NCBI GenBank assembly: GCA_916048055.1
Contig: CAJZHL010000031.1
Location: 1,542,738-1,606,737, forward strand
DNA from: Pedinophyceae sp. YPF-701
Taxonomy: Eukaryota > Chlorophyta > Pedinophyceae
Direction: 5' to 3'
DNA: 64,000 bases
Made by a program: the position numbers and the translations under genes. Position 1 is the stretch's first letter; each line of letters begins with the position of its first letter. Shown here piece by piece: positions 1-64,000 of this stretch. The notes under the pieces were generated by a model. It had not been told where the DNA came from. It saw only the letters and a list, made by a program, of their open reading frames with translations, and ran no database searches.

Positions 1-315
1 GCGGCCCCGAGGACGCAGCGGCGGTCCTCGCTGCGCAGCGCGGGGCACGCACGGGGGGGGGTGTCGAAGGACTCCGCGGACGACCCGGGGGGGGGAAATC
101 ACGGCCTGACGGTCGTGGGCGGCGATCTGGACGACGACGCGTGGGCGCAGCGGCGCGGCGGCGCCGCGGCGCAAGGGGAGGCGGGCGCGGGCCTTGGTCC
201 CGCCGCGGCTGGTGCTGCGGCAGCGACGCGCATAGCAGACAGGGTGGGCGGCGCGCTGGGGAGTGTGGAGGAGGTGGAGATGGAGGACGAGATCGAGCAG
301 GGGGAGCTGAGGTAG
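1..315 (+). CDS. 3' end of an unidentified protein (partial)
   Basis: Frame 1 is open from the first base to a TAG at 313-315, so this is probably the last exon, or part of it, of a gene starting left of the window. The readable C-terminus is rich in Gly, Ala and Arg and then becomes acidic, ending with the stretch EEVEMEDEIEQGELR. No domain or catalytic motif is visible and I do not recognise it. In DNA this GC-rich an open frame of this length could occur by chance, so the call rests mainly on the acidic ending and the position upstream of a clear gene. Confidence 0.35.
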   Translation, partial: AAPRTQRRSSLRSAGHARGGVSKDSADDPGGGNHGLTVVGGDLDDDAWAQRRGGAAAQGEAGAGLGPAAAGAAAATRIADRVGGALGSVEEVEMEDEIEQGELR

Positions 316-881
316 CGCGCGTGTGAGGCAGCGCTCTTTCTGCGTGTTGGTGCCGGCGAGTCGGGCGCGCAGCCCTGCGGTCTCCGTCCTTGAGACGAGA
401 CACCAGTCAGTCAGTCAGTCAGATTTCACAGTCCGGGCGCCGTGCCGCCCGCTCCGCGGCCCGCAACGCGCTCCGCCGCCCCTCGCGCACACGGCCACCG
501 CACAGCCACTTCCGCCACCGCCTCGCACCCCGAACGCGCACAACAGCCCCCCCCAAACACGGGGGGGGGTCCGGTGTGTCGTGGGCTCCGTGCCGTGCTG
601 GTGGCTCGTCCGTGGCGCCGCGAGCAGTCGTCGCACACCAGCCCGCATCGTCACGGCGCCCGAGCGCCCCCGCGACCGTCGACCCGGGGCCCGCGCGCAG
701 TCTGACTCGCCGGCTGAGTCGGTGCCGTGTGACACGGCGTCCGCTGTTGCGTCGCGGCCGCGCGCTGCGGCGCAGTGCACGGGCAGAGCACCTCGCCGCG
801 CGCTGGACGACCCCGACCCCGCTCGTGGCCCCCGGACACCCCTCGTCTCTCTTTGGCGGCAAGCACACACCGCACCTGAAC
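316..881. other. intergenic / 5' region upstream of NAGK
   Basis: No convincing gene is present. The stretch holds a short (CAGT)n tract at about 404-421 and runs of C and G near 546-570. Open frames occur on both strands but are ordinary for this base composition. It presumably carries the promoter and 5' UTR of the acetylglutamate kinase gene that starts at 882. Confidence 0.5.
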
Positions 882-5452
<4,571 letters not shown>

Positions 5453-6217
5453 GAGGTGCGCGCGGCGCCGCGGCGAGGTGCGCGCCGCTCCGGCTCTCTC
5501 ACCCAGCCGCAGCGGCCTGCTCGATGCAGCTCGCTCGGCGGTGGCAGCCGCCGACGGCGCGACCCGGAAGGGAGTCCCCCGCGCGACGCGCTCAACAGGG
5601 CTTCGGCTAGGCCGCTCGCACGGGGCGCACAGGTCGCGCGTGCCTCGCGCAGCTGCCGCACGCAGTGCAGTGCGCTCCGCTCAGCACGGGAAGCGATGTG
5701 GCGGTCCGTAAAATAGAGCTTGGCGGGAAGATCCGCCCCTGTCGTAGACTGTCGCTATGGTTTGGTGGGCTCCGCTGCGTGTAGGCGCACCTGCGAAGGG
5801 CCCGGCATCGTTCCGTGGCTGCTGCGTACCATACTTCGCGCACTGCCTCCCCGCGCGGCGTCAAGATCCCCGCCGCGGCCGCGTGTCGCACGACAGCCCA
5901 CGCGCGTCAGGCCCCGCCCGCCCGACACGGCGCTGCAGGCCGCCCTGGCCACGTCGGGCCGGCGTGCACCGCCCGGGCGCAGTGTACGACGCAGCGAGGC
6001 GCGTGAATCGCATTTCGAGACCCGCCAGACACCGCCGCGTCCGCCTAGCGATCCATCACGAGCCTGGCCGCCTACTACGAGCTCCTCCGGCGCCCCGGGC
6101 GGGTCTTCGGTGCTCGCAGAGCTGCCACAGTACTGTCGTGGTGTCTAGCGAGCGCGGTGTTGCGCTTTGCGGGTTCCCCCGCCGGCACCGGAGGTCGGAG
6201 AGGTGCAGGGGGGGAAT
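5453..6217. other. intergenic between divergent genes
   Basis: This region is shared by the sulfotransferase gene (-) and the unknown gene at 6218 (+). It probably includes both promoters and perhaps an undetected first exon of the sulfotransferase. No repeat or recognisable element was found. Confidence 0.4.
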
Positions 6218-7861
6218 ATGGCGACTGACGTGCCGTACCGGCCCTCGACGGAGGCTCCGCACATGCGCTCGATGAAGGTCGTCAATATCCAGCCCGAGCC
6301 GCTCGACCTGGAGAAGTCGGCGGCGCCAGCGCTGGAGCCGTCGATCGAAGGTGAGTCCACACATGCACACCGCAACTCCCGCCGCATCGCGCGACAGGAG
6401 CGCCCGCGGTGCGCCGCGAGCGCTACCCATCTGCAACGACCAGCGATTGGCGCTGCGACGTGGCGATGCGGCCGGACGCGGACGCAGCAAGGGCTCTCTT
6501 TGTGCGTAGAGCAATATGCCCGTGGCACGGGCGACGCGCGCGCTGCCTTGGTCGTCGAGCGCGCAGAGCGCGGTCTCTGTCGCTGAGGGCGCGCTGTACG
6601 GCGGAGCGCGGACCCATCCGTGCCGCGCCCACGCCTGGCCACCTGCGCGCAGCGGCCCTGAGCGGCGTGGCGGGGCGCAGCGGCAACAGCTCCCCGGTCC
6701 GCAGCATCAGCCCGGACAAGAAGAGCCGGCGGTACGAGCAGATCCGCTCCCAGCTCGCCCCGAAGCGCATGCAAGTCGGGCAGCCCACCGTGCGCGTCGC
6801 CAACCGCATCTCCGAAGCATCGGGGTCGGGGCCCGCGTCGGCGGGTCCCATCGCGCGGAACAAGACCATCTTCGCGGACTACCGCCCCGAGGGCGAGAAC
6901 CTCCTCGGGAAGGACCGCGCGCAGGCCTCGACCGCCCTGCAAGTTCCTACCAATCTCTTTGCCCAGACGAGCGCCGCGGGGGACCGCGAGGGGGGCAGCA
7001 ACGCGGGCGGCGCCGGGGAGAGCACCACCATCCGGTGGAAGGTGCGCGCCGCGCCGCGCGCGCGTCGACGTCCCGGCACGCTCGCGCGATGTCGCTCGCA
7101 TGCACACACGCGCGCGCGCGCGGCTCCGGGGCTGCAGGCGCGGGGCGTGTGCGTGAAGGAGGTCCGCGAGCTCCCGCCGGAATTCCAGGCCGGCGTGAAC
7201 GCGTCGATTCCGCTCCTGACGTCGTCGCTGGTGCTAGATGCCGACCCTGACGCGGGCGCCGACCGCCCCGCGTGGAACAAGTCGACGCAGTCCGAGCTGT
7301 ACCCCGACCCGCTGAAGCCGCCCGCGAAGAACGAGGCGCAGCGCGTGCGGTACGGGCGGTGGTACATGCCGCCGGACAAGTGGGAGGCCGAGCCCGCGAA
7401 GCGGCGCTCGGTGTGGGACGATTCGCTGATCAGCCTGAACCACCGCATGCAGCAGCAGTCGCTCGTGAAGCTCGACCGCGACCAGCGGCTCATGGCCGAG
7501 ATGCTCGGCGTCAAGGTGCGCACCGCCCGCGCGCGTGCGCGACCGCGACGTGCCCTCGTGCGTTGCGGCGGGGAGCGAACGGCGGCGACGCGCCCCCGCG
7601 CCGCGCGTGCAGGTGGCGGACATTGACTTCGAGATGTCGCGGCTCGTGGCGCGCGAGCAGCAGGCGCGGAAGAACCTCCGAGGGCTATACTCCTCCAAAG
7701 CCTACCGAGAGTACCTACAGGAGACGGGGCAGCCGGTTCCGGCGTACCTCGAGGGCGTAGACACCACGGACGGGAACGCGATGGCGCCGCCGCGGACGGG
7801 GCAGACGCGGCCCCCGCCGTCGCGGAGCGGGTCGGTGCTGGACTCCTCCCGGCGCTTGTGA
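6218..7861 (+). CDS. conserved-looking protein of unknown function
   Basis: Four exons (6218-6350, 6653-7041, 7138-7515, 7613-7861) join in phase and give 382 residues starting MATDVPYRPST. I do not recognise the family with confidence. Visible features are a Ser/Pro-rich segment (NSSPVRSISPDKKSRRYEQIRSQL divided over basic residues), a central box RYGRWYMPPDKWE near residue 230-240, and an amphipathic, charged stretch DFEMSRLVAREQQARKNL followed by LYSSKAYREYL near the C-terminus. The Arg-Tyr-Gly-x-Trp-Tyr box is somewhat reminiscent of the FAM47 family, but I could not verify that. No signal peptide or membrane span is visible. Start choice: the ATG follows a poly-G run and exon 1 ends in a strong GTGAGT donor. 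Confidence 0.75.
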
Positions 7862-8577
7862 GCTGCATGGCGGACGGACGGGCGCGGGGGGGGTGCGGGG
7901 TGCTCGTGCGCGGGGGGGCGGAGACCGTGCTGCGCGCGTGTCCTCTAGCAGCGTCAGGGCGTGCGTGGGACGCGAGCGAACACGTGCCAGCGCCGTCACA
8001 TGTGCGCGTTGCTGATTCGTCGCGCAGCGCGGCCGCGGCGTCGCGCGTGCTGCGGCCGGGACACCGGCAAAACGCGGTGGTCGCTGGACACCAGCAGCGG
8101 TGGAGGCGGTCGCCGCCTGCGTCGGTGGTTTGTGTCGAGCACGGCCGCGCAGGGGCGCTCGGTGGAGTCGCGGGGATGCTATGTCACGAGTCACAACCCT
8201 TCAGCAACCACTCGGAGGAAGACCAGGGCTGCCCGGGGCGCTGGCGGGTGTTGTGGTGTTTGACATCACATGCTGTGGATGCCGAAGAAGCTCATGCGCT
8301 CCGCTTGCGAACGATTCGGAGGCGGTGCGGGCACGGTATGTCAGTGCCGCCGGGAACGTACGTTTGTGGCCGTGTCGGGCGTGCGATGCGCAGGAAACGC
8401 GTGCTCGGTCGTGTGGCGCGCCGCAGCGCGGTTGGCAGACGTCCTGCCACCAGCCTGCGGCCGCTGCGTCGTCGGGGGATGGGAAAGGGGGGTTGGAAGA
8501 AAAATCCGGGGGTGATTGGTGTCAGGAGGGGCCGTGGGGTAGGTGCCGTGCGAGCTCTGGGAGACGTGCTATCATCC
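7862..8577. other. intergenic between convergent genes
   Basis: Downstream flanks of the gene ending at 7861 (+) and the PP2C gene ending at 8578 (-). Open frames here lack any recognisable motif and I see no repeat or RNA gene. The 700-base length is longer than most convergent gaps in this window. Confidence 0.45.
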
Positions 8578-10615
8578 TCAGAGCCCCGAGCATCGCGCGA
8601 CGATCCCGGGCTCCGTGAAGGGGTCCTTGTTGCCGCGCCGCGCCGCCACCGAGTCCTGCCACACCTCCTTGGACACGGCCTGGAACGCCGCGAGGTGCTC
8701 GTGCATTTCCCTGTCGAGCGGGTGCGGCCAGGCCTCGCCGCCGCCCGCGTGCTCCTCGACGCCGGCGAGGTCCACGACGCTGAGCCACCCCCAGCGCCAC
8801 GGCTTGTCGACCGACACCCGGGGGTCTCTCGCGGAGTCCCCCGCCGCGCCCGGCGCGAGGAAGAGCGGCTCCGAGGCCTCGTCCTCCATAGCGGCGTCGT
8901 CCATGCCGCACGGCGACGACACGCCGACGGACGGGCACTCCCGCGTGGTGTCGGGCATCGCCAGCACGTCGCGGGCGCTCGCGGGGGTCGCGGGGTCCGC
9001 GGCGGCGCGGTCGATGCGCTCCGAGCGCGCCTTGCGCACGTCCTTCGCCGCGGGAGAGCCCGGCGCGCTCGGCTCCTTGGGCCCGTGGCTGCTATTCGCG
9101 CTCTTATTGTTATTATTGTTCCTGCGCCCGCCGAGGCACGCGAGGAGGAGGCCCTTGGGGCCCTTGGGCTTGTGCCAGGCCTCGACTGGGTTCTCCCTCC
9201 CGAAGCCGGCCACGAGCTGCGCGAAGTCGTCCGCGCTCGAACGGACCTGCAACGTTCGATCAAACACCCACGCGCGCGCTTAGTCCATCAATTAATTGAT
9301 TAATTGATTACTTAATGGTTGGCGTGCTTTCATATTCGTGTGTTGATTCGGTTTTGTGGCTCGCATGGTCATAGCGGCCGTGTATTGCGAGACGGCGCGA
9401 ACGCATCCGCGCGCACCTGCGCCGCCTTGGGCACGATGTCGACCACCATGACCGTCACGTCGTCCGCCAGCCCGTACGTCTTCCCCGCACGCCGCACGAG
9501 CAGCTTCGCGGCCGTGTCCGACGGCCGCATCCGCACCTCCTGCACCATCTCCGCGTTGCCCACCGTCTTGTCCGCGTCCCACAGCCCGTCCGTCGCCACC
9601 ACGAGGCGGCACCCCGCCTCGGGTAGCCGCACCTGATGCACCGTGGGCGTGCAAATCACCGCCTCGCCGACGTCGAAGTCCCCCAGCGCGCGCCCGAGCG
9701 CCAGCCCGCCCGGCCACACCCGCAGCGGGCCCACGCCGCCCTCGAACTCCTCCGCGGCGCCGCGCAGGGAGGTGCACAAGCGCCGCACCAGCACGCCGCG
9801 GCCCTCGTGGGCGCGCACGCGCTTGACCTCGCGCTCGCTGACGTCGAGGCGGTGGTCCGCCGTCACGGGCACCACCTCGCTGCCCGTGTCCAGGTACGCC
9901 AGCGTGTCGCCCAGCGACGCAACTGCACACCGGGGAGGGGGGGTGTTTGATGTTCGGGGGGGTGTGTGTTTGTCTCGGTTTCTGTTCCTGTGACCCGGGC
10001 GGGTCGGCGCGGAGCGTGCGGCGTGCGTGGTGGTCGTTTGCGGCGGCGGCGGGGGCGGGCGCACCGGTCGCAAGCCACCCTGTAACAAGAACAAGGGTGA
10101 CCGTGCAGCCCGAGGGGATGCCCGCGGCGCCGAACTTCCTCTCGATGACCGCGAGGGCGTTGCAGAGCGCGGCGCGGAGCTCCGCGAGCCACGCCGTCGC
10201 GGCGGCGTCGTCGTGCAGCGGCCAGGGCCCGGGCGGGAGGCGCTTGTGGACCTCCTTGTGGACCTGCGACATGCAGAACTGCGCGCACTCGTGCCCGTTG
10301 TGCCCGTCCATCACGCAGTACAGCCCGTACGACTTGTCGTCCATCGCCACGTGCTGCGGCTCGCCGTTGGCGCCCTCCAGGGCGTGCCACGGCCGCTCCC
10401 GGGCGTCCACGAAATTCACTTCGTCCGCCTCCCCGCACTCGGCCTCGATGCGCCCGATGTCTGCGCGGCGCCGCGGGCGGGGGGATTTTTCGGCGCGCGG
10501 GCGCGACGCTGGCGGGGATATGCCTGGGGAGGGCACGAGGGGCGCCGGCGCGCGGGTGCGGGCGGGGCGCCGTCGCGGGGCGCGCACCAGTGAGCATCAT
10601 CGTCCTGCGGGCCAT
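8578..10615 (-). CDS. PP2C-family Ser/Thr protein phosphatase with a C-terminal extension
   Basis: A metal-dependent protein phosphatase. Four exons join in phase: 10615-10588, 10460-10065, 9922-9417 and 9246-8578, giving 532 residues. The PPM core shows VMDGHNGHECAQF (metal-binding Asp), SGCTVTLVLV leading into VASLGDTLAYL, LGRALGDFD, VVATDGLWD and DDVTVMVVDI. The last exon adds about 220 residues after the catalytic domain: an Asn run (five N), a Pro/Ser/Ala-rich linker and then DKPWRWGWLSVVDLAGV. I cannot assign this tail. The usual N-terminal ED motif is not obvious. The joining of the tail is inferred from a CAG|GTGCGC donor at 9417/9416 and a TTGCAG acceptor before 9246, both phase 0; the alternative is a stop 16 codons past the donor at 9369. 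Substrate and location are unknown. Confidence 0.87.
9288..9310. repeat. AT-rich near-palindromic repeat (ATTAATTG units) in a PP2C intron
   Basis: Two and a half copies of an 8-base ATTAATTG unit form an almost self-complementary AT block inside DNA that is otherwise about 70% GC. It lies in the last intron of the PP2C gene (9247-9416). Confidence 0.7.
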
Positions 10616-11992
10616 GAAAACCGGCGTCGTGCGGAAAGTCCCCCTCCCGCCGCTGCTTTCGGAGGGCCATTCCGTGCACACCCGTGCGTAATGCTTGTCC
10701 TCGCCCTTCAGGAGCCCGATACCGACGCTGCGGAGGGGCGCAGGAGACGGAGACTGCGTTGCGATGCGGAGCGCGCGGCGGAAACGACGCGACGGGCCGT
10801 GCCGCGCGGCGCGGTTGGCGGAGGCTTCCGTCCACGGGACCGCGCGCGGCGTGCGAGGGGCGCGAACGCGAACGAACGCCCGGAGACGGTCGGTGGGTGT
10901 CCTGCCACGCGACCGGGGCGCGGCGGGTCGCGCGTGGCTGCAGTACGGAGCGGGCGTGCGACCAGCAAGGTGGCTGGTGCAGGCAATGGCCTGCGCGCGC
11001 GAACGCGCGGCCTGGGGGGGACGCGGCGCGCCGAGGGCGCATCACGCGAGCCATGGCTCGTCTGAGGCGCGCGATCTCGGCGCGCGCGGCGCTCGCCCGG
11101 CGCGCGGGAGGCACGTGCGTGACGCAACCACTGGCCCCGGCTGCGGGGCAGCGCGGCCCCAATCTGGCGATATACGCATCGCTTTCCTTCAATCCGGACG
11201 CGAAGGACGTGTGGATGCGCGCAAGGGCGCGGCCGAAGCGCGGCACGAACAGCGCCGACGGCGAGAACGGTCGGAGCGGTGCAGCGCACCTGCAGCGCGC
11301 GAACGGCGTCGTGAGCCCCACGATTCGACTCCGCGTGGTGGACCATTCTTCTTCCCGCATGCTCCCCGCGTGCATGCTGCGCGTCGTGCCCGACATCGCC
11401 TGCTCCAGGGACCCCTCGGCGTTGTGCGCGTGTTCCGGCCGCACGGCCCCAGCGATCGGCGAGCGAGCGCCGCGAACGGACGAGCCAGGAATCGCGAACG
11501 GTTGAGCGCCCTCCACTTCGGCGGTGCCGCGTCGTGCAAGCGGGCGGACCCGCTGTCGTCACTCGATGACGCAACGGGGGCTTCGAACGTCGCCAGCGGG
11601 GCGCCTGGTGATCTCGCTGGGCGGAGTATCGCACTGCCCCGCCGCGCCGCGCCGCCGAACATTGCTGCGGTGCCGGAGCGGGGACTCTCACGGACTTGAG
11701 TCGATGCGTCATTCCTGCCCCAGTCCCCCCGCCCGAACCGCCCGGCCCGGGGCCGCGCAGTGCCGGGTCAAGGGCGCCGCGGCAAGCCGCGCCACCGCTC
11801 ATCCTGCCCCGCCCGACCCGCGGCGCCCTGGTGTCCAGTACCCGACGCATTGCGCAACCACCGAGCACGGGCACACGGCATCGGCCTCGCCGCGCGAGCC
11901 GCGGCAGTATAGTCGGGCGCGAGGGCGAGCGCCAGGACGCGGCGCTGCGTGTGCGTCGCTGAGTCGGGGGCGCGGGCGGTGTGGTGCGCGCC
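10616..11992. other. long divergent intergenic region
   Basis: Nearly 1.4 kb separates the start of PP2C (-) from the start of IBA57 (+). Long open frames exist on both strands but are arginine/alanine-rich, overlap each other in several frames and carry no family motif, so I treat them as composition artefacts. It probably holds two promoters. Confidence 0.4.
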
Positions 11993-13378
11993 ATGAGCGG
12001 TGCGGGGCTGCAGGCTCGCCCACTGGGGCGCTTGGCCGCGCTGGTGCGCGGGTGCGCGTCGGCCGCGGCGCCGGCGGGGGCCGCGGTGCTCCGGGGGTCG
12101 CGCGCCGTGCTGGGAATGTCCGGACCGGACACCGAGAGGCTCCTGCAGGGCCTGGTGACGAACGACGTGCGCGGCCTGGCGGCGACGGGCAGTGGGCCGC
12201 CCAGGCCGCTCTATGCCGGGATCCTGACGCCGCAAGGACGCGTCCTTCACGATCTCATTCTGCATGCCGCGCCAGACAACGGAGAAAAGGGGCTGTCAGG
12301 TGCGCAGGCCCGCCGCGTTTCGCGCAAACACACACTCGTGGTCCTGCCGGCCCCCCTCTCGCCGCCCGCGCTTTCGCCGCGGCGCCCCTCGCGCGCGGCG
12401 CCCCGGACTCCGCGGCGAGCGGCTGCGGCGCACGCGGCGCCGCGGGGCCGCGGCCAGAGGTCCGTGTTGCGCTCCGAACCCTCCAGCGTCGCTCACTCGC
12501 ACGCACGCGCGCCCGCGTCACCGCGATCCGCAGTATACCTGGACGTGGCCGCGGGGTCCGTCGACGACCTGCTGCGGTACCTCCGGCGACACAAGCTTCG
12601 GTCCAGGGTCGACCTGCACGACCTGACGTCACACAAGGTGGTGGCTGCAGCGTGGCCCGGCGCCGGCGCCCCGCCCGCCGCGTGGGCCGCGTCCCTCCCG
12701 GGCGACCCGCGCGTCGCGGCGCTCGGCCGCCGCGGCATCATCGAAGCGGGCGCAGCCCCCGCGCCGGACGACGACGACAACGCCGCCGCGGAGCGCGTAT
12801 ACAAGTGCGTTCCGTGCCGCTCTCTCTCGTGCTCCCGCCCCGCGGCCGCAGCCGCAGCGCCCCGCTCGCCCGCGCGACCCCGCCGCAGCTCCTCCGCCGT
12901 CCACAGGTACGTCAGGGCGCTGTGCGGCGTCGCGGAGGGGCCGGCCGAGATACCCCCCGGGGAGGCATTGCCTCTCGAGTTCAACATGGACGGGATGGCG
13001 GGGGTGTCGTACACGAAGGGGTGCTACGTCGGCCAGGAGCTCACGGCGCGCACGCATTACACGGGCGTCGTGCGGAAGCGCGTCGTGCCGATTGCACTGG
13101 ACGGGGACGGTGCGGAGGTGGCCCCCGGCGCCAAGGTGTACGCGGAGGGCAGCAAGCGGGCCGCGGGGAAGATCCTCGCGACGTGCGCGGCGCCGGCGGG
13201 CGCGGGCGGAGCGGTCGGGCTTGCGCTGCTGCGGCTGGCGGCGGTGCTGCCGGCGGACGCGCCGCCGCTGGTGGTGGAGGGGGGCGGGGTCGCGGTGCGC
13301 GCGACGCGGCCGGAGTGGTGGCCCGCGGAGTGGGGCCACGAGGAGGACGACGCGCAGCAGGCGGGGCAGGCGGTGTAG
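11993..13378 (+). CDS. IBA57: IBA57 / YgfZ-like folate-binding Fe-S cluster assembly protein
   Basis: Members act with ISCA proteins in maturing [4Fe-4S] enzymes in mitochondria; relatives also occur in plastids. Three exons (11993-12299, 12534-12804, 12907-13378) join in phase into 349 residues. The decisive signature is [17 protein letters not shown] near residue 210-225, which contains the invariant Cys of COG0354 proteins. The GcvT-like N-terminal half is also clear, with [25 protein letters not shown] and [17 protein letters not shown]. The N-terminus ([19 protein letters not shown]) is rich in Arg and Ala and looks like an organelle presequence. The C-terminus ends in an acidic stretch. 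Choosing between mitochondrion and plastid is not possible from sequence alone. Confidence 0.9.
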
Positions 13379-14277
13379 GCCTGGTGCGGCGAGTGTGACG
13401 GCGCTGCGCTTCGTGGCGTGCGTGGGGGCGTCGGAGGGGGTGAGTGCGGCCCGCTGTGGCGCTGCGCTGCGCCGGACGCGGCAGCTCGGGGCGCGCCGGG
13501 GCGGGGGGGTGTGAGGGGGGGAGTCGCACAACGCAGAGGTGCGTGGTTGGTTGCTGTGCGGTGCGGGTCGGGGCCGCAGTGTCTTGCGTCGCTCGCGGCG
13601 GTGCGGCGGGGTCGGCGCGTGCGGTGTCTCCGGTCTGGTGTGTGAAGGCCAGCGCGTGCGAGGTCGTGCAAGGCCTGGTTGGGTCCCTGAGGCTCTGTGC
13701 GCGGCGTGCGCGCCGGAAAGCGGCGAAACGCTGCTCGTTCTGGGGAGAGGATACATCGACTATTGCTATGCTGAGTGCGCTGTGGGGCGACAAGGGCGAG
13801 GCTGAGGGCGCGGAGGGCCATGAGGATGCGCGGCAAAGCGAGGTGCGGCGCGCGCCCCGGTCCGCGAACGACGCGCTGCGCACCGCAGGTCGCGCGACCT
13901 GTCCTCTGGCACGCGGGAAGCAGCGCACCTCACGCGTCCGCCGGAACGTTCGCGCCCGGAGAGGCATCGCAGCTGCGCGGACCAGGCTAGGCTCCGGTGC
14001 GCGCATCCAGCGAGCGCTCGCGCCCGGCGCGATTCCCACCTGCTTCCACCTACACCCGAGACGTTCAGCGCCGCGAGCGACTCGCGCGAGCGACGCGCGT
14101 GCGCGCAGCACGACGCGCGCTTTCCTGTCCCTCCCCTCGCGCCGAGCCGCCACGACGCCAACGCCGCCAGCCCGCCGGGTCCGACGCCCCGCCTGCGCTC
14201 TCCGTCCAGCGCAGGACAGCTCGGGCGGGCGCGGCGCGGCGGCGAGCGCCGCGGGGGACGGCGGGTGGAGCACGCAG
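13379..14277. other. intergenic region upstream of the BSD gene
   Basis: About 0.9 kb between two plus-strand genes. No supportable coding exon, RNA or repeat was seen. A further 5' exon of the BSD gene is possible, because the proposed ATG at 14278 directly follows a CAG that could serve as an acceptor. Confidence 0.4.
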
Positions 14278-16610
14278 ATGTGGTCGTTCGCCCAAACCGC
14301 GCTCACCTCCATCCAGGACCAGGCCGAGGAGGTCGTGCGCACCGTGCGCGAAGTGGACTGGGCGAAGGAGCTCTCCGACTTCCAGTCCGGCGCGCAGGCC
14401 GAGGGCGAGCTCCTCCACACCCACGCCAAGGACGCCGTGCAACACGCGCCGGAGAAGGCGCGCGCGCTCATCTCGAACGTCCGGCGCGCCGTGCCGAAGG
14501 ACCTCGAAGAAGCCAAGCGACGCGCCGGTGCGCCCCCGTCACGTGTGCCTGCTTGTGTGTCTGCGTTGCTTGCACTCGCGCGGCGCGCGGGGCGCCCCGC
14601 GCGCTCCGCGCGTGCTCGGATCGCGGATGATGGCTTCGGTAAAAGGGCTGAGCCAGCCGGGCCCCGCCGCGACTCCCCCCCGCCGGTCCTGGCGCCCCCC
14701 GCGGCGTCAGCGCCCCCGACGACGCGTCCGACCGCCGCGGCCCGGCTCCGGCCGTCCGGGCCGTTCGCCGCCCGTGCGCCGTCGCGCCTGGCCGCGCCCG
14801 CGCCGCCGCCCGCGCGCCGCCCGCCGCCGCGTCACCCCGGCCGCCCGCACGCGCGACGTTGTGGACCGGCCGCGCAGACGCGGCGACACGCACCAGCACG
14901 CACGGGCGTCCTGACGGAAGACAGAGGGCGTCTCTACCTCTCGTCTCCCTGTCGAAAGCGCACCGAGATCGCGCGTGCGGCGCGCGGGCGCGCGGCGCGG
15001 GCCATGCGCTGCGCCGGCGCGCTGTGCGGGTGGCTCGTAGTGGGGTGCCACGGATCGGTGCGGCGCGGCGATGCGAGGAGGCTGCGCGTGCGCGGGCGGG
15101 GGCGCCGACGGGCGCCGCGCGGGGCGTGGGCGCGGCGGCGGCTGCGCTGCGACGACAACGACGACTGACGCGATACATCAATCCCGTGGACGCGGACCCC
15201 GTGCTGCACGCGCGCACACCTGACGATACGCGCAACGCACCCTGCGCTCCTGCTCCGTCCCGGGCGGAGCGATAGGTCGCATTGTGGTTCTTTTCTTTTC
15301 TTTTCTTTTCTTTTCTTTTCTTTTGTTGCATGTTTTCTTCCTGCGTGCCACCGGTGCACGCGAGGTCGGCGCTGCGATATATTTGCATGGAGATAACGAT
15401 TGTCGCGGTTCCGACGCCCGCTGGCGCCGCGTGTGGTTCCGCGCGCGCAGAGGAGGCGATGAAGCACGCAACGGCCGCCGCGCCGCTCCTCGCCGAGCAG
15501 GGCAGGTCCGCCGCCGCCCTCTCCGCCTCCCGCCTCCAGGGCGCCGCCACGGGCCTCTCCGCGCTCTCCCAGGGGCTCCTCGGGCGCGCGGGCGGCTTCC
15601 TGGACCGTATCAACCAGTACCTGGACGAAGCGGACGCTGACGACGACGACGACGCCGACCTCCCCGCGGACTCCCCCCTCCGGAAGCCCGCCGCCGCAGC
15701 GCAAGCGCTCTCGCCCGCCGAGGCCGCGGCGGCGGCGGAGCTCGAGCGCGTCGTGGCGGCGATCCAGCGCGACAGCGGGACGTACTGCGACGAGCCGGAG
15801 GACGCGGAGGCGTTCGCGGCGTTCCTGGGGGAGTTCAGCCTCGAGGCGGCGCGGTCTGACATTGACGCGCTGCTGCGCGGGAGCCGCTTCATGGCGGAGC
15901 TGGAGTCGCGGATCGTGCCGGCGATCGTCGACTACGATGCGTTCTGGACGCGGTACTTCTTCCGCGTCCGGTGCGCTGCGGACGAGATCCGGGCGCGGTA
16001 CGATGAGGGGGGCAGTGAGGGCGGTGGGGAGCCCGGGGGCGACGCGACGGATGCTTGCGCGGGTGAGAGTGCCAGTGGAGGGGACGAGGGCGGCGCGGTG
16101 CGGAGCGGCGGCGCGGGGGACGCGGCAGCGGCGGCGGTGGCGACGCTGAGCGTGGCCGACGACCACGGATGGGGCCAGGCGGACGACGGGTGGGACGGGT
16201 CGGACGACGACGCCGGCGGCGACGCGGCTGCCCCCGGTGGCGACGCGACAGCGCAGCAGAGCAAGGCGGAGGAGGGCTCCGCGGCCGCCGCGGAGGGGCC
16301 GTCGCCGCCTGCGAGCGGAGCGGGGTCTCCGTCGCAGGGCCGGCGGTGGCAGTCCGACGCCATGGACTCGGCAAGCGGGGTGCGGGATGCAACCGTTTCG
16401 GGCCCGAGCAGCAGCGGGGGCGGGTGGGTGAATGTGTCGCACGGGCGCAGCAAGGGCGCGGACGCGGGCGCGGACGCGGACGCGCCGGCGGAGCGGGCGG
16501 AGAACGACGAGGACGACTGGGGTGAGGACGTGGCAGGTGCCGAGACTCCCCCCGGGGGGGAGTGTTCGGACGAGGGCAGCGACGTCGACGAGGACTGGGG
16601 CGAGCTGTGA
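14278..16610 (+). CDS. BSD-domain protein
   Basis: BSD domains (named from BTF2-like transcription factors, synapse-associated proteins and DOS2-like proteins) are short three-helix modules. Two exons, 14278-14527 and 15451-16610, join in phase into 469 residues. Exon 1 encodes a helical region (FAQTALTSIQDQAEEVV) typical of SYAP1-like N-termini. The BSD core is at about residues 203-256: FLGEFSLEAARSDIDALL, then YDAFWTRYFFRV with the diagnostic FW...YF residues. The rest is acidic, Gly/Ser/Ala-rich and low-complexity, with a tryptophan-acidic ending (DDWGED, DEDWGEL). By similarity it belongs with plant and animal SYAP1/BSD proteins; its function is not established. The 923-base intron is unusually long for this window and carries a TTTTC repeat. 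Confidence 0.87.
15291..15320. repeat. (TTTTC)6 microsatellite
   Basis: Six tandem TTTTC units followed by TTTTG lie in the intron of the BSD gene, about 130 bases before its acceptor. On the minus strand this produces spurious Lys/Glu-rich open frames. Confidence 0.95.
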
Positions 16611-16664
16611 GGCGCTGTTGATCGACGCTGCGCTCACAATCATGCACGCACGCGCACGCGCAAG

Positions 16665-18188
16665 TCACCTGCGATCGCTTGCTGCGATCGCGGGGCTCGC
16701 GGCCGTCGCCGACTCGCACGGCCCCGCGCCGGCGCCCTCCGCGCCGCCCTGCTCCTCCCCCTCCGCGCCGTACTTGGGCGGCCGGCGCTTCAGCATCGCG
16801 TCCAGCTTGTCGGACATGTCGGCCAGCGCCGCAACCATGCGCCGCCGCCTGTCGCCCTCCACCGTCGCGACCTTCGGCGCCGCCGGCGCCCCGCCGCGCG
16901 CCGCGAACGGCCCGAAGTCCGCGGCGCCCCCGACCTCCCGCACCCACGCGGGCCGGTCGTCTGTCTGCTGCCGACGGTCCCGCCACGCCCCGCGCGTGTT
17001 GTGCAGCGTGCACACCGGGTGCGACCCGCACAGCCACACCGGCGGCTTGAAGTCGTCGCGGAGCTGCTCCGCCTCCCGCGTCGCCGGCACGACCCAGCTC
17101 ACCGCCCACTGGTTCATGCACAGCTGCACCATGCCAGTGATGCGCGCGACGCCGGGCTTGTTCCGCAGCCACACCTGCGCGCGGTCGTGCACCTCCACGC
17201 CCGCCTCCTCCGACCCCAGCACGTGCCCGCCCCGGATCAGCACCTTCGCGCCCTGCACCGCACACACACACACACACACACACATGTCAAGTCCTGGCGC
17301 GTGTTGGCGAACCGCGCCCGCCTCGCCGTCGACGCGACCAGCTGCGTCCCCCCTCCCGCAACGTCGCAGTGCGTACCGCGTGCGCCACGATGCCCGCGCC
17401 CTCGCTGTCCAGCACCAAACACTCCCGCAGCTCAACCCCCGTCGCACCCTGCACGCGGACGCCGCGGCCGCGGCTGTCGTGCACGCTGACCTGCTCGAGC
17501 ACGCAGCCCTCGGCCGCGCGCGTCAGCGTGACGGTCGCCCACCGGGCGAGCGCGTCGTGGTGCGGCGCGTCGCCCGTCCCTTTGAAGGTGACGCGCTTCA
17601 GGGTGACGCGCGGCTGCTCGATCGCGAGCGTCGCGTCCGTCACGCGCGCGTGGACGCTGCGCCCGACGAGGTCCACCGTCAGCCGCCAGTCCCCGCGCTC
17701 GTGTTCCGGCGAGGATCCTGTGTCGGGCTGTGTGACTCGACAGTGGACGAGAGACTGCAGGTGCTCCAACTGCGGGCGGCCGGGCGGGCGCTGCGGGGTG
17801 CGCTGGGCTCTTGCGTCGGTGCACGCGCGTCAACGCGGCGCCTGGAGAGGTGCCAAAAGGTGTCAGGGGGCACATGCGCGGGTGCGACGTGGCGAGCGGA
17901 TGCTAGCGCGTTCGGCGCCTGCAGCGCGGGAACCTGCGCGCTCGTCCTCCCGGTCAGGGGCGTCACCTCGAGGGGGGTGTCCTTCCCAGCTTCCACGAGG
18001 AGGTCGACGACTTCCTCAGGGAGTCGGTATAAAGCCCGGACGGTGCGCGCTCCCTCGCTGTCCTCGTCTTCCCGGGAGGTGGCTCGCGACACAAAGGACG
18101 TCGTGCGCAGCAAAGTCAGCGCCCACGGCGTTCCTGCGAGGCGCTGGTGCCTTCGGTCCCCGAACAGAAGTGCCGCGCGCCCCGCCAT
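16665..18188 (-). CDS. right-handed parallel beta-helix repeat protein
   Basis: Three exons, 18188-17934, 17754-17377 and 17252-16665, join in phase 0 and give 406 residues. Residues about 120-270 contain repeating short beta-strand turns of the pectin-lyase-like type: PRVTLKRVTFKGTG, ATVTLTRAAEGCVLEQVSVHD, RGVRVQGATGVELRECLVLD, GAGIVAHA and KVLIRGGHVLGSEEAGVEVHD. Such helices occur in carbohydrate-active enzymes but also in F-box and scaffold proteins, and no catalytic set is visible, so enzymatic activity is not claimed. The C-terminal part carries CGSHPVCTLHNTRG and a basic-acidic end. The second intron has a (TG)12 tract in its polypyrimidine position. The start is the first ATG in frame; a longer N-terminus is possible. 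Confidence 0.78.
17261..17284. repeat. (CA)12 dinucleotide repeat
   Basis: Twelve CA units lie in intron 2 of the beta-helix gene. Read on the gene strand, it is a TG tract ending eight bases before the acceptor CAG. Confidence 0.95.
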
Positions 18189-18977
18189 GGCGCCCTCAGC
18201 GATCTTTTCCGGTACCACAGCAGCCGTTCGCTCGACAGTATCGTCGGTGCGCCGTGGCGGTGCCGAGTCAGCCGACGAGCCCCGACGTCCGCTCTAAGCG
18301 CGCCCCTAACTGGCCAAGGGGGCACTGCCTCCCGGTCGCGCGGCGAGGGACGCGCCGGCAGCGACTCTTTTATCGCAGGATCGACACTGCGACGCCAGGG
18401 CGCGGGGGCCGCCCCCCGACAGCCCGCCACGTCGCCCACCTGCGCGGCCGGGGAACACAAGGCATCGGGTACGACGCAACACACTACCGGTTGCGGTCCG
18501 ACGGCTGCGGGCGGCGCAGGAGGTTGCGGCCCGCCCCTCGCGGCAGGGCTCACTTGGAGCTCCGCGGCCGTCTGAGAAGTGTCCCCAGAGCCGCCTGGCG
18601 GAGCACGCACGTGGAGCAGGGGTACAGGGCAGCGTGTGCTTCGACGAGGGTGATTGCGGGAGGCACGGTCCGCACGGAGGGAGGCACGAGGGAGGAGAGG
18701 CGCCCCGCGTCGTGCGATCGCGGTCCCGGGGATCGCTGTGACCAGGGCGCCGGGCGCACAAGGCATCCTGGAGCGGGGCGCGCAGGTGCGGGCGTTCGCG
18801 ACTCCGCAGTTTCTGCGCCCTGATGTGGTGGACAATCGTTCGAAGATGCTCCCTGGTGGCTCGAACGGCTCTGCCATGCCCCACCGGAGGTCCGCTGGGC
18901 CAAGCTCGTGTGTGCAGGAACTTTGCGTGGACCGGGGGCGGCTCGTCCGCGATAGAGGCATCGAACTGTAGACGACG
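18189..18977. other. divergent intergenic region
   Basis: About 0.8 kb lies between the beta-helix gene (-) and the small mitochondrial-type gene (+). No feature beyond presumptive promoters is visible. Confidence 0.45.
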
Positions 18978-19737
18978 ATGATCGCGCGACGGGCGTTCCA
19001 TCCGTGCGTCGCCGCGTGGGGCACCCTGTCGGGCCTAGCACGGCGTGAGGCTCTAGCTGCAGCACAAGGGCCCTCCTGCCGGGCGTACGCGCGCGGGGCG
19101 GTCAGCACGGAGGAGGCGTTCAAGGACGACAAGACCTTCCAGCTCTTCCTGCAGGTCCGCCCGCGATCCGCCCGCGCTCGCCGCTCCGCAAGCCTCCCGC
19201 GAGCGCACCGCCCTGCGTCCCCGCCGCCCCGCGCGCGGCCACACCGGCGGGCGCCGTCCTCTCGCTCGCAGGCGATCAAACCGATGAAGGAGGAGGACGT
19301 GCCGGCCATGTCCGAGGAGGAGCTCGCGACGGCGAAGCACATGACCGACAAGTGGGCGCAGCTCCGGCGAGCGGTGCGCCCACGCACGCCCCCGCGCTCC
19401 CCAGCAACGCACGCCGCGGTCACGCGCGCACCCACGCTCGACACCCCCCAACCAAACCTGACCCCCGCAGGAGGACATCGCCTGGCGCTCGGACATCAAC
19501 GAGAAGATCCGCCTGCGCGACGCCGCCATCGCCGCGCTCCCGGAGCCCCTCCGCGCCGCGGCCCTCGAGCCGGACCTCGCGCCGTTCCCGCTGGCCCGGT
19601 GGATCGCGACGGAGAGTCCCCCCGCGCGGCTGGACGACGCGGACCCGGACGAGGCGGCCGACGCCGCGCAGGAGCAGCGCACGGAGCAGGACGTGCTGCG
19701 CGGGAAGGTCGGCGCCGGACGGCGGCAGCGCGGGTGA
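18978..19737 (+). CDS. small organelle-targeted protein of unknown function
   Basis: Three exons (18978-19154, 19272-19373, 19471-19737) join in phase 0 and give 181 residues. The N-terminus MIARRAFHPCVAAWGTLSGL is Arg-rich, Ser/Ala-containing and free of acidic residues, which is typical of a mitochondrial presequence. The body is charged and helical: IKPMKEEDVPAMSEEELA, then DIAWRSDINEKIRLRDAAI and LPEPLRAAALEPDLAPFP. It looks like a conserved subunit-type protein, such as a ribosomal or respiratory accessory subunit, but I cannot name the family and do not assign one. No membrane span or metal site is visible. Confidence 0.72.
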
Positions 19738-19939
19738 CGCGCGCACGCACGCACGCACGCACGCACGCTTGCACGTACGCTGTGACGGTGCGCGACGACG
19801 ACGCGCGGGCTCGGATCGCACGTGCAGCTCACAGCCGGGGTATTTCGTTCGCGCATGCATTCGTAGCTATGAACAACACCACCGCGAGGGCCCGGGGTGT
19901 TGGGGGAGGCCGTCGCTGCGTCACCCTGCGTGGGTGCGC

Positions 19940-21640
19940 TCAGCTGCGCGCCTGCGCCTGCGCCTGCGCGCGCAGCACGTTCCCCGCGCGCACCGCCGAG
20001 TGGAACTCCTCCGCGCTCTGCCGCCCGAGCGCGTCCCGGATCAGCGACGCAATCTCCCCCTCCGCCGCACCCCCCCCCGCCTGCGGCACCGGCGGCGCCG
20101 ACGCCGGCTCGTCCGGCACGGGCGTCGCGCCCGGCGGCAGCACGGGGAAGTTCGCGTTCAGCGCCGGGTGCGGCACGCCCTGCTTGAACACGTTGACGGC
20201 CTCTAGGTTCATGGCGCACACCCCGCGGAGGAACGCCTGCCGCATCTCCTCCTCGACCTGGACGCGCGCCTCGCGCTCGCGGGCGAGCGCGGTCTGCATC
20301 TCCGCGTGCTGCGCCGCGTGCGCCTCCCGCATGCTCTCGCTGCGCAGCGCGGATCGGGCCGGCAAACATCAAATACGCAAAGTGCGACGCGCGCGCCACG
20401 GACGCAGGCAAGCGCGGCGCGAGCGCGGCGCGGGGGCGGGCGGGCGGGCGCGCACATCTCCCCGTTGAGGTCCTTGGTCGACGCGGCCAGCATGTCCGCG
20501 AAGCGCTCCTCCGCCACCTCCACCTTCTGCCGGAGCGCCTCGACCTGCCAGTGCCGCAGGACCTTGCGCGCGAGGCCCGTGGTGTTCAGGCGCTCGAAGA
20601 TCTGCCGCGCGCGCGCCTTGAGCTCCTTCTGGGACTTGACGAAGTGGATCCACGCGCCCCAACAGTGGTAGGCGCGGGCCTGGCTCTCCTGGCGCTGCTT
20701 GAGGTCGCCGATGACCGTGCCGCAGCGCTTGAGGATGTGCTCGAGCTTCTCTGTGCGCGCCTCGAGGGCGGCGACGCGCGCCTCGCTCGCCTCGAGGGCC
20801 CGCTGCTTGGCGGCGAGCTGCTTCATGCCGTGCTTGCGCTCCGCAGCGATGACGTCGTCGCCCTGCGCGGCCATGCGGCCCTTCATGTCGCGGACCAGCG
20901 TGTACAGCCCGTCGCGCATCGTCGCCATCTGCGGGCGCGCGGGAACGGAGGGGGAAGCGCGCTGGGGAGAAGCCCCGCGGGGGGCGCCGGGCGGCGCGCA
21001 GCGCGAACGCCACCGCGCGCGCTTGACGGCCCGAGCAGCTGCGGTCCTCGTCGGACGCGCGCGGTCGCGGAAACGCAGCCACGCGCCCGCGGCGGCCCTG
21101 TGGACCGGTGGCTGCACCCGCAGGGCCGCTGAGCGCCTGCGCGGCCGGTCCGGCCCCCGTTCCCGCACGGGCGCGATGTTCTCTGTGTGCGCTGGCGTCC
21201 TGGGGCCGCGGGGGTGCGCGGGACGCACCTGGGAGTCGAGGAGCGTGTTGAGTTCGTGGCCGACCACATCGTCGCTGAGGCCGATGTGGACGAGCGGGAG
21301 GCCCTCGCTGTACTCCTCGCGGACGGGAGACGGGATGGGCGGCGAGGGGGCGCCGTCGGCCGCGGCCGGGGCCGCCGGAGCTGCGCGGAAACGGCCTTGG
21401 CGGGAGAGCGTGATACAAAAGCGGGGGGCGCGGGAGGGCGCGGTGGGGGCGGTTGTGGGCGGCGGGGCGGGCGTTTGCGGGGCGCGCGGCGCAGGTGAAG
21501 CTTGGGGCGTGCGGGGCGGCGGGCGCTGGACGAGCGACGGGAGCGTCGGAGCGCGTGGGGCGGCGGTGCGGGGACGGTCGGGGCTGGTGAGCGGCGTGTG
21601 GGCGCGTACCTGGCGTTGCGGGCTCCTCGACCTTGCTCAT
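19940..21640 (-). CDS. POC5: centriolar protein POC5
   Basis: POC5 is a centrin-binding protein of the centriole and basal-body inner scaffold. Four exons, 21640-21610, 21380-21229, 20928-20456 and 20339-19940, join in phase into 351 residues. The N-terminal part has EEYSEGLPLVHIGLSDDVV. The centre is a long coiled coil with YHCWGAWIHFVKSQKEL and ARKVLRHWQVEALRQKV, the Trp-containing centrin-binding-like helices. The diagnostic POC5 box is FLRGVCAMNLEAVNVFKQG, near residue 250. The protein is short compared with the human one (about 575 residues). The gene is head to head with DNAAF11, separated by 555 bases. Presence of POC5 implies centrioles and therefore a ciliated stage. Confidence 0.88.
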
Positions 21641-22195
21641 CGCTGGCCGTTGATTTATGCGAGCGGAAACGCCCGTCGAAGCCTCCGACGCGCGTGCCTG
21701 CCGCGAGGAAAACCGCGAAACGTCCGCAGGTGCGTCTCAGGGACAGTGCGCGGTCGTCGCTGCCTGTGCTCTTGCGCGGCGTCTCGCGAGGTCGGGAACA
21801 GGACGCGCCGGGGCAATGGCGGGGTGCGGACGGGGCCGCAGCAACGTTCCCGCGGCGCTGTGGCTGTGCGCACCCGTCATACCCCTCGTACGCCGCCCCC
21901 TCGCGGCCGCACCGCCCTCCATGGGGCCACACGTGCGGCCTGCGGTGCGAGAGTCCGTGCACAAGTGCAGCGCACCTCTGCTAGCGCTGGTCGTGGCGCA
22001 GCTGCGCTCGTTTCCTCCTCGCTGTAGCAAGTGCGCGCGTCGCTGCGTGCGCCTCCAGGGCGACCTGCGACAGAGCCCCCGGCGCGCGTGCGGCGCGGGG
22101 TCACAGCGCGGTGTCGCTCCAGTCGCGGTGCGTGGTCTTGGCGGGCCGAGGCGCGCGCGGGCGGAACAGGCCCTGGAAGAAGCATCGACGGCAAC
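21641..22195. promoter_or_regulatory. putative bidirectional promoter of two ciliary genes
   Basis: The 555 bases between the start codons of POC5 (-) and DNAAF11 (+) must contain the promoters of both. No TATA box or X-box-like inverted repeat stands out by eye. The call is positional only. Confidence 0.45.
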
Positions 22196-24029
22196 ATGGG
22201 GCGCATCAACATAGATATGATCCGCAAGGTGCGTGCCGCGCGAGACACCGCGCGGAACTACGCCCTCGTCGCGCCGAACGCCCGCGCTCCGGCCGTGCCG
22301 AGCCACACGCCCGTCCCCTGCATGCGCGTCCTCGCTCCGCGCCCCGCGCAGCGCGTCCGGCCCGCGTCCCTCGCGAACGACCCCCGAGCGCCCGCTCGCC
22401 GCCCCCTGACGCCCCCCGCGCGAGCCGCCACCCCGGCCGCGCCCCCCCACGCCCACACGCCTCCGCGGCCCCACCCCCATCCGCGCTGGGCCGCACGCAG
22501 CGCCCCGCGCGCGCCCCCGCACGCCCAAACGCCGCCCCCGCGATCCCCGACGCCCGCATCATCACAGCCACGCTGCCCGCGCGCCGCAGCGCCCCGTGAC
22601 GCGCCGCTCCGGCCACCCGTGATTGCTTGCAGAGGGCGGAGCATAACGAGGGCATGGTCTCGACGCTGCAGGAGGTCGCGCTCCACCAGCAGAACATCGA
22701 GAAGATCGAGGTCCTCGGCCACCTCTGCCGCGACCTGCGCATCGTGTACCTGCAGGCACGCCCCGCGCCGCGCGCCCCCCCGCACCTGCGCGCACATGCG
22801 CGGCGCCCGGCGCCGACGCGCCCCGCGCAGCCCCCCGCGCTTCGCAGAACAACCTGATCAGCAAGATCGAGAACCTCCACCGCCTCAAGGAGCTCACGTA
22901 CCTCAACCTGGCCCTCAACAACATCACGAAGATTGAAAACCTCCAGCGCTGCGAGTCCCTGCAGAAGCTCGACCTCACGATCAACTTCATCCCCAAGCAG
23001 GGCCTCCTCTCCCTCCGCTCCCTCGCCCCCTGCTACCACCTCACTGAGCTCTTCCTGATCGGCAACCCCTGCGCGGACTGGGACGCGTACCGCGCGTACG
23101 TCGTGGCGACGCTCCCGGGCCTGAAGCGGCTCGACGGCAAGGACGTCACGCCCTCGGAGCGCATCGCCGCGCAGCAGGTCCTCCCGGCGCTCGAGACGCG
23201 CCTGCGCGACGAGTGCCGCGCGGACGGCATCGACCCCGAGGAGTGGCTGCGCGTGGACAACCAGGGCCCGGAGGACGACGAGGAGGTCGCGGAGACGGGC
23301 GTGCTCGGCGAGGACGGGCAGATGAAGCGGCCGTGGTGCCCCGCGACGCGCGTCCTCGAGCACCGCGAGATGGAGGCCAAGGAGCGCGCCGCGGAGGAGC
23401 AGCGGCGGAAGGAGCAGGAGAAGATGGTGGGCGGGGACGGCGCGGTGCGGAAGGCGCCGCGCCGGGAGGGCTTCGAGGAGCTCCCGGAGGGCGGCGTGGA
23501 GTCGGGGAAGGTGTTTATGAAGAACGAGGGGAAGTGGCCGTTCTCGGTGTGCGAGAGCGAGGACGGCGGGTCGATCGTGCTGTCGCTGGGCGTGGGGCGG
23601 TACCTGGACACGTCGCTGATCCAGGCGGACGTGCAGCCGCGGGTGGTGCGGCTGCTGGTCAAGGGGCGGCTGTTCCAGTACGTGTTGCCGGACGAGGTGT
23701 TGAGCGACCAGGCGATTGCGCAGCGGTCGCAGACGACGGGCGAGCTGGTCGTGACGATGCCCAAGGCGGACCCGACGAAGGGCGCGCACCCGATGTTCGG
23801 GAAGCGGAGCGCGTTCGCCGGGCCGGTGAAGAACAAGCCTGCCGAGGTGGCGAAGGCGGGGAGGGCCGCGGAGGGGAAGGAGAACAGCGGGGGCGGCGCG
23901 GTGGACGTGCGGGGCATCGTGCGGAAGGACGAGGGCGAGGCGCCGGTGATTCGGGAGGTGCGGAAGGCGGCGGTGGTGGCGTGCGAGGACGACGACGACG
24001 ACGACGACTACGTGCCGCCGCTGTCGTGA
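22196..24029 (+). CDS. DNAAF11: dynein axonemal assembly factor 11 (LRRC6/TILB-like)
   Basis: DNAAF11 works in the cytoplasm in preassembly of axonemal dynein arms. Exons 22196-22228, 22633-22755 and 22848-24029 join in phase into 445 residues. Leucine-rich repeats occupy residues about 15-130 (LHQQNIEKIEVL, NNLISKIENLHRLKELTYL, NNITKIENL, LDLTINFI), with the cap ELFLIGNPCADWDAYRAYV. A charged coiled coil follows (EHREMEAKERAAEEQRRKEQ). A CS/p23-like domain follows that (RYLDTSLIQADVQPRVVRLL, then GRLFQYVLPDEV). The protein ends in seven Asp and VPPLS, as in family members, which end DDDDDVPPL. Intron 2 (22756-22847) begins with GC rather than GT; LRR continuity (YLQ|NNL) fixes the junction. 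It neighbours POC5 head to head. Confidence 0.93.
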
Positions 24030-24199
24030 CGTGGACTGGCGTGGCGCGCGCGCGGCGCTCGGGAAGATGTGAGGACGGGGTCTCGGAAGGGGCGTGCGGC
24101 GGTGCTTCGGCGGACGGCTGCGCGTCACCGGTGTGCGGTTGTTGTAGCCAGGGGGGAAAAGGTTATTCTTGCACAGGACGGGGGTGTTGCGCGTCGGTC

Positions 24200-26774
24200 T
24201 TACATGGCGCGTAGTGCGGCGGCGCTGCGCACGACGTTGGCCCACAGCGGCGCGGCGATCATCGCGCCCGTCCCGGGCAGCGGGCTCTCGTCGTCGCGCC
24301 CACACCACACGACGCACGACAGGCCCCGGCCGACGTACCCGGCGAACCACGCGTCCCGGTACGCGTCGCTCGTCCCCGTCTTCCCCGCGACGCCCCCGCC
24401 GCCCACCCACCGCCGCAGGTCCGCCACCCCCGCAGGCCCCAGCGCCGCACTCGCCGCCGCCCGCAGACAGTCGTCCAGGTCCCGCACGGCCCCGGCGCGC
24501 GCCACGCGGCGGCGCTCCGGGCGCGTCCTGTGCACGACCGACCGGCTCACGGTGTCCTCGACCTTCGAGATCAGATGCACCTGCGAATACACCCCCCCCG
24601 CTGCGATCGTGTTGTACGCCGCCGCCACCTCGGCCGGCGTGATCTCGCACCCGCCGATCGCGACGGACAGCGTCGACCGCAGCGGCGTCGTCACGCCCAT
24701 GCTCCGCGCCAGCCCGAGGACCGTCTCCAGCCGCGCCGCGTTGCAAATCCTGACCGCGGGGACGTTCAGGGAGTCGACGAGCGCCTCCTTGGCCGTCACG
24801 GGCCCGCGAAACATCTTGTTGTAGTTGTTCGGTGAGTAGTCGCCGTCCTCGGCGTCGCCGCCCGTCCCGGACCCCACCAACACCCCCAACGTCCCCCCCG
24901 CACCCCCCCCGCCCGCACTCCGCGCCCGCCCCGCCCCAAACCACCGCCGCCCCTCCTTGAAATACTCCTCCTGCAGCCGCACGTCCCTGTCCAGCAGCTC
25001 CTGCTCCAGCTCCTCGCCGCCCACCTCCGCCCACTCCAACCCCCCCGCCTCGCGCCGAAACACCACCGCTTCGTCCGACACCACCGTCGACGGCCGCGCC
25101 GCGCCGCCCGCGAACGCCGCGAGGTACACGATCGGCTTGAACGCCGACGCCACCGACCGCCGCGACCGCGTCGCCCGGTTGAACGCCGACCGCGACCAGC
25201 TGCGCGACCCCACCATGGCCAACACCCCCCCCGTCGCCGGGTGCGTCGCGACCACCGCGCACTCCCCGCGGTCCTCGCCGTACAGCGGCGCCTCCCCGTC
25301 CTCGAGCACCAGCGCCTCCACCGCCTCCTGCAGCGGCAGGTCCACCGTCGTGTGCACGCGCAGACCCCCCTGCGCCACGCGCTCGTGCCCGAACACCTCC
25401 TCGAGCTCCTTCATGACCTCCTGCACGATGAACGGCGCCTTGAACGGACTGCCGCTCCGCCGGACCGCCGCCGGCGGGACCCCGCCGGGCGACGCGCCGG
25501 GGCGCCCCACGAGGGATGCCGGCAGCCCAGCGGCGACGAGGCGCCGCGCTTCGCCGCGCGGGAGGAAGCCGACCTCGGCCATGCAGTACAGGACCTGCCG
25601 CCGCACGCGGTCCGCCCCCGCGGGGCTGTTGAACGGCGAGAGCGCCTCGGGCGCCGGCAACATGCCTGCCAGCAGCGCAGCCTCGTTCACGTCGAGGTCG
25701 CTCGCACGCTTCCCGAAGTACGCTGCGGACGCAGCTGCAAGGCAGGGCGAGCGCGTGCGAGGGTGTCCTGGTCAGTGCTCGGGACATGTCGGCACGGAAG
25801 TCGAGAAACCTCGAGTGCGGAGTGCACGCTTCGTGTCAGGGGGCGGCGCACCGGCGATGCCGTAGATCCCGTGGCCCCAGTACGCGCTGTTGAGGTACCG
25901 CGCCATCAGCTCCGACTTGGACACGCACCGCTCCACCGCCACCGCCAGGAACGCCTCGCACGCCTTGCGCGACACCGTGCGCGACGACCCCACCAGCTCG
26001 TTCTTCACGACCTGCTGCGTGATCGTGGACCCGCCGCCCGCGGCGCCGAGCGACAGCAGCGCGCGCGCGACGCCGCGCCAGTCGACTCCGGCGTGCGCGT
26101 GGAAGCGCCGGTCCTCGGCCGCGATCACCGCTTGCTGAATGGTGGGCGCGACGGCCGAGAGCGGGACCTTGTCGCGGGCGAGCGTGGCGATGACGCGCCC
26201 GCGGCGGTCCAGAATGACCGTCGGCTCCGCGACGGGCGCCGCCGCGGGTCCACCGTCGCTGCTCGCAAGCGCCCTGCAGTGCAACACACACGCGCACGAA
26301 TGCGGGACCGCGTGGGATCGCAGCGGCTGACATTGCGCGTTAACGGAACGGGCAAGGTGTGAGGTGGTCAGTGACGGCCAGCTCGGAACCCCCGCGCATG
26401 GGGGGTGTCTCCGTTCTGTTCTGTTCCTACCTGAAGCTGCCCAGGACGTCTCGGCCGTGCAGCGACGAGAGGAACCGGTGGACGTCCGCGAGCGCCAGGA
26501 GCGCCGCGACGCCGACCGCGGCCGCCACCTCCGGCCTCCTGCGCGCAAACCGCCGCACCGCGGACCACCCGCCGCGCCGCACGCTGCGGCCAATGTAGTA
26601 GTCTCTGCTGCCGGGCTGCTCGGAGGGCTGCCCGTCAGGATCGTCCGCGGAGCAGCGCGTCGTCTGGTCGACGCGCGTGCGCAGCGGGCATGCCGGGCTG
26701 CGGGGCGGCGGGCTGCGAGCGGTGCGTGGCGGCAGGTGCGGCGCCGCGTGCAGACCGAGAGCGGCCGAGTCCAT
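24200..26774 (-). CDS. class A penicillin-binding protein (PBP1A-type murein synthase), nuclear-encoded, probably plastid-targeted
   Basis: Class A PBPs polymerise lipid II and crosslink the peptides of peptidoglycan. Three exons, 26774-26431, 26273-25852 and 25734-24200, join in phase and give 766 residues if the ATG at 26774 is used; the frame is open upstream to 26984. One membrane span is visible (PEVAAAVGVAALLALADV). The glycosyltransferase domain (GT51) has AAEDRRFHAHAGVDW with the catalytic Glu, GGGSTITQQVVKNEL and the SKSELMARYLNSAYWG helix. The transpeptidase domain has the serine motif SVASAFKP, SLN for SxN and GKTGTSDAYRDAWFAGY. All catalytic motifs are intact. Introns show that it is nuclear, not bacterial contamination. 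Moss and some prasinophyte plastids retain such genes for division or an envelope wall. The presequence is Arg/Ser/Pro-rich and fits a transit peptide. Confidence 0.92.
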
Positions 26775-27539
26775 GGTCGCGTCGACTGGCCGAGTGCAGG
26801 CGCGGGGTGCGTCTCCTGCGCGCAGGCGGCGTGGGATGCTCGGCGTCATCGCGCGCGGGGCCGCGCGAGCGTGTTTGCATGGCGTGACTGTGCCACCGCG
26901 ACGGCGCCGACGACCGTCGCGGACTGATTTGGTTGGGACGACCGGGTGGTGACAGATGCGAACGTTGCGGAGAAATAAAGCCACGGCGGATTCGTGGCGC
27001 TGCGAGGAGGTGTGCGGCGTCCGCTCGTGGCGACCAGGAGTGGCAGCGCAATGCGCGCTACGCAGACGTCGCGTACGACGCTCATCGACGCGCGTGCACG
27101 CGTTGTTAGACGATCATGCCGCGGCGCTGATCGTTCCGTGCCAGATTGCCGCGGATCGTCCGCACAGGGCTGCGCGCACCTCATGCGTACGCGGGCGCGC
27201 CGCGGCGCAGCCCTGGAGCAGCGGGCGCGCCTCCACGGACGATCGAGGCTATCGCCGCCTTCCCTTCCGACTGACGTGCTGTTCGCCAACGCCCTCGAAT
27301 CGCGAGAAGCCCCAGCGGGCCGCGCGGACGTGCTTACTGGGCACTCACACAGCACCCACGTCGCGGCCTAGCAACACACCGCCGCCACCGTTGCCTCGCG
27401 ACCTGGCTCCCCCAACTACGTCTGCGACGCCCCGCGTGGCCCCGCGACCATCCTCGCCGAAACCGACCTCCCTGTGTGTCGCCGGCCTGACGTCGGTCAG
27501 TCTCGGAAGCTGACGCGAGGCTGGCTTCACCCCAGCGCG
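26775..27539. other. intergenic region
   Basis: Lies between the PBP gene start and the DUF1995 gene end, both on the minus strand. The PBP frame stays open to 26984, so part may be 5' coding sequence or leader. Nothing else is recognisable. Confidence 0.45.
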
Positions 27540-28719
27540 TCACAGCGTCATCGGTCCGCGGCCGGTCGCCTTGGGCAGGATGCTCATCTGCACCTCCTTC
27601 AGCGTGGGCATCTCGTCGCCCGTCCACACGGTCTTGCAGTCGCTGGGGTCGGGCGACACACGCACCATCACCTGCCACGGGCCCGGGTAGCACCGGAACA
27701 GACACCCGGGCGCGCTGCCCTTGAAGTTCTTCAGGTAGTACACCTGCTCGAACCCCGGAATGAACTCCTTGCCCATCTTCGCGACCTTCGGGTAGAAGAT
27801 GGGGGGACTGCAGCCAGGGGGGGGGGAGAATTGTGCCAGGGCGGGGTCGCGCCGCGTGACCGCTGGGCCGCCCGGACAGGGCAGTGTCTGGAAGGCGAGG
27901 CGAGGCGAGTTGCTAGTCTGTGAGTTGGCATATAGATATGAGTTGCTGGTTGTTTCCACTTACTAGTACCAGGGCTGCCGGATGCGGTCGAGTTCGCCGT
28001 TGAACACGATGATCGGCCGCCCCGAGTCCTGCGCCGCGGCCTTGTACAGGTCCCACACCGCGAGCATCTCCTGGACCTGGAAGTGCGGGTACCCGATCAC
28101 AAACACCCTGTCCGCGTCCCGCACGCGCTTGCTCACGTCCACCTGCGACGCAGCGCCGCGCGCGGCCGCAGGTGAGCGCGGGGCGGCCCGCACGCCGTCG
28201 CGCGGTGCGTCGCGGGCGGCGGCGTACCTTGCGGACATCCAACCCTATGTCAAGCAGGCCAGTAGGGTTTTGGAGGTAGTCGAGCTGGAACTTGACGTCC
28301 CCGAACCGGGGCTCGACGTCCTTCCCGGCGTCGCCCTTGGTCGCGAGCTTGAGCTCGCTCTTGTCGGGGAAGTAGATCCGCGTCGTCTCCGCGTCGCGGT
28401 TGAATATCGAAACGTAGCTGCGGAGGAAGTCCATCGAGTAACTCATCTCGTTCGCGCCCTCCGCGTCCCCCGGCACCGCCGCGAGCCCCGCCGACGGAAA
28501 CTCCACCTGCAGCGGGCGCGGAACCGCGCGTCCGGCGCCTCAGCCGCCGCGCACGCCGTCAGAGCGTGTGTCGTCGTCACAGTCAGCGTTTCTGGAGCCA
28601 TCGCGGGGCGGGTCGCACCTCTATCAGCTTGACGCCGTCCTCGAGCGCGGCGTTCGTCGCCCGCTGCGCCTGGGAGATCAGCTCGCTGAAGTCCTGCGGG
28701 AAGGCGGTCTCGCCCGCAG
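27540..28719 (-). CDS. DUF1995 domain protein, LPA3-like (5' exon not found)
   Basis: DUF1995 proteins are plastid proteins of algae and plants; Arabidopsis LPA3, needed for photosystem II assembly, carries this domain. Four exons, 28719-28619, 28506-28228, 28142-27964 and 27807-27540, join in phase. Visible signatures are FPQDFSELISQAQRATNAAL, KLIEVEFPSAGLAAVPGD, SMDFLRSYVSIF, RIYFPDKSELKLA, DADRVFVIGYPHFQVQEM, IIVFNGELDRIR joining YYPPIFYPKVAKM, and VYYLKNFKGSAPGCLFRCYPGPWQVM. The Y-Y-P-P-x-F-Y-P motif crosses a junction with a perfect GTAAGT donor. The first listed exon starts in phase 1, so at least one upstream exon, presumably the transit peptide, lies between 28720 and 29893. Its role in photosystem II is inferred from the family only. 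Confidence 0.88.
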
Positions 28720-29893
28720 CTGCGCGACGCACACACACGCCGCCGCGGCGCGCCCTGCGAGCGCACAGAGGTGCCGTCGCTCGAGCTCAGGCGGCTTCTC
28801 TACAGGAAGCGAGCCCTCGCTGTGCGGCGCGAGCGAGCGTGGCTGTCTGTCTGCCCGACGTGCGTTGGTGGCGCAAGTATGGTAATTACATGCGGGGGCG
28901 GTGGGACACACGAGAGTAGGCCCCTCGCACTGCGTGGATTTTGTGGCGCCCGCGGAGCAGTGCGCTGGCGTCGCTACCGAACCGCTCGTGCCGGCCCGGG
29001 CTGCCGTCACCGCGACGCAAGACAGCATCGCTGGAACAACGGCGCGTCTGACGCACAGGCCAGCGTCCTTCAATCGCGCTGGCGGCGTCTATCGCGTTGC
29101 TCAGTAGGCGTGGAATCTGGCCTGAAGAGGAATCGGTGCGGCCACTCCGCCCGCGCGCGGGCGCCGGCGAGATTCACGGCGCGATGTGGGAACGGGCGGG
29201 ACCTGCCAGTCTCGCGGGGGATAACGACTACACGCTGCTGCGATGCCGTGATACAGCATGTGCCGTGTCTTTGCTGATGCGGGGGCGGGCTGGATGCGTC
29301 GCGTCCGCCCTCGCGAGCGCAGCTGCACACCTGTTGTCTGGGCGCGCGCCGGGCCGTCCCTGCGCCACCGATGGCCGGACGACAGACCTCAACGCCATGC
29401 CAGCTGCTATCTCAAGCGCTCCTGCCGGAACCCCGGACCGCACAGCCCCCTGTCAGCGACACGCGGCGCTGCTGCTACTCAGTGCCCCCCGTTGCCGCCC
29501 ACGAAGCACTGCGCCGACCAACTGTGCGCAACAGAGGAGCGCGTGATTCTAGCAGACCGCTCGCTGCTCGGAGCCAATGACATCCGCGACGAAACAGCAG
29601 CACCGCGCTGTCCGTCGGGGCTCGACTCGGTGCGACGCGCCTCGACGTCCCTGCCCCCTCGTCCCCGGCCCAGCCGCGAGCCATCTGCGCCCCCCGCGGA
29701 CGCCCCGCGCCACTCCCTCCCGACTGCACCGCCGTGCTGGCCGTCCCGCAGCGACAACGGGCCGCCACGCGGCTCCCTGGGCCCCCACTTGGACCCTCGC
29801 GGTTCGCACGGCACGGCGCGGAAACGCCGGAACTCGCGCGGCCCCGGCTGCCCGGTCCCGCCGACATAAGCCTCCGGGCGTAGGTCCGCCAGC
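28720..29893. other. divergent region with probable missing 5' exon of the DUF1995 gene
   Basis: About 1.2 kb between a minus-strand and a plus-strand gene. It must hold the first exon of the DUF1995 gene and two promoters. I could not pick the exon with confidence among several open frames. Confidence 0.4.
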
Positions 29894-32801
29894 ATGGCGA
29901 TGGAGCGGGCGAAGGACCGCATGCAGGATGTGATGGGCGTGGCCAAGGACAAGGCCCGCCTGATGAAGATCAAGGCCGCAGACAAGGTGCGCGGCGCGAA
30001 CCGGCGCCCACGTACCGCGGGAGACGCAGCGCGTGCCCCGACCGCGCTTCTCGCGGGCTCCAGCTGGCACACCGCCAGCCATGAGGGGAGGCATCGCTCA
30101 ACCCGGGGCCACGCGGCCGCGCGGGGCCGCCCGGCGCCTCTGTGCGACGGAACCCGGGACCAAGAAGGGTCCCTCCGCGGCGCCGTCGTCGGAATCGCTC
30201 GGCGTGCGCGGTGCGCGACGCGTCCCGTTGGTTGCTGGCCAAGGGGCTGTGGCGGGCGCGCGGGCGCCCCCAGGCGCGGAATGCGTCGCCGCCCGCATGG
30301 AGGCTGTGCGACGGAGCGTGCCGCGCCGCCCGCAGCGCTGCCTCGGCGATCCGCCGGGCGCTGTGGTCCGGTCTTCAAGGTCTTCTGCCTGGCCTTGCCA
30401 GCCCTCCCACGGGTCCTCCGCCGCGACTCCTGTTCGCGCTCGCAGGAGTTCCCCGACATCGACGTCGCTCTGACGAAGGCGACGTCCCACGACAAGGTCC
30501 CTCCGAAGGAGAAGCACGTCGTGACTCTCAAGCAGGCCGTGGGCTACGGCTGCAGCCCGGGACAGGACAGCATCCTGGACTACGTGTGCCGGCAGATCGG
30601 CAAACGAATCCAGCGGTGCGGTGCCTCCCTTCCCCGCCCGCCCCGCCGCCCAGCGCGCGCCCCCCGGCCACCCCCCGCGACATCCCTCGCGCCCCCGCCC
30701 GCCCCCCGCAGCGTCGGCGCGGACTTCATCGTCCAGACGAAGCTCCTGACGGTCGTGCACCGGCTCTTCCGCGAGGCCGACGTCGGCCTGCAGACCTACA
30801 TGATCAGCTGGATGCAGCGCATGGGGTGCACCGACCTCCTCGACATGCACCGCTTCCGGGACGCGTCCTCGCAGGTCGCGCAGTCGCACTCGACCTTCAT
30901 CCGCCTCTACTCCGCGTACCTCCACGAACGCCTCGCGCTCTACTCTAAGAAACGTGCGCCCCTCCCCCTTTTGTTTACTGTTATCTCATGCCTGGCGCCG
31001 TTCCGGAGCTCGGATGCGACCCGCGCGCCGCCCGTGTCCTCGCAGGCACGGACGTGTTCCGCGGCACCATCTCGTTCTCCGCGGACGACCACCGCGGGCT
31101 GCTCGAGGACCTCCCGCGCGTGCAGCTGGTGCTGTCGCGGCTGGTCGACGTGCTGCCCACGGGCGCCGCGACGGGCTCCGACATGGTCATCTTCCCCCTC
31201 CGCATGGTCGTCAAGGAGTCCTTCCACCTCTACAGGTCCGTCCGACCCACATGCTGACGTCACCGCGCCGTCGCGTCTTCCCGACCCCCCCGCCCCCCCT
31301 CCTCCGAGCCTCTCGCGCCCCCGCCGCCCGCAGGATCATGGCCGAGGGCGTCGTCGCGCTCTGCGACGCCTTCTTCAACATGGCCCCGGACGACGCCGCC
31401 GAGGCCGTCTCCATCTACCGCGAGGCGTCGATCCTCATCGAGCGCCTGCAAACCTTCTGGCGCGCCGTCCGCAACCTCGGCGCTGGTACCAGGGACCTCC
31501 AGTTCCCCGCCGTCCAGCCCCTCCCCGCGGGGTTCCTCGAACAGATGGAGAGCTACCTCCGCGACGCCATGGAGCAAATCCACGGCGCGCCCTCGGGCGG
31601 CGCGGCGGCGCGGCCCGCGGGGCCGCGGAGGCCGATCGCGCACTTCAACCCCATCATGTCGAAGGTGTACGGGCGTCCGGGGCCCGGGGGGCCCGCGCCG
31701 GCGGCGCTGCCCGCGCCGCAGCAGCCGCTGGGGCTCCCGGCGCCGCAGCAGGGGGCCGCCGTGCTGCCGGACCCGGTCCCGGAGCAGCAGTACTCGCCGC
31801 CGCCTCCTCGTGAGCAGGCGCCGCCGCCGCAGCCGCCGTCGGCGGCGGACCAGCTGTTGCTGGAGCTGGGGGACTTGGACGTGAGCGGCGGCGGGGCGGT
31901 GGCGGCTGCGCCGCCGCAGGCGCACGCGGCCGCGCAGGGCGGCGACGACGGATCGTTCTGGGCGGCGATGGACGGCGGCGCGGCGCCCGCGGCGCCCGCG
32001 GCTGCTGCGCGCCCCAGCCACGAGCCGCAGAACTCGTGGGGGGGGTCCGAGGCGCCGTCGTCGGTGCCGACGGCGCGGACGCCCGCGCCGTCGACGCGCT
32101 TCGACACGGACGCGCTCGGGGCGCCGGCGGGGGCGTCGCCGCAGCCGGAGCCGGGCGTGGCAGGGGGGAGCTTCTGGGACACCCCCGCCGCGAGCGCGAG
32201 CGCGGGCGTGTCCACGGCCCCGGCTGCGTACTACAGTCAGCCGCACTTCGCCGCGCCCGTGCAGTCCATGCCCGCGCCGCAGCAGTTCCAGCAGCAGCAG
32301 TACGGCCAGCAGCAGACCCAACCCTACCAGCAACAACAGACGTACCACCAGCAGCCCCCTGCGTACCAGCAGCAGCAGCCTCCTGCATACCAGCCGCCGC
32401 AGCCGCCTGCGTACCAGCCGCAGCAGCCACCTGCGTACCAGCCGCCGGAGCCCCCTGCGTACCAGCAGCAGCCGCCAGCTTACCAGCAGCCGGGATACCA
32501 GCAGGCGGGGTACGGAGGCGGCGTGCAGGGCAATGCTCCTGCCGCGCAGTACGTGAGCCCGTCCAACCCCTTCGCGGCCCAGCCGGGCCCCGCGCCCACG
32601 CCGTCTGCGGCGCCGATGCTCTCCGGCCCCGTGGCCGCAACGGCGCGTGCGCCCCCGGGGACCTCCGCGCCGTCAGCGCAGCAGCAGGCGCGCGTACAGG
32701 CCGGGCTCGTCGACCCGCTCGACTTTGGCCTGACCAAGAAGAGCGGTCCGGCACAGCCCAAGGCAATGTCGATGCGGGCGCAGCAGGCGCGGCAGCAGTA
32801 G
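29894..32801 (+). CDS. ANTH-domain clathrin assembly protein (AP180/CALM family)
   Basis: These adaptors bind PtdIns(4,5)P2 through an N-terminal ANTH domain and recruit clathrin to forming vesicles. Five exons (29894-29986, 30446-30615, 30712-30953, 31046-31235, 31334-32801) join in phase into 720 residues. The ANTH helices read DVALTKATSHDKVPPKEKHV (the K-A-T-[SN]-H site that contacts phosphoinositide), TFIRLYSAYLHERLALY, DLPRVQLVLSRLVDVLP, MVIFPLRMVVKESFHLYR, MAEGVVALCDAFFNM and IYREASILIERLQTFW. The C-terminal half is Pro/Gln/Ala-rich disordered sequence with GGSFWDTP and DGSFWAAM repeats, a PPAYQ repeat tract and NPF (SNPFAAQ) for EH-domain partners. Domain order is canonical. Intron 1 (459 bases) is long for this window. 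Confidence 0.92.
32350..32490 (+). repeat. in-frame PPAYQ-type tandem repeats
   Basis: Seven imperfect units of the form (Q/P)(Q/P)PPAYQ within the C-terminal tail of the ANTH protein. Codons vary between units, so it is maintained at protein level rather than being a recent DNA expansion. Confidence 0.8.
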
Positions 32802-32946
32802 CGCGGCGGAGGACGGGGCCGGGGCGCGGAAAGGGGCGGGCTGGCTCCTCTGGGGTGGTGAAGCGCACGGGGCGCCGTGAGGAGGCGGGGGAGTGATGTG
32901 AGACTGCGATGCGCATGGGCGCTGAAGCAGGCGCGGGCGGGAGGGA

Positions 32947-35592
32947 TTGAGAGCTGTTGAATCCTCCGTCGGACCTGGAGAGACGGACCATGTACAATCG
33001 CGCAGCGTATGTATTGTGCACTTACAGGGAACACCAGACGTATGGTGGGACGCGTTTCCAGGGCGTGCTGCCCCAGCTGTCGCCTCGAGCCGAGCAGCCT
33101 CGTCGGTTTCTTGCTCTGTCGGTATCTGTCTCCGAAGTGCGATGCTGGTAGTGAGCCACAAATTGTGGCTCACGATGATGATGATTCACGCCTGTGATAC
33201 ATCACGCCTGTGTCTCCAATTTGACCCTGCGCCCCCCGAGCCTCCGAGACTCAACCTGCACATTTCTCCGCCCGACCTCCACGGACCCGCGCCGTGTGTG
33301 CATGCGGCCCGCCTGGGCAGCCCTAACGCTGCGGGCGGTGTCCCACAGCTCACCAGCACTTGCCGCTGGGCGTGCTCGGCAGGCCTCCGCCTGGCCCCCA
33401 AAAAGTCCACCTTTCTCTCGTTCGGGGACACCCCCCGTACCACGACCCTGACCATGTTCACCCGTATCGACCCCGCCACCGGCCTCGTTGCCAAGCAGCA
33501 CAACATTGCCCCCTGCAAAAGCTGCAAGTATCTGGGCATCACCCTTGGCCAAGACAAGGGCCGACCACCGGGTGTATCGTCGCACATGTCCACCGCGGGC
33601 GACAAGTCCCGGAAGGCAATGTACAGCCTGTCGAAACGCTGCTGGCAGACGGGAATCTTTGACCCCCTCCTGCAATCTGCCCTCTTCAAGACATACGTCA
33701 CACCGGTGTCGACGTACGGCTGCGAACTCTGGTCACCACGCCTCGGCCTCAAGCCGCTGCGGGACCTTGACGGCCGCCTGACACGCATCCCGTCCCAACA
33801 CCCCGCGCGCGCCCAGCGTGCATTTCTCGCCTCCCTCATATCCACCGCCAACCAGCGGATCACTTCCTGCTACAAGACGCCGCCCGAGCTGCTCTTCCGC
33901 GAGTTCGGGGCGCTTCCCCTCGAAGCGACGTTGTGGGCCCGTAACTTCGACTTTTGGGACTCGTTGACGAAGCTGCTGTACACAGCGCGAACGAACCCGA
34001 CCTTGCCCCCCGACTTCCCGCACATGACGGTCCGGGCGTTCACCGCGCAGCTGCTGCTCGCGGCGGAGCCCGATTCCGACGCGTTCGTCACCCACCCTCC
34101 AGCAGGAGACACAGCGGAGGGCGACGCGACATCGTCGAGCGCCGCACGGATGGGCCGCCCCCGTGCGGCTCAGCCGGACCCGTCGGACGACACGGACGAC
34201 GACGACGGAGCTGCACCGCCGGGCCAACAGCGGCGACTACGACAACTTCAACTCCCCCCGCACATGCAGCCGGGCCGGCGCGACGCAGGAGCACGGACCG
34301 CCGCGCGCCGAGACCACGCAGCTCGGGGCACCCGAGGCAGGGGACGTGCAGCACGGGGCGGCCGCACACCATCTCGATCGCGGCCCTCGCTACCACCGGC
34401 ATCCCGCAGCACTGAATCGAACCGCTTGACTGTTCGCACGCTGGACCGGACCACGCGAGGGGGATCCCGCGCTACACCGAGGCCGAACTACTGCGAGGAC
34501 TCCTCGGCTGCAACTGGCGACGACAGCGAATCAGAGTATGAGGGGTCGCACAACGCTACTGCGTCTTCAACGACCTCCCTGACGGACTCGGATGAGCCGG
34601 GCCAGCGGTCGCAGCCACGGAGCACCCGGGGACGGGGGCGAGGCGGACGATCACGGGGTCGCGGGCGGCGCGGGGGAGGCAGGAGCGGCGCGGGCCGACG
34701 GGGACTACGCACGACGTCGACAACTCGTACGAGCACAAGGCGCGCCGAACCCGCAGCCCACCGCCTCCGCAAACGCGAGCTACCGTGGGCAGCGCACATC
34801 GCGGCGGCCATCACTCAGATAGGCGGCACGCCAGGGACCCCGCAGCAGCCACACCCTGCACCTGCTGTGGGCAGGGTACGAAAGATCGCTCAGGTCGTGC
34901 TGCCGGACCACGAGCCCGCGGCAACCCCGGATCCCCGGACCGAGGTCACTCAGCACGGGCTTGGCCGCACACGGGCCAGGTACGCCTGGTGGTGCCAGCC
35001 ACCACCGCGCACCATCCCTTCACATCTGCTCGACACCGCGATCTACCACGCGGACCGCCGTGCCCTATCCCGCCTGCGTGTGGGAGCTACGAGGCTGCGC
35101 ACCTCCACGATGGCCATGGCGGACCAGGAGCAGCAGTGGCAACACACACCGCTGTCGCACCCGTCGAAAGTCTGCCGCTTCTGCGTGGACGTGGCGGCAT
35201 CGCCCGCCCCGGAGGACCTCCGCCACCTGCTGCTGGACTGCCGCGCCCCAGCGGTACGCTCTCTCCGGGAACGAGCGGGCCTGGCCATGGACTCGTCTGG
35301 GCAGCTCACGCTGCCACCCCCGCCCGCTGCCGATGCGCCCCTGTCGTCCACGGCAACTGTTGGACAGCGCCGCCGCTTCGCTCTCAACCGCCGGCTACGC
35401 CAGCACCTCGAGGACCTGTACGGCGCTGCAACACTCGACTCGGAAGCCGCTGCCAACGCTGCAGTGCGTTATCTCCTGAACCTGCCGAATCAGCGAGGCA
35501 TGGCGATCTTTGCTCGTGGCATCGAGGATCTGCTCCAGGCCGACTCTGCCACAGCTGCCGAACCTGTTGCTACCATAACGGTGGGGGGTTAG
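32947..35592 (+). mobile_element. 5'-truncated non-LTR (LINE-like) retrotransposon, 3' part
   Basis: One frame is open from about 32947 to the TAG at 35590-35592. From about 33340 it resembles the part of a LINE reverse transcriptase that follows the catalytic palm: SAGLRLAPKKSTFLSFG, CKSCKYLGITLGQDKG, AMYSLSKRCWQ, and SALFKTYVTPVSTYGCELW, the typical end of such polymerases. A basic RG-rich linker follows (about 34580-34710). A C-terminal zinc-finger-like box CRFC...HLLLDC lies at about 35175-35240. The palm motifs with the YADD/FADD aspartates are not present upstream, so the copy lacks polymerase activity as it stands; 5' truncation is normal for LINE insertions. The left end is not precisely definable. 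Codon usage is less extreme than in neighbouring genes (more A and T at third positions). Confidence 0.8.
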
Positions 35593-35664
35593 CATGACTC
35601 GCCACCTAGTCGAATGATCTTTTCAGGTCCCAAAGCCTTATGGCTGACGACGCGAAGAATGTGA

Positions 35665-35684
35665 CACCTCACCTCACCTCACCT
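35665..35684. repeat. (CACCT)4 tandem repeat at the 3' end of the LINE
   Basis: Four CACCT units lie 73 bases after the retroelement stop codon. They overlap the stop codon of the minus-strand cyclase gene. Some LINEs end in short tandem repeats rather than poly-A, so this may be the element's tail. Confidence 0.75.
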
Positions 35685-37500
35685 CAGCTTGGCGTTGACG
35701 GTGCGCACGAGCCCCATGCCAGGCCGCACGATCTCCGCCTTGCTCGTTGAGACAGTCTCGGACGTCGGCACTGTCGTCGAGACCTGCGCAGCGCGCTTCG
35801 ACGGACCAGCAGGCGTCAGTGAGGGGGCAGTCAATGCGCCAAGTGATGCTAGGCGGATCGTCCAGGGTCGACACTTGCCTGGTATACGCTCACTTCGCCC
35901 GACACGCCCTTGAGCCTGAAGAGCCCCAGGTCGAACGCCATCACGTCGCGCATCGTCCGCCGCCCCGCAACGACGCGCGCAATAACGTCGATCAGGCTGT
36001 CCAGCCGCAGCCCGACGCGAGCCATGCTCTCGAGCTGCCGCCAGAGCTGCGTCTCGGCGCCCAGGTCGCCCGAGCTCCGCTCCGTCGCAAAGCGCCTCGA
36101 GCTCACCTTGGCCAGGCTCTTCGGCGGCACCACTGGCGTGATCGCGTGGCTCTCGGCGTCGTCCAACTCCTCCCTGATCGTCGCCTCAGCTTCCCGGAGA
36201 TTATGTCGCGGGACCCCCCCTCAGACAGCTCGTCCAGCGCGCGCTCCACGACCTCCTCGGTGGCGACAATCTGCCCCTCTCGGGCGACTCCGTGGCATAG
36301 ACGCGCAGAACGGTTCAGCATCGCGCCGTAGAAGTCCGCGGTGGCGTATTTCGGGTTCGGCACGACCATCGTGGGGGATCCTTCCCAGATCCCGACCTGC
36401 AGAGTGGCGGGTACCACGCACAGCCTGTAACACTAAGTGCGCCATCGCGCGCCTCAGCAGGCGCTGGGGTCGAACCGAACGATGCGTGGGTGAGCAGCTG
36501 GAAGGTGCCCAGCGAAGCACGTCGGCCGTGGGAACGACAACGGCCAGTTATGGATGGATCTTCGTCGGTGCACGGAGCGTGCAATGTGTTGTTCCAAGTT
36601 GCAAGTGAAGTGAGGCGCCCTGCGCTGCCACGGCACGCCGTGCAAGCGCGGGCGTACGCCCGGAAAGTAGTGCGCGAGCTCGCACGCACCTTGATCCCGA
36701 TCTTGAGCGCGTCGTTGGAGCCCCCGAGCATGTGCTGCGACGGGTGCCTGACGATGACCTCGCTGACCTTGGACCCTGCGGGGGTCAAGGAAGCCGCGTC
36801 GGACGGGCCGGAGCGCGTCGGGACGATCTTGTTGGACGCGGACGTCTGGAACGATCTGCTCTGTCCCCGCCTCGAAGCGACCTTCACTCTCCCACAGGGG
36901 GGGGCTGCGAAAGAAGCCCATCGTCCTGCCCCGGCCTGCGCAACACCGCGATCGCACAGGACGCGAACCCGTCGAACGGTTCAGCCCAGGGATTCCCTCA
37001 GCGCAGAGGACCTGGGAGCGCAGCGCGAGAATTCCGTACAACCGTGATGACCAGCAGGGACGCACAAGTCATAGCAGCCCAGCGGCCAGCCGGCGCCCGC
37101 GAACATCTCCTGCATCAGCAGCGCCCACTTGACCGCCTTGCTTCCGTCCGGGAACGCCAGCACCAGGTTCCCGTCGGTTTCTTGTGACAAATAGCCCCCA
37201 AAGGCCAGGATCGACGCCCTGGCGAGCGTGACGTACAGCGCGACCGTGCTTTCGTGACAAGGCCTGCACGGGCGTTGGACACGACGGGGCGTCGGGGCTC
37301 CGCGCTCGACGGGCGGTCTGCGTGCGGTGTTCATGCATGCAGGTGGCAAGCAGCGTCTGGGCGTGGCGGCGGACCTCGACAGTTCGCCCGCGCCAGTCAG
37401 GCAGGCGAAGACAATCGCGACCGAGCAGGGCGGCGGGAGCTCCCCGCTCGCGCCGGCCTTGCGCCCACGTCTCAGCCGCTGGCAGCAGGCGTGGGCCGGA
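35679..37500 (-). CDS. class III nucleotidyl (adenylate/guanylate) cyclase homology domain, possibly degenerate; 5' end unresolved
   Basis: Exons that join in phase are (start unknown)-37375, 37263-37066, 36904-36882, 36775-36690, 36396 onward, a segment ending at 35879, and 35783-35679. The fold is clear. SVAIVFACLTGAGELSR corresponds to the first strand and loop. ILAFGGYLSQETDGNLVLAF carries the second metal aspartate. ALKIGIK joins VGIWEG. YATADFYGAMLNRSARLC corresponds to the dGxxVNxAaR motif. FRLKGVSGEVSVYQ ends the domain. In the first loop the usual Asp of F-x-D-I-x-G is Cys (F-A-C-L-T-G). Between 36396 and 35879 the frame must change once near a C7 run at about 36214-36220: a frameshift, an assembly error or an unrecognised short intron. 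The 23-base exon is inferred. Nothing upstream of the cyclase domain is recognised. Neighbours are the LINE downstream and RANBP9 head to head. Confidence 0.68.
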
Positions 37501-37649
37501 CCCTCCCTGGGGCCTGAAGGACGTCGGGGCTCGAGGGCGATCTCACCGGCGCTCCCGGCGCATCGCGACGGGAGCACGTACGTCGTGCGGACAAGAGCGG
37601 CCGTTGCGTGGCGTTTCGTGCTCAGGCGGGCCGCATGCGGTAGCGCGGG

Positions 37650-39758
37650 ATGGAGGGGTGCACTTCCTCGCCGGGGCGGCTCATGCCCTCCGCGCTGAAC
37701 ACGGCAGCGCCTCTGTACTCTCTCCAGGTGCGGTGCGTTCGGCCTGCGCGCAGGATCCCGGGTTTCGGGGGCCGGGCGTGCGAGGCGCGCGTCCAGAGTG
37801 CGGCGCGGTGGCCGAGACGCTGCTTCCGCGCCGAACCGCGGCACTCGGCGAGCATGCTGCGCAGATAAGCAAGGACAAGCTCAATGTGCGGTACGTGGGC
37901 GAGGCGAGGACCGAGTACGACGTCGGCGCCGTGCGGGCGGACCACCCCGTTCCACAGTGAGTGGTTGCTTCCTGCCCGCGTCCACGCGCCCGCGCCTGGC
38001 CAATGCGTCGCCGTTCCGAACGCGAACGTACTCTGTCCGTGTCTGCGCGCCCCGCGCACTGCTCGATCCGCTCCCGAGGCGCCGCGCGAGGCCCCGGACT
38101 CCATGCCTTCTGTTCGCGGCGCCCCGTGACGAGGCACGCGCCCGGCTCCGCGCCCTCCCCGCGCAGAAACCTCGCGGTGTACTACTTCGAGGCGACGGTC
38201 GACATGCCGCCCACGTCGCTCGGCAAGATGCGCGTCGGTTTCTGTTCCCACTCCTTCAAGGCCGGCCGACACTTCGGGTGCGCACGGCCCGCGCCCTCCG
38301 ACACCCACAACCGCGCCCATGTGCACGGCCCCCCGCGCGCGCCGCCCCTCCCGCCACCTGACGCCCTCGCGCCGCCGCGGTGCCCGCACGCAGCGCGGAG
38401 AAGGGCTCGTTCGCCTACTGCGGCGACGACGGGGCGTTCCGGCACGAGGACAACGTGCGGGAGGCCTACGGCCACCCGTTCCGCAGCGGCGACGTCGTCG
38501 GCGCGGGCATCGTGCTGTCGCGCGGCGCGCTCTTCTTCACCCACAATGGACAGTGCGTCCCCGCGCCGACGCACCGCCGCACGCGCAGCAGCGCGCCTCC
38601 CCGCGCGCACGCCCACGCGGCCGCGCCCCCCCCCGCGCGCTCGCAGGAACCTCGGCGTCGCGCGGTCCGGCGTCGGCCCGCGCACGCACGTGCTGTTCCC
38701 CGCGGTGTCGCTGCACTCCCCGGGGGAGTCCCTGAAGCTCAACTTCGGCGCGGAGCCCTTCATGTTCGACGTCGCGGGCGTGGTCGCGGAGGAGCGCGCG
38801 AAGGAGGAGGGGCAGGTGTCGGACATCGAGGTCCCCGCTGCGGTGTCGCACGAGCTGGTGCGGGGCACGCTGGCGCACTACGGGTACGCGCGGACGCTCG
38901 CGGCGTTCGAGCAGGCGAGCGGGATCGCGGCGGCGCGGCGCGAGGGGCTGCGGCGGAGGGCGGCGCGGGCCGTCGACGGGGAGGGCACGCTGGCGCTGCG
39001 TGCGGGGGTGCGGACGGCGCTGCTGGCGGGGAACGTGGAGGCCGCGGAGGACCTGATGCGGCGGGACAGCATCGCGCGGCGGCTCCTCCCAGAGTGCGCG
39101 CCGCGACCCACAACGACGCGCGTGTTGTGCCTGCTCTGCGACGCGCCTACGCGTGCGTTCTTCGGTGGACGTGGCTGCGCACCCGTGCCTCGCGGCGTGC
39201 AGGGACAGGTTGAGCACGCACACGTGGCGGGACCTGGTGTGGACGGCGCTGTCGTGTCAGGGCGTCGTCGAGCTCGCGCGCGCCGGCGACGCGCCACGCG
39301 CGCTGGCCTTCGCCCGGGAGCGCATCGCGCCGTTCGTGTCCGCGCCGTGCCCGCTCGCGCACGAGCCCGGCGCGGGCGCGGGCCACGACGCGTGCAAGAT
39401 CTGCGTGCACGTGCAGGGCATGGTGCGGGAGTGCATGGGGCTGCTGGCCTACCCGGACGCGGCCACGTCGCCGCTCGCGCACCTCCTGGCGCCGAGCGAG
39501 CGGGAGCGCACCGCCGACATCGTCAACAGCGCGATCCTCACGCTCGAGGCCGCGCTCGGGGAGGGCGAACACCCCCCCGGGGCGTTTCCTGACGCCAGGT
39601 CGTCCGGATCGACCCCCCCCGCGCTGGTCAGGTGCTTGCATCAGCTCTGCGCAGCGCGGCACCTCCTGCACGAGCTCAACGGGCGGCAGGGCGAGCCGTT
39701 CAGCCTCCGCCGCGCCCTGGGCGACGCCGACCCCGACGAACCAATGGCCGGAGCATGA
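37650..39758 (+). CDS. RANBP9/10-like protein, GID1 scaffold of the CTLH/GID ubiquitin ligase
   Basis: Homologues form the scaffold of the GID/CTLH E3 complex; in yeast, Gid1 binds the substrate receptor. Six exons, 37650-37727, 37865-37956, 38167-38277, 38394-38552, 38647-39093 and 39203-39758, join in phase into 480 residues. The SPRY domain is at about residues 25-180: KLNVRYVGEARTEYDVGAV, RADHPVP, VYYFEATV, FAYCGDDG, FRSGDVVGAGI, LFFTHNG. The LisH motif is HELVRGTLAHYGYARTLAAF. A CTLH region follows (VRTALLAGNVEAAEDLM). The CRA region covers WTALSCQGVVELARAGD, ALAFARERIAPF and RCLHQLCAARHLLHELN. Domain order is canonical. The N-terminus is short (about 25 residues before SPRY). No regulatory element is visible. 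Confidence 0.92.
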
Positions 39759-39852
39759 CGTCACGCCACGCGTCAGCGCGCGCCCCTCGGCACTGTAAAT
39801 ACGACGCGCGCACCGCACCGCACATCCGCGTCACACCGCGCCGCGCGGACGG

Positions 39853-41924
39853 TCACTTGCCGATGCAGAACCTCGAGAAGATGTCGTCTAGCACTTCCTC
39901 CGCCACTTCGTCGCCCGTGACCTCCCCGAGCGCCGTGACCGCGTCGCGGAGGTCCACCGTCCAGAAGTCCTGCGGGAGGCCCTGCGCGACGGCCTCGAGG
40001 CACCTCCCCGTGGCCTCCGAGGCGCGCGTGAGGGCCTCGGCCTGCCGCTGGTTGACGGCCCACCCGACGCCCTGGCCGACGCCCTGCGCGCCGGGCGCGC
40101 CGATCAGCCGCGCCATCGCCGCGTCCAGCACCGCCACGCCCTCCCCCATCGCCGCCGACGTCAGCACGACCTCCCTCACCCTCTCCCGCACCTCGGCCGG
40201 CAACGACGCAGCCTCGAAGCCCTGCGTCAGGTCCACCTGCACCGCGCGCGCCGCCAACGCACGCATCAAGCACACGCAACCGTCCTCGCGTGCACGACGC
40301 ACGGCGTCCCCGCGGCGCGCGCGCGCGCTGCTCCGCCCGCCCGGCGCACCTTGTTGCACGCCAGGATGACCGGCGGCCCGCGCGCGCCCCACAGGGGCTC
40401 CATGATCTCCCGGTCCTCCGGCGTCACCCCGACGGCGGCGTCCACGACGACGACGACCACGTCGGCCTCCTGCGCCGCCTTCCGCGAGCGCTCCACGCCG
40501 ATGCTCTCCACCACGTCGGTCGTGTCGCGCATGCCCGCCGTGTCGAGGAGGCGCACGGGGACGCCCGCGACGACCATGTCTGCGTCCACGATGTCGCGCG
40601 TCGTCCCCGCGATGTCCGTCACGATCGCCTTGTCGGTCCCCGTCCACAGGTTGAGCAGCGACGACTTGCCGACGTTCGGCCGCCCCACGATGGCCACCTG
40701 CAGCCCCGACTGCAGCAGCTGGCCGTACTGCGCCGTCTTCAGCGCCTCGCCCACGCGCTCCTGCAGCGCGACGCGCTCCGACGCCGCACGTCGGCCACCG
40801 CGCGGGCACGCAGAGAGGTCACACAACACGGCGCGCGGGCGCACCTGCAGCGCGCGGAGCTGCGCGACGAAGTCCGCCTCGTCGAGCTCGGGGAGGTCCT
40901 CGTCGAAGTCCAGGCGCGCGTCCAGCTCCGCGACCAGCTGCAGCGCCGTCCGCCGCAGCCGCGAGATCTCCCCCCCGAGGCCGCCGCCCAGGCCCGCGAG
41001 CGCGCTGTCCGCGGCCGCGACGGTCCGCGCGCCCAGCAGCTGCGCGACGGACTCGGCCTGCGTGAGGTCGAGGCGGCCGTTGAGGAACGCCCGGAGCGTG
41101 AACTCGCCGTTTCTCGCCAAGCGACACCCGGCGTGCAAGCAGGCCTGCAGGGCGCGCTGCGCGGTGACGGGGCCGCCGTGGCAGTGCAGCTCGACGACGT
41201 CCTCGCGCGTGTAGGACCGGGGCGCGGCCATGTACAGCAGGAGGATTTCGTCGACCACGGAGGCGTCCCGGGGCGACGCGAGGCTGCCGTAGTGCACGCG
41301 GTGCGACCGGGGGCCGTCCCACGCCGGCGCGGGGCCCGGCGGATCGCCTTCCGCGCCCGGCGGCCGGAACAGCTGACGGGCGACGTCCACGGACCGCGAG
41401 CCTGCAGAAGCGGCCGGGCGCGGCGGTGAGAGCGGCCACGGACGCACTCGGGACCCGCCACGGAGCTCGCCGGCGGGCCGGGACGCCCCGGCGCTCCCGC
41501 GTCGCGTGTCTCGAACGCGCAGCGCACCTGATATGCGGAGGATGGTGACGGATCCGGCCGAGGACGACGTCACGACCGCTACGATGGTATCTTCGCCCGC
41601 CGTCGCAAGCTGGGCGTGTGCGGGCGCGCGGTCTGCCTGGCGGCTGTGCGCGCGCGACGACGGGCGCTGCGACACGTGCCTGTTCAGAAGCACGCTGTGA
41701 CGCCCGAGGTTCGCGGAATGGGCTGGCCGGGACCGCGTCAGGCAGCGCCGTGGAGGCGGTGCTGGTGGGGCTGCGCCCCCGCGCGTGCCTGCGCGACACG
41801 CGGCGCACTCCGGGATGTGCCGCCCCACGTGCGCCCCGGACTTGAGCATCATCCTGCTCACCGCGGAGCACATGCGCGCAAACGACGACGCAGCGGGCGG
41901 GGGCAGAATGGAGGTGCCGGCCAT
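39853..41924 (-). CDS. mnmE: MnmE/GTPBP3 tRNA-modification GTPase, organellar
   Basis: With MnmG (GidA/MTO1), this GTPase installs the carboxymethylaminomethyl-type group on U34 of certain tRNAs in organelles. Four exons, 41924-41528, 41401-40845, 40760-40350 and 40236-39853, join in phase into 582 residues. The N-terminal folate-binding domain starts at GEDTIVAVVTSSSAGSVTIL. It continues with SYTREDVVELHCHGG and GEFTLRAFLNGRLDLTQAE. The G domain shows G1 VGRPNVGKSSLLN, G2 DIAGTTRDIV, G3 DTAGMRDT and G4 NKVR (the usual NKxD Asp falls at the exon 3/4 junction and is not evident). The C-terminus is FSRFCIGK, with the catalytic Cys. The first about 115 residues are an Arg/Ser/Pro-rich presequence. 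Whether the target is mitochondrion or plastid is undecided. Confidence 0.93.
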
Positions 41925-42443
41925 CGACCAGACACGAAGACACACACGAAGACACACAGATACACGCTCGCCCCCCGCGCCCTGGCGCGCCGTCTGTCGG
42001 GAGGCGCGGCGCCCGCGCGGGCCCTCGAGCGCCTGGGCGCAGGCATGATTTCGCGACACCCCCTCCCTGACATTGCCGACGACGGCCGGGTCCCGCGCAC
42101 GGGTGGTCCGGCTCCGAGCGGCACGCGCCGGCGCTCGGCGTCACGGAGCGGGGACTGGCTCGGTCGTCGAGGGGCGATGGCACGTGTTGTGCGCGCGACG
42201 GCATCTTGCGGAGAATCGGTCACAAAGCAGGGAGGGAATGAATGGAGGCCGCCTGGCCCGTCGTGTGGCGAGGCAGCAACGCAGTTGTGGATTTCTGGAT
42301 GTTTTTCTGGTATTTTCCAGGCCGTGGGGGCGCGGGGGGGTCTGACCCCCCCGCAGGACTCCCCCCACGGCTCCCGGGCCTACACTTCGCAAGCGAGGGT
42401 CGTCGGGCGCGGGGCGTGCGCGCATGCCCTGCATGCGTTCCTC
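41925..42443. other. intergenic region with GAAGACACACA-type microsatellite
   Basis: Lies between two minus-strand genes. A short repeat of ACACGAAGAC units sits at about 41933-41970. No coding exon is supported. Confidence 0.5.
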
Positions 42444-44672
42444 TCAAGCAGTTTCTCTTGACGCCAGCACGGCGTAGACCTGACGCACGCGCTTCGCAGC
42501 GTCCCGGCGGAGGTCCACGGCGTCGCTCGCCGCGCCGCCGGCCGCTGCGGCCGGCGCGTCCTCGTGCCAGAGGCGCTTCGCGCCGCTGATGTAGTCGCCC
42601 CTGAGCTGCTCGTACCGGTCGTCGGAGTGTTTGTAGCAAAAGGCGAGCGGGGCGCCGTCGGTGCTGCGCTGCGCCAGCACGTGCCCGCGGAACATCCCGC
42701 ACGTCGCGTGGAACGCGTTCACGCACGACCGCACGCAGCACTGCACGGCGCCGCCCCGCTGCCCGCACGCCGCGCACCGCAGGTCGAGCTGCTCCTTGCT
42801 CAGCCCCGTGAGCCTCACGCCCGACAGCTTGGCGGGGTCCGCGAACTCCACGCCGTCCAGCCACCGCGCGCACGCCACGTGGCAGAAGCGCCGCTCGCCC
42901 ACGTCCGCGTCGCCGAGCTTGTTGAGCACCACGCGCATCGACGGCCCCGTGGGGCGCTCGGCCAGGCGCTTGAGCCGCTCGGCCTCGTCGGCGAGCGCCT
43001 GCCGCTGGCGGATGTCCTCCTTGGTCGGCCGCCCGCGCTTCGCCTTGGGCTTCGCGCCCGCGTCGCCCGCCGCCGCGCCGCCCGCCGCGAGGCTCTCCAG
43101 GACGGCCTGCGTCTCGTTGGCCGCGGGGTCCTGCGCGGCGTGCTTGCGGTCGAGGCGCTGCTTGGCGGCCTCCTCGGCCTCCTTCTCGCGCCGCACGCCC
43201 TCCTCGGCGTCGCCCCAGCGGCACGCGCCCCACTCCACGACGCGCCGCAGCGCCCCGCGCCGCACCGGGCACACCACGCACTGGCAGCGCGCGGGGTCGA
43301 GCTGCGCCGCGCACGCGTCGCAGTACCAGTCGCCCTGCACGTCCGCGTCCGTGAGCCCGTAGCACGCCAGGTGCACCGCGGCGTCGCACCCGTCGCACTG
43401 CACCACCGTGCCCTCGACGTCGTCGCCCCCGCACGCCGTGCACGTCCACTCCGTCACCGCGTGCCCGCGGTCCCCCGCCGTCTGCGTCAGCAGCCCGGCG
43501 TCCACGCCGCGCAGGTACCGCAGGTCCACCGGGCCCTCCGACAGCGCCACGTCGCGCGCCGCCGCCGCCACCTCCGGGTCCAGGGGCGCGTCCTCGTCCG
43601 ACAGGTCGTCGCGCCCGCGGCGCCGCGACCGCGTCTGCCCCGACCGCACGCGCTTCACGAACGCCTCCTCCGCGCTGTCGTCCGAGTCCGCGCCGCCGTC
43701 CGACTCCGAGTCGTCCCCGCGCTTGCGCCTCTTGGCTGCAGACACGCTCAAGGGGGAGTCCGGGTGAGCATTGGAGGTGTCGATCTCCGAGAGCGAGCGC
43801 GGGCGTTCGAGCACAGGCGGCGTGTCGGCCAGCGTCGGCGGCGGCGCGGCGGGGGGCGCACATCCGCGGGGGCGGCCCGGGCCGCGGTTGAACACGCCGG
43901 GCTGCGCGGGGCGCATGGCCTGGTTGGCGGCGCGGATGTGGTTGGCGCGGTCCTTGTGCTGGTTGAGCTCCTGCTGCACGTGCATGGCGCGCTGGATGGT
44001 GAACTGCTGCACGGCGCCCACGATGTGCTGCTGCACCTGCGGGTCGTGCAGCAGCGCGGGGTTCTGCGCCACCGCGCGGTAGTAGTCCGGCTGGATCTGC
44101 CTGAGGACGTCCATGTACTGCGACCACGAGCCGGCCACGCCCGCCTGCGCGCGCTGCTGCTGGCTGGACTGCTGCTGCTGCAACAGCGCCTGCAGGTAGG
44201 CCTGCTGCTGGTGCTGCTGCTGCTGCTGGAGCAGGTACGCCTGCTGCTGCTGCGTGAGCGCCGGGGCGTGCTGGTGGTGGTCCTGGGGCGCCTGGGCGTC
44301 CCCGGCGTGCAGCAGCAGCTGCTGCTGTTGTTGTTGTTGCTGAAGGAGCTGCCGCTGGTGCGCCTGGAGCTGCAGCATGTAGGCCTGCTGCGCCTGGGCG
44401 TCCAGCGCCAGGCTTGCGCCGCCCGCCTGCGCCGGCGCGCCGTGCAGGAGGTGGTGCGCCTGCGCTGCCGCCCCGCCGGGCACCTCATACGGCTTCCCCG
44501 CGCCGCCCGTCTCCCCTCCCGCCCCGCCCGCACGCTGGTCGGGCTGTGCGGCCATCTGCTGAGGCTGCGAGGCCTGCGGGGCACCAAACGGCGCCCCGGA
44601 GCCGTCCCCAGCCCCCTGCGATTCAACAGCCCAGACGTGGCCGCCGGCGTCAGGGGGCGCGCCAGGCGGCAT
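42444..44672 (-). CDS. poly-Q nuclear protein with PHD finger and extended PHD (PZP-like) module
   Basis: This appears to be a single-exon gene of 742 residues, unusual in this intron-rich window. The frame also runs upstream to 44879. The N-terminal 250 residues are Gln-rich with runs of up to eight Q. A middle basic-acidic region includes GPGRPRG (AT-hook-like) and KRRKRG (NLS-like). The PHD finger is WTCTACGGDDVEGTVVQCDG, CDAAVHLACYG and WYCDACAAQ, with a zinc-knuckle pair CQCVVCPVR. After a helical insert come the extended-PHD elements RFCHVACARWL, LRCAACGQ, GAVQCCVRSC, AFHATCGMFRGHV and FCYKH. PHD plus extended PHD occurs in BRPF, JADE and AF10-type chromatin readers. No bromodomain or PWWP is visible. 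A histone-reader role is inferred from the family. Confidence 0.9.
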   Translation of the reverse strand: MPPGAPPDAGGHVWAVESQGAGDGSGAPFGAPQASQPQQMAAQPDQRAGGAGGETGGAGKPYEVPGGAAAQAHHLLHGAPAQAGGASLALDAQAQQAYMLQLQAHQRQLLQQQQQQQQLLLHAGDAQAPQDHHQHAPALTQQQQAYLLQQQQQHQQQAYLQALLQQQQSSQQQRAQAGVAGSWSQYMDVLRQIQPDYYRAVAQNPALLHDPQVQQHIVGAVQQFTIQRAMHVQQELNQHKDRANHIRAANQAMRPAQPGVFNRGPGRPRGCAPPAAPPPTLADTPPVLERPRSLSEIDTSNAHPDSPLSVSAAKRRKRGDDSESDGGADSDDSAEEAFVKRVRSGQTRSRRRGRDDLSDEDAPLDPEVAAAARDVALSEGPVDLRYLRGVDAGLLTQTAGDRGHAVTEWTCTACGGDDVEGTVVQCDGCDAAVHLACYGLTDADVQGDWYCDACAAQLDPARCQCVVCPVRRGALRRVVEWGACRWGDAEEGVRREKEAEEAAKQRLDRKHAAQDPAANETQAVLESLAAGGAAAGDAGAKPKAKRGRPTKEDIRQRQALADEAERLKRLAERPTGPSMRVVLNKLGDADVGERRFCHVACARWLDGVEFADPAKLSGVRLTGLSKEQLDLRCAACGQRGGAVQCCVRSCVNAFHATCGMFRGHVLAQRSTDGAPLAFCYKHSDDRYEQLRGDYISGAKRLWHEDAPAAAAGGAASDAVDLRRDAAKRVRQVYAVLASRETA

Positions 44673-46277
44673 CTCGGCGGCGGCGCGCGCAGAAGAGGCG
44701 GTTCGTGGGGCAAAGATGCGCGGGCGCGCACCTGAAACCCGTTTGTCGCTCCCTGGCCGCCGGGAACACCGAACGCTCGCGGATCCATCCCCCTCCAGAG
44801 CCGCGCTCCCTCGCCTCGCGGCCCGCAGCGGCCCTGCCGCGCCCCGCGCCGCGACCTGTCGCCGGAGCGGCCCGTGCACCCTGCGTTGGCGGGCGGGGGG
44901 CGCGGGGCGTGACGCGCGGCGGGAGCCTTATGTGATGCCACTCACGGGCGCGCCGGCCGCGCACGGGGGCGTGATCGGGAATCTAAGCTGCGGGGTGCCG
45001 CCCTCGTGGCCCGCTGGGCTCCCGCCGCAACGTGATTCTGGCCGCGTCTCCGCGGGCGCCACGCGAACGTCAAATGCCACGCCCTGAGGGCCCCGGCCAC
45101 GCGATCCGCCCGCATGCGCGTCAAACGAGGAATGCGCCATCTCGCAACGCGATGCATCAATATGGCTGTCGTAATTCTTCTCGCGACGCCCGCGCGGATG
45201 GCGGGGCGCAGCGGCGAACGACGCGTGTCTAGCACCAGTCGCGTCGAGGCCCGCGCCGCGCCGCATCGGGGCACCGCGGCGCCGCGGCTCCCGCGCCACA
45301 CACGCCGCCGCGGCCCAACGCGCACCCCGCGAGCCGGCGGGCCGGCGCCCGCGCCCCCGGCCCCGCCGGCCCACGGCGCGACCTCGTACACCCACAGGCG
45401 CCCGCCCGCACTCCGCGAGGCCCCACGCGGCCCGCACGCACCGCGCCGGGGGAGCCCCGCGCAGAAAGATCGCGCCGCAGCGCCGCGGCGGTGCATGTGC
45501 GCCCCTCGGCGGCCTTGTGCGCACCTGTCCCTGCCGCCCCTCGGGAGAATCGGCGCCCTGCTTGCGCTCCGCTCTGCGCGATGAGCGTGCCCGCTCGCGA
45601 CCCCGCTGTGGCCGGGGGGCGCGCGGGCGCGGGGCGATGGGTCGCCGCGGAGCCCGGGCGCCTGACCGGTGCGTACACGCGACCGCACACACGCCACCCG
45701 GGGGACCACCGCCGCGGCGTGGAGCGCAGCGCGCGGCGCGGGGCGCCATTGCGGCCAGGGGGCGCCGCGGACCGCCCGAGACGTCGTCGCGGACGCGGCT
45801 GCGACGGGCGTGCGTGGAGCGCGGGACGGCGCCGCCTCGGACCTCGCAGTGAAATAGCAGTGGGGGGCGTGTGCCTGGAGCGGCGGCGCAGCCGACCTTG
45901 GCGCAGCTTGGGGCTGTACTCCTGGGGTGTTTGCGTGTAGGCGTGAACACACGCGCGGTCGAGCCGGAACCTCCCCTCCGGTACGGGCGCCGGTGGGCTG
46001 CGAGGGTGGTTCCTGTCCGCGCGCCGAGCGAAGAGCGAGCGAGCGGTCCGCACCCGCGCGGCGTCCTCGGAGGACGACCCCTGCATCGTGTTCCCGCGTG
46101 CGTGTCTCGTGTCTCCCGTACGCGTACCCAGGCCATCCCGCCCCTGCGCGTTCCACGCAGGCCCTCTGGCAGGGCGTCCCGCAAGCCGCCGGCCATCGTC
46201 CGGCTGCGCAAACAGCGGCGAGATCTGCGGCACTCAGGCCCGGCGCCGCGATCGCGCTGCGGCGGCCACTGCGGAGG
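44673..46277. other. long divergent intergenic region
   Basis: 1.6 kb between the PHD gene (-) and PQBP1 (+). Open frames of up to about 600 codons run through it on the minus strand, but they are Arg/Ala/Pro-rich, continue across unrelated genes and have no motif. I read this as promoter and leader sequence. Confidence 0.45.
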
Positions 46278-47723
46278 ATGCAGCAGGAGCAAACCTCCAC
46301 GGCCCAGAAGCCCGGCCAGCCCGAGCGCGCGGCGGGCGAATGGACCGCCCAGCCCCCTAGCGAGACTCTCGCCCGAGCAGCCGCACAGGGCCTCAAGCCT
46401 CCCGGGCCGCCCGCGCGGTGAGACGCCCGCGATCGCCTCCACTCTGACCGACCCTCCACACCTGCCGCGTGCGTGCGCGCCCGCGCCATCCGCGACCACG
46501 CCCGCTCCACCCGCCTGTACGCAGACCGCGGGTGCCGCCCGGCCCGCCGCCCGGCCCCAAGCCGCAAGCGAGCGCCACCCCAGCGGCGCCCCCCGCCGCG
46601 GACGGGGCGCCCGCGAAGGACCTGCCGCCCGCGCTGCTCGAGCGCCTCAAGAAGCGCGGCCTCGTCAACCACGCCCGGCCGCAGGAACAGCAAGAACCAC
46701 AAGCGCCGCCCGGTCCGCGCCCGCGCCTGTGTTTGCACGATGCATCACACACGTCACCACTGCTGGGCGCGGCGCACCGGCCCACGCCGCCCAACCACCG
46801 CACGGACCCGCGCCCACCGCCGCGCAGGGGCGTCCGAGGCGGAGCGCGACGCGCACGGAGCCCCGCCCGCCGCCGCGCAGCCAGCGACCCCCCCGTTGGC
46901 ACCCCCGGCACACCCCCCGCACGGCGACTACGGCGCGTGGGACGCCCTCGGCCTGCCCCCGGACTGGCGCGAGGCCCGCTGCCCCGCCAGCAACGCCACC
47001 TACTTCTACCGCCCCGCCACCGGGGACCGCTCCTGGCTGCCCCCGCGCGACTCGCAGCCCCGCTGGCTCCCCGAGGTGCGCCCCACGCCGCCCGCGCACG
47101 CGCCCGCCCGCCGCGCCACTGCGCCGCCGCCGACAGGGAAGCCGTCCGTGCGCGCGCAGGGGTGGCGCGTCGCGCGTGACCCGGAGACGGGCCACCGTTA
47201 CTACTGCAACAAACGGCAGGGCCTGAGCCAGTACGACCACCCGGACTGCGCGGCCCCGGTGCCGTCGGCGCCCGCGGAGAGCGCGGGGGTGTTCTCCGCC
47301 AGTCGGACCTGGCAGGGAATACGCCCCGGGTACTGTTTCAAGAAGGGCCCCCGGGGCCTCGGGTACTACTGGGACGACCCCGCCGCGCACGACGCCGCCG
47401 GCGACGCGCCCGCCGCGAAGCGCCCCGCCGCGGCGCCCGCGGGCGAGCGCGCCGCACCGAAGGCCGCGCCGGCGGGCACGTCGCCAGCGGGCCCTCCCGC
47501 CAAGCGCGCGCGCACGTTCAGCAACGCGATCGACCCGATGGACCCGGCGTCGTACTCGGACGCGCCGCGGGGCGGCTGGAGCGCCGGGCTCGCGGGGACG
47601 CAGCCGCGCGCCGCCGACACCACGGCGTCGGGCCCCCTGTTCCAGCAGCGGCCGTACCCGACGCCCGGGTCCGTGCTGCGCGGGAACGCCGCGCAGCACC
47701 AGGCGGGCCCGCAGCGCCAGTGA
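46278..47723 (+). CDS. PQBP1: polyglutamine-binding protein 1 (WW-domain splicing factor)
   Basis: PQBP1 links the spliceosome U5 snRNP protein U5-15kD (DIM1) to transcription and splicing. Exons 46278-46417, 46525-46712 and 46828-47723 join in phase into 407 residues. Two WW-type segments are visible: [20 protein letters not shown] with SWLPP, and [20 protein letters not shown] with SQYDHP. Animal PQBP1 has one WW, so the second is a difference. The intrinsically disordered C-terminus is strikingly conserved: [20 protein letters not shown] and [20 protein letters not shown] followed by VLR, the Y-x-x-P-x-x-V-L site for U5-15kD. The N-terminus is [15 protein letters not shown]. An additional downstream intron cannot be excluded, but the frame is open throughout exon 3. 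Confidence 0.9.
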
Positions 47724-48920
47724 GGCGTGCGCGCGGCGCAGCGCGCTGTGAGGTCCGCGCGGGCGTCGCAACGCAAAGCGCGTCGCTGGCTGCACGCGGG
47801 CTGGCGGGCGCGGTGCTCGCGGGCCTCGGCGGGCGCCTGGTCGCTCCGCGCGCCTGGCTGTTGCGTGGCGCCGAGGCGGAGGCCAGGGGGGGTCAGGAGG
47901 GGGTCGTGTTGTGTCCCGGGGGATGTGAGCGATACGGCGTCGTGTCGTGTTGCTCCGCGGAGGGAGCGCGTCGTGGGCCCCGGCCGAGGGTCGTGCTGTG
48001 TGAGGTCGCTCTCGTGTCAGCCCCCGCCGCTGCCGATGTGGCCCACGGGGAGGGGTGTGGACAGGCTCCGGGGGTGTGGACCGCGTCCTGGCCGTGGTCC
48101 GACGGGGCCGTCGCGGGGGGGCGCATCGCTCCGTGGCTGCGCGCAGTGTCGGCATAGCTCGTAGCCACCGCGGACGGCGCCGTTGAGGTCCGGCGCCCGC
48201 TGTCGTCGTCGTGCTCAGTTGTTGTTGCGGGGCAAGGGAGCGTGCCGCTGGGGCGACGCTGCGCGGGTGGAGGGGTGTGGGCGCCGGGTCGGGAAGTGGT
48301 TGGGTCTCGGGGACCTCGCTGAGGGCGATCGAGTGAGCGGCGAGCCCTGTTCCGGGAGGATTCGAGCCCATCCAGCCAGCGTGTGCCTGGGCTCTGCAGA
48401 GCGACCTTCTGCGCGACTGCGCTGTGACTCCGAGACGGGTGAGCTCCCGCCGCGTAGTCAGGGCACTGAGGATCTACATGCGCCGCTTCATGGCCCGAGA
48501 GAGCCCATCATTGGGCGACCACGGCGCCCGCTGCACGGCCATGGCTGTTTCACGCGACGTGATGCCGCGTGCCGGCGCACCCGCCGACAACGGCGGCCGT
48601 GATGAGATCGCAACGAGATATCTTTGCTGGGGCGAAGACGAAGCACCGTCAGCGCCCTGCACAGCGACCGCCAGGGGCGGTCGTAGCTCGACGTCAGTTG
48701 CTCTCGCTCCGTGGCCGCGACGTCTGCGGGGCGCGAGTCGCGCTTTCGTCGCTCCGTACAGCCAGAACGAGCACACAGGGCCCATGCGCGTCGAGTTCTT
48801 GCAATGCCTCGCTCCGGCGGCCCACGCTCCGCGCGGAGCCCCACTTCTGACTGGGAGGCGATTGCCCCGAACCCTGACGTCGTCTACCACGCTTTCCGCG
48901 CGCGCAGGTGACCTTCCACG
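47724..48920. other. intergenic region
   Basis: 1.2 kb between PQBP1 and the PH-PLAT gene, both on plus. It has G-runs and several unsupported open frames, and probably holds the 3' UTR and the next promoter. Nothing else is recognised. Confidence 0.45.
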
Positions 48921-51900
48921 ATGACAGCCGCCTCTACGTCGAAGCGGTCGCGCGGCATGCTCTCGACGGGACAGGACCACGAGGGCTTGAGTGCTGGGTG
49001 CGTCCCCCGCCTCCGCCTCGCGCCGCGGCCTTTCTCGCACGTCTTGCGCACACATAGCGATTCGAGACAGCAGACATGCGCGCAGGCTGCACGAAACGTG
49101 GTTGTTGCGCCCGCAGTGCTCACGCCGCGCCCCCACCTCTCACCCGCAGCGTGTCGCCCGTCAAGTACCTCAACGCGTCGATGAACCGCGCGATGGACCC
49201 GAACGACTCCTGGATGACGCACCCCAGCAGCGTGGAGCTCCGCACCGCCCAGACCATCGAGGGTGCGCCCCGCCACCCCTCTAACCCCCTCCCGCCACGC
49301 GCACATGCATCACGATGTTCCCGACCCCCCCCCGCGCACACACCGCCGGTCGCAGGCGTGATCAAGGCCGGCTTCCTCGAGAAGCGCCGGCAGAAGGCGA
49401 GCCCGCACGGCGAGTGGCAGCGGCGGTACTTTTTCCTCCTCCCCGACCGGCTGTGCTACGCGCGCGAGCCCGACCCCCCCCCGGGGTCCCGCCTCAAGTA
49501 CCTCCCGCTGGACAAGTTCCCGATCCGCCCGCTCCCGCGCCAGTACAAGCCGCAGCCCGCGGTCACGCTCCTCGAGCGCCGGCTCGTCCCGGGCGCGTGG
49601 GAGCTGCACCCGACCAAGGCGGCCTTCTCGCTGACGTGCGGCGTGCACACGTACTTCCTGATGGCCGAGAGCGACGCGGAGGCGCAGGCGTGGGTGCAGG
49701 CGATCGGGGAGGCGTGGATCAAGTGCGTGAAGCACTCGCTGCGGCACACGGAGGGGCGCGGGGAGGGGTGGATGAGCATGGTGGTGCCGCAGGACGACGG
49801 GGCGGCGGAGCGGTTCCGCGAGCAGCTCGAGGACGAGCAGCGGCGGCGGGCGGAGGCCGAGCGCGCGGCGGAGGAGGCGCGCCGGGACGCGGAGGCTGCG
49901 GCGCGGCGCGCGGCCGAGGCGGAGCAGCGGCAGCGGGAGCAGCAGCGCGCGCCGGCGGCACCCGCGGAGCCGCAGGTGGTGGAGGTGGTGCGCGAGGTGA
50001 TCAAGGAGGTGCCCGCGGCGCCGCCGGAGACGTTCCCGTACCGCGTGTCGATCCGGACGGGGCGGCACGAGGACGCGGGGTTCAGCGGGCCGGCCGAGCT
50101 GGCGCTGGTGGGCGATGCGGGCGCCAGCGAGTGGCACCGCGTCGACGGGCCGTTCCAGCGCGGGTGCGCGGCGAGCGAGAAGCTCGTGGAGCCGCGGCAC
50201 CTCGGCAAGCTGCGCGAGCTCGCGCTCGAGCGCGGCCGCGGCGCGGGCGGCGGCGGGTGGCAGCTCGAGCGCGTCACGGTGTGGGACGTCAAGCACAACG
50301 AGAAGTTCGTGTTCGAGGGGCCGTTCTGGCTGCGGCCCCCGCGTGACGGCGAGGAGCGCGCGCAGCTGCGGATCAACCCCGGCGCGCGCGGCGCCGCCGC
50401 GGACCGCCCCGCGACGACGTACGAGCTGGCGGTGCAGACGGGCGACGAGCAGGGCGCCGGGACGGACGCGGACGTGCACGCCGAGCTCGAGGGCGACGCG
50501 GGGAAGACGGGGTGGTTCCGGCTGCCCGCGCGGCCGCACCAGCTGCAGCGCAGCGGCCGCGACGTGTTCACCGTCCCCGACGTGCCGAGCGCGGGCGACC
50601 TGACGCACCTGAACCTGGAGGTCGGCGGCATCGGACGGGACCTGACGTGGCGGCCGAAGCAGGTCGACGTGACGGACAAGGCGACCGGGCGGACGTACAC
50701 GTTCCGGCCGGACAGGTGGCTGGACGGGGGCGACGCCGACGAGGCGCGCGGGCGGTTCCCCCTCGCGGACGGGGCGGGCGCGGAGGACCCCCTGAGCGAC
50801 TACGTGTTCACCGTGTGCACGGGCGGCGCGCAGGGCGCGGGCACGCAGGCCGACGTGTGCGTGGTGATGCGCGACGTCGACGGCCACGAGGCCGAGCCCG
50901 CGGTGCTGGACGAGCGCGGCAAGGAGTTCAAGCGCGGGTCGGAGCACGCCTTCGCGCGCCGCTGCCGGCGCCTCGGCGAGCTGCGGGAGATCGACGTGTC
51001 GCTGCGCGCGCTCCCCGGGCAGGACGGCCCCACGTGGTTCCTGGAACGAATCCTCATCGAACACAAGGCGCTCGGACGGACGTATCTGTTCCCGTGCGGG
51101 GACTGGATCGACCGGAGCTGCGGGATGATGCGGCGGCTCCCGGCGAAGGACCCCGGCGCGGCGGGCGCCGGGCGCGGGCGGTACGACATCACGGTGACCA
51201 CGGGCGACGTGCACGGCGCGGGGACGGACGGCGACGTGCGCGTGGAGTTCGCGGCCGCGGACGGCGTCGCGGGCCCGTTCCTGCTCGACGATCCCGGCGC
51301 GTCGTTCGACCGCGGGACCAGCCGGGCGTTCGAGAGGGAGGGGGCGGCGGTGGGGGACCTGACGCACTGCACGGTCGAGCTGCTCCTGCCCGCGGGGTCG
51401 TCCAAGGTGAGACGGTGGGAGCGCCGTGATGCGCCCCAGGCGGCCACGTCCCGGCTCGGAGAACTCGCTTGGTCCTTTGTTTTCCCTTGCCATTTGTGTT
51501 TTGTTATTATCCTGAGCTGACCAGCGTGCCTCCCTCCCAGTGCCGCGTCCCCGCAGCCGTGGTATTTGGACAAGGTCGAGGTGCGCCACCACGCGCGGGA
51601 CCGCACGTACGTGTTCCCGTGCAACGGGTGGATCGGCCCCAACAACGACTTCCGCATGCGGCTCTCGGCGGGCGACGGCGACGGGCCGCGGGGCGCGGCG
51701 CTGGCCGAGTACGTCGTCGCGGTCGACACCGCGGACGTCCGCGGCGCGGAGACGGACGCGTCGGTCTTCCTGGTGCTCGCTGGCGCGGACGGCAGCACGC
51801 GCCCCATGGAGCTCGCCCATGCGACGCCCCACGCGCGCGCGCCGTTCCGGCGCGGCGAGCAGGACGTGTTCCGGGTCCGCGGCGAGGCGGTGGGGCGCAT

Positions 51901-54900
51901 GGCGTCCGCGACGCTGTCGGTGGACGGCCGCGGCGCGAACCCGAACTGGTGCGTGGACCGCATGCACGTGCGGGAGAACGTGGACGACCAGGAGGTGGAC
52001 GCGGCGTGGTTCCTGTTCGAGAACCAGTGGCTCGGCCCCGCGCATCCGCTCCGCGAGCGCACCGTCGACGCGCGCCGCGCGCCCCCGCCGGAGCCCACGA
52101 CCTACCGCCTGCGCGTGGTCACCGCGGACGAGCGCTTCGCCGGGACGGACGCCGACATCTCCGCGGACATCCAGGGCGAGCACGGCAGCAGCGGCTTCCG
52201 CCCGCTCGTGAACGACTCGGGGAAGGACCTGTTCGAGCGCGGGTCGGTGGACGACTTTGTCATCGGCGACGTGCGGGACCTGGGGGAGCTGCACACGCTC
52301 GTGCTGCAGTCGAACGGCCGCGGCGTGGCGGCGGACTGGCTGTTCGAGCGCGCGGAGGTGACGCACGTGCCGTCGGGCCGGACGTGGCACTTCCCCGGGC
52401 CGCGCTGGATCGGGAGGAAGGGGGCGCTGGAGGCGCGGATCGCGGCGGGCGAGGCGCCGCGGGCGGTGGCGATGGTGGAGCGGGACGTGGTGCTGCACAC
52501 GTCGGCCGATCGCGGGTCCGGGACGACGTCGGCGCTGTGGGTGGCGGTCGAGGGCGCCGACGGGGCGCAGTCCGCGCGCGTGCGGCTCGAGGAGCGCCCG
52601 ACGGCGTTCAAGACGGGCGACCGCGACGAGTTCCGGATCTGGACGGAGGACGTCGGCCCCGTGCAGGCGCTCTGGGTCGGCCTCGTCGAGGGCACGGGCA
52701 ACATGGAGTGGCTGTGCGCGTACGGGGAGCTGCGGAGCGCCGGCGAGGGCGACTTCACGCAGTTCCCGTGCGGGCAGTGGCTCTCGCGGACGCGCGGCGA
52801 CCGGCAGACGGCGCGCCGCCTCGTCCCCGGGCGCGTCAACGCCGGGAAGACCCACTACACGCTCGACGTGCACACGTCGGCGCTCCCGGGGGCCGGAACG
52901 TCGGGGCTGGTGTTCGCGGAGCTCGCGGGGGACCGCGGGCGCAGCGGCGAGCAGGAGCTCCTCCCGACCTCGGACGCGAAGCCGTTCCAGCCGGGCTCGG
53001 CGGACCGGGTGTTCATGTTGGGCGACGACGTGGGCGACATGCAGGAGCTGACCGTGCGGCTGCAGGGCGTGCCCGCGGACCCGCGCCCGGAGTGGCACCT
53101 CTCGCACGTGCGCGCGGAGCACGGCACCAGTGGCCAGGAGCGCTGGTTCGTGTTCCAGCGGTGGCTGTCGGACCGCACGGGGCTCGTGGCGACGGCGCGC
53201 CCCTCTGCGGGCCCGCCCGCGGAGCCGAAGGTGCCGGAGCTGCCGGAGTACGACGCGTGGGTGTTCACCGCGCCGGGGCACAACTCGGGGATGGACGGGC
53301 AGGCGGCGCTGACGCTGGTGGGCGCGGCGGGGGCGCGCGGGGGGCCGCACCCGCTCATCCCGGACCCCGGCGCGCCGCAGCCGTTCGGCGCCGGGCAGGC
53401 CGACCACTTCCGGTTCAAGCAGGAGCGCCTCGGCGAGCTGGACGCCGTCGAGCTGCACGCCACGTTCGGTGCGTGCCGGTCGCGCTCCGAAACGCATCGG
53501 CTGCTACGCTTGCTTGTTTCGCGTCGACCGACGCATGCTCACTTCCTCTCTCGTCGCATCCTCCCGCTGGCCGCCGCGCAGGTCGCATCCCGAGCTGGTG
53601 CGTGTCGAAGGTCGTGGTGCGCGACCCGGACGGAACGGAGACGACGTTTGTACCCGAGGCCGGCGGCCCCGTGTGGCTCACGAAGGACGTGCCGGGCCGG
53701 ACGCTCCGACGGTTCGCGAACAAGGTGCGCACCTCCGCGATCTGCGCGACGCGCACCGGCGTGGTGCTCGCACGCGCACGCGAGCTGCCCCCCTGTGCTG
53801 CCCGCTTGGTGGCTCACCGCGATGAGCGACGCCCGCCGCCCCGCAGGTGTACGAGATGGAGACGACCACGGGCGAGCGCACGCGCGCGGGCCCGACGCAG
53901 CTCACCGTCAGCGTCGCGGGCACGCACGGCACCATCCCTGAGCACATCGTCGTCGACCACACCATGGACCCGTTGCCGCACTTCCGCGCGGGACAGCCGT
54001 TCGAGTGCGAGCTCGACGCGCCCGAGGAGCCGGGGGACCTGCGGGACCTCACGCTCAAGGTCGGGGGCCGCGGCACCGAGTGGCATCTCAACACCATCAC
54101 GCTCAAGGACAGGCTGACGGGGCAGAAGTGGTACTTCCCGTACAACGACGTGATATTCATACCGCTGGACGCCCCCGAGGACACGAAGACCGTTGCTATC
54201 CGCGCCCAGGCGAAGCCGCTCCCGCCGCTCCCGCGCCGCGAGACGCCACCGCCGCCGCAGCGCAGGGAGACGCCGCCGCCGCCGCCCGAGCCCGAGATCG
54301 CGCCCGCGCCCGCGCCCCCCGGAATGGTGCGCCGCGCATCACGCACCTCGCGATCGCCCGGTGCTCCCGTCCCGCGCGCCCGGAGGCGCCAACGTCGAAG
54401 GAACCATCGTGCGGCTTTGCTTGCAGGACGAGAGCACGGGCCCGCAGGTGTGCGACTACAAGATCGACGTGGTGACGGGCATGGACCCCGACGTGCGGCA
54501 GGACGTCGCGCAGCTGTGCAAGGTCCGGGTCTTCGGCGAGGAAAAGAGCTCGGAGTGGTGCGCTGCCCCCGGTCGCCACGCACCGCACCGCACCGCGGCC
54601 GCCCTGTCTGCGCTGGGCCCCGTGCGACGACGCGCCCCGCCGCCGGCGTCTCCGCTCCCCGCAGGATCGAGCTGTCGCAGCGCACGTGCACGAACCCGAA
54701 GGTGCACGGCCTGCTGTTCATGCCGGACGCGCGGGACGAGTTCGCCGCGCGCGACCGCGACCTGGGCCAGATGGTGGCGCTGGAGCTGGAGATGGACAAC
54801 GGGCGCCGGGGGGTGCGGTGGCTGCTGCGGGAGATGGTCGTTACCAACGCGACGACCGGCGCCGTCGCGCGCTTCCCGTGCGAGGCGGTGCTGCGCGCCG

Positions 54901-55733
54901 ACAAGGGCGCGCCGCTCTCGCACCGCCTGGGCGTGGAGCCCGGGGTGATCGACGAGGCGCCGTCGCCGCGGGCGTCGTCGTCCGGCGGCGGGTCGCACGA
55001 CGAGGGCTTCCTGCGCGGCCGCAGGGGCCCCCCGGGGTACCGCGTCACCTTCTACACCTCCAAGAAGGCCTTCGCGGGAACGAGCGCGCAGGTGCACTTC
55101 GAGCTGCTCGGGGACGCGGGGAGCTCCGGGCTGGTGTTCCCGCCCGCGCGGAAGAAGTCGTTCAAGCGCGGCAAGGTGCGCGTGCGCGTGCGTGCGTGTG
55201 TCGTGTCGTGTCGCGCGTGTTGTGCGGTGTTGGGCGTGGGCGCTGACGGCGTGCCGGTCGCCGCGCCCGCCGCAGGTGGACACGTTCGAGTACCCGGCGA
55301 TGGAGTACCTCGGCAAGATCCGGCAGCTGCGTCTCGGGCACAACGGCAAGGGGCCGCGCCCAGGTGCGCCCACACACCACGCCGCCGCGCCGCCCCCGCC
55401 ACGCCGCGCCGCGCCCCCGCGCGACCCGCACCGCCCCTGCCCCGCCCTCCTCCCGCAGGCTGGCACGTGGCGCTGGTCGAGGTCGTGCACATTCCGACGG
55501 GGAGGAAGTTCCGCTTCCAGCCCGCGAGCGCGTGGATCAAAAAGGCGACGAACAACCAGCTGTTCGTGTCGGCCGTGGACCCGAAGACGGGGCGCGCGCC
55601 GGTGGGGCCGCAGATCCTGCAGACGCAGACGATCGCGGCCATGCCGTCGTCGCACGGCGGGACGCAGCACGGCGGCGCGGCCAGCCGGCCGGGGACGCCG
55701 CCGAGGGGGTCCGCGCCCGGGGGCCTGCGGTGA
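48921..55733 (+). CDS. PH-domain plus multi-PLAT (LOXHD1-like) giant protein
   Basis: Ten exons join in phase into 1,926 residues: 48921-48997, 49150-49262, 49356-51406, 51557-53468, 53582-53724, 53847-54326, 54427-54557, 54665-55175, 55276-55363 and 55459-55733. After a short leader a PH domain begins at about residue 64 (VIKAGFLEKRRQ, WQRRYFFLLPDRLCYA) and ends with AEAQAWVQAIGEAW. An Arg/Glu/Ala coiled coil follows (QLEDEQRRRAEAERAAEEAR). Then come about eleven PLAT/LH2 repeats, recognisable by starts such as YELAVQTGDEQGAGTDADV, YDITVTTGDVHGAGTDGDV and YRLRVVTADERFAGTDADI, and ends such as FPCGDWID. The later ones are diverged and separated by Pro-rich linkers. PLAT domains bind lipids or membrane proteins. 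Tandem PLAT arrays are the hallmark of LOXHD1 of hair-cell stereocilia and of algal flagellar proteins; the N-terminal PH domain is unusual. Function is unknown. Confidence 0.9.
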
Positions 55734-56856
55734 CGGGGCGCGGCGCAACGGGCTGTGAGCGAGCTGGAGAACGCGCCGGTGCGCGGGGGGGGCGCTCCCG
55801 GGCCCGGCGGTGCGCGGCGGCCAGGGGCACCTAGTGAGAGAAACGACCTTCCGGGGCTCGGGATGCGCGCACCGAGAGCGACGTGCAGACAGAGATCCCG
55901 CCGATGCGGTAGACGATGAGCCTGCAGGCGGCGCGCCGCGCCGTGCGGCCCCCGCGTCGACCGCCGCGTGGCAGAGGGAGTTGGTGCCGCAGCAGCCACG
56001 TCCACCGTCGCGCGAACGCCGCCGCGGGCCCAGGAGCGCCGCAGTCCGCCGCGCGCCGTCCCTGCCCGAGCGCTCGCCGTCCGTTGGGGACGTTATGGCG
56101 CGCGAAAAAGCGTCGGCGGAGGCCGGGCGGCGCAGCCCGCCTGAGCGCGGGTGCGTGGCAACGGACCGGCGGAGTGCGCGCCGCACGCCGCGCGGGGGGC
56201 GCCGTTGCCGGCCCGGCTGCCGTGTCGCGGCACAGGACGAGCCGCTGGCGACCCGACCTTGCTGTGCGCCGCGCCAGGTGCCCCGCACCCGGAGCTGTTG
56301 CAGTGGCTATACAAGCTGCGCTGCGAGGGAGCGGGCAACAACGGCGCGCATTCCCCGCCCCTGCGACCCGGCTCGCGGCCCGCGGGCGTGACTGTCTGAG
56401 TTGTGGAGGAGATGCACCCGCAGGGGGCGTGAGGGGCTCCCGCGGGACGGCCTTCGCGGTCACTAGCAGCTCGCACGACGTGCCCGCGAGCCACGGCTGC
56501 TCGTGTGGAGCGCTCCGCGCGCCGCGACGCCCGCGATCGCAAGGTGAGCACTCGGGCGTCCGGCCCCTCGCGCGGGGCGGGGGCTGCGCGGCGAGACGAG
56601 CGGGCGGGAGCTTGCATTCGGTCGCGCCCGTGTTGGCCCTCGTCCGCGCCGCGCGAGCGCCGCACGCGGGCGGGCTGCGCTCCCCGTCGCGCGAGGAATG
56701 CATTGCAGCGGTTTCGCCGGGCCGGCGCGCGTCGCGCGGGCGTGCCGGCCTCGACGCGGAGAGCATGCTCCTCGGTGCCCGCTCCCAGGGCTCCGCAGAC
56801 GCGTGTCTTGCCGACCGCCTGCAGGCACACGCCCGCTCTGAGGTAATTGGGCGAGG
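55734..56856. other. intergenic region
   Basis: 1.1 kb between two plus-strand genes, without a supportable exon, repeat or RNA. Confidence 0.45.
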
Positions 56857-59800
56857 ATGAAGCGTCACCGCACGTCGGGAGGCGGCATAGGGCCGTCGTC
56901 GCCCTTCGTTCCGGAGCACATCAAGCGGTGAGCCCCGCGCGTCGCGCTGCCCCGATATCTCCCGCGGAACGGGCCCGCAGGGAAATGCACCCGCGTCGGG
57001 CTCGCGGCCGGGCGCACGCCCGCGGCGTCCTCGCCCGCGGGCCCCGCGCTCGAGCCCCCTCTCCGTTTGCTTGCGACACCGCCGCGCGCCCCCCCTGCGG
57101 GCCAGCCACGCCGCATCCGCGCCCCCCGACGCCCATGCCTCCCCCAGGCCGCGCGCCACGGCCCGCCCCCCGGCCCTGAGCGCCGGCCCCGCCCCCTCGC
57201 GCGCGCCCTCGCTCGTTTCCGCACACCACCGCACCGCGGCCGGGGCCCACCGCGCCGATGCGGGCCCGCCCGCGCGGCCCGCGCGACGCCCCGCCCGCAC
57301 CCCCGCCGAGCCCGCCCCGCCCCGCCGCTCCCGCCGCCCCCCGCAGGCCGGCGCGGCTCACCGGGGAGAGCCTGCGCCTCAGCCTCGAGGTGCCGTCCGC
57401 GCTGGACGCCGCGGGGAGCGCGCCGTTCGGGCGCAAGGTGGTCAGCGAGATCGACGACTCCGGGACCGTCCCGCACAGCGCCAAGGGGCCGTCCCCGTCG
57501 CGCCCGTTCCCGGGGTTCGGGGGCGACCTCCCCTCGGCGCGTGTCGAGCCCGCAGGTGCGTGGCGGGCCGCCCGGACGTGGCCGGGAACGCGCCCGCCCG
57601 CGCGCCCCGCGCCGCCGCACGAGGCCCCGCGCGCCCCGCCGGCGCCCGCCGCGCTCGCCCCGCCCCGCCCCCCCGCCGAAACCGCGCCGCGCGGCCCGCC
57701 CCACCGCGCCGCGCCGCGCCCCCGCCCCGCAGGCGCCCCCGCCCCGGCGTTCGCGTTCAACGGCAAGTTCGCGTCTCGCACGCCCGCGCGGGAGCTCACC
57801 ATCTCGCCCCACGACGGCACGGTGCCCTTTGGCTCCCCCCTCGACTACCTCACGCCCACGGGGGACCCGTCGCCCGCCTGCGCAGGTGCGCGCCCGCCCG
57901 CCCGCGCACGCACGCGCCACCACGCGCCGCTCGCCCCGCGCCGTGTCCCGACGTCAGCGCTCGTGCTGTTGGTGCAGGACTCGGTGCGCGGAAGCGCGCG
58001 CCGCTGGTGAGCGCGGAGAACCACCAGCCCGGGCGGCTCGTCGCGACGTCGTCCGACGCCGCGCGCGCGGACGCGGAGACGCGCCGGCGCATCAAGTGGA
58101 CGGGGTGGCAGGCCGGGGACGTGCCCGAGGCCGGCGCCGAGCCCGTCGTCGCCGAGGGGCCGCTGCCGCCCACGGTGCGGTCGCGCGTGCTCGCGGAGCG
58201 CACCGCGCGCTGCTCGGACCCGCTCGCGCTCGGTGGCGGCGCGTCCGCGGCCGCCCTGCTGGCCGCCAAGGCGGTGCCGCGCACCCCCGGGGGGCTCGCC
58301 GGCGCGGTGCCGACGTCGCGGTTCTCGGGGCAGCGCGTGGACTCCGGCACGGCGGCGAACCTCGCGCAGGCGATGGCGAACCTCGAGGCCGGGTCGTGCG
58401 GCGACCGGGACGCGTCGCGCGCGACGGGGGCGCAGCACGCGCCCGACACGGACGGCGACGCCCCCATGCTGCTCGCCGAGGGGGAAGCCGAGTCGCCGGA
58501 GCGCCCCGACGCGATCCTCGCGCCGGGCCCCGCGGACGCGCACCTCGCGCGGCACCGCACGACGTCGGGGTGCCAGTCCGCGCACCAGCCGGGCGGGGGG
58601 GTGATTGGTGCGGGCGTGGGCGTGGGCGTGGGCGTGGGCATGTGCGTGGGCGACCCCGACGGCATGGTGTGCGACGGGGACGTGGGGGAGCCGGGGCGGT
58701 GCGCGGACGCGTCGGCGCACGAGCCGGGGCGCGTGGCGTCGAGCTCGATGACGGAGACGAGCCCGGAGAAGCCGGAGACCCCCCGGGGGGTGTTCTCTCT
58801 GCACGCCTTCCCGCGGTGGACGCCCGCACGGCTGCGCCGCAGCAGCAACCACTTCCTCTCCCCGGGCGCGGTCCTGCACGCGCGCACGCCCTCCATGGGC
58901 GCCGCGTCCGACGAGGGCTCGGACGGCTTCCGCATCAACCGCTCGAGGCAGTACGAGCGCGACGGCGTGAGCCCCAGCCCGCTGGCGGCGGTCACGCCGG
59001 GGTCCGGGTCCGGCGCGCCGCTGCAGCGCGCGGGGTCCACGCCGTCGCCCATGGACCTGATCCGGCGCGCCGCGCGGCGCCACAGCGTGGGCTCGATGGA
59101 CGACTCCCCCGCGCTGCCCGCGGACTCGGTGGGCACGGTGGGGACGGCGGAGCGCGCGTGCGCGGGGGCGGCGCGGCGGCGGGCGGCGCGGAAGAAGGGC
59201 GCGGGCCTCGACGACGAGCTGAGCGAGGCCGAGCGCGCGCGGCTGTTCCAGGAGCTCGTCGCGCACCGGCAGCAGCAGGCGGCGGCGGCGCCGGCGTCCA
59301 CGGTGGTGACGGGCCCCTCGGCGGCGCCCATCGCCGTGCCGGACGACTTCCGGAGCCCCGAGCCGGCGCCGCTGATGTGCCGCGTGCCGCAGAGCCAGAT
59401 CCGGCCGTCGGACGGGCGCATCGCGCGGCAGGTGGCGGGGCGCGCCAAGCGGCTGGTCATCATCCGCCACGGGGAGAGCGAGTACAACCACGCCATCAAC
59501 CACAGCCGCGAGTGGGCCGACCCCATCATGTTCGACCCGGACCTCACCGACCGGGGCCTCCAGCAGTGCGCCAAGCTCCGCGAAGAGCTCACCAAGGCAA
59601 GCACACCCACGTGCAGTTGCAGCCGCGCGTATCATACGTGATTACACGTGTCACAATCGTCCACACGCACGCGCTCGCATGCCCGGTGCTCCGCGCACGC
59701 ACGCACGCGCCCAATCGTGCTCACGTACCGCCGCGCCCGCCACCGCTGCAGGAGGCGGCGATCCCGCCCGACGCGCTGTGGGTGTGCTCGCCGCTCACGC

Positions 59801-61348
59801 GCGCGGTGCAGACCATGCTGCGCATCCTCGACGTGGTCCCGGAGTCCGCGGTGCCCAGGCGCACGCACCAGCCGTCGAACCAGCACGACCGCAACCGCGA
59901 GCCCCTGTACCCGGAGCCCTGCTGCGCCTGCCACCCGGCCAACGCGCAGGCCGACGCCGACATGCCCGACGCCGCGGACGCGGACGAGGTCGCGGACGCG
60001 GAGGAGGTCGCGCCGCCCGCGCAGCGACCTCCGCGGCCCCCGGGGAAGCCGCCTCTCGCCCGCATGAAGTCGCTGGGGCACTCGGCCCGGGGGTTGGGCG
60101 GGGGCAGCCACAGCGCGCGGGAGACGCCGCGCCCCGCGCGGTGCCTGAGCGCGCAGTGGAGCGCCAGCGAGGCCGCGGGCGCCCCCGCGACCACCACGTC
60201 GCACTGCGGCATGACGCCGATCTTCGCGGGCCTGCAGGTGAGCAAACGCACCCACGCGCACCGACGTGCATGCACTGGTCCCTGTCGGTGGCCGGTGCTG
60301 ACGGAGCGTGTGTGTGTATCCCGGCGCGCGTGCAGTTGCGGTCGAGCTCCGCGGGCGGCGACGAGGGCGCGCGGGACCACCGCACGGCGGACATGGACGC
60401 GGCGATCGACGACCCGTTCGAGCCGGACGCGTCGCGGCGGCCGTGGAGCGAGCACGCGGGCGAGATGAACTTCGAGAGCGCAACGAGCGCGCACGGCGCG
60501 GACGCCGCGCCACGAGGTGAGGCGCCCGCTCAGCGCTGTCGTGCCCCGACAGCGCTCGAACAAACAACCAACCGCCGAGCGCGAGCAAAGAACCGGCCCC
60601 GCGCACGGCCCCCGCTGCCCCGCAGAGCCGCAGCACGGCGCCGCGGAGTCGAGCGGGCAGGGGCGCTACGGGTGCCGCTGCGACTGCCAGTGCCACCGCG
60701 TGCACGCCGCGCTGCCCCGCGTGATGATCCTCCCGCAGATCTCGGAGCAGGTCCTCAGCACGGGCGACATCGGGCGGCCGCGCGACGTCCTCGAGCGCCT
60801 CTTCGCGTCGTGCCTCCCCGAGGAGTGCTTCGACCCCCTCGGCAACGCCCCCACCTGGTGGTTCAACCCCCAGGTGCGCCGCGCACCGCACACGACGCGA
60901 CCCACGCAGCACGCGCGCTGTCCGCGCCGCCCGACCCTCCTCCGCACCGCCCTGCGTCGTCAGCACCAACCCTTCCTTTCCCCCCCCCCTGCCCCTCGCA
61001 GCCCGTGAAGAAACCCAACCACGGGCTCCACGAGGAGTTCCACTCGGAGGAGTCGGCGGCGCACTGCCGGCAGCGGTGCGAGAACTTCCTGGCCTGGGCG
61101 CAGCAGCGCCCCGAGAAGGTGCGCCGCGACGCCCGCGACGTGCTGCCCGGCGTGCGTGGTGCGTGCTGCAGGTGGGGCGCGTTCGCCCGCAAGCGCGGCC
61201 CCGCCGACGGCGCCGCGTCTGTCCCGTGCCCGTGCAGGTCATCGTGGCGGTGGGCCACTCGACGTTCTGGAAGTGTTTCCAGTCGCGGGGCGGCGTGGCA
61301 AGCACGTGCTCCCTCACCAACTGCGAACTCATCAACCTCGCGATCTAA
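56857..61348 (+). CDS. large histidine-phosphatase (phosphoglycerate mutase-like) superfamily protein
   Basis: Nine exons join in phase into 1,064 residues: 56857-56927, 57347-57555, 57733-57885, 57978-59596, 59752-60237, 60336-60516, 60626-60873, 61002-61118 and 61238-61348. Residues 1 to about 630 are Ala/Ser/Pro-rich and probably disordered, with a GVGVGVGVG run. The catalytic domain starts with KRLVIIRHGESEYNHA (the phosphate-accepting His of the RHG motif). It continues with LTDRGLQQCAKLREEL, then VCSPLTRAVQT, and ends with VIVAVGHSTFWKCF, the second catalytic His. About 300 residues, including an acidic Ala/Asp run and a Cys cluster CRCDCQC, are inserted between SPLTRA and GHS. Substrate is not predictable. 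Intron 4 (59597-59751) starts with GC. The final residues are TNCELINLAI. Confidence 0.88.
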
Positions 61349-62226
61349 CCTCGCGGCCCAGGGCCGCCCGCGTTGTGAATGCATCGGATGCAGCTGGCGC
61401 GCGTCGCGGCCCTGTTCATGCCGCGAGCCCGCGCGCGAGCCGTCTGCCTGCCCTGGGCGCCCGTGACGTGCAATGACAGGGTGAGGTGCCGTCGGTGACG
61501 ACGAGGCGCACGCGGTGGCCTGCTCGTTGGGCTGCGACGTGCGGCTGGCGGGCCTGCAGCGCCGATGCTCGCCGGCCTCGGGCGCCGCTCCCGACGGAGC
61601 GGCTGTGCGGCGCGGGTGTGCACCAGGACGGTTTCGACGGCAGCGCTGGCGGGGGGGGGGCTGCTCGGCGGAGCAGGTCGGATCGGAGAGGTCGTGCGGG
61701 TGCGAGGGCGCTTGGCGGGGGGCGGACGGCGCCCGCGCTTGCAGCCCGCGTGGAGCGAGCGCCAGCGCGGCACGCGGGGCGGGGGCACGCTCGTGTGGCA
61801 TGCACACAAGGTGGTGGACGCGCTGCGAAGCTTGGACTGGTGTCTGACCGCCCGTGAGCGCCCGGGCCACGATGCATGCTCGGACCATCCACCTGTCTGC
61901 GCGACCGCCGCGTCGCGTGCCGTGCAGAGGGCATGTTTCATTCGACTGTCTGCGCACACGGCTCGTGCCCTCGCAGGGGGTGTTGGAGGCGCGCATGGCC
62001 GGGTCACGGGGCACAATGTCGCCGTCGCGGCCCAGTCCACGCTCCGATCCCCCGTGTGTGTTCCGCCTCCACTTGCCATGGCACCCCAGGCACGACGCCA
62101 GCGCGGCGACGCAGGGGCTCGTCTCGTTCGACGACAGCGCCCGGGGGAGCCTGAGCGCCCGCGGCCGCAACCACCGGAGCGCGGACGTGCGGGCGGCGGC
62201 GATCACGTAGAAGGGCGGCGCTGCAG
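61349..62226. other. intergenic or unresolved exons
   Basis: Probably includes upstream exons of the gene whose 3' exons follow. One fragment around 62108-62210 (GLVSFDDSARGSLSARGRNH) looks protein-like after a possible acceptor at 62107. It cannot be joined to the next exon with a normal-length intron, so it is left unassigned. Confidence 0.4.
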
Positions 62227-62684
62227 TGGGTGCGGAGATCTACAAGGAGGGCGCGGTGTGCCTCGCGAGGTGCCGTTGACGGAGGCCGGGGCGCGGTGCA
62301 GGCGCTCGCGGTGCCGGACGCGTGTCTACTTGACCATACACAGCCGGGGGCATCGTTGGAGGAGAGCTGCAGGTCGCAGGGCGCCCTCCAGCTGGAGGAC
62401 ATTGTGTCGCAAGGTGCGCCGGCACGCGCCGCGGTGGTGACGCGCTGTGCGCGCATGCAACCGCACGCAGCACTTGATGCTGATCCTGCGACTGCCGACC
62501 TGCGGCTGCCTCCGCAGAATCGGGCGCTGCGCTGTCGCGACGGGAGCTGCGAGGCGCAATCGCGCATGTGGCGGTCGGTAGCGAGCGCGGCCTGTGTCTC
62601 GTGTGCGCCGCGCCCCGCCACCTGTGCGTTCTCGAACTGGACGACGACGAGGACGACGATGCGTCGGACGCGGACGTGGACTGA
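62227..62684 (+). CDS. 3' exons of an unidentified gene (5' end unresolved)
   Basis: Three exons, 62227-62255, 62302-62413 and 62518-62684, join with consistent phases (0, then 1). They encode GAEIYKEGA, then ALAVPDACLLDHTQPGASLE and LQLEDIVSQ, joining ESGAALSRRELRGAIAHVAV, ERGLCLVCAAPRHLCVLEL and an acidic tail DDDEDDDASDADVD before TGA. The sequence looks like a true protein end (hydrophobic strands plus acidic tail), but I do not recognise a family. Upstream exons must exist, because the first listed exon begins in phase 1. The introns would be short (46 and 104 bases), and the 46-base one lowers confidence. Confidence 0.45.
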
Positions 62685-63116
62685 TCGGAGACGTGTGTGT
62701 TTGTCGGCGGCGGGCCTGACTGGTCGTGATGCGGCCCGCGTCTCTCTGTGTCTCTGACTAGACTAGAGACCTGGCTCACACAAGACACTCGCAGGTGTCC
62801 GCTGTAACTCCGTCTAGCTGCGCTCGGCTAGCGGCAGCGGCAATCTAGCAGAAGGCAACTTGCCTAACTGACTGGCTCAGGTCAGACTGACACCTAGTGG
62901 TGGTCAGCCCGGCATCATCTCCTCCCCATCCTAATAAGTGGTTAGCATGACACGGTAGGGAAGGCGGGGAACGATAGTGACGGGTGTGGGAACTATGATC
63001 GGAAACAAGGGCTGGAAACAAAGGGTGCGTTGGACGTTCTTGATCGCAGCAGGCGGCGGGGTCCTTTGCGAACGCCATGCGTTCTCCGCACTTGAGGAAC
63101 CTGCGTGGCTGTGACG
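62685..63116. other. composition shift into the subtelomere-like region
   Basis: From about 62.75 kb the base composition falls from roughly 70% GC to near 50%, and no GC-rich gene continues. Short open frames on the minus strand (for example 62845-63078) have no motif. It may be the 3' untranslated part of the minus-strand remnant that ends at 63117. Confidence 0.5.
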
Positions 63117-63230
63117 CTATTCGGAACCGTAGTTGTACTCGAACTCGTCGATGACTTCAGGCAGCTGACTCGCCTTCATGTCCGTCGGAAGGTTGAGGTA
63201 CTGGTTGAAGGGGTCGAGGTCATGTGGTCT
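63117..63230 (-). pseudogene. C-terminal coding remnant cut off at a telomere-like array
   Basis: Reading leftward from 63230, the frame encodes RPHDLDPFNQYLNLPTDMK and then SQLPEVIDEFEYNYGSE before TAG at 63119-63117. The amino-acid composition (Asp, Asn, Tyr, Phe, Glu, Leu) is that of a folded protein and differs from chance frames of this genome. Just upstream in the same frame the GGTCTTA array supplies a stop, and no methionine precedes it, so the 5' part of the gene is missing. I do not recognise the protein. A fragment of a mobile element placed at a chromosome end is one possibility. Confidence 0.5.
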
Positions 63231-63258
63231 TAGGTCTTAGGTCTTAGGTCTTAGGTCT
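63226..63258 (+). repeat. telomere-like array (GGTCTTA)4
   Basis: Four exact 7-base units plus GGTCT, followed by a T run. As TTAGGTC, the unit differs from the plant-type TTTAGGG and animal-type TTAGGG repeats by a C in the G-rich strand. It is the same unit as the array at the right end of the window. Confidence 0.85.
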
Positions 63259-63680
63259 TTTTTTGTGATTTTTAGAGAATGCCCCCAATGCCCCCAAGGG
63301 GTACATTTCCGCCGCTGGCGGTCCGGTGTCCGCGACTCCGGGGCGGAATGTGTTAGCGCTGTCGGCGTTCAACGCCGGGGCATCCTACGAGGTGCGCGGC
63401 GGGGCCTAAGACGACCGGGCGGCGGAGCTACGGGCCGCCAAAGCGGCGGGACCAGGAAACAGGTGGTGGTTTTCGGGCTCTGGCGTCGCGGTGCGGGCGC
63501 CGTTCGCGCTGAATCGCGTGCCCTATTGGCGAAATGTCGCGGCACGCCCGCCGCGGCGGCGAACGTAGGGAATGCACGGGACACGGCGACGGTAGCGCGG
63601 AAAAGTGCGTGTGACATCGGCCGTCAGACTTGACCTTGGGTGGCTTGGCAGTCACGAAACAGAGTCTAGTCGTGAGTCGG

Positions 63681-63745
63681 TCAGATATATGTCTGATCAA
63701 ATATGCCTCGTGACTCGGAAGATACCCGTCAAATAGGCATATTTG
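63681..63745. repeat. inverted repeats: near-palindrome and 10-base stem
   Basis: 63681-63696 is a near-perfect palindrome (TCAGATATATGTCTGA, one mismatched pair). Immediately beyond, CAAATATGCC (63698-63707) is repeated exactly in inverted orientation as GGCATATTTG (63736-63745) with a 28-base loop. The two structures are AT-rich and lie between the two telomere-like arrays. Confidence 0.8.
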
Positions 63746-63907
63746 CAGATATGCGTCGTCAACTTGTTCGCCCATGACTGGCCTTAGCGACTAACTGGAG
63801 GGTGCAGGCATCGACGCTCCGTCCAGGCGTGAGCCTTAGAGACCGATGAGGACGACTTAGGACTCAGGACTTAGTTTTAGCGACTGAGCCGCGGCGTGAG
63901 CCTTAGA

Positions 63908-64000
63908 GGTCTTAGGTCTTAGGTCTTTTAGGTCTTTAGGTCTTAGGTCTTAGGTCTTAGTTTTTAGGTCTTAGGTCTTAGGTCTTAGGTCTTAGGTCTT
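63908..64000 (+). repeat. telomere-like array (GGTCTTA)n with variants, reaching the window edge
   Basis: About a dozen units of GGTCTTA occur, some with extra T (GGTCTTTTA, GGTCTTTA, GTTTTTA). The array becomes regular toward the right edge and is cut by the window end. Related broken units (GACTTAGGACTCAGGACTTAG) precede it at about 63855-63875. The G/T-rich strand runs 5' to 3' toward the right, the orientation expected at a right-hand chromosome end. Confidence 0.85.

Follow-up and report, generated by a model that had tools for sequence, protein, structure and literature searches.

Does the stretch of DNA analysed here (64,000 bases, referred to below as the window) finish in a chromosome end of the green alga Pedinophyceae sp. 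YPF-701, and is the heptamer TTAGGTC that is repeated at its right edge the telomeric repeat of this alga? Based on the evidence discussed below, it is very probable that the segment 63907-64000 represents a real YPF-701 chromosome end, and that TTAGGTC is the telomerase-made telomeric repeat of the alga. The argument rests on the position of the arrays, on their orientation and on their recurrence at unrelated ends, and not on the sequence of the repeat itself. Three perfect TTAGGTC units were also found in 101 bacterial stretches in a scan of bacterial genomes, and the sequence alone therefore proves nothing. Six stretches were returned by a scan of viral contigs for three perfect units.

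The right end of the window

The window corresponds to C31:1542738-1606737 in the assembly of YPF-701, which comprises 27,899,919 bases in 32 contigs. Since contig C31 has a size of 1,606,737 bases and stops at the last base of the window, position 64000 is the contig end; a continuation into ordinary genes, which a preliminary description of this DNA had named as evidence against a telomere, is therefore not the case. The window contains TTAGGTC 15 times, exclusively on the + strand, with four copies at 63230-63257 and 11 copies at 63912-63998. The number expected by chance in the window is 0.80, and 15 copies were reached in none of 100 dinucleotide shuffles. Tandem Repeats Finder delimited two arrays with a period of 7, one at 63226-63259 (4.9 copies, 100% match) and the other at 63907-64000 (13.0 copies, 91% match), and the arrays previously described at 63226-63258 and from 63908 to the edge are thus present, with coordinates that are right to within about one base. 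The description had also noticed a greater regularity toward the edge, and indeed the five edgemost TTAGGTC units are perfect and stand in tandem; an irregular TTAGTTTTTAGG stretch lies inward of them. Furthermore, the orientation is that proposed for a right-hand chromosome end, as all the units in the window are on the + strand, with the G-rich strand outward, and the contig stops at 64000.

Table 1. Features identified in the last 2 kb of the window (positions are those of the window)
Feature	Position	Strand	Basis
Probable terminal telomeric array, about 13 TTAGGTC units with T-number variants, G-strand toward the contig end	63907..64000	+	Contig end, and arrays at eight other ends
Probable interstitial telomeric array bordering the subtelomeric satellite on its centromere-proximal side; 4.9 perfect units	63226..63259	+	Array-plus-satellite layout also at C31L; array near satellite at C5L
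Subtelomeric satellite	63262..63908	+	BLAST matches longer than 100 bases at 11 further contig ends, with identities of 77-99.8%
Duplicated subtelomeric block	62003..62722	+	BLAST match (86% identity) about 6 kb inward from the left end of C19

The two arrays are separated by a satellite, which we compared by BLAST of window positions 62000-64000 against contig-end sequences (10 kb at the left ends of C1-C20, and mostly 600 bases elsewhere). The matches, several of them partial, are located at C1R, C5L, C6R, C7R, C10L, C10R, C14L, C19L, C21L, C23L and C31L (R and L denoting right and left ends), and weaker matches of 68-71% identity are also present. At C14L the satellite is repeated in tandem every 1.07 kb or so (C14:1-10000); exact telomeric 14-mers are located at 10.01-10.08 kb, on the inner side of this satellite array. 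A subtelomeric satellite had been put forward as an alternative reading of the whole region. This applies to the segment 63262-63908, which is shared with other ends, and probably does not apply to the terminal TTAGGTC array. From the inside outward, we read the order at this end as unique DNA, interstitial array, satellite and telomere.

Contig ends across the assembly

We read 53 of the 64 contig ends, namely the 32 left ends, the right ends of C1-C20 and C31R, the right ends of C21-C30 and C32 being outside this set. At nine of the 53, the extreme end consists of a TTAGGTC array (C1R, C4R, C11R, C20R, C31R, C10L, C19L, C24L and C28L), and in all nine the G-rich strand is oriented 5' to 3' in the outward direction. 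No inward-pointing unit was present in the last 600 bases of 52 ends, or in the window. A genome-wide search for the 14-mer TTAGGTCTTAGGTC gave 74 overlapping matches, 38 forward and 36 reverse (reversed-pattern control, 0), and no exact copy at the right ends of C21-C30 and C32. These matches form 18 outward-pointing clusters, and the most internal one lies 11,091 bases away from its contig end. End zones of 11.1 kb make up 2.5% of the genome, yet they contain all 18 clusters. It is also relevant that the flanks of the terminal arrays, taken as the 490 bases inside each of them, are mostly unrelated: 33 of the 36 pairs have no common sequence at E 1e-5, the exceptions being C1R-C31R, C1R-C4R and C4R-C11R. 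These results, together with the TERT domains described below, support the initial suggestion of an unusual TTAGGTC telomere.

It should be noted that TTAGGTC is not terminal at 44 of the 53 ends read, which counts against the telomere reading. Among these ends, the subtelomeric satellite is present near or at the edge of C6R, C7R, C10R, C14L, C21L, C23L and C31L, the last of which has four TTAGGTC units about 250 bases inside the edge, and C15R, C16R, C29L and C32L stop in what by eye is a simple GTCGTGGGCGCC-type repeat. Because satellite or GTCGTGGGCGCC-type repeat sits at or near their edges, these eleven ends look like assembly breaks. The assembled arrays measure about 50-100 bases up to the contig stop, and the real array size may differ.

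The occurrence of TTTAGGG or of another unit at other ends had been named as possible counter-evidence, and it was not seen. Tandem pairs of TTAGGG, TTTAGGG or TTTTAGGG were sought throughout the assembly with the single pattern TTAGGGN{0,2}TTAGGG, which gave one isolated match in 27.9 Mb (TTAGGGATTAGGG, at C32:704296) against three for the reversed-pattern control; as judged with this pattern, the assembly contains no TTAGGG-class array. Inspection by eye of the assembled DNA at the 53 ends revealed no other telomere-like terminal repeat.

Variation of the repeat unit

The units were chained inward from the nine ends, stopping at the first irregular unit, so that C31R contributes only four. 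Of the 78 chained units, 59 are AGGTCTT. The others are AGGTTTT (5), AGGTCTTT (4), AGGGTCTT (3), AGGTCTTTT (3), AGGTTTTT (2), AGGTCT (1) and AGGTTT (1), and all these variants are of the slippage or single-change type. The variable T number, which had been likened to telomerase slippage, is consistent with this tally: the changes in T number and the extra G look like the products expected of such slippage. Exactly four T are found in five of the eight units lacking C, as a single C-to-T change would give. Such variants may derive from a misread template G, and sequencing error may be an alternative source. The T-number and C-to-T variants are scattered at the ends other than C20R. The AGGTTTT units, whose sequence equals TTTTAGG, are found at C28L (one) and at C20R (four), where they are adjacent to one another, close to the inner end of the array. 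The C20R run would be either a copied single variant or the product of a second telomerase RNA template.

TERT and the search for a telomerase RNA

The Telomerase_RBD domain (PF12009) was matched at C1:1466030-1466401, in a 1059-aa open frame, with E=2.9e-21 and 80.3 bits against a cut-off of 25; none of 14 control genomes gave a match. On the same strand, about 2 kb downstream, TERT_C (PF21399) was matched at C1:1468363-1468662 with E=3.9e-5 and 28.2 bits, barely above its cut-off of 27, and one bacterial control genome gave a match to it below the cut-off. We take both matches to represent one putative TERT gene. No match to POT1 was obtained in the genome, and the controls were likewise without any match, so that this negative result carries no information.

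On the proposed mechanism, TERT and a telomerase RNA would add TTAGGTC to 3' ends. The template of this RNA would carry more than one unit of the complement, as a circular permutation of 5'-CCUAAGA-3'; slippage on the T run would give TTT and TTTT units, and misreading of a template G would give the C-to-T units. The subtelomeric satellite would lie inside this cap and hold interstitial relics of TTAGGTC.

A search for the telomerase RNA template had been proposed, and we carried it out genome-wide. The expected sequence has seven 11-nt permutations; six of these were used as patterns, and AGACCTAAGAC was left out. The six patterns were found 2, 6, 2, 2, 6 and at least 12 times outside the outer 15.2 kb or so of the contigs. 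The reversed patterns gave 2, 6, 0, 3, 1 and 6 matches over the whole genome, and single 11-mers are therefore not clearly above chance. Overlapping patterns formed runs of 11-15 nt at at least 13 internal places. Under a third-order Markov model built from the sequence of the window and of 20 left ends, the expected number of matches is 1.3 at 12 nt, 0.2 at 13 nt and 0.007 at 15 nt; we observed at least 11 runs of at least 12 nt, at least six of at least 13 nt and at least two of 15 nt. Because these counts exceed the Markov expectation, the longer internal tracts look real. The search thus yielded candidate tracts, none of which was identified as the template, and with these six permutations no internal tract was singled out as a telomerase RNA.

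The 15-nt runs are located at C14:543998-544012 and C8:672848-672862(+). Further candidate tracts lie at C28:1394503-1394515(-), C10:1275407-1275419(+), C21:79835-79847(-), C14:907763(+), C19:474086(+), C28:79029(+) and C30:301354(-). We selected C14:544001 for closer reading because at that point it was the only internal site matched by two patterns. The sequence read (C14:543860-544200) contains a telomere-like insert of 16 bp, read as AGGGTCTTAGGTCTTA on the opposite strand, which is flanked by 12-bp direct repeats and starts with the AGGGTCTT variant known from the arrays. A flank repeat of at least 10 bp was obtained in seven of 20,000 shuffles. The site was set aside as a telomerase RNA gene, as it is an insert between direct repeats and no TATA box is visible. 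Telomeric inserts are known to arise during break repair in other organisms, and for the C14 insert the capture of telomeric DNA at a break seems more likely than an RNA gene. Its position between direct repeats counts in favour of the telomere reading.

One U6 gene was found, and the sequence upstream of it was examined as a guide to pol III promoters; this guide was dropped because one gene yields no consensus. Neither Rfam nor ARAGORN gave a match in the window, and Rfam returned one tRNA and nothing else from 200 kb of left contig ends.

Alternative explanations

One could envisage that the chromosomes really finish in another motif, absent from the assembly and located distal to TTAGGTC, which would then be a subtelomeric or telomere-adjacent microsatellite. 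In favour of this, the arrays are of small size and reach no farther than the contig edge, TTAGGTC is also found internally in subtelomeres, and heptamer arrays of this unit exist as ordinary repeats in bacteria. Nevertheless, nine ends with mostly unrelated flanks all stop in TTAGGTC, every one of the 18 clusters is directed outward and the pattern search revealed no TTAGGG-class array in the assembly, and we regard this explanation, the foremost competitor of the telomere reading, as improbable. We consider it very unlikely that the TTAGGTC telomeres are maintained mainly without telomerase, via recombination between ends or subtelomeric satellites. The matches to two TERT domains, on one strand and about 2 kb apart, argue against this, as does the scattering of T-number and C-to-T variants among the units at other ends. 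Moreover, the arrays of C20R, C24L and C28L are placed directly on flanks that, within the last 600 bases, are unlike the window satellite and match neither each other nor the other six flanks. A contribution of recombination would fit with the satellite being common to several ends and tandemly amplified at C14L, and with the four adjacent identical AGGTTTT units at C20R, which are a possible product of copying.

An artefact of assembly, adaptor sequence or contamination might be suspected from the fact that the nine arrays are alike in their short size and are all located at contig edges. This is hardly credible, because TTAGGTC is also found internally, beside the alga's own satellite, as well as in the insert with direct repeats inside C14, and because C31 encodes proteins listed by NCBI under YPF-701: the window frame for a penicillin-binding protein is 100% identical over 100% of its length to a YPF-701 protein, and the TrmE frame is 86% identical over 84% of the unspliced frame. 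The explanation that we favour therefore remains a telomere built of TTAGGTC units by telomerase.

Comparison with known telomere units

The YPF-701 telomere belongs to the known telomerase type, and the novelty lies in its unit. The canonical formula TxAyGz prescribes T first, then A, then G, with no other base, and TTAGGTC deviates from it by containing a C. The preliminary description had regarded a C in the G-rich strand as non-standard. In the passages drawn upon here, the green-algal units given are composed solely of T, A and G (PMC7046594, PMC10767889). The plant-type unit TTTAGGG is given for Arabidopsis, Chlorella and Ostreococcus (PMC7046594). The YPF-701 telomere resembles this type in its 7-nt unit, its T-A-G order, its G-strand running toward the end and the presence of TERT domains; it differs in having GG where the plant unit has GGG, and in the C of its G-strand (AGGTCTT versus AGGGTTT) (PMC7046594). 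The same source gives TTTTAGGG for Chlamydomonas and TTAGGG for Dunaliella; these, too, are telomeres of chlorophyte green algae, but their units obey TxAyGz with GGG, whereas TTAGGTC does not (PMC7046594). More similar in some respects are the streptophyte algae of the Klebsormidiophyceae, with TTTTAGG (PMC7046594), and Chloropicon, with (TT)TTTAGG (PMC12301720). Both share with YPF-701 the GG in place of GGG and a variable T number, and the five AGGTTTT units found here equal TTTTAGG; their units, in contrast to that of YPF-701, are without C (PMC12301720, PMC7046594).

Units with a C in the G-strand are described from insects and a flowering plant. The hymenopteran unit TTAGGTCTGGG is the nearest to TTAGGTC in letters, its first seven bases being identical to it, but it is an 11-nt unit with a TGGG ending and belongs to insects (PMC10632776, PMC9693754), and the likeness is presumably convergent. 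Genlisea has TTTCAGG/TTCAGG, likewise with a C within the G-strand and with GG only (PMC10767889). Genlisea is a flowering plant, and its C precedes AGG, whereas that of YPF-701 follows GGT (PMC10767889).

With respect to novelty, no report of TTAGGTC as a telomere unit of this alga, or of any pedinophyte telomere unit, was present among the literature matches listed; the genome paper and the 2013 survey lay outside the search, and an earlier mention is therefore possible. Words beginning with Pedino are absent from the main texts of PMC7046594 and PMC10767889. Strain YPF-701 was described in 2025 as Akinorimonas japonica, in a paper whose main text contains no word beginning with telomer (PMC12574857).

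YPF-701 is classified in the Pedinophyceae, within the core chlorophytes of the Chlorophyta. The pedinophyte lineage diverges close to the base of the core chlorophytes. Telomere units are regarded as constrained, since the telomerase RNA has to remain compatible with the end-binding proteins. TTAGGTC in place of TTTAGGG suggests a changed cap sequence in a little-studied branch of the green algae, and a C-containing, GG-only unit in Pedinophyceae would be a further switch of telomere unit. The unit predicts a telomerase RNA template that is a permutation of CCUAAGA longer than 7 nt, and thus the telomerase RNA gene should be findable and the co-evolution of end-binding proteins testable. In practice, TTAGGTC may serve as a marker for finishing pedinophyte assemblies, whose ends a TTTAGGG scan would miss. 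A wider scenario, which we put forward as speculative and unlikely as a whole, is that the pedinophyte template switched to the C-containing, GGG-less TTAGGTC, with the end-binding proteins and any G-quadruplex role changing too, that a further telomerase RNA, whose template is TTTTAGG-like, may have been retained, and that the relic nuclei which green dinoflagellates derived from pedinophytes may have TTAGGTC caps.

Other features of the window

Window positions 24200-25690 (- strand) encode part of a 766-aa penicillin-binding protein with PF00912 and PF00905. The named eukaryotic relatives among the matches listed are Micromonas pusilla and an entry labelled Mesvir1, which we take to be Mesostigma. 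The pedinophyte protein is a peptidoglycan enzyme that probably serves the plastid. An 881-aa frame at 32947-35592 (+ strand), to which no Pfam match was obtained, has motifs that by eye resemble those of a non-LTR retrotransposon reverse transcriptase in its C-terminal half. Finally, the frame at 51566-53941 (+ strand) contains four PLAT/LH2 stretches, and the neighbouring frames at about 49-51.5 and 54-55.7 kb resemble it by eye.
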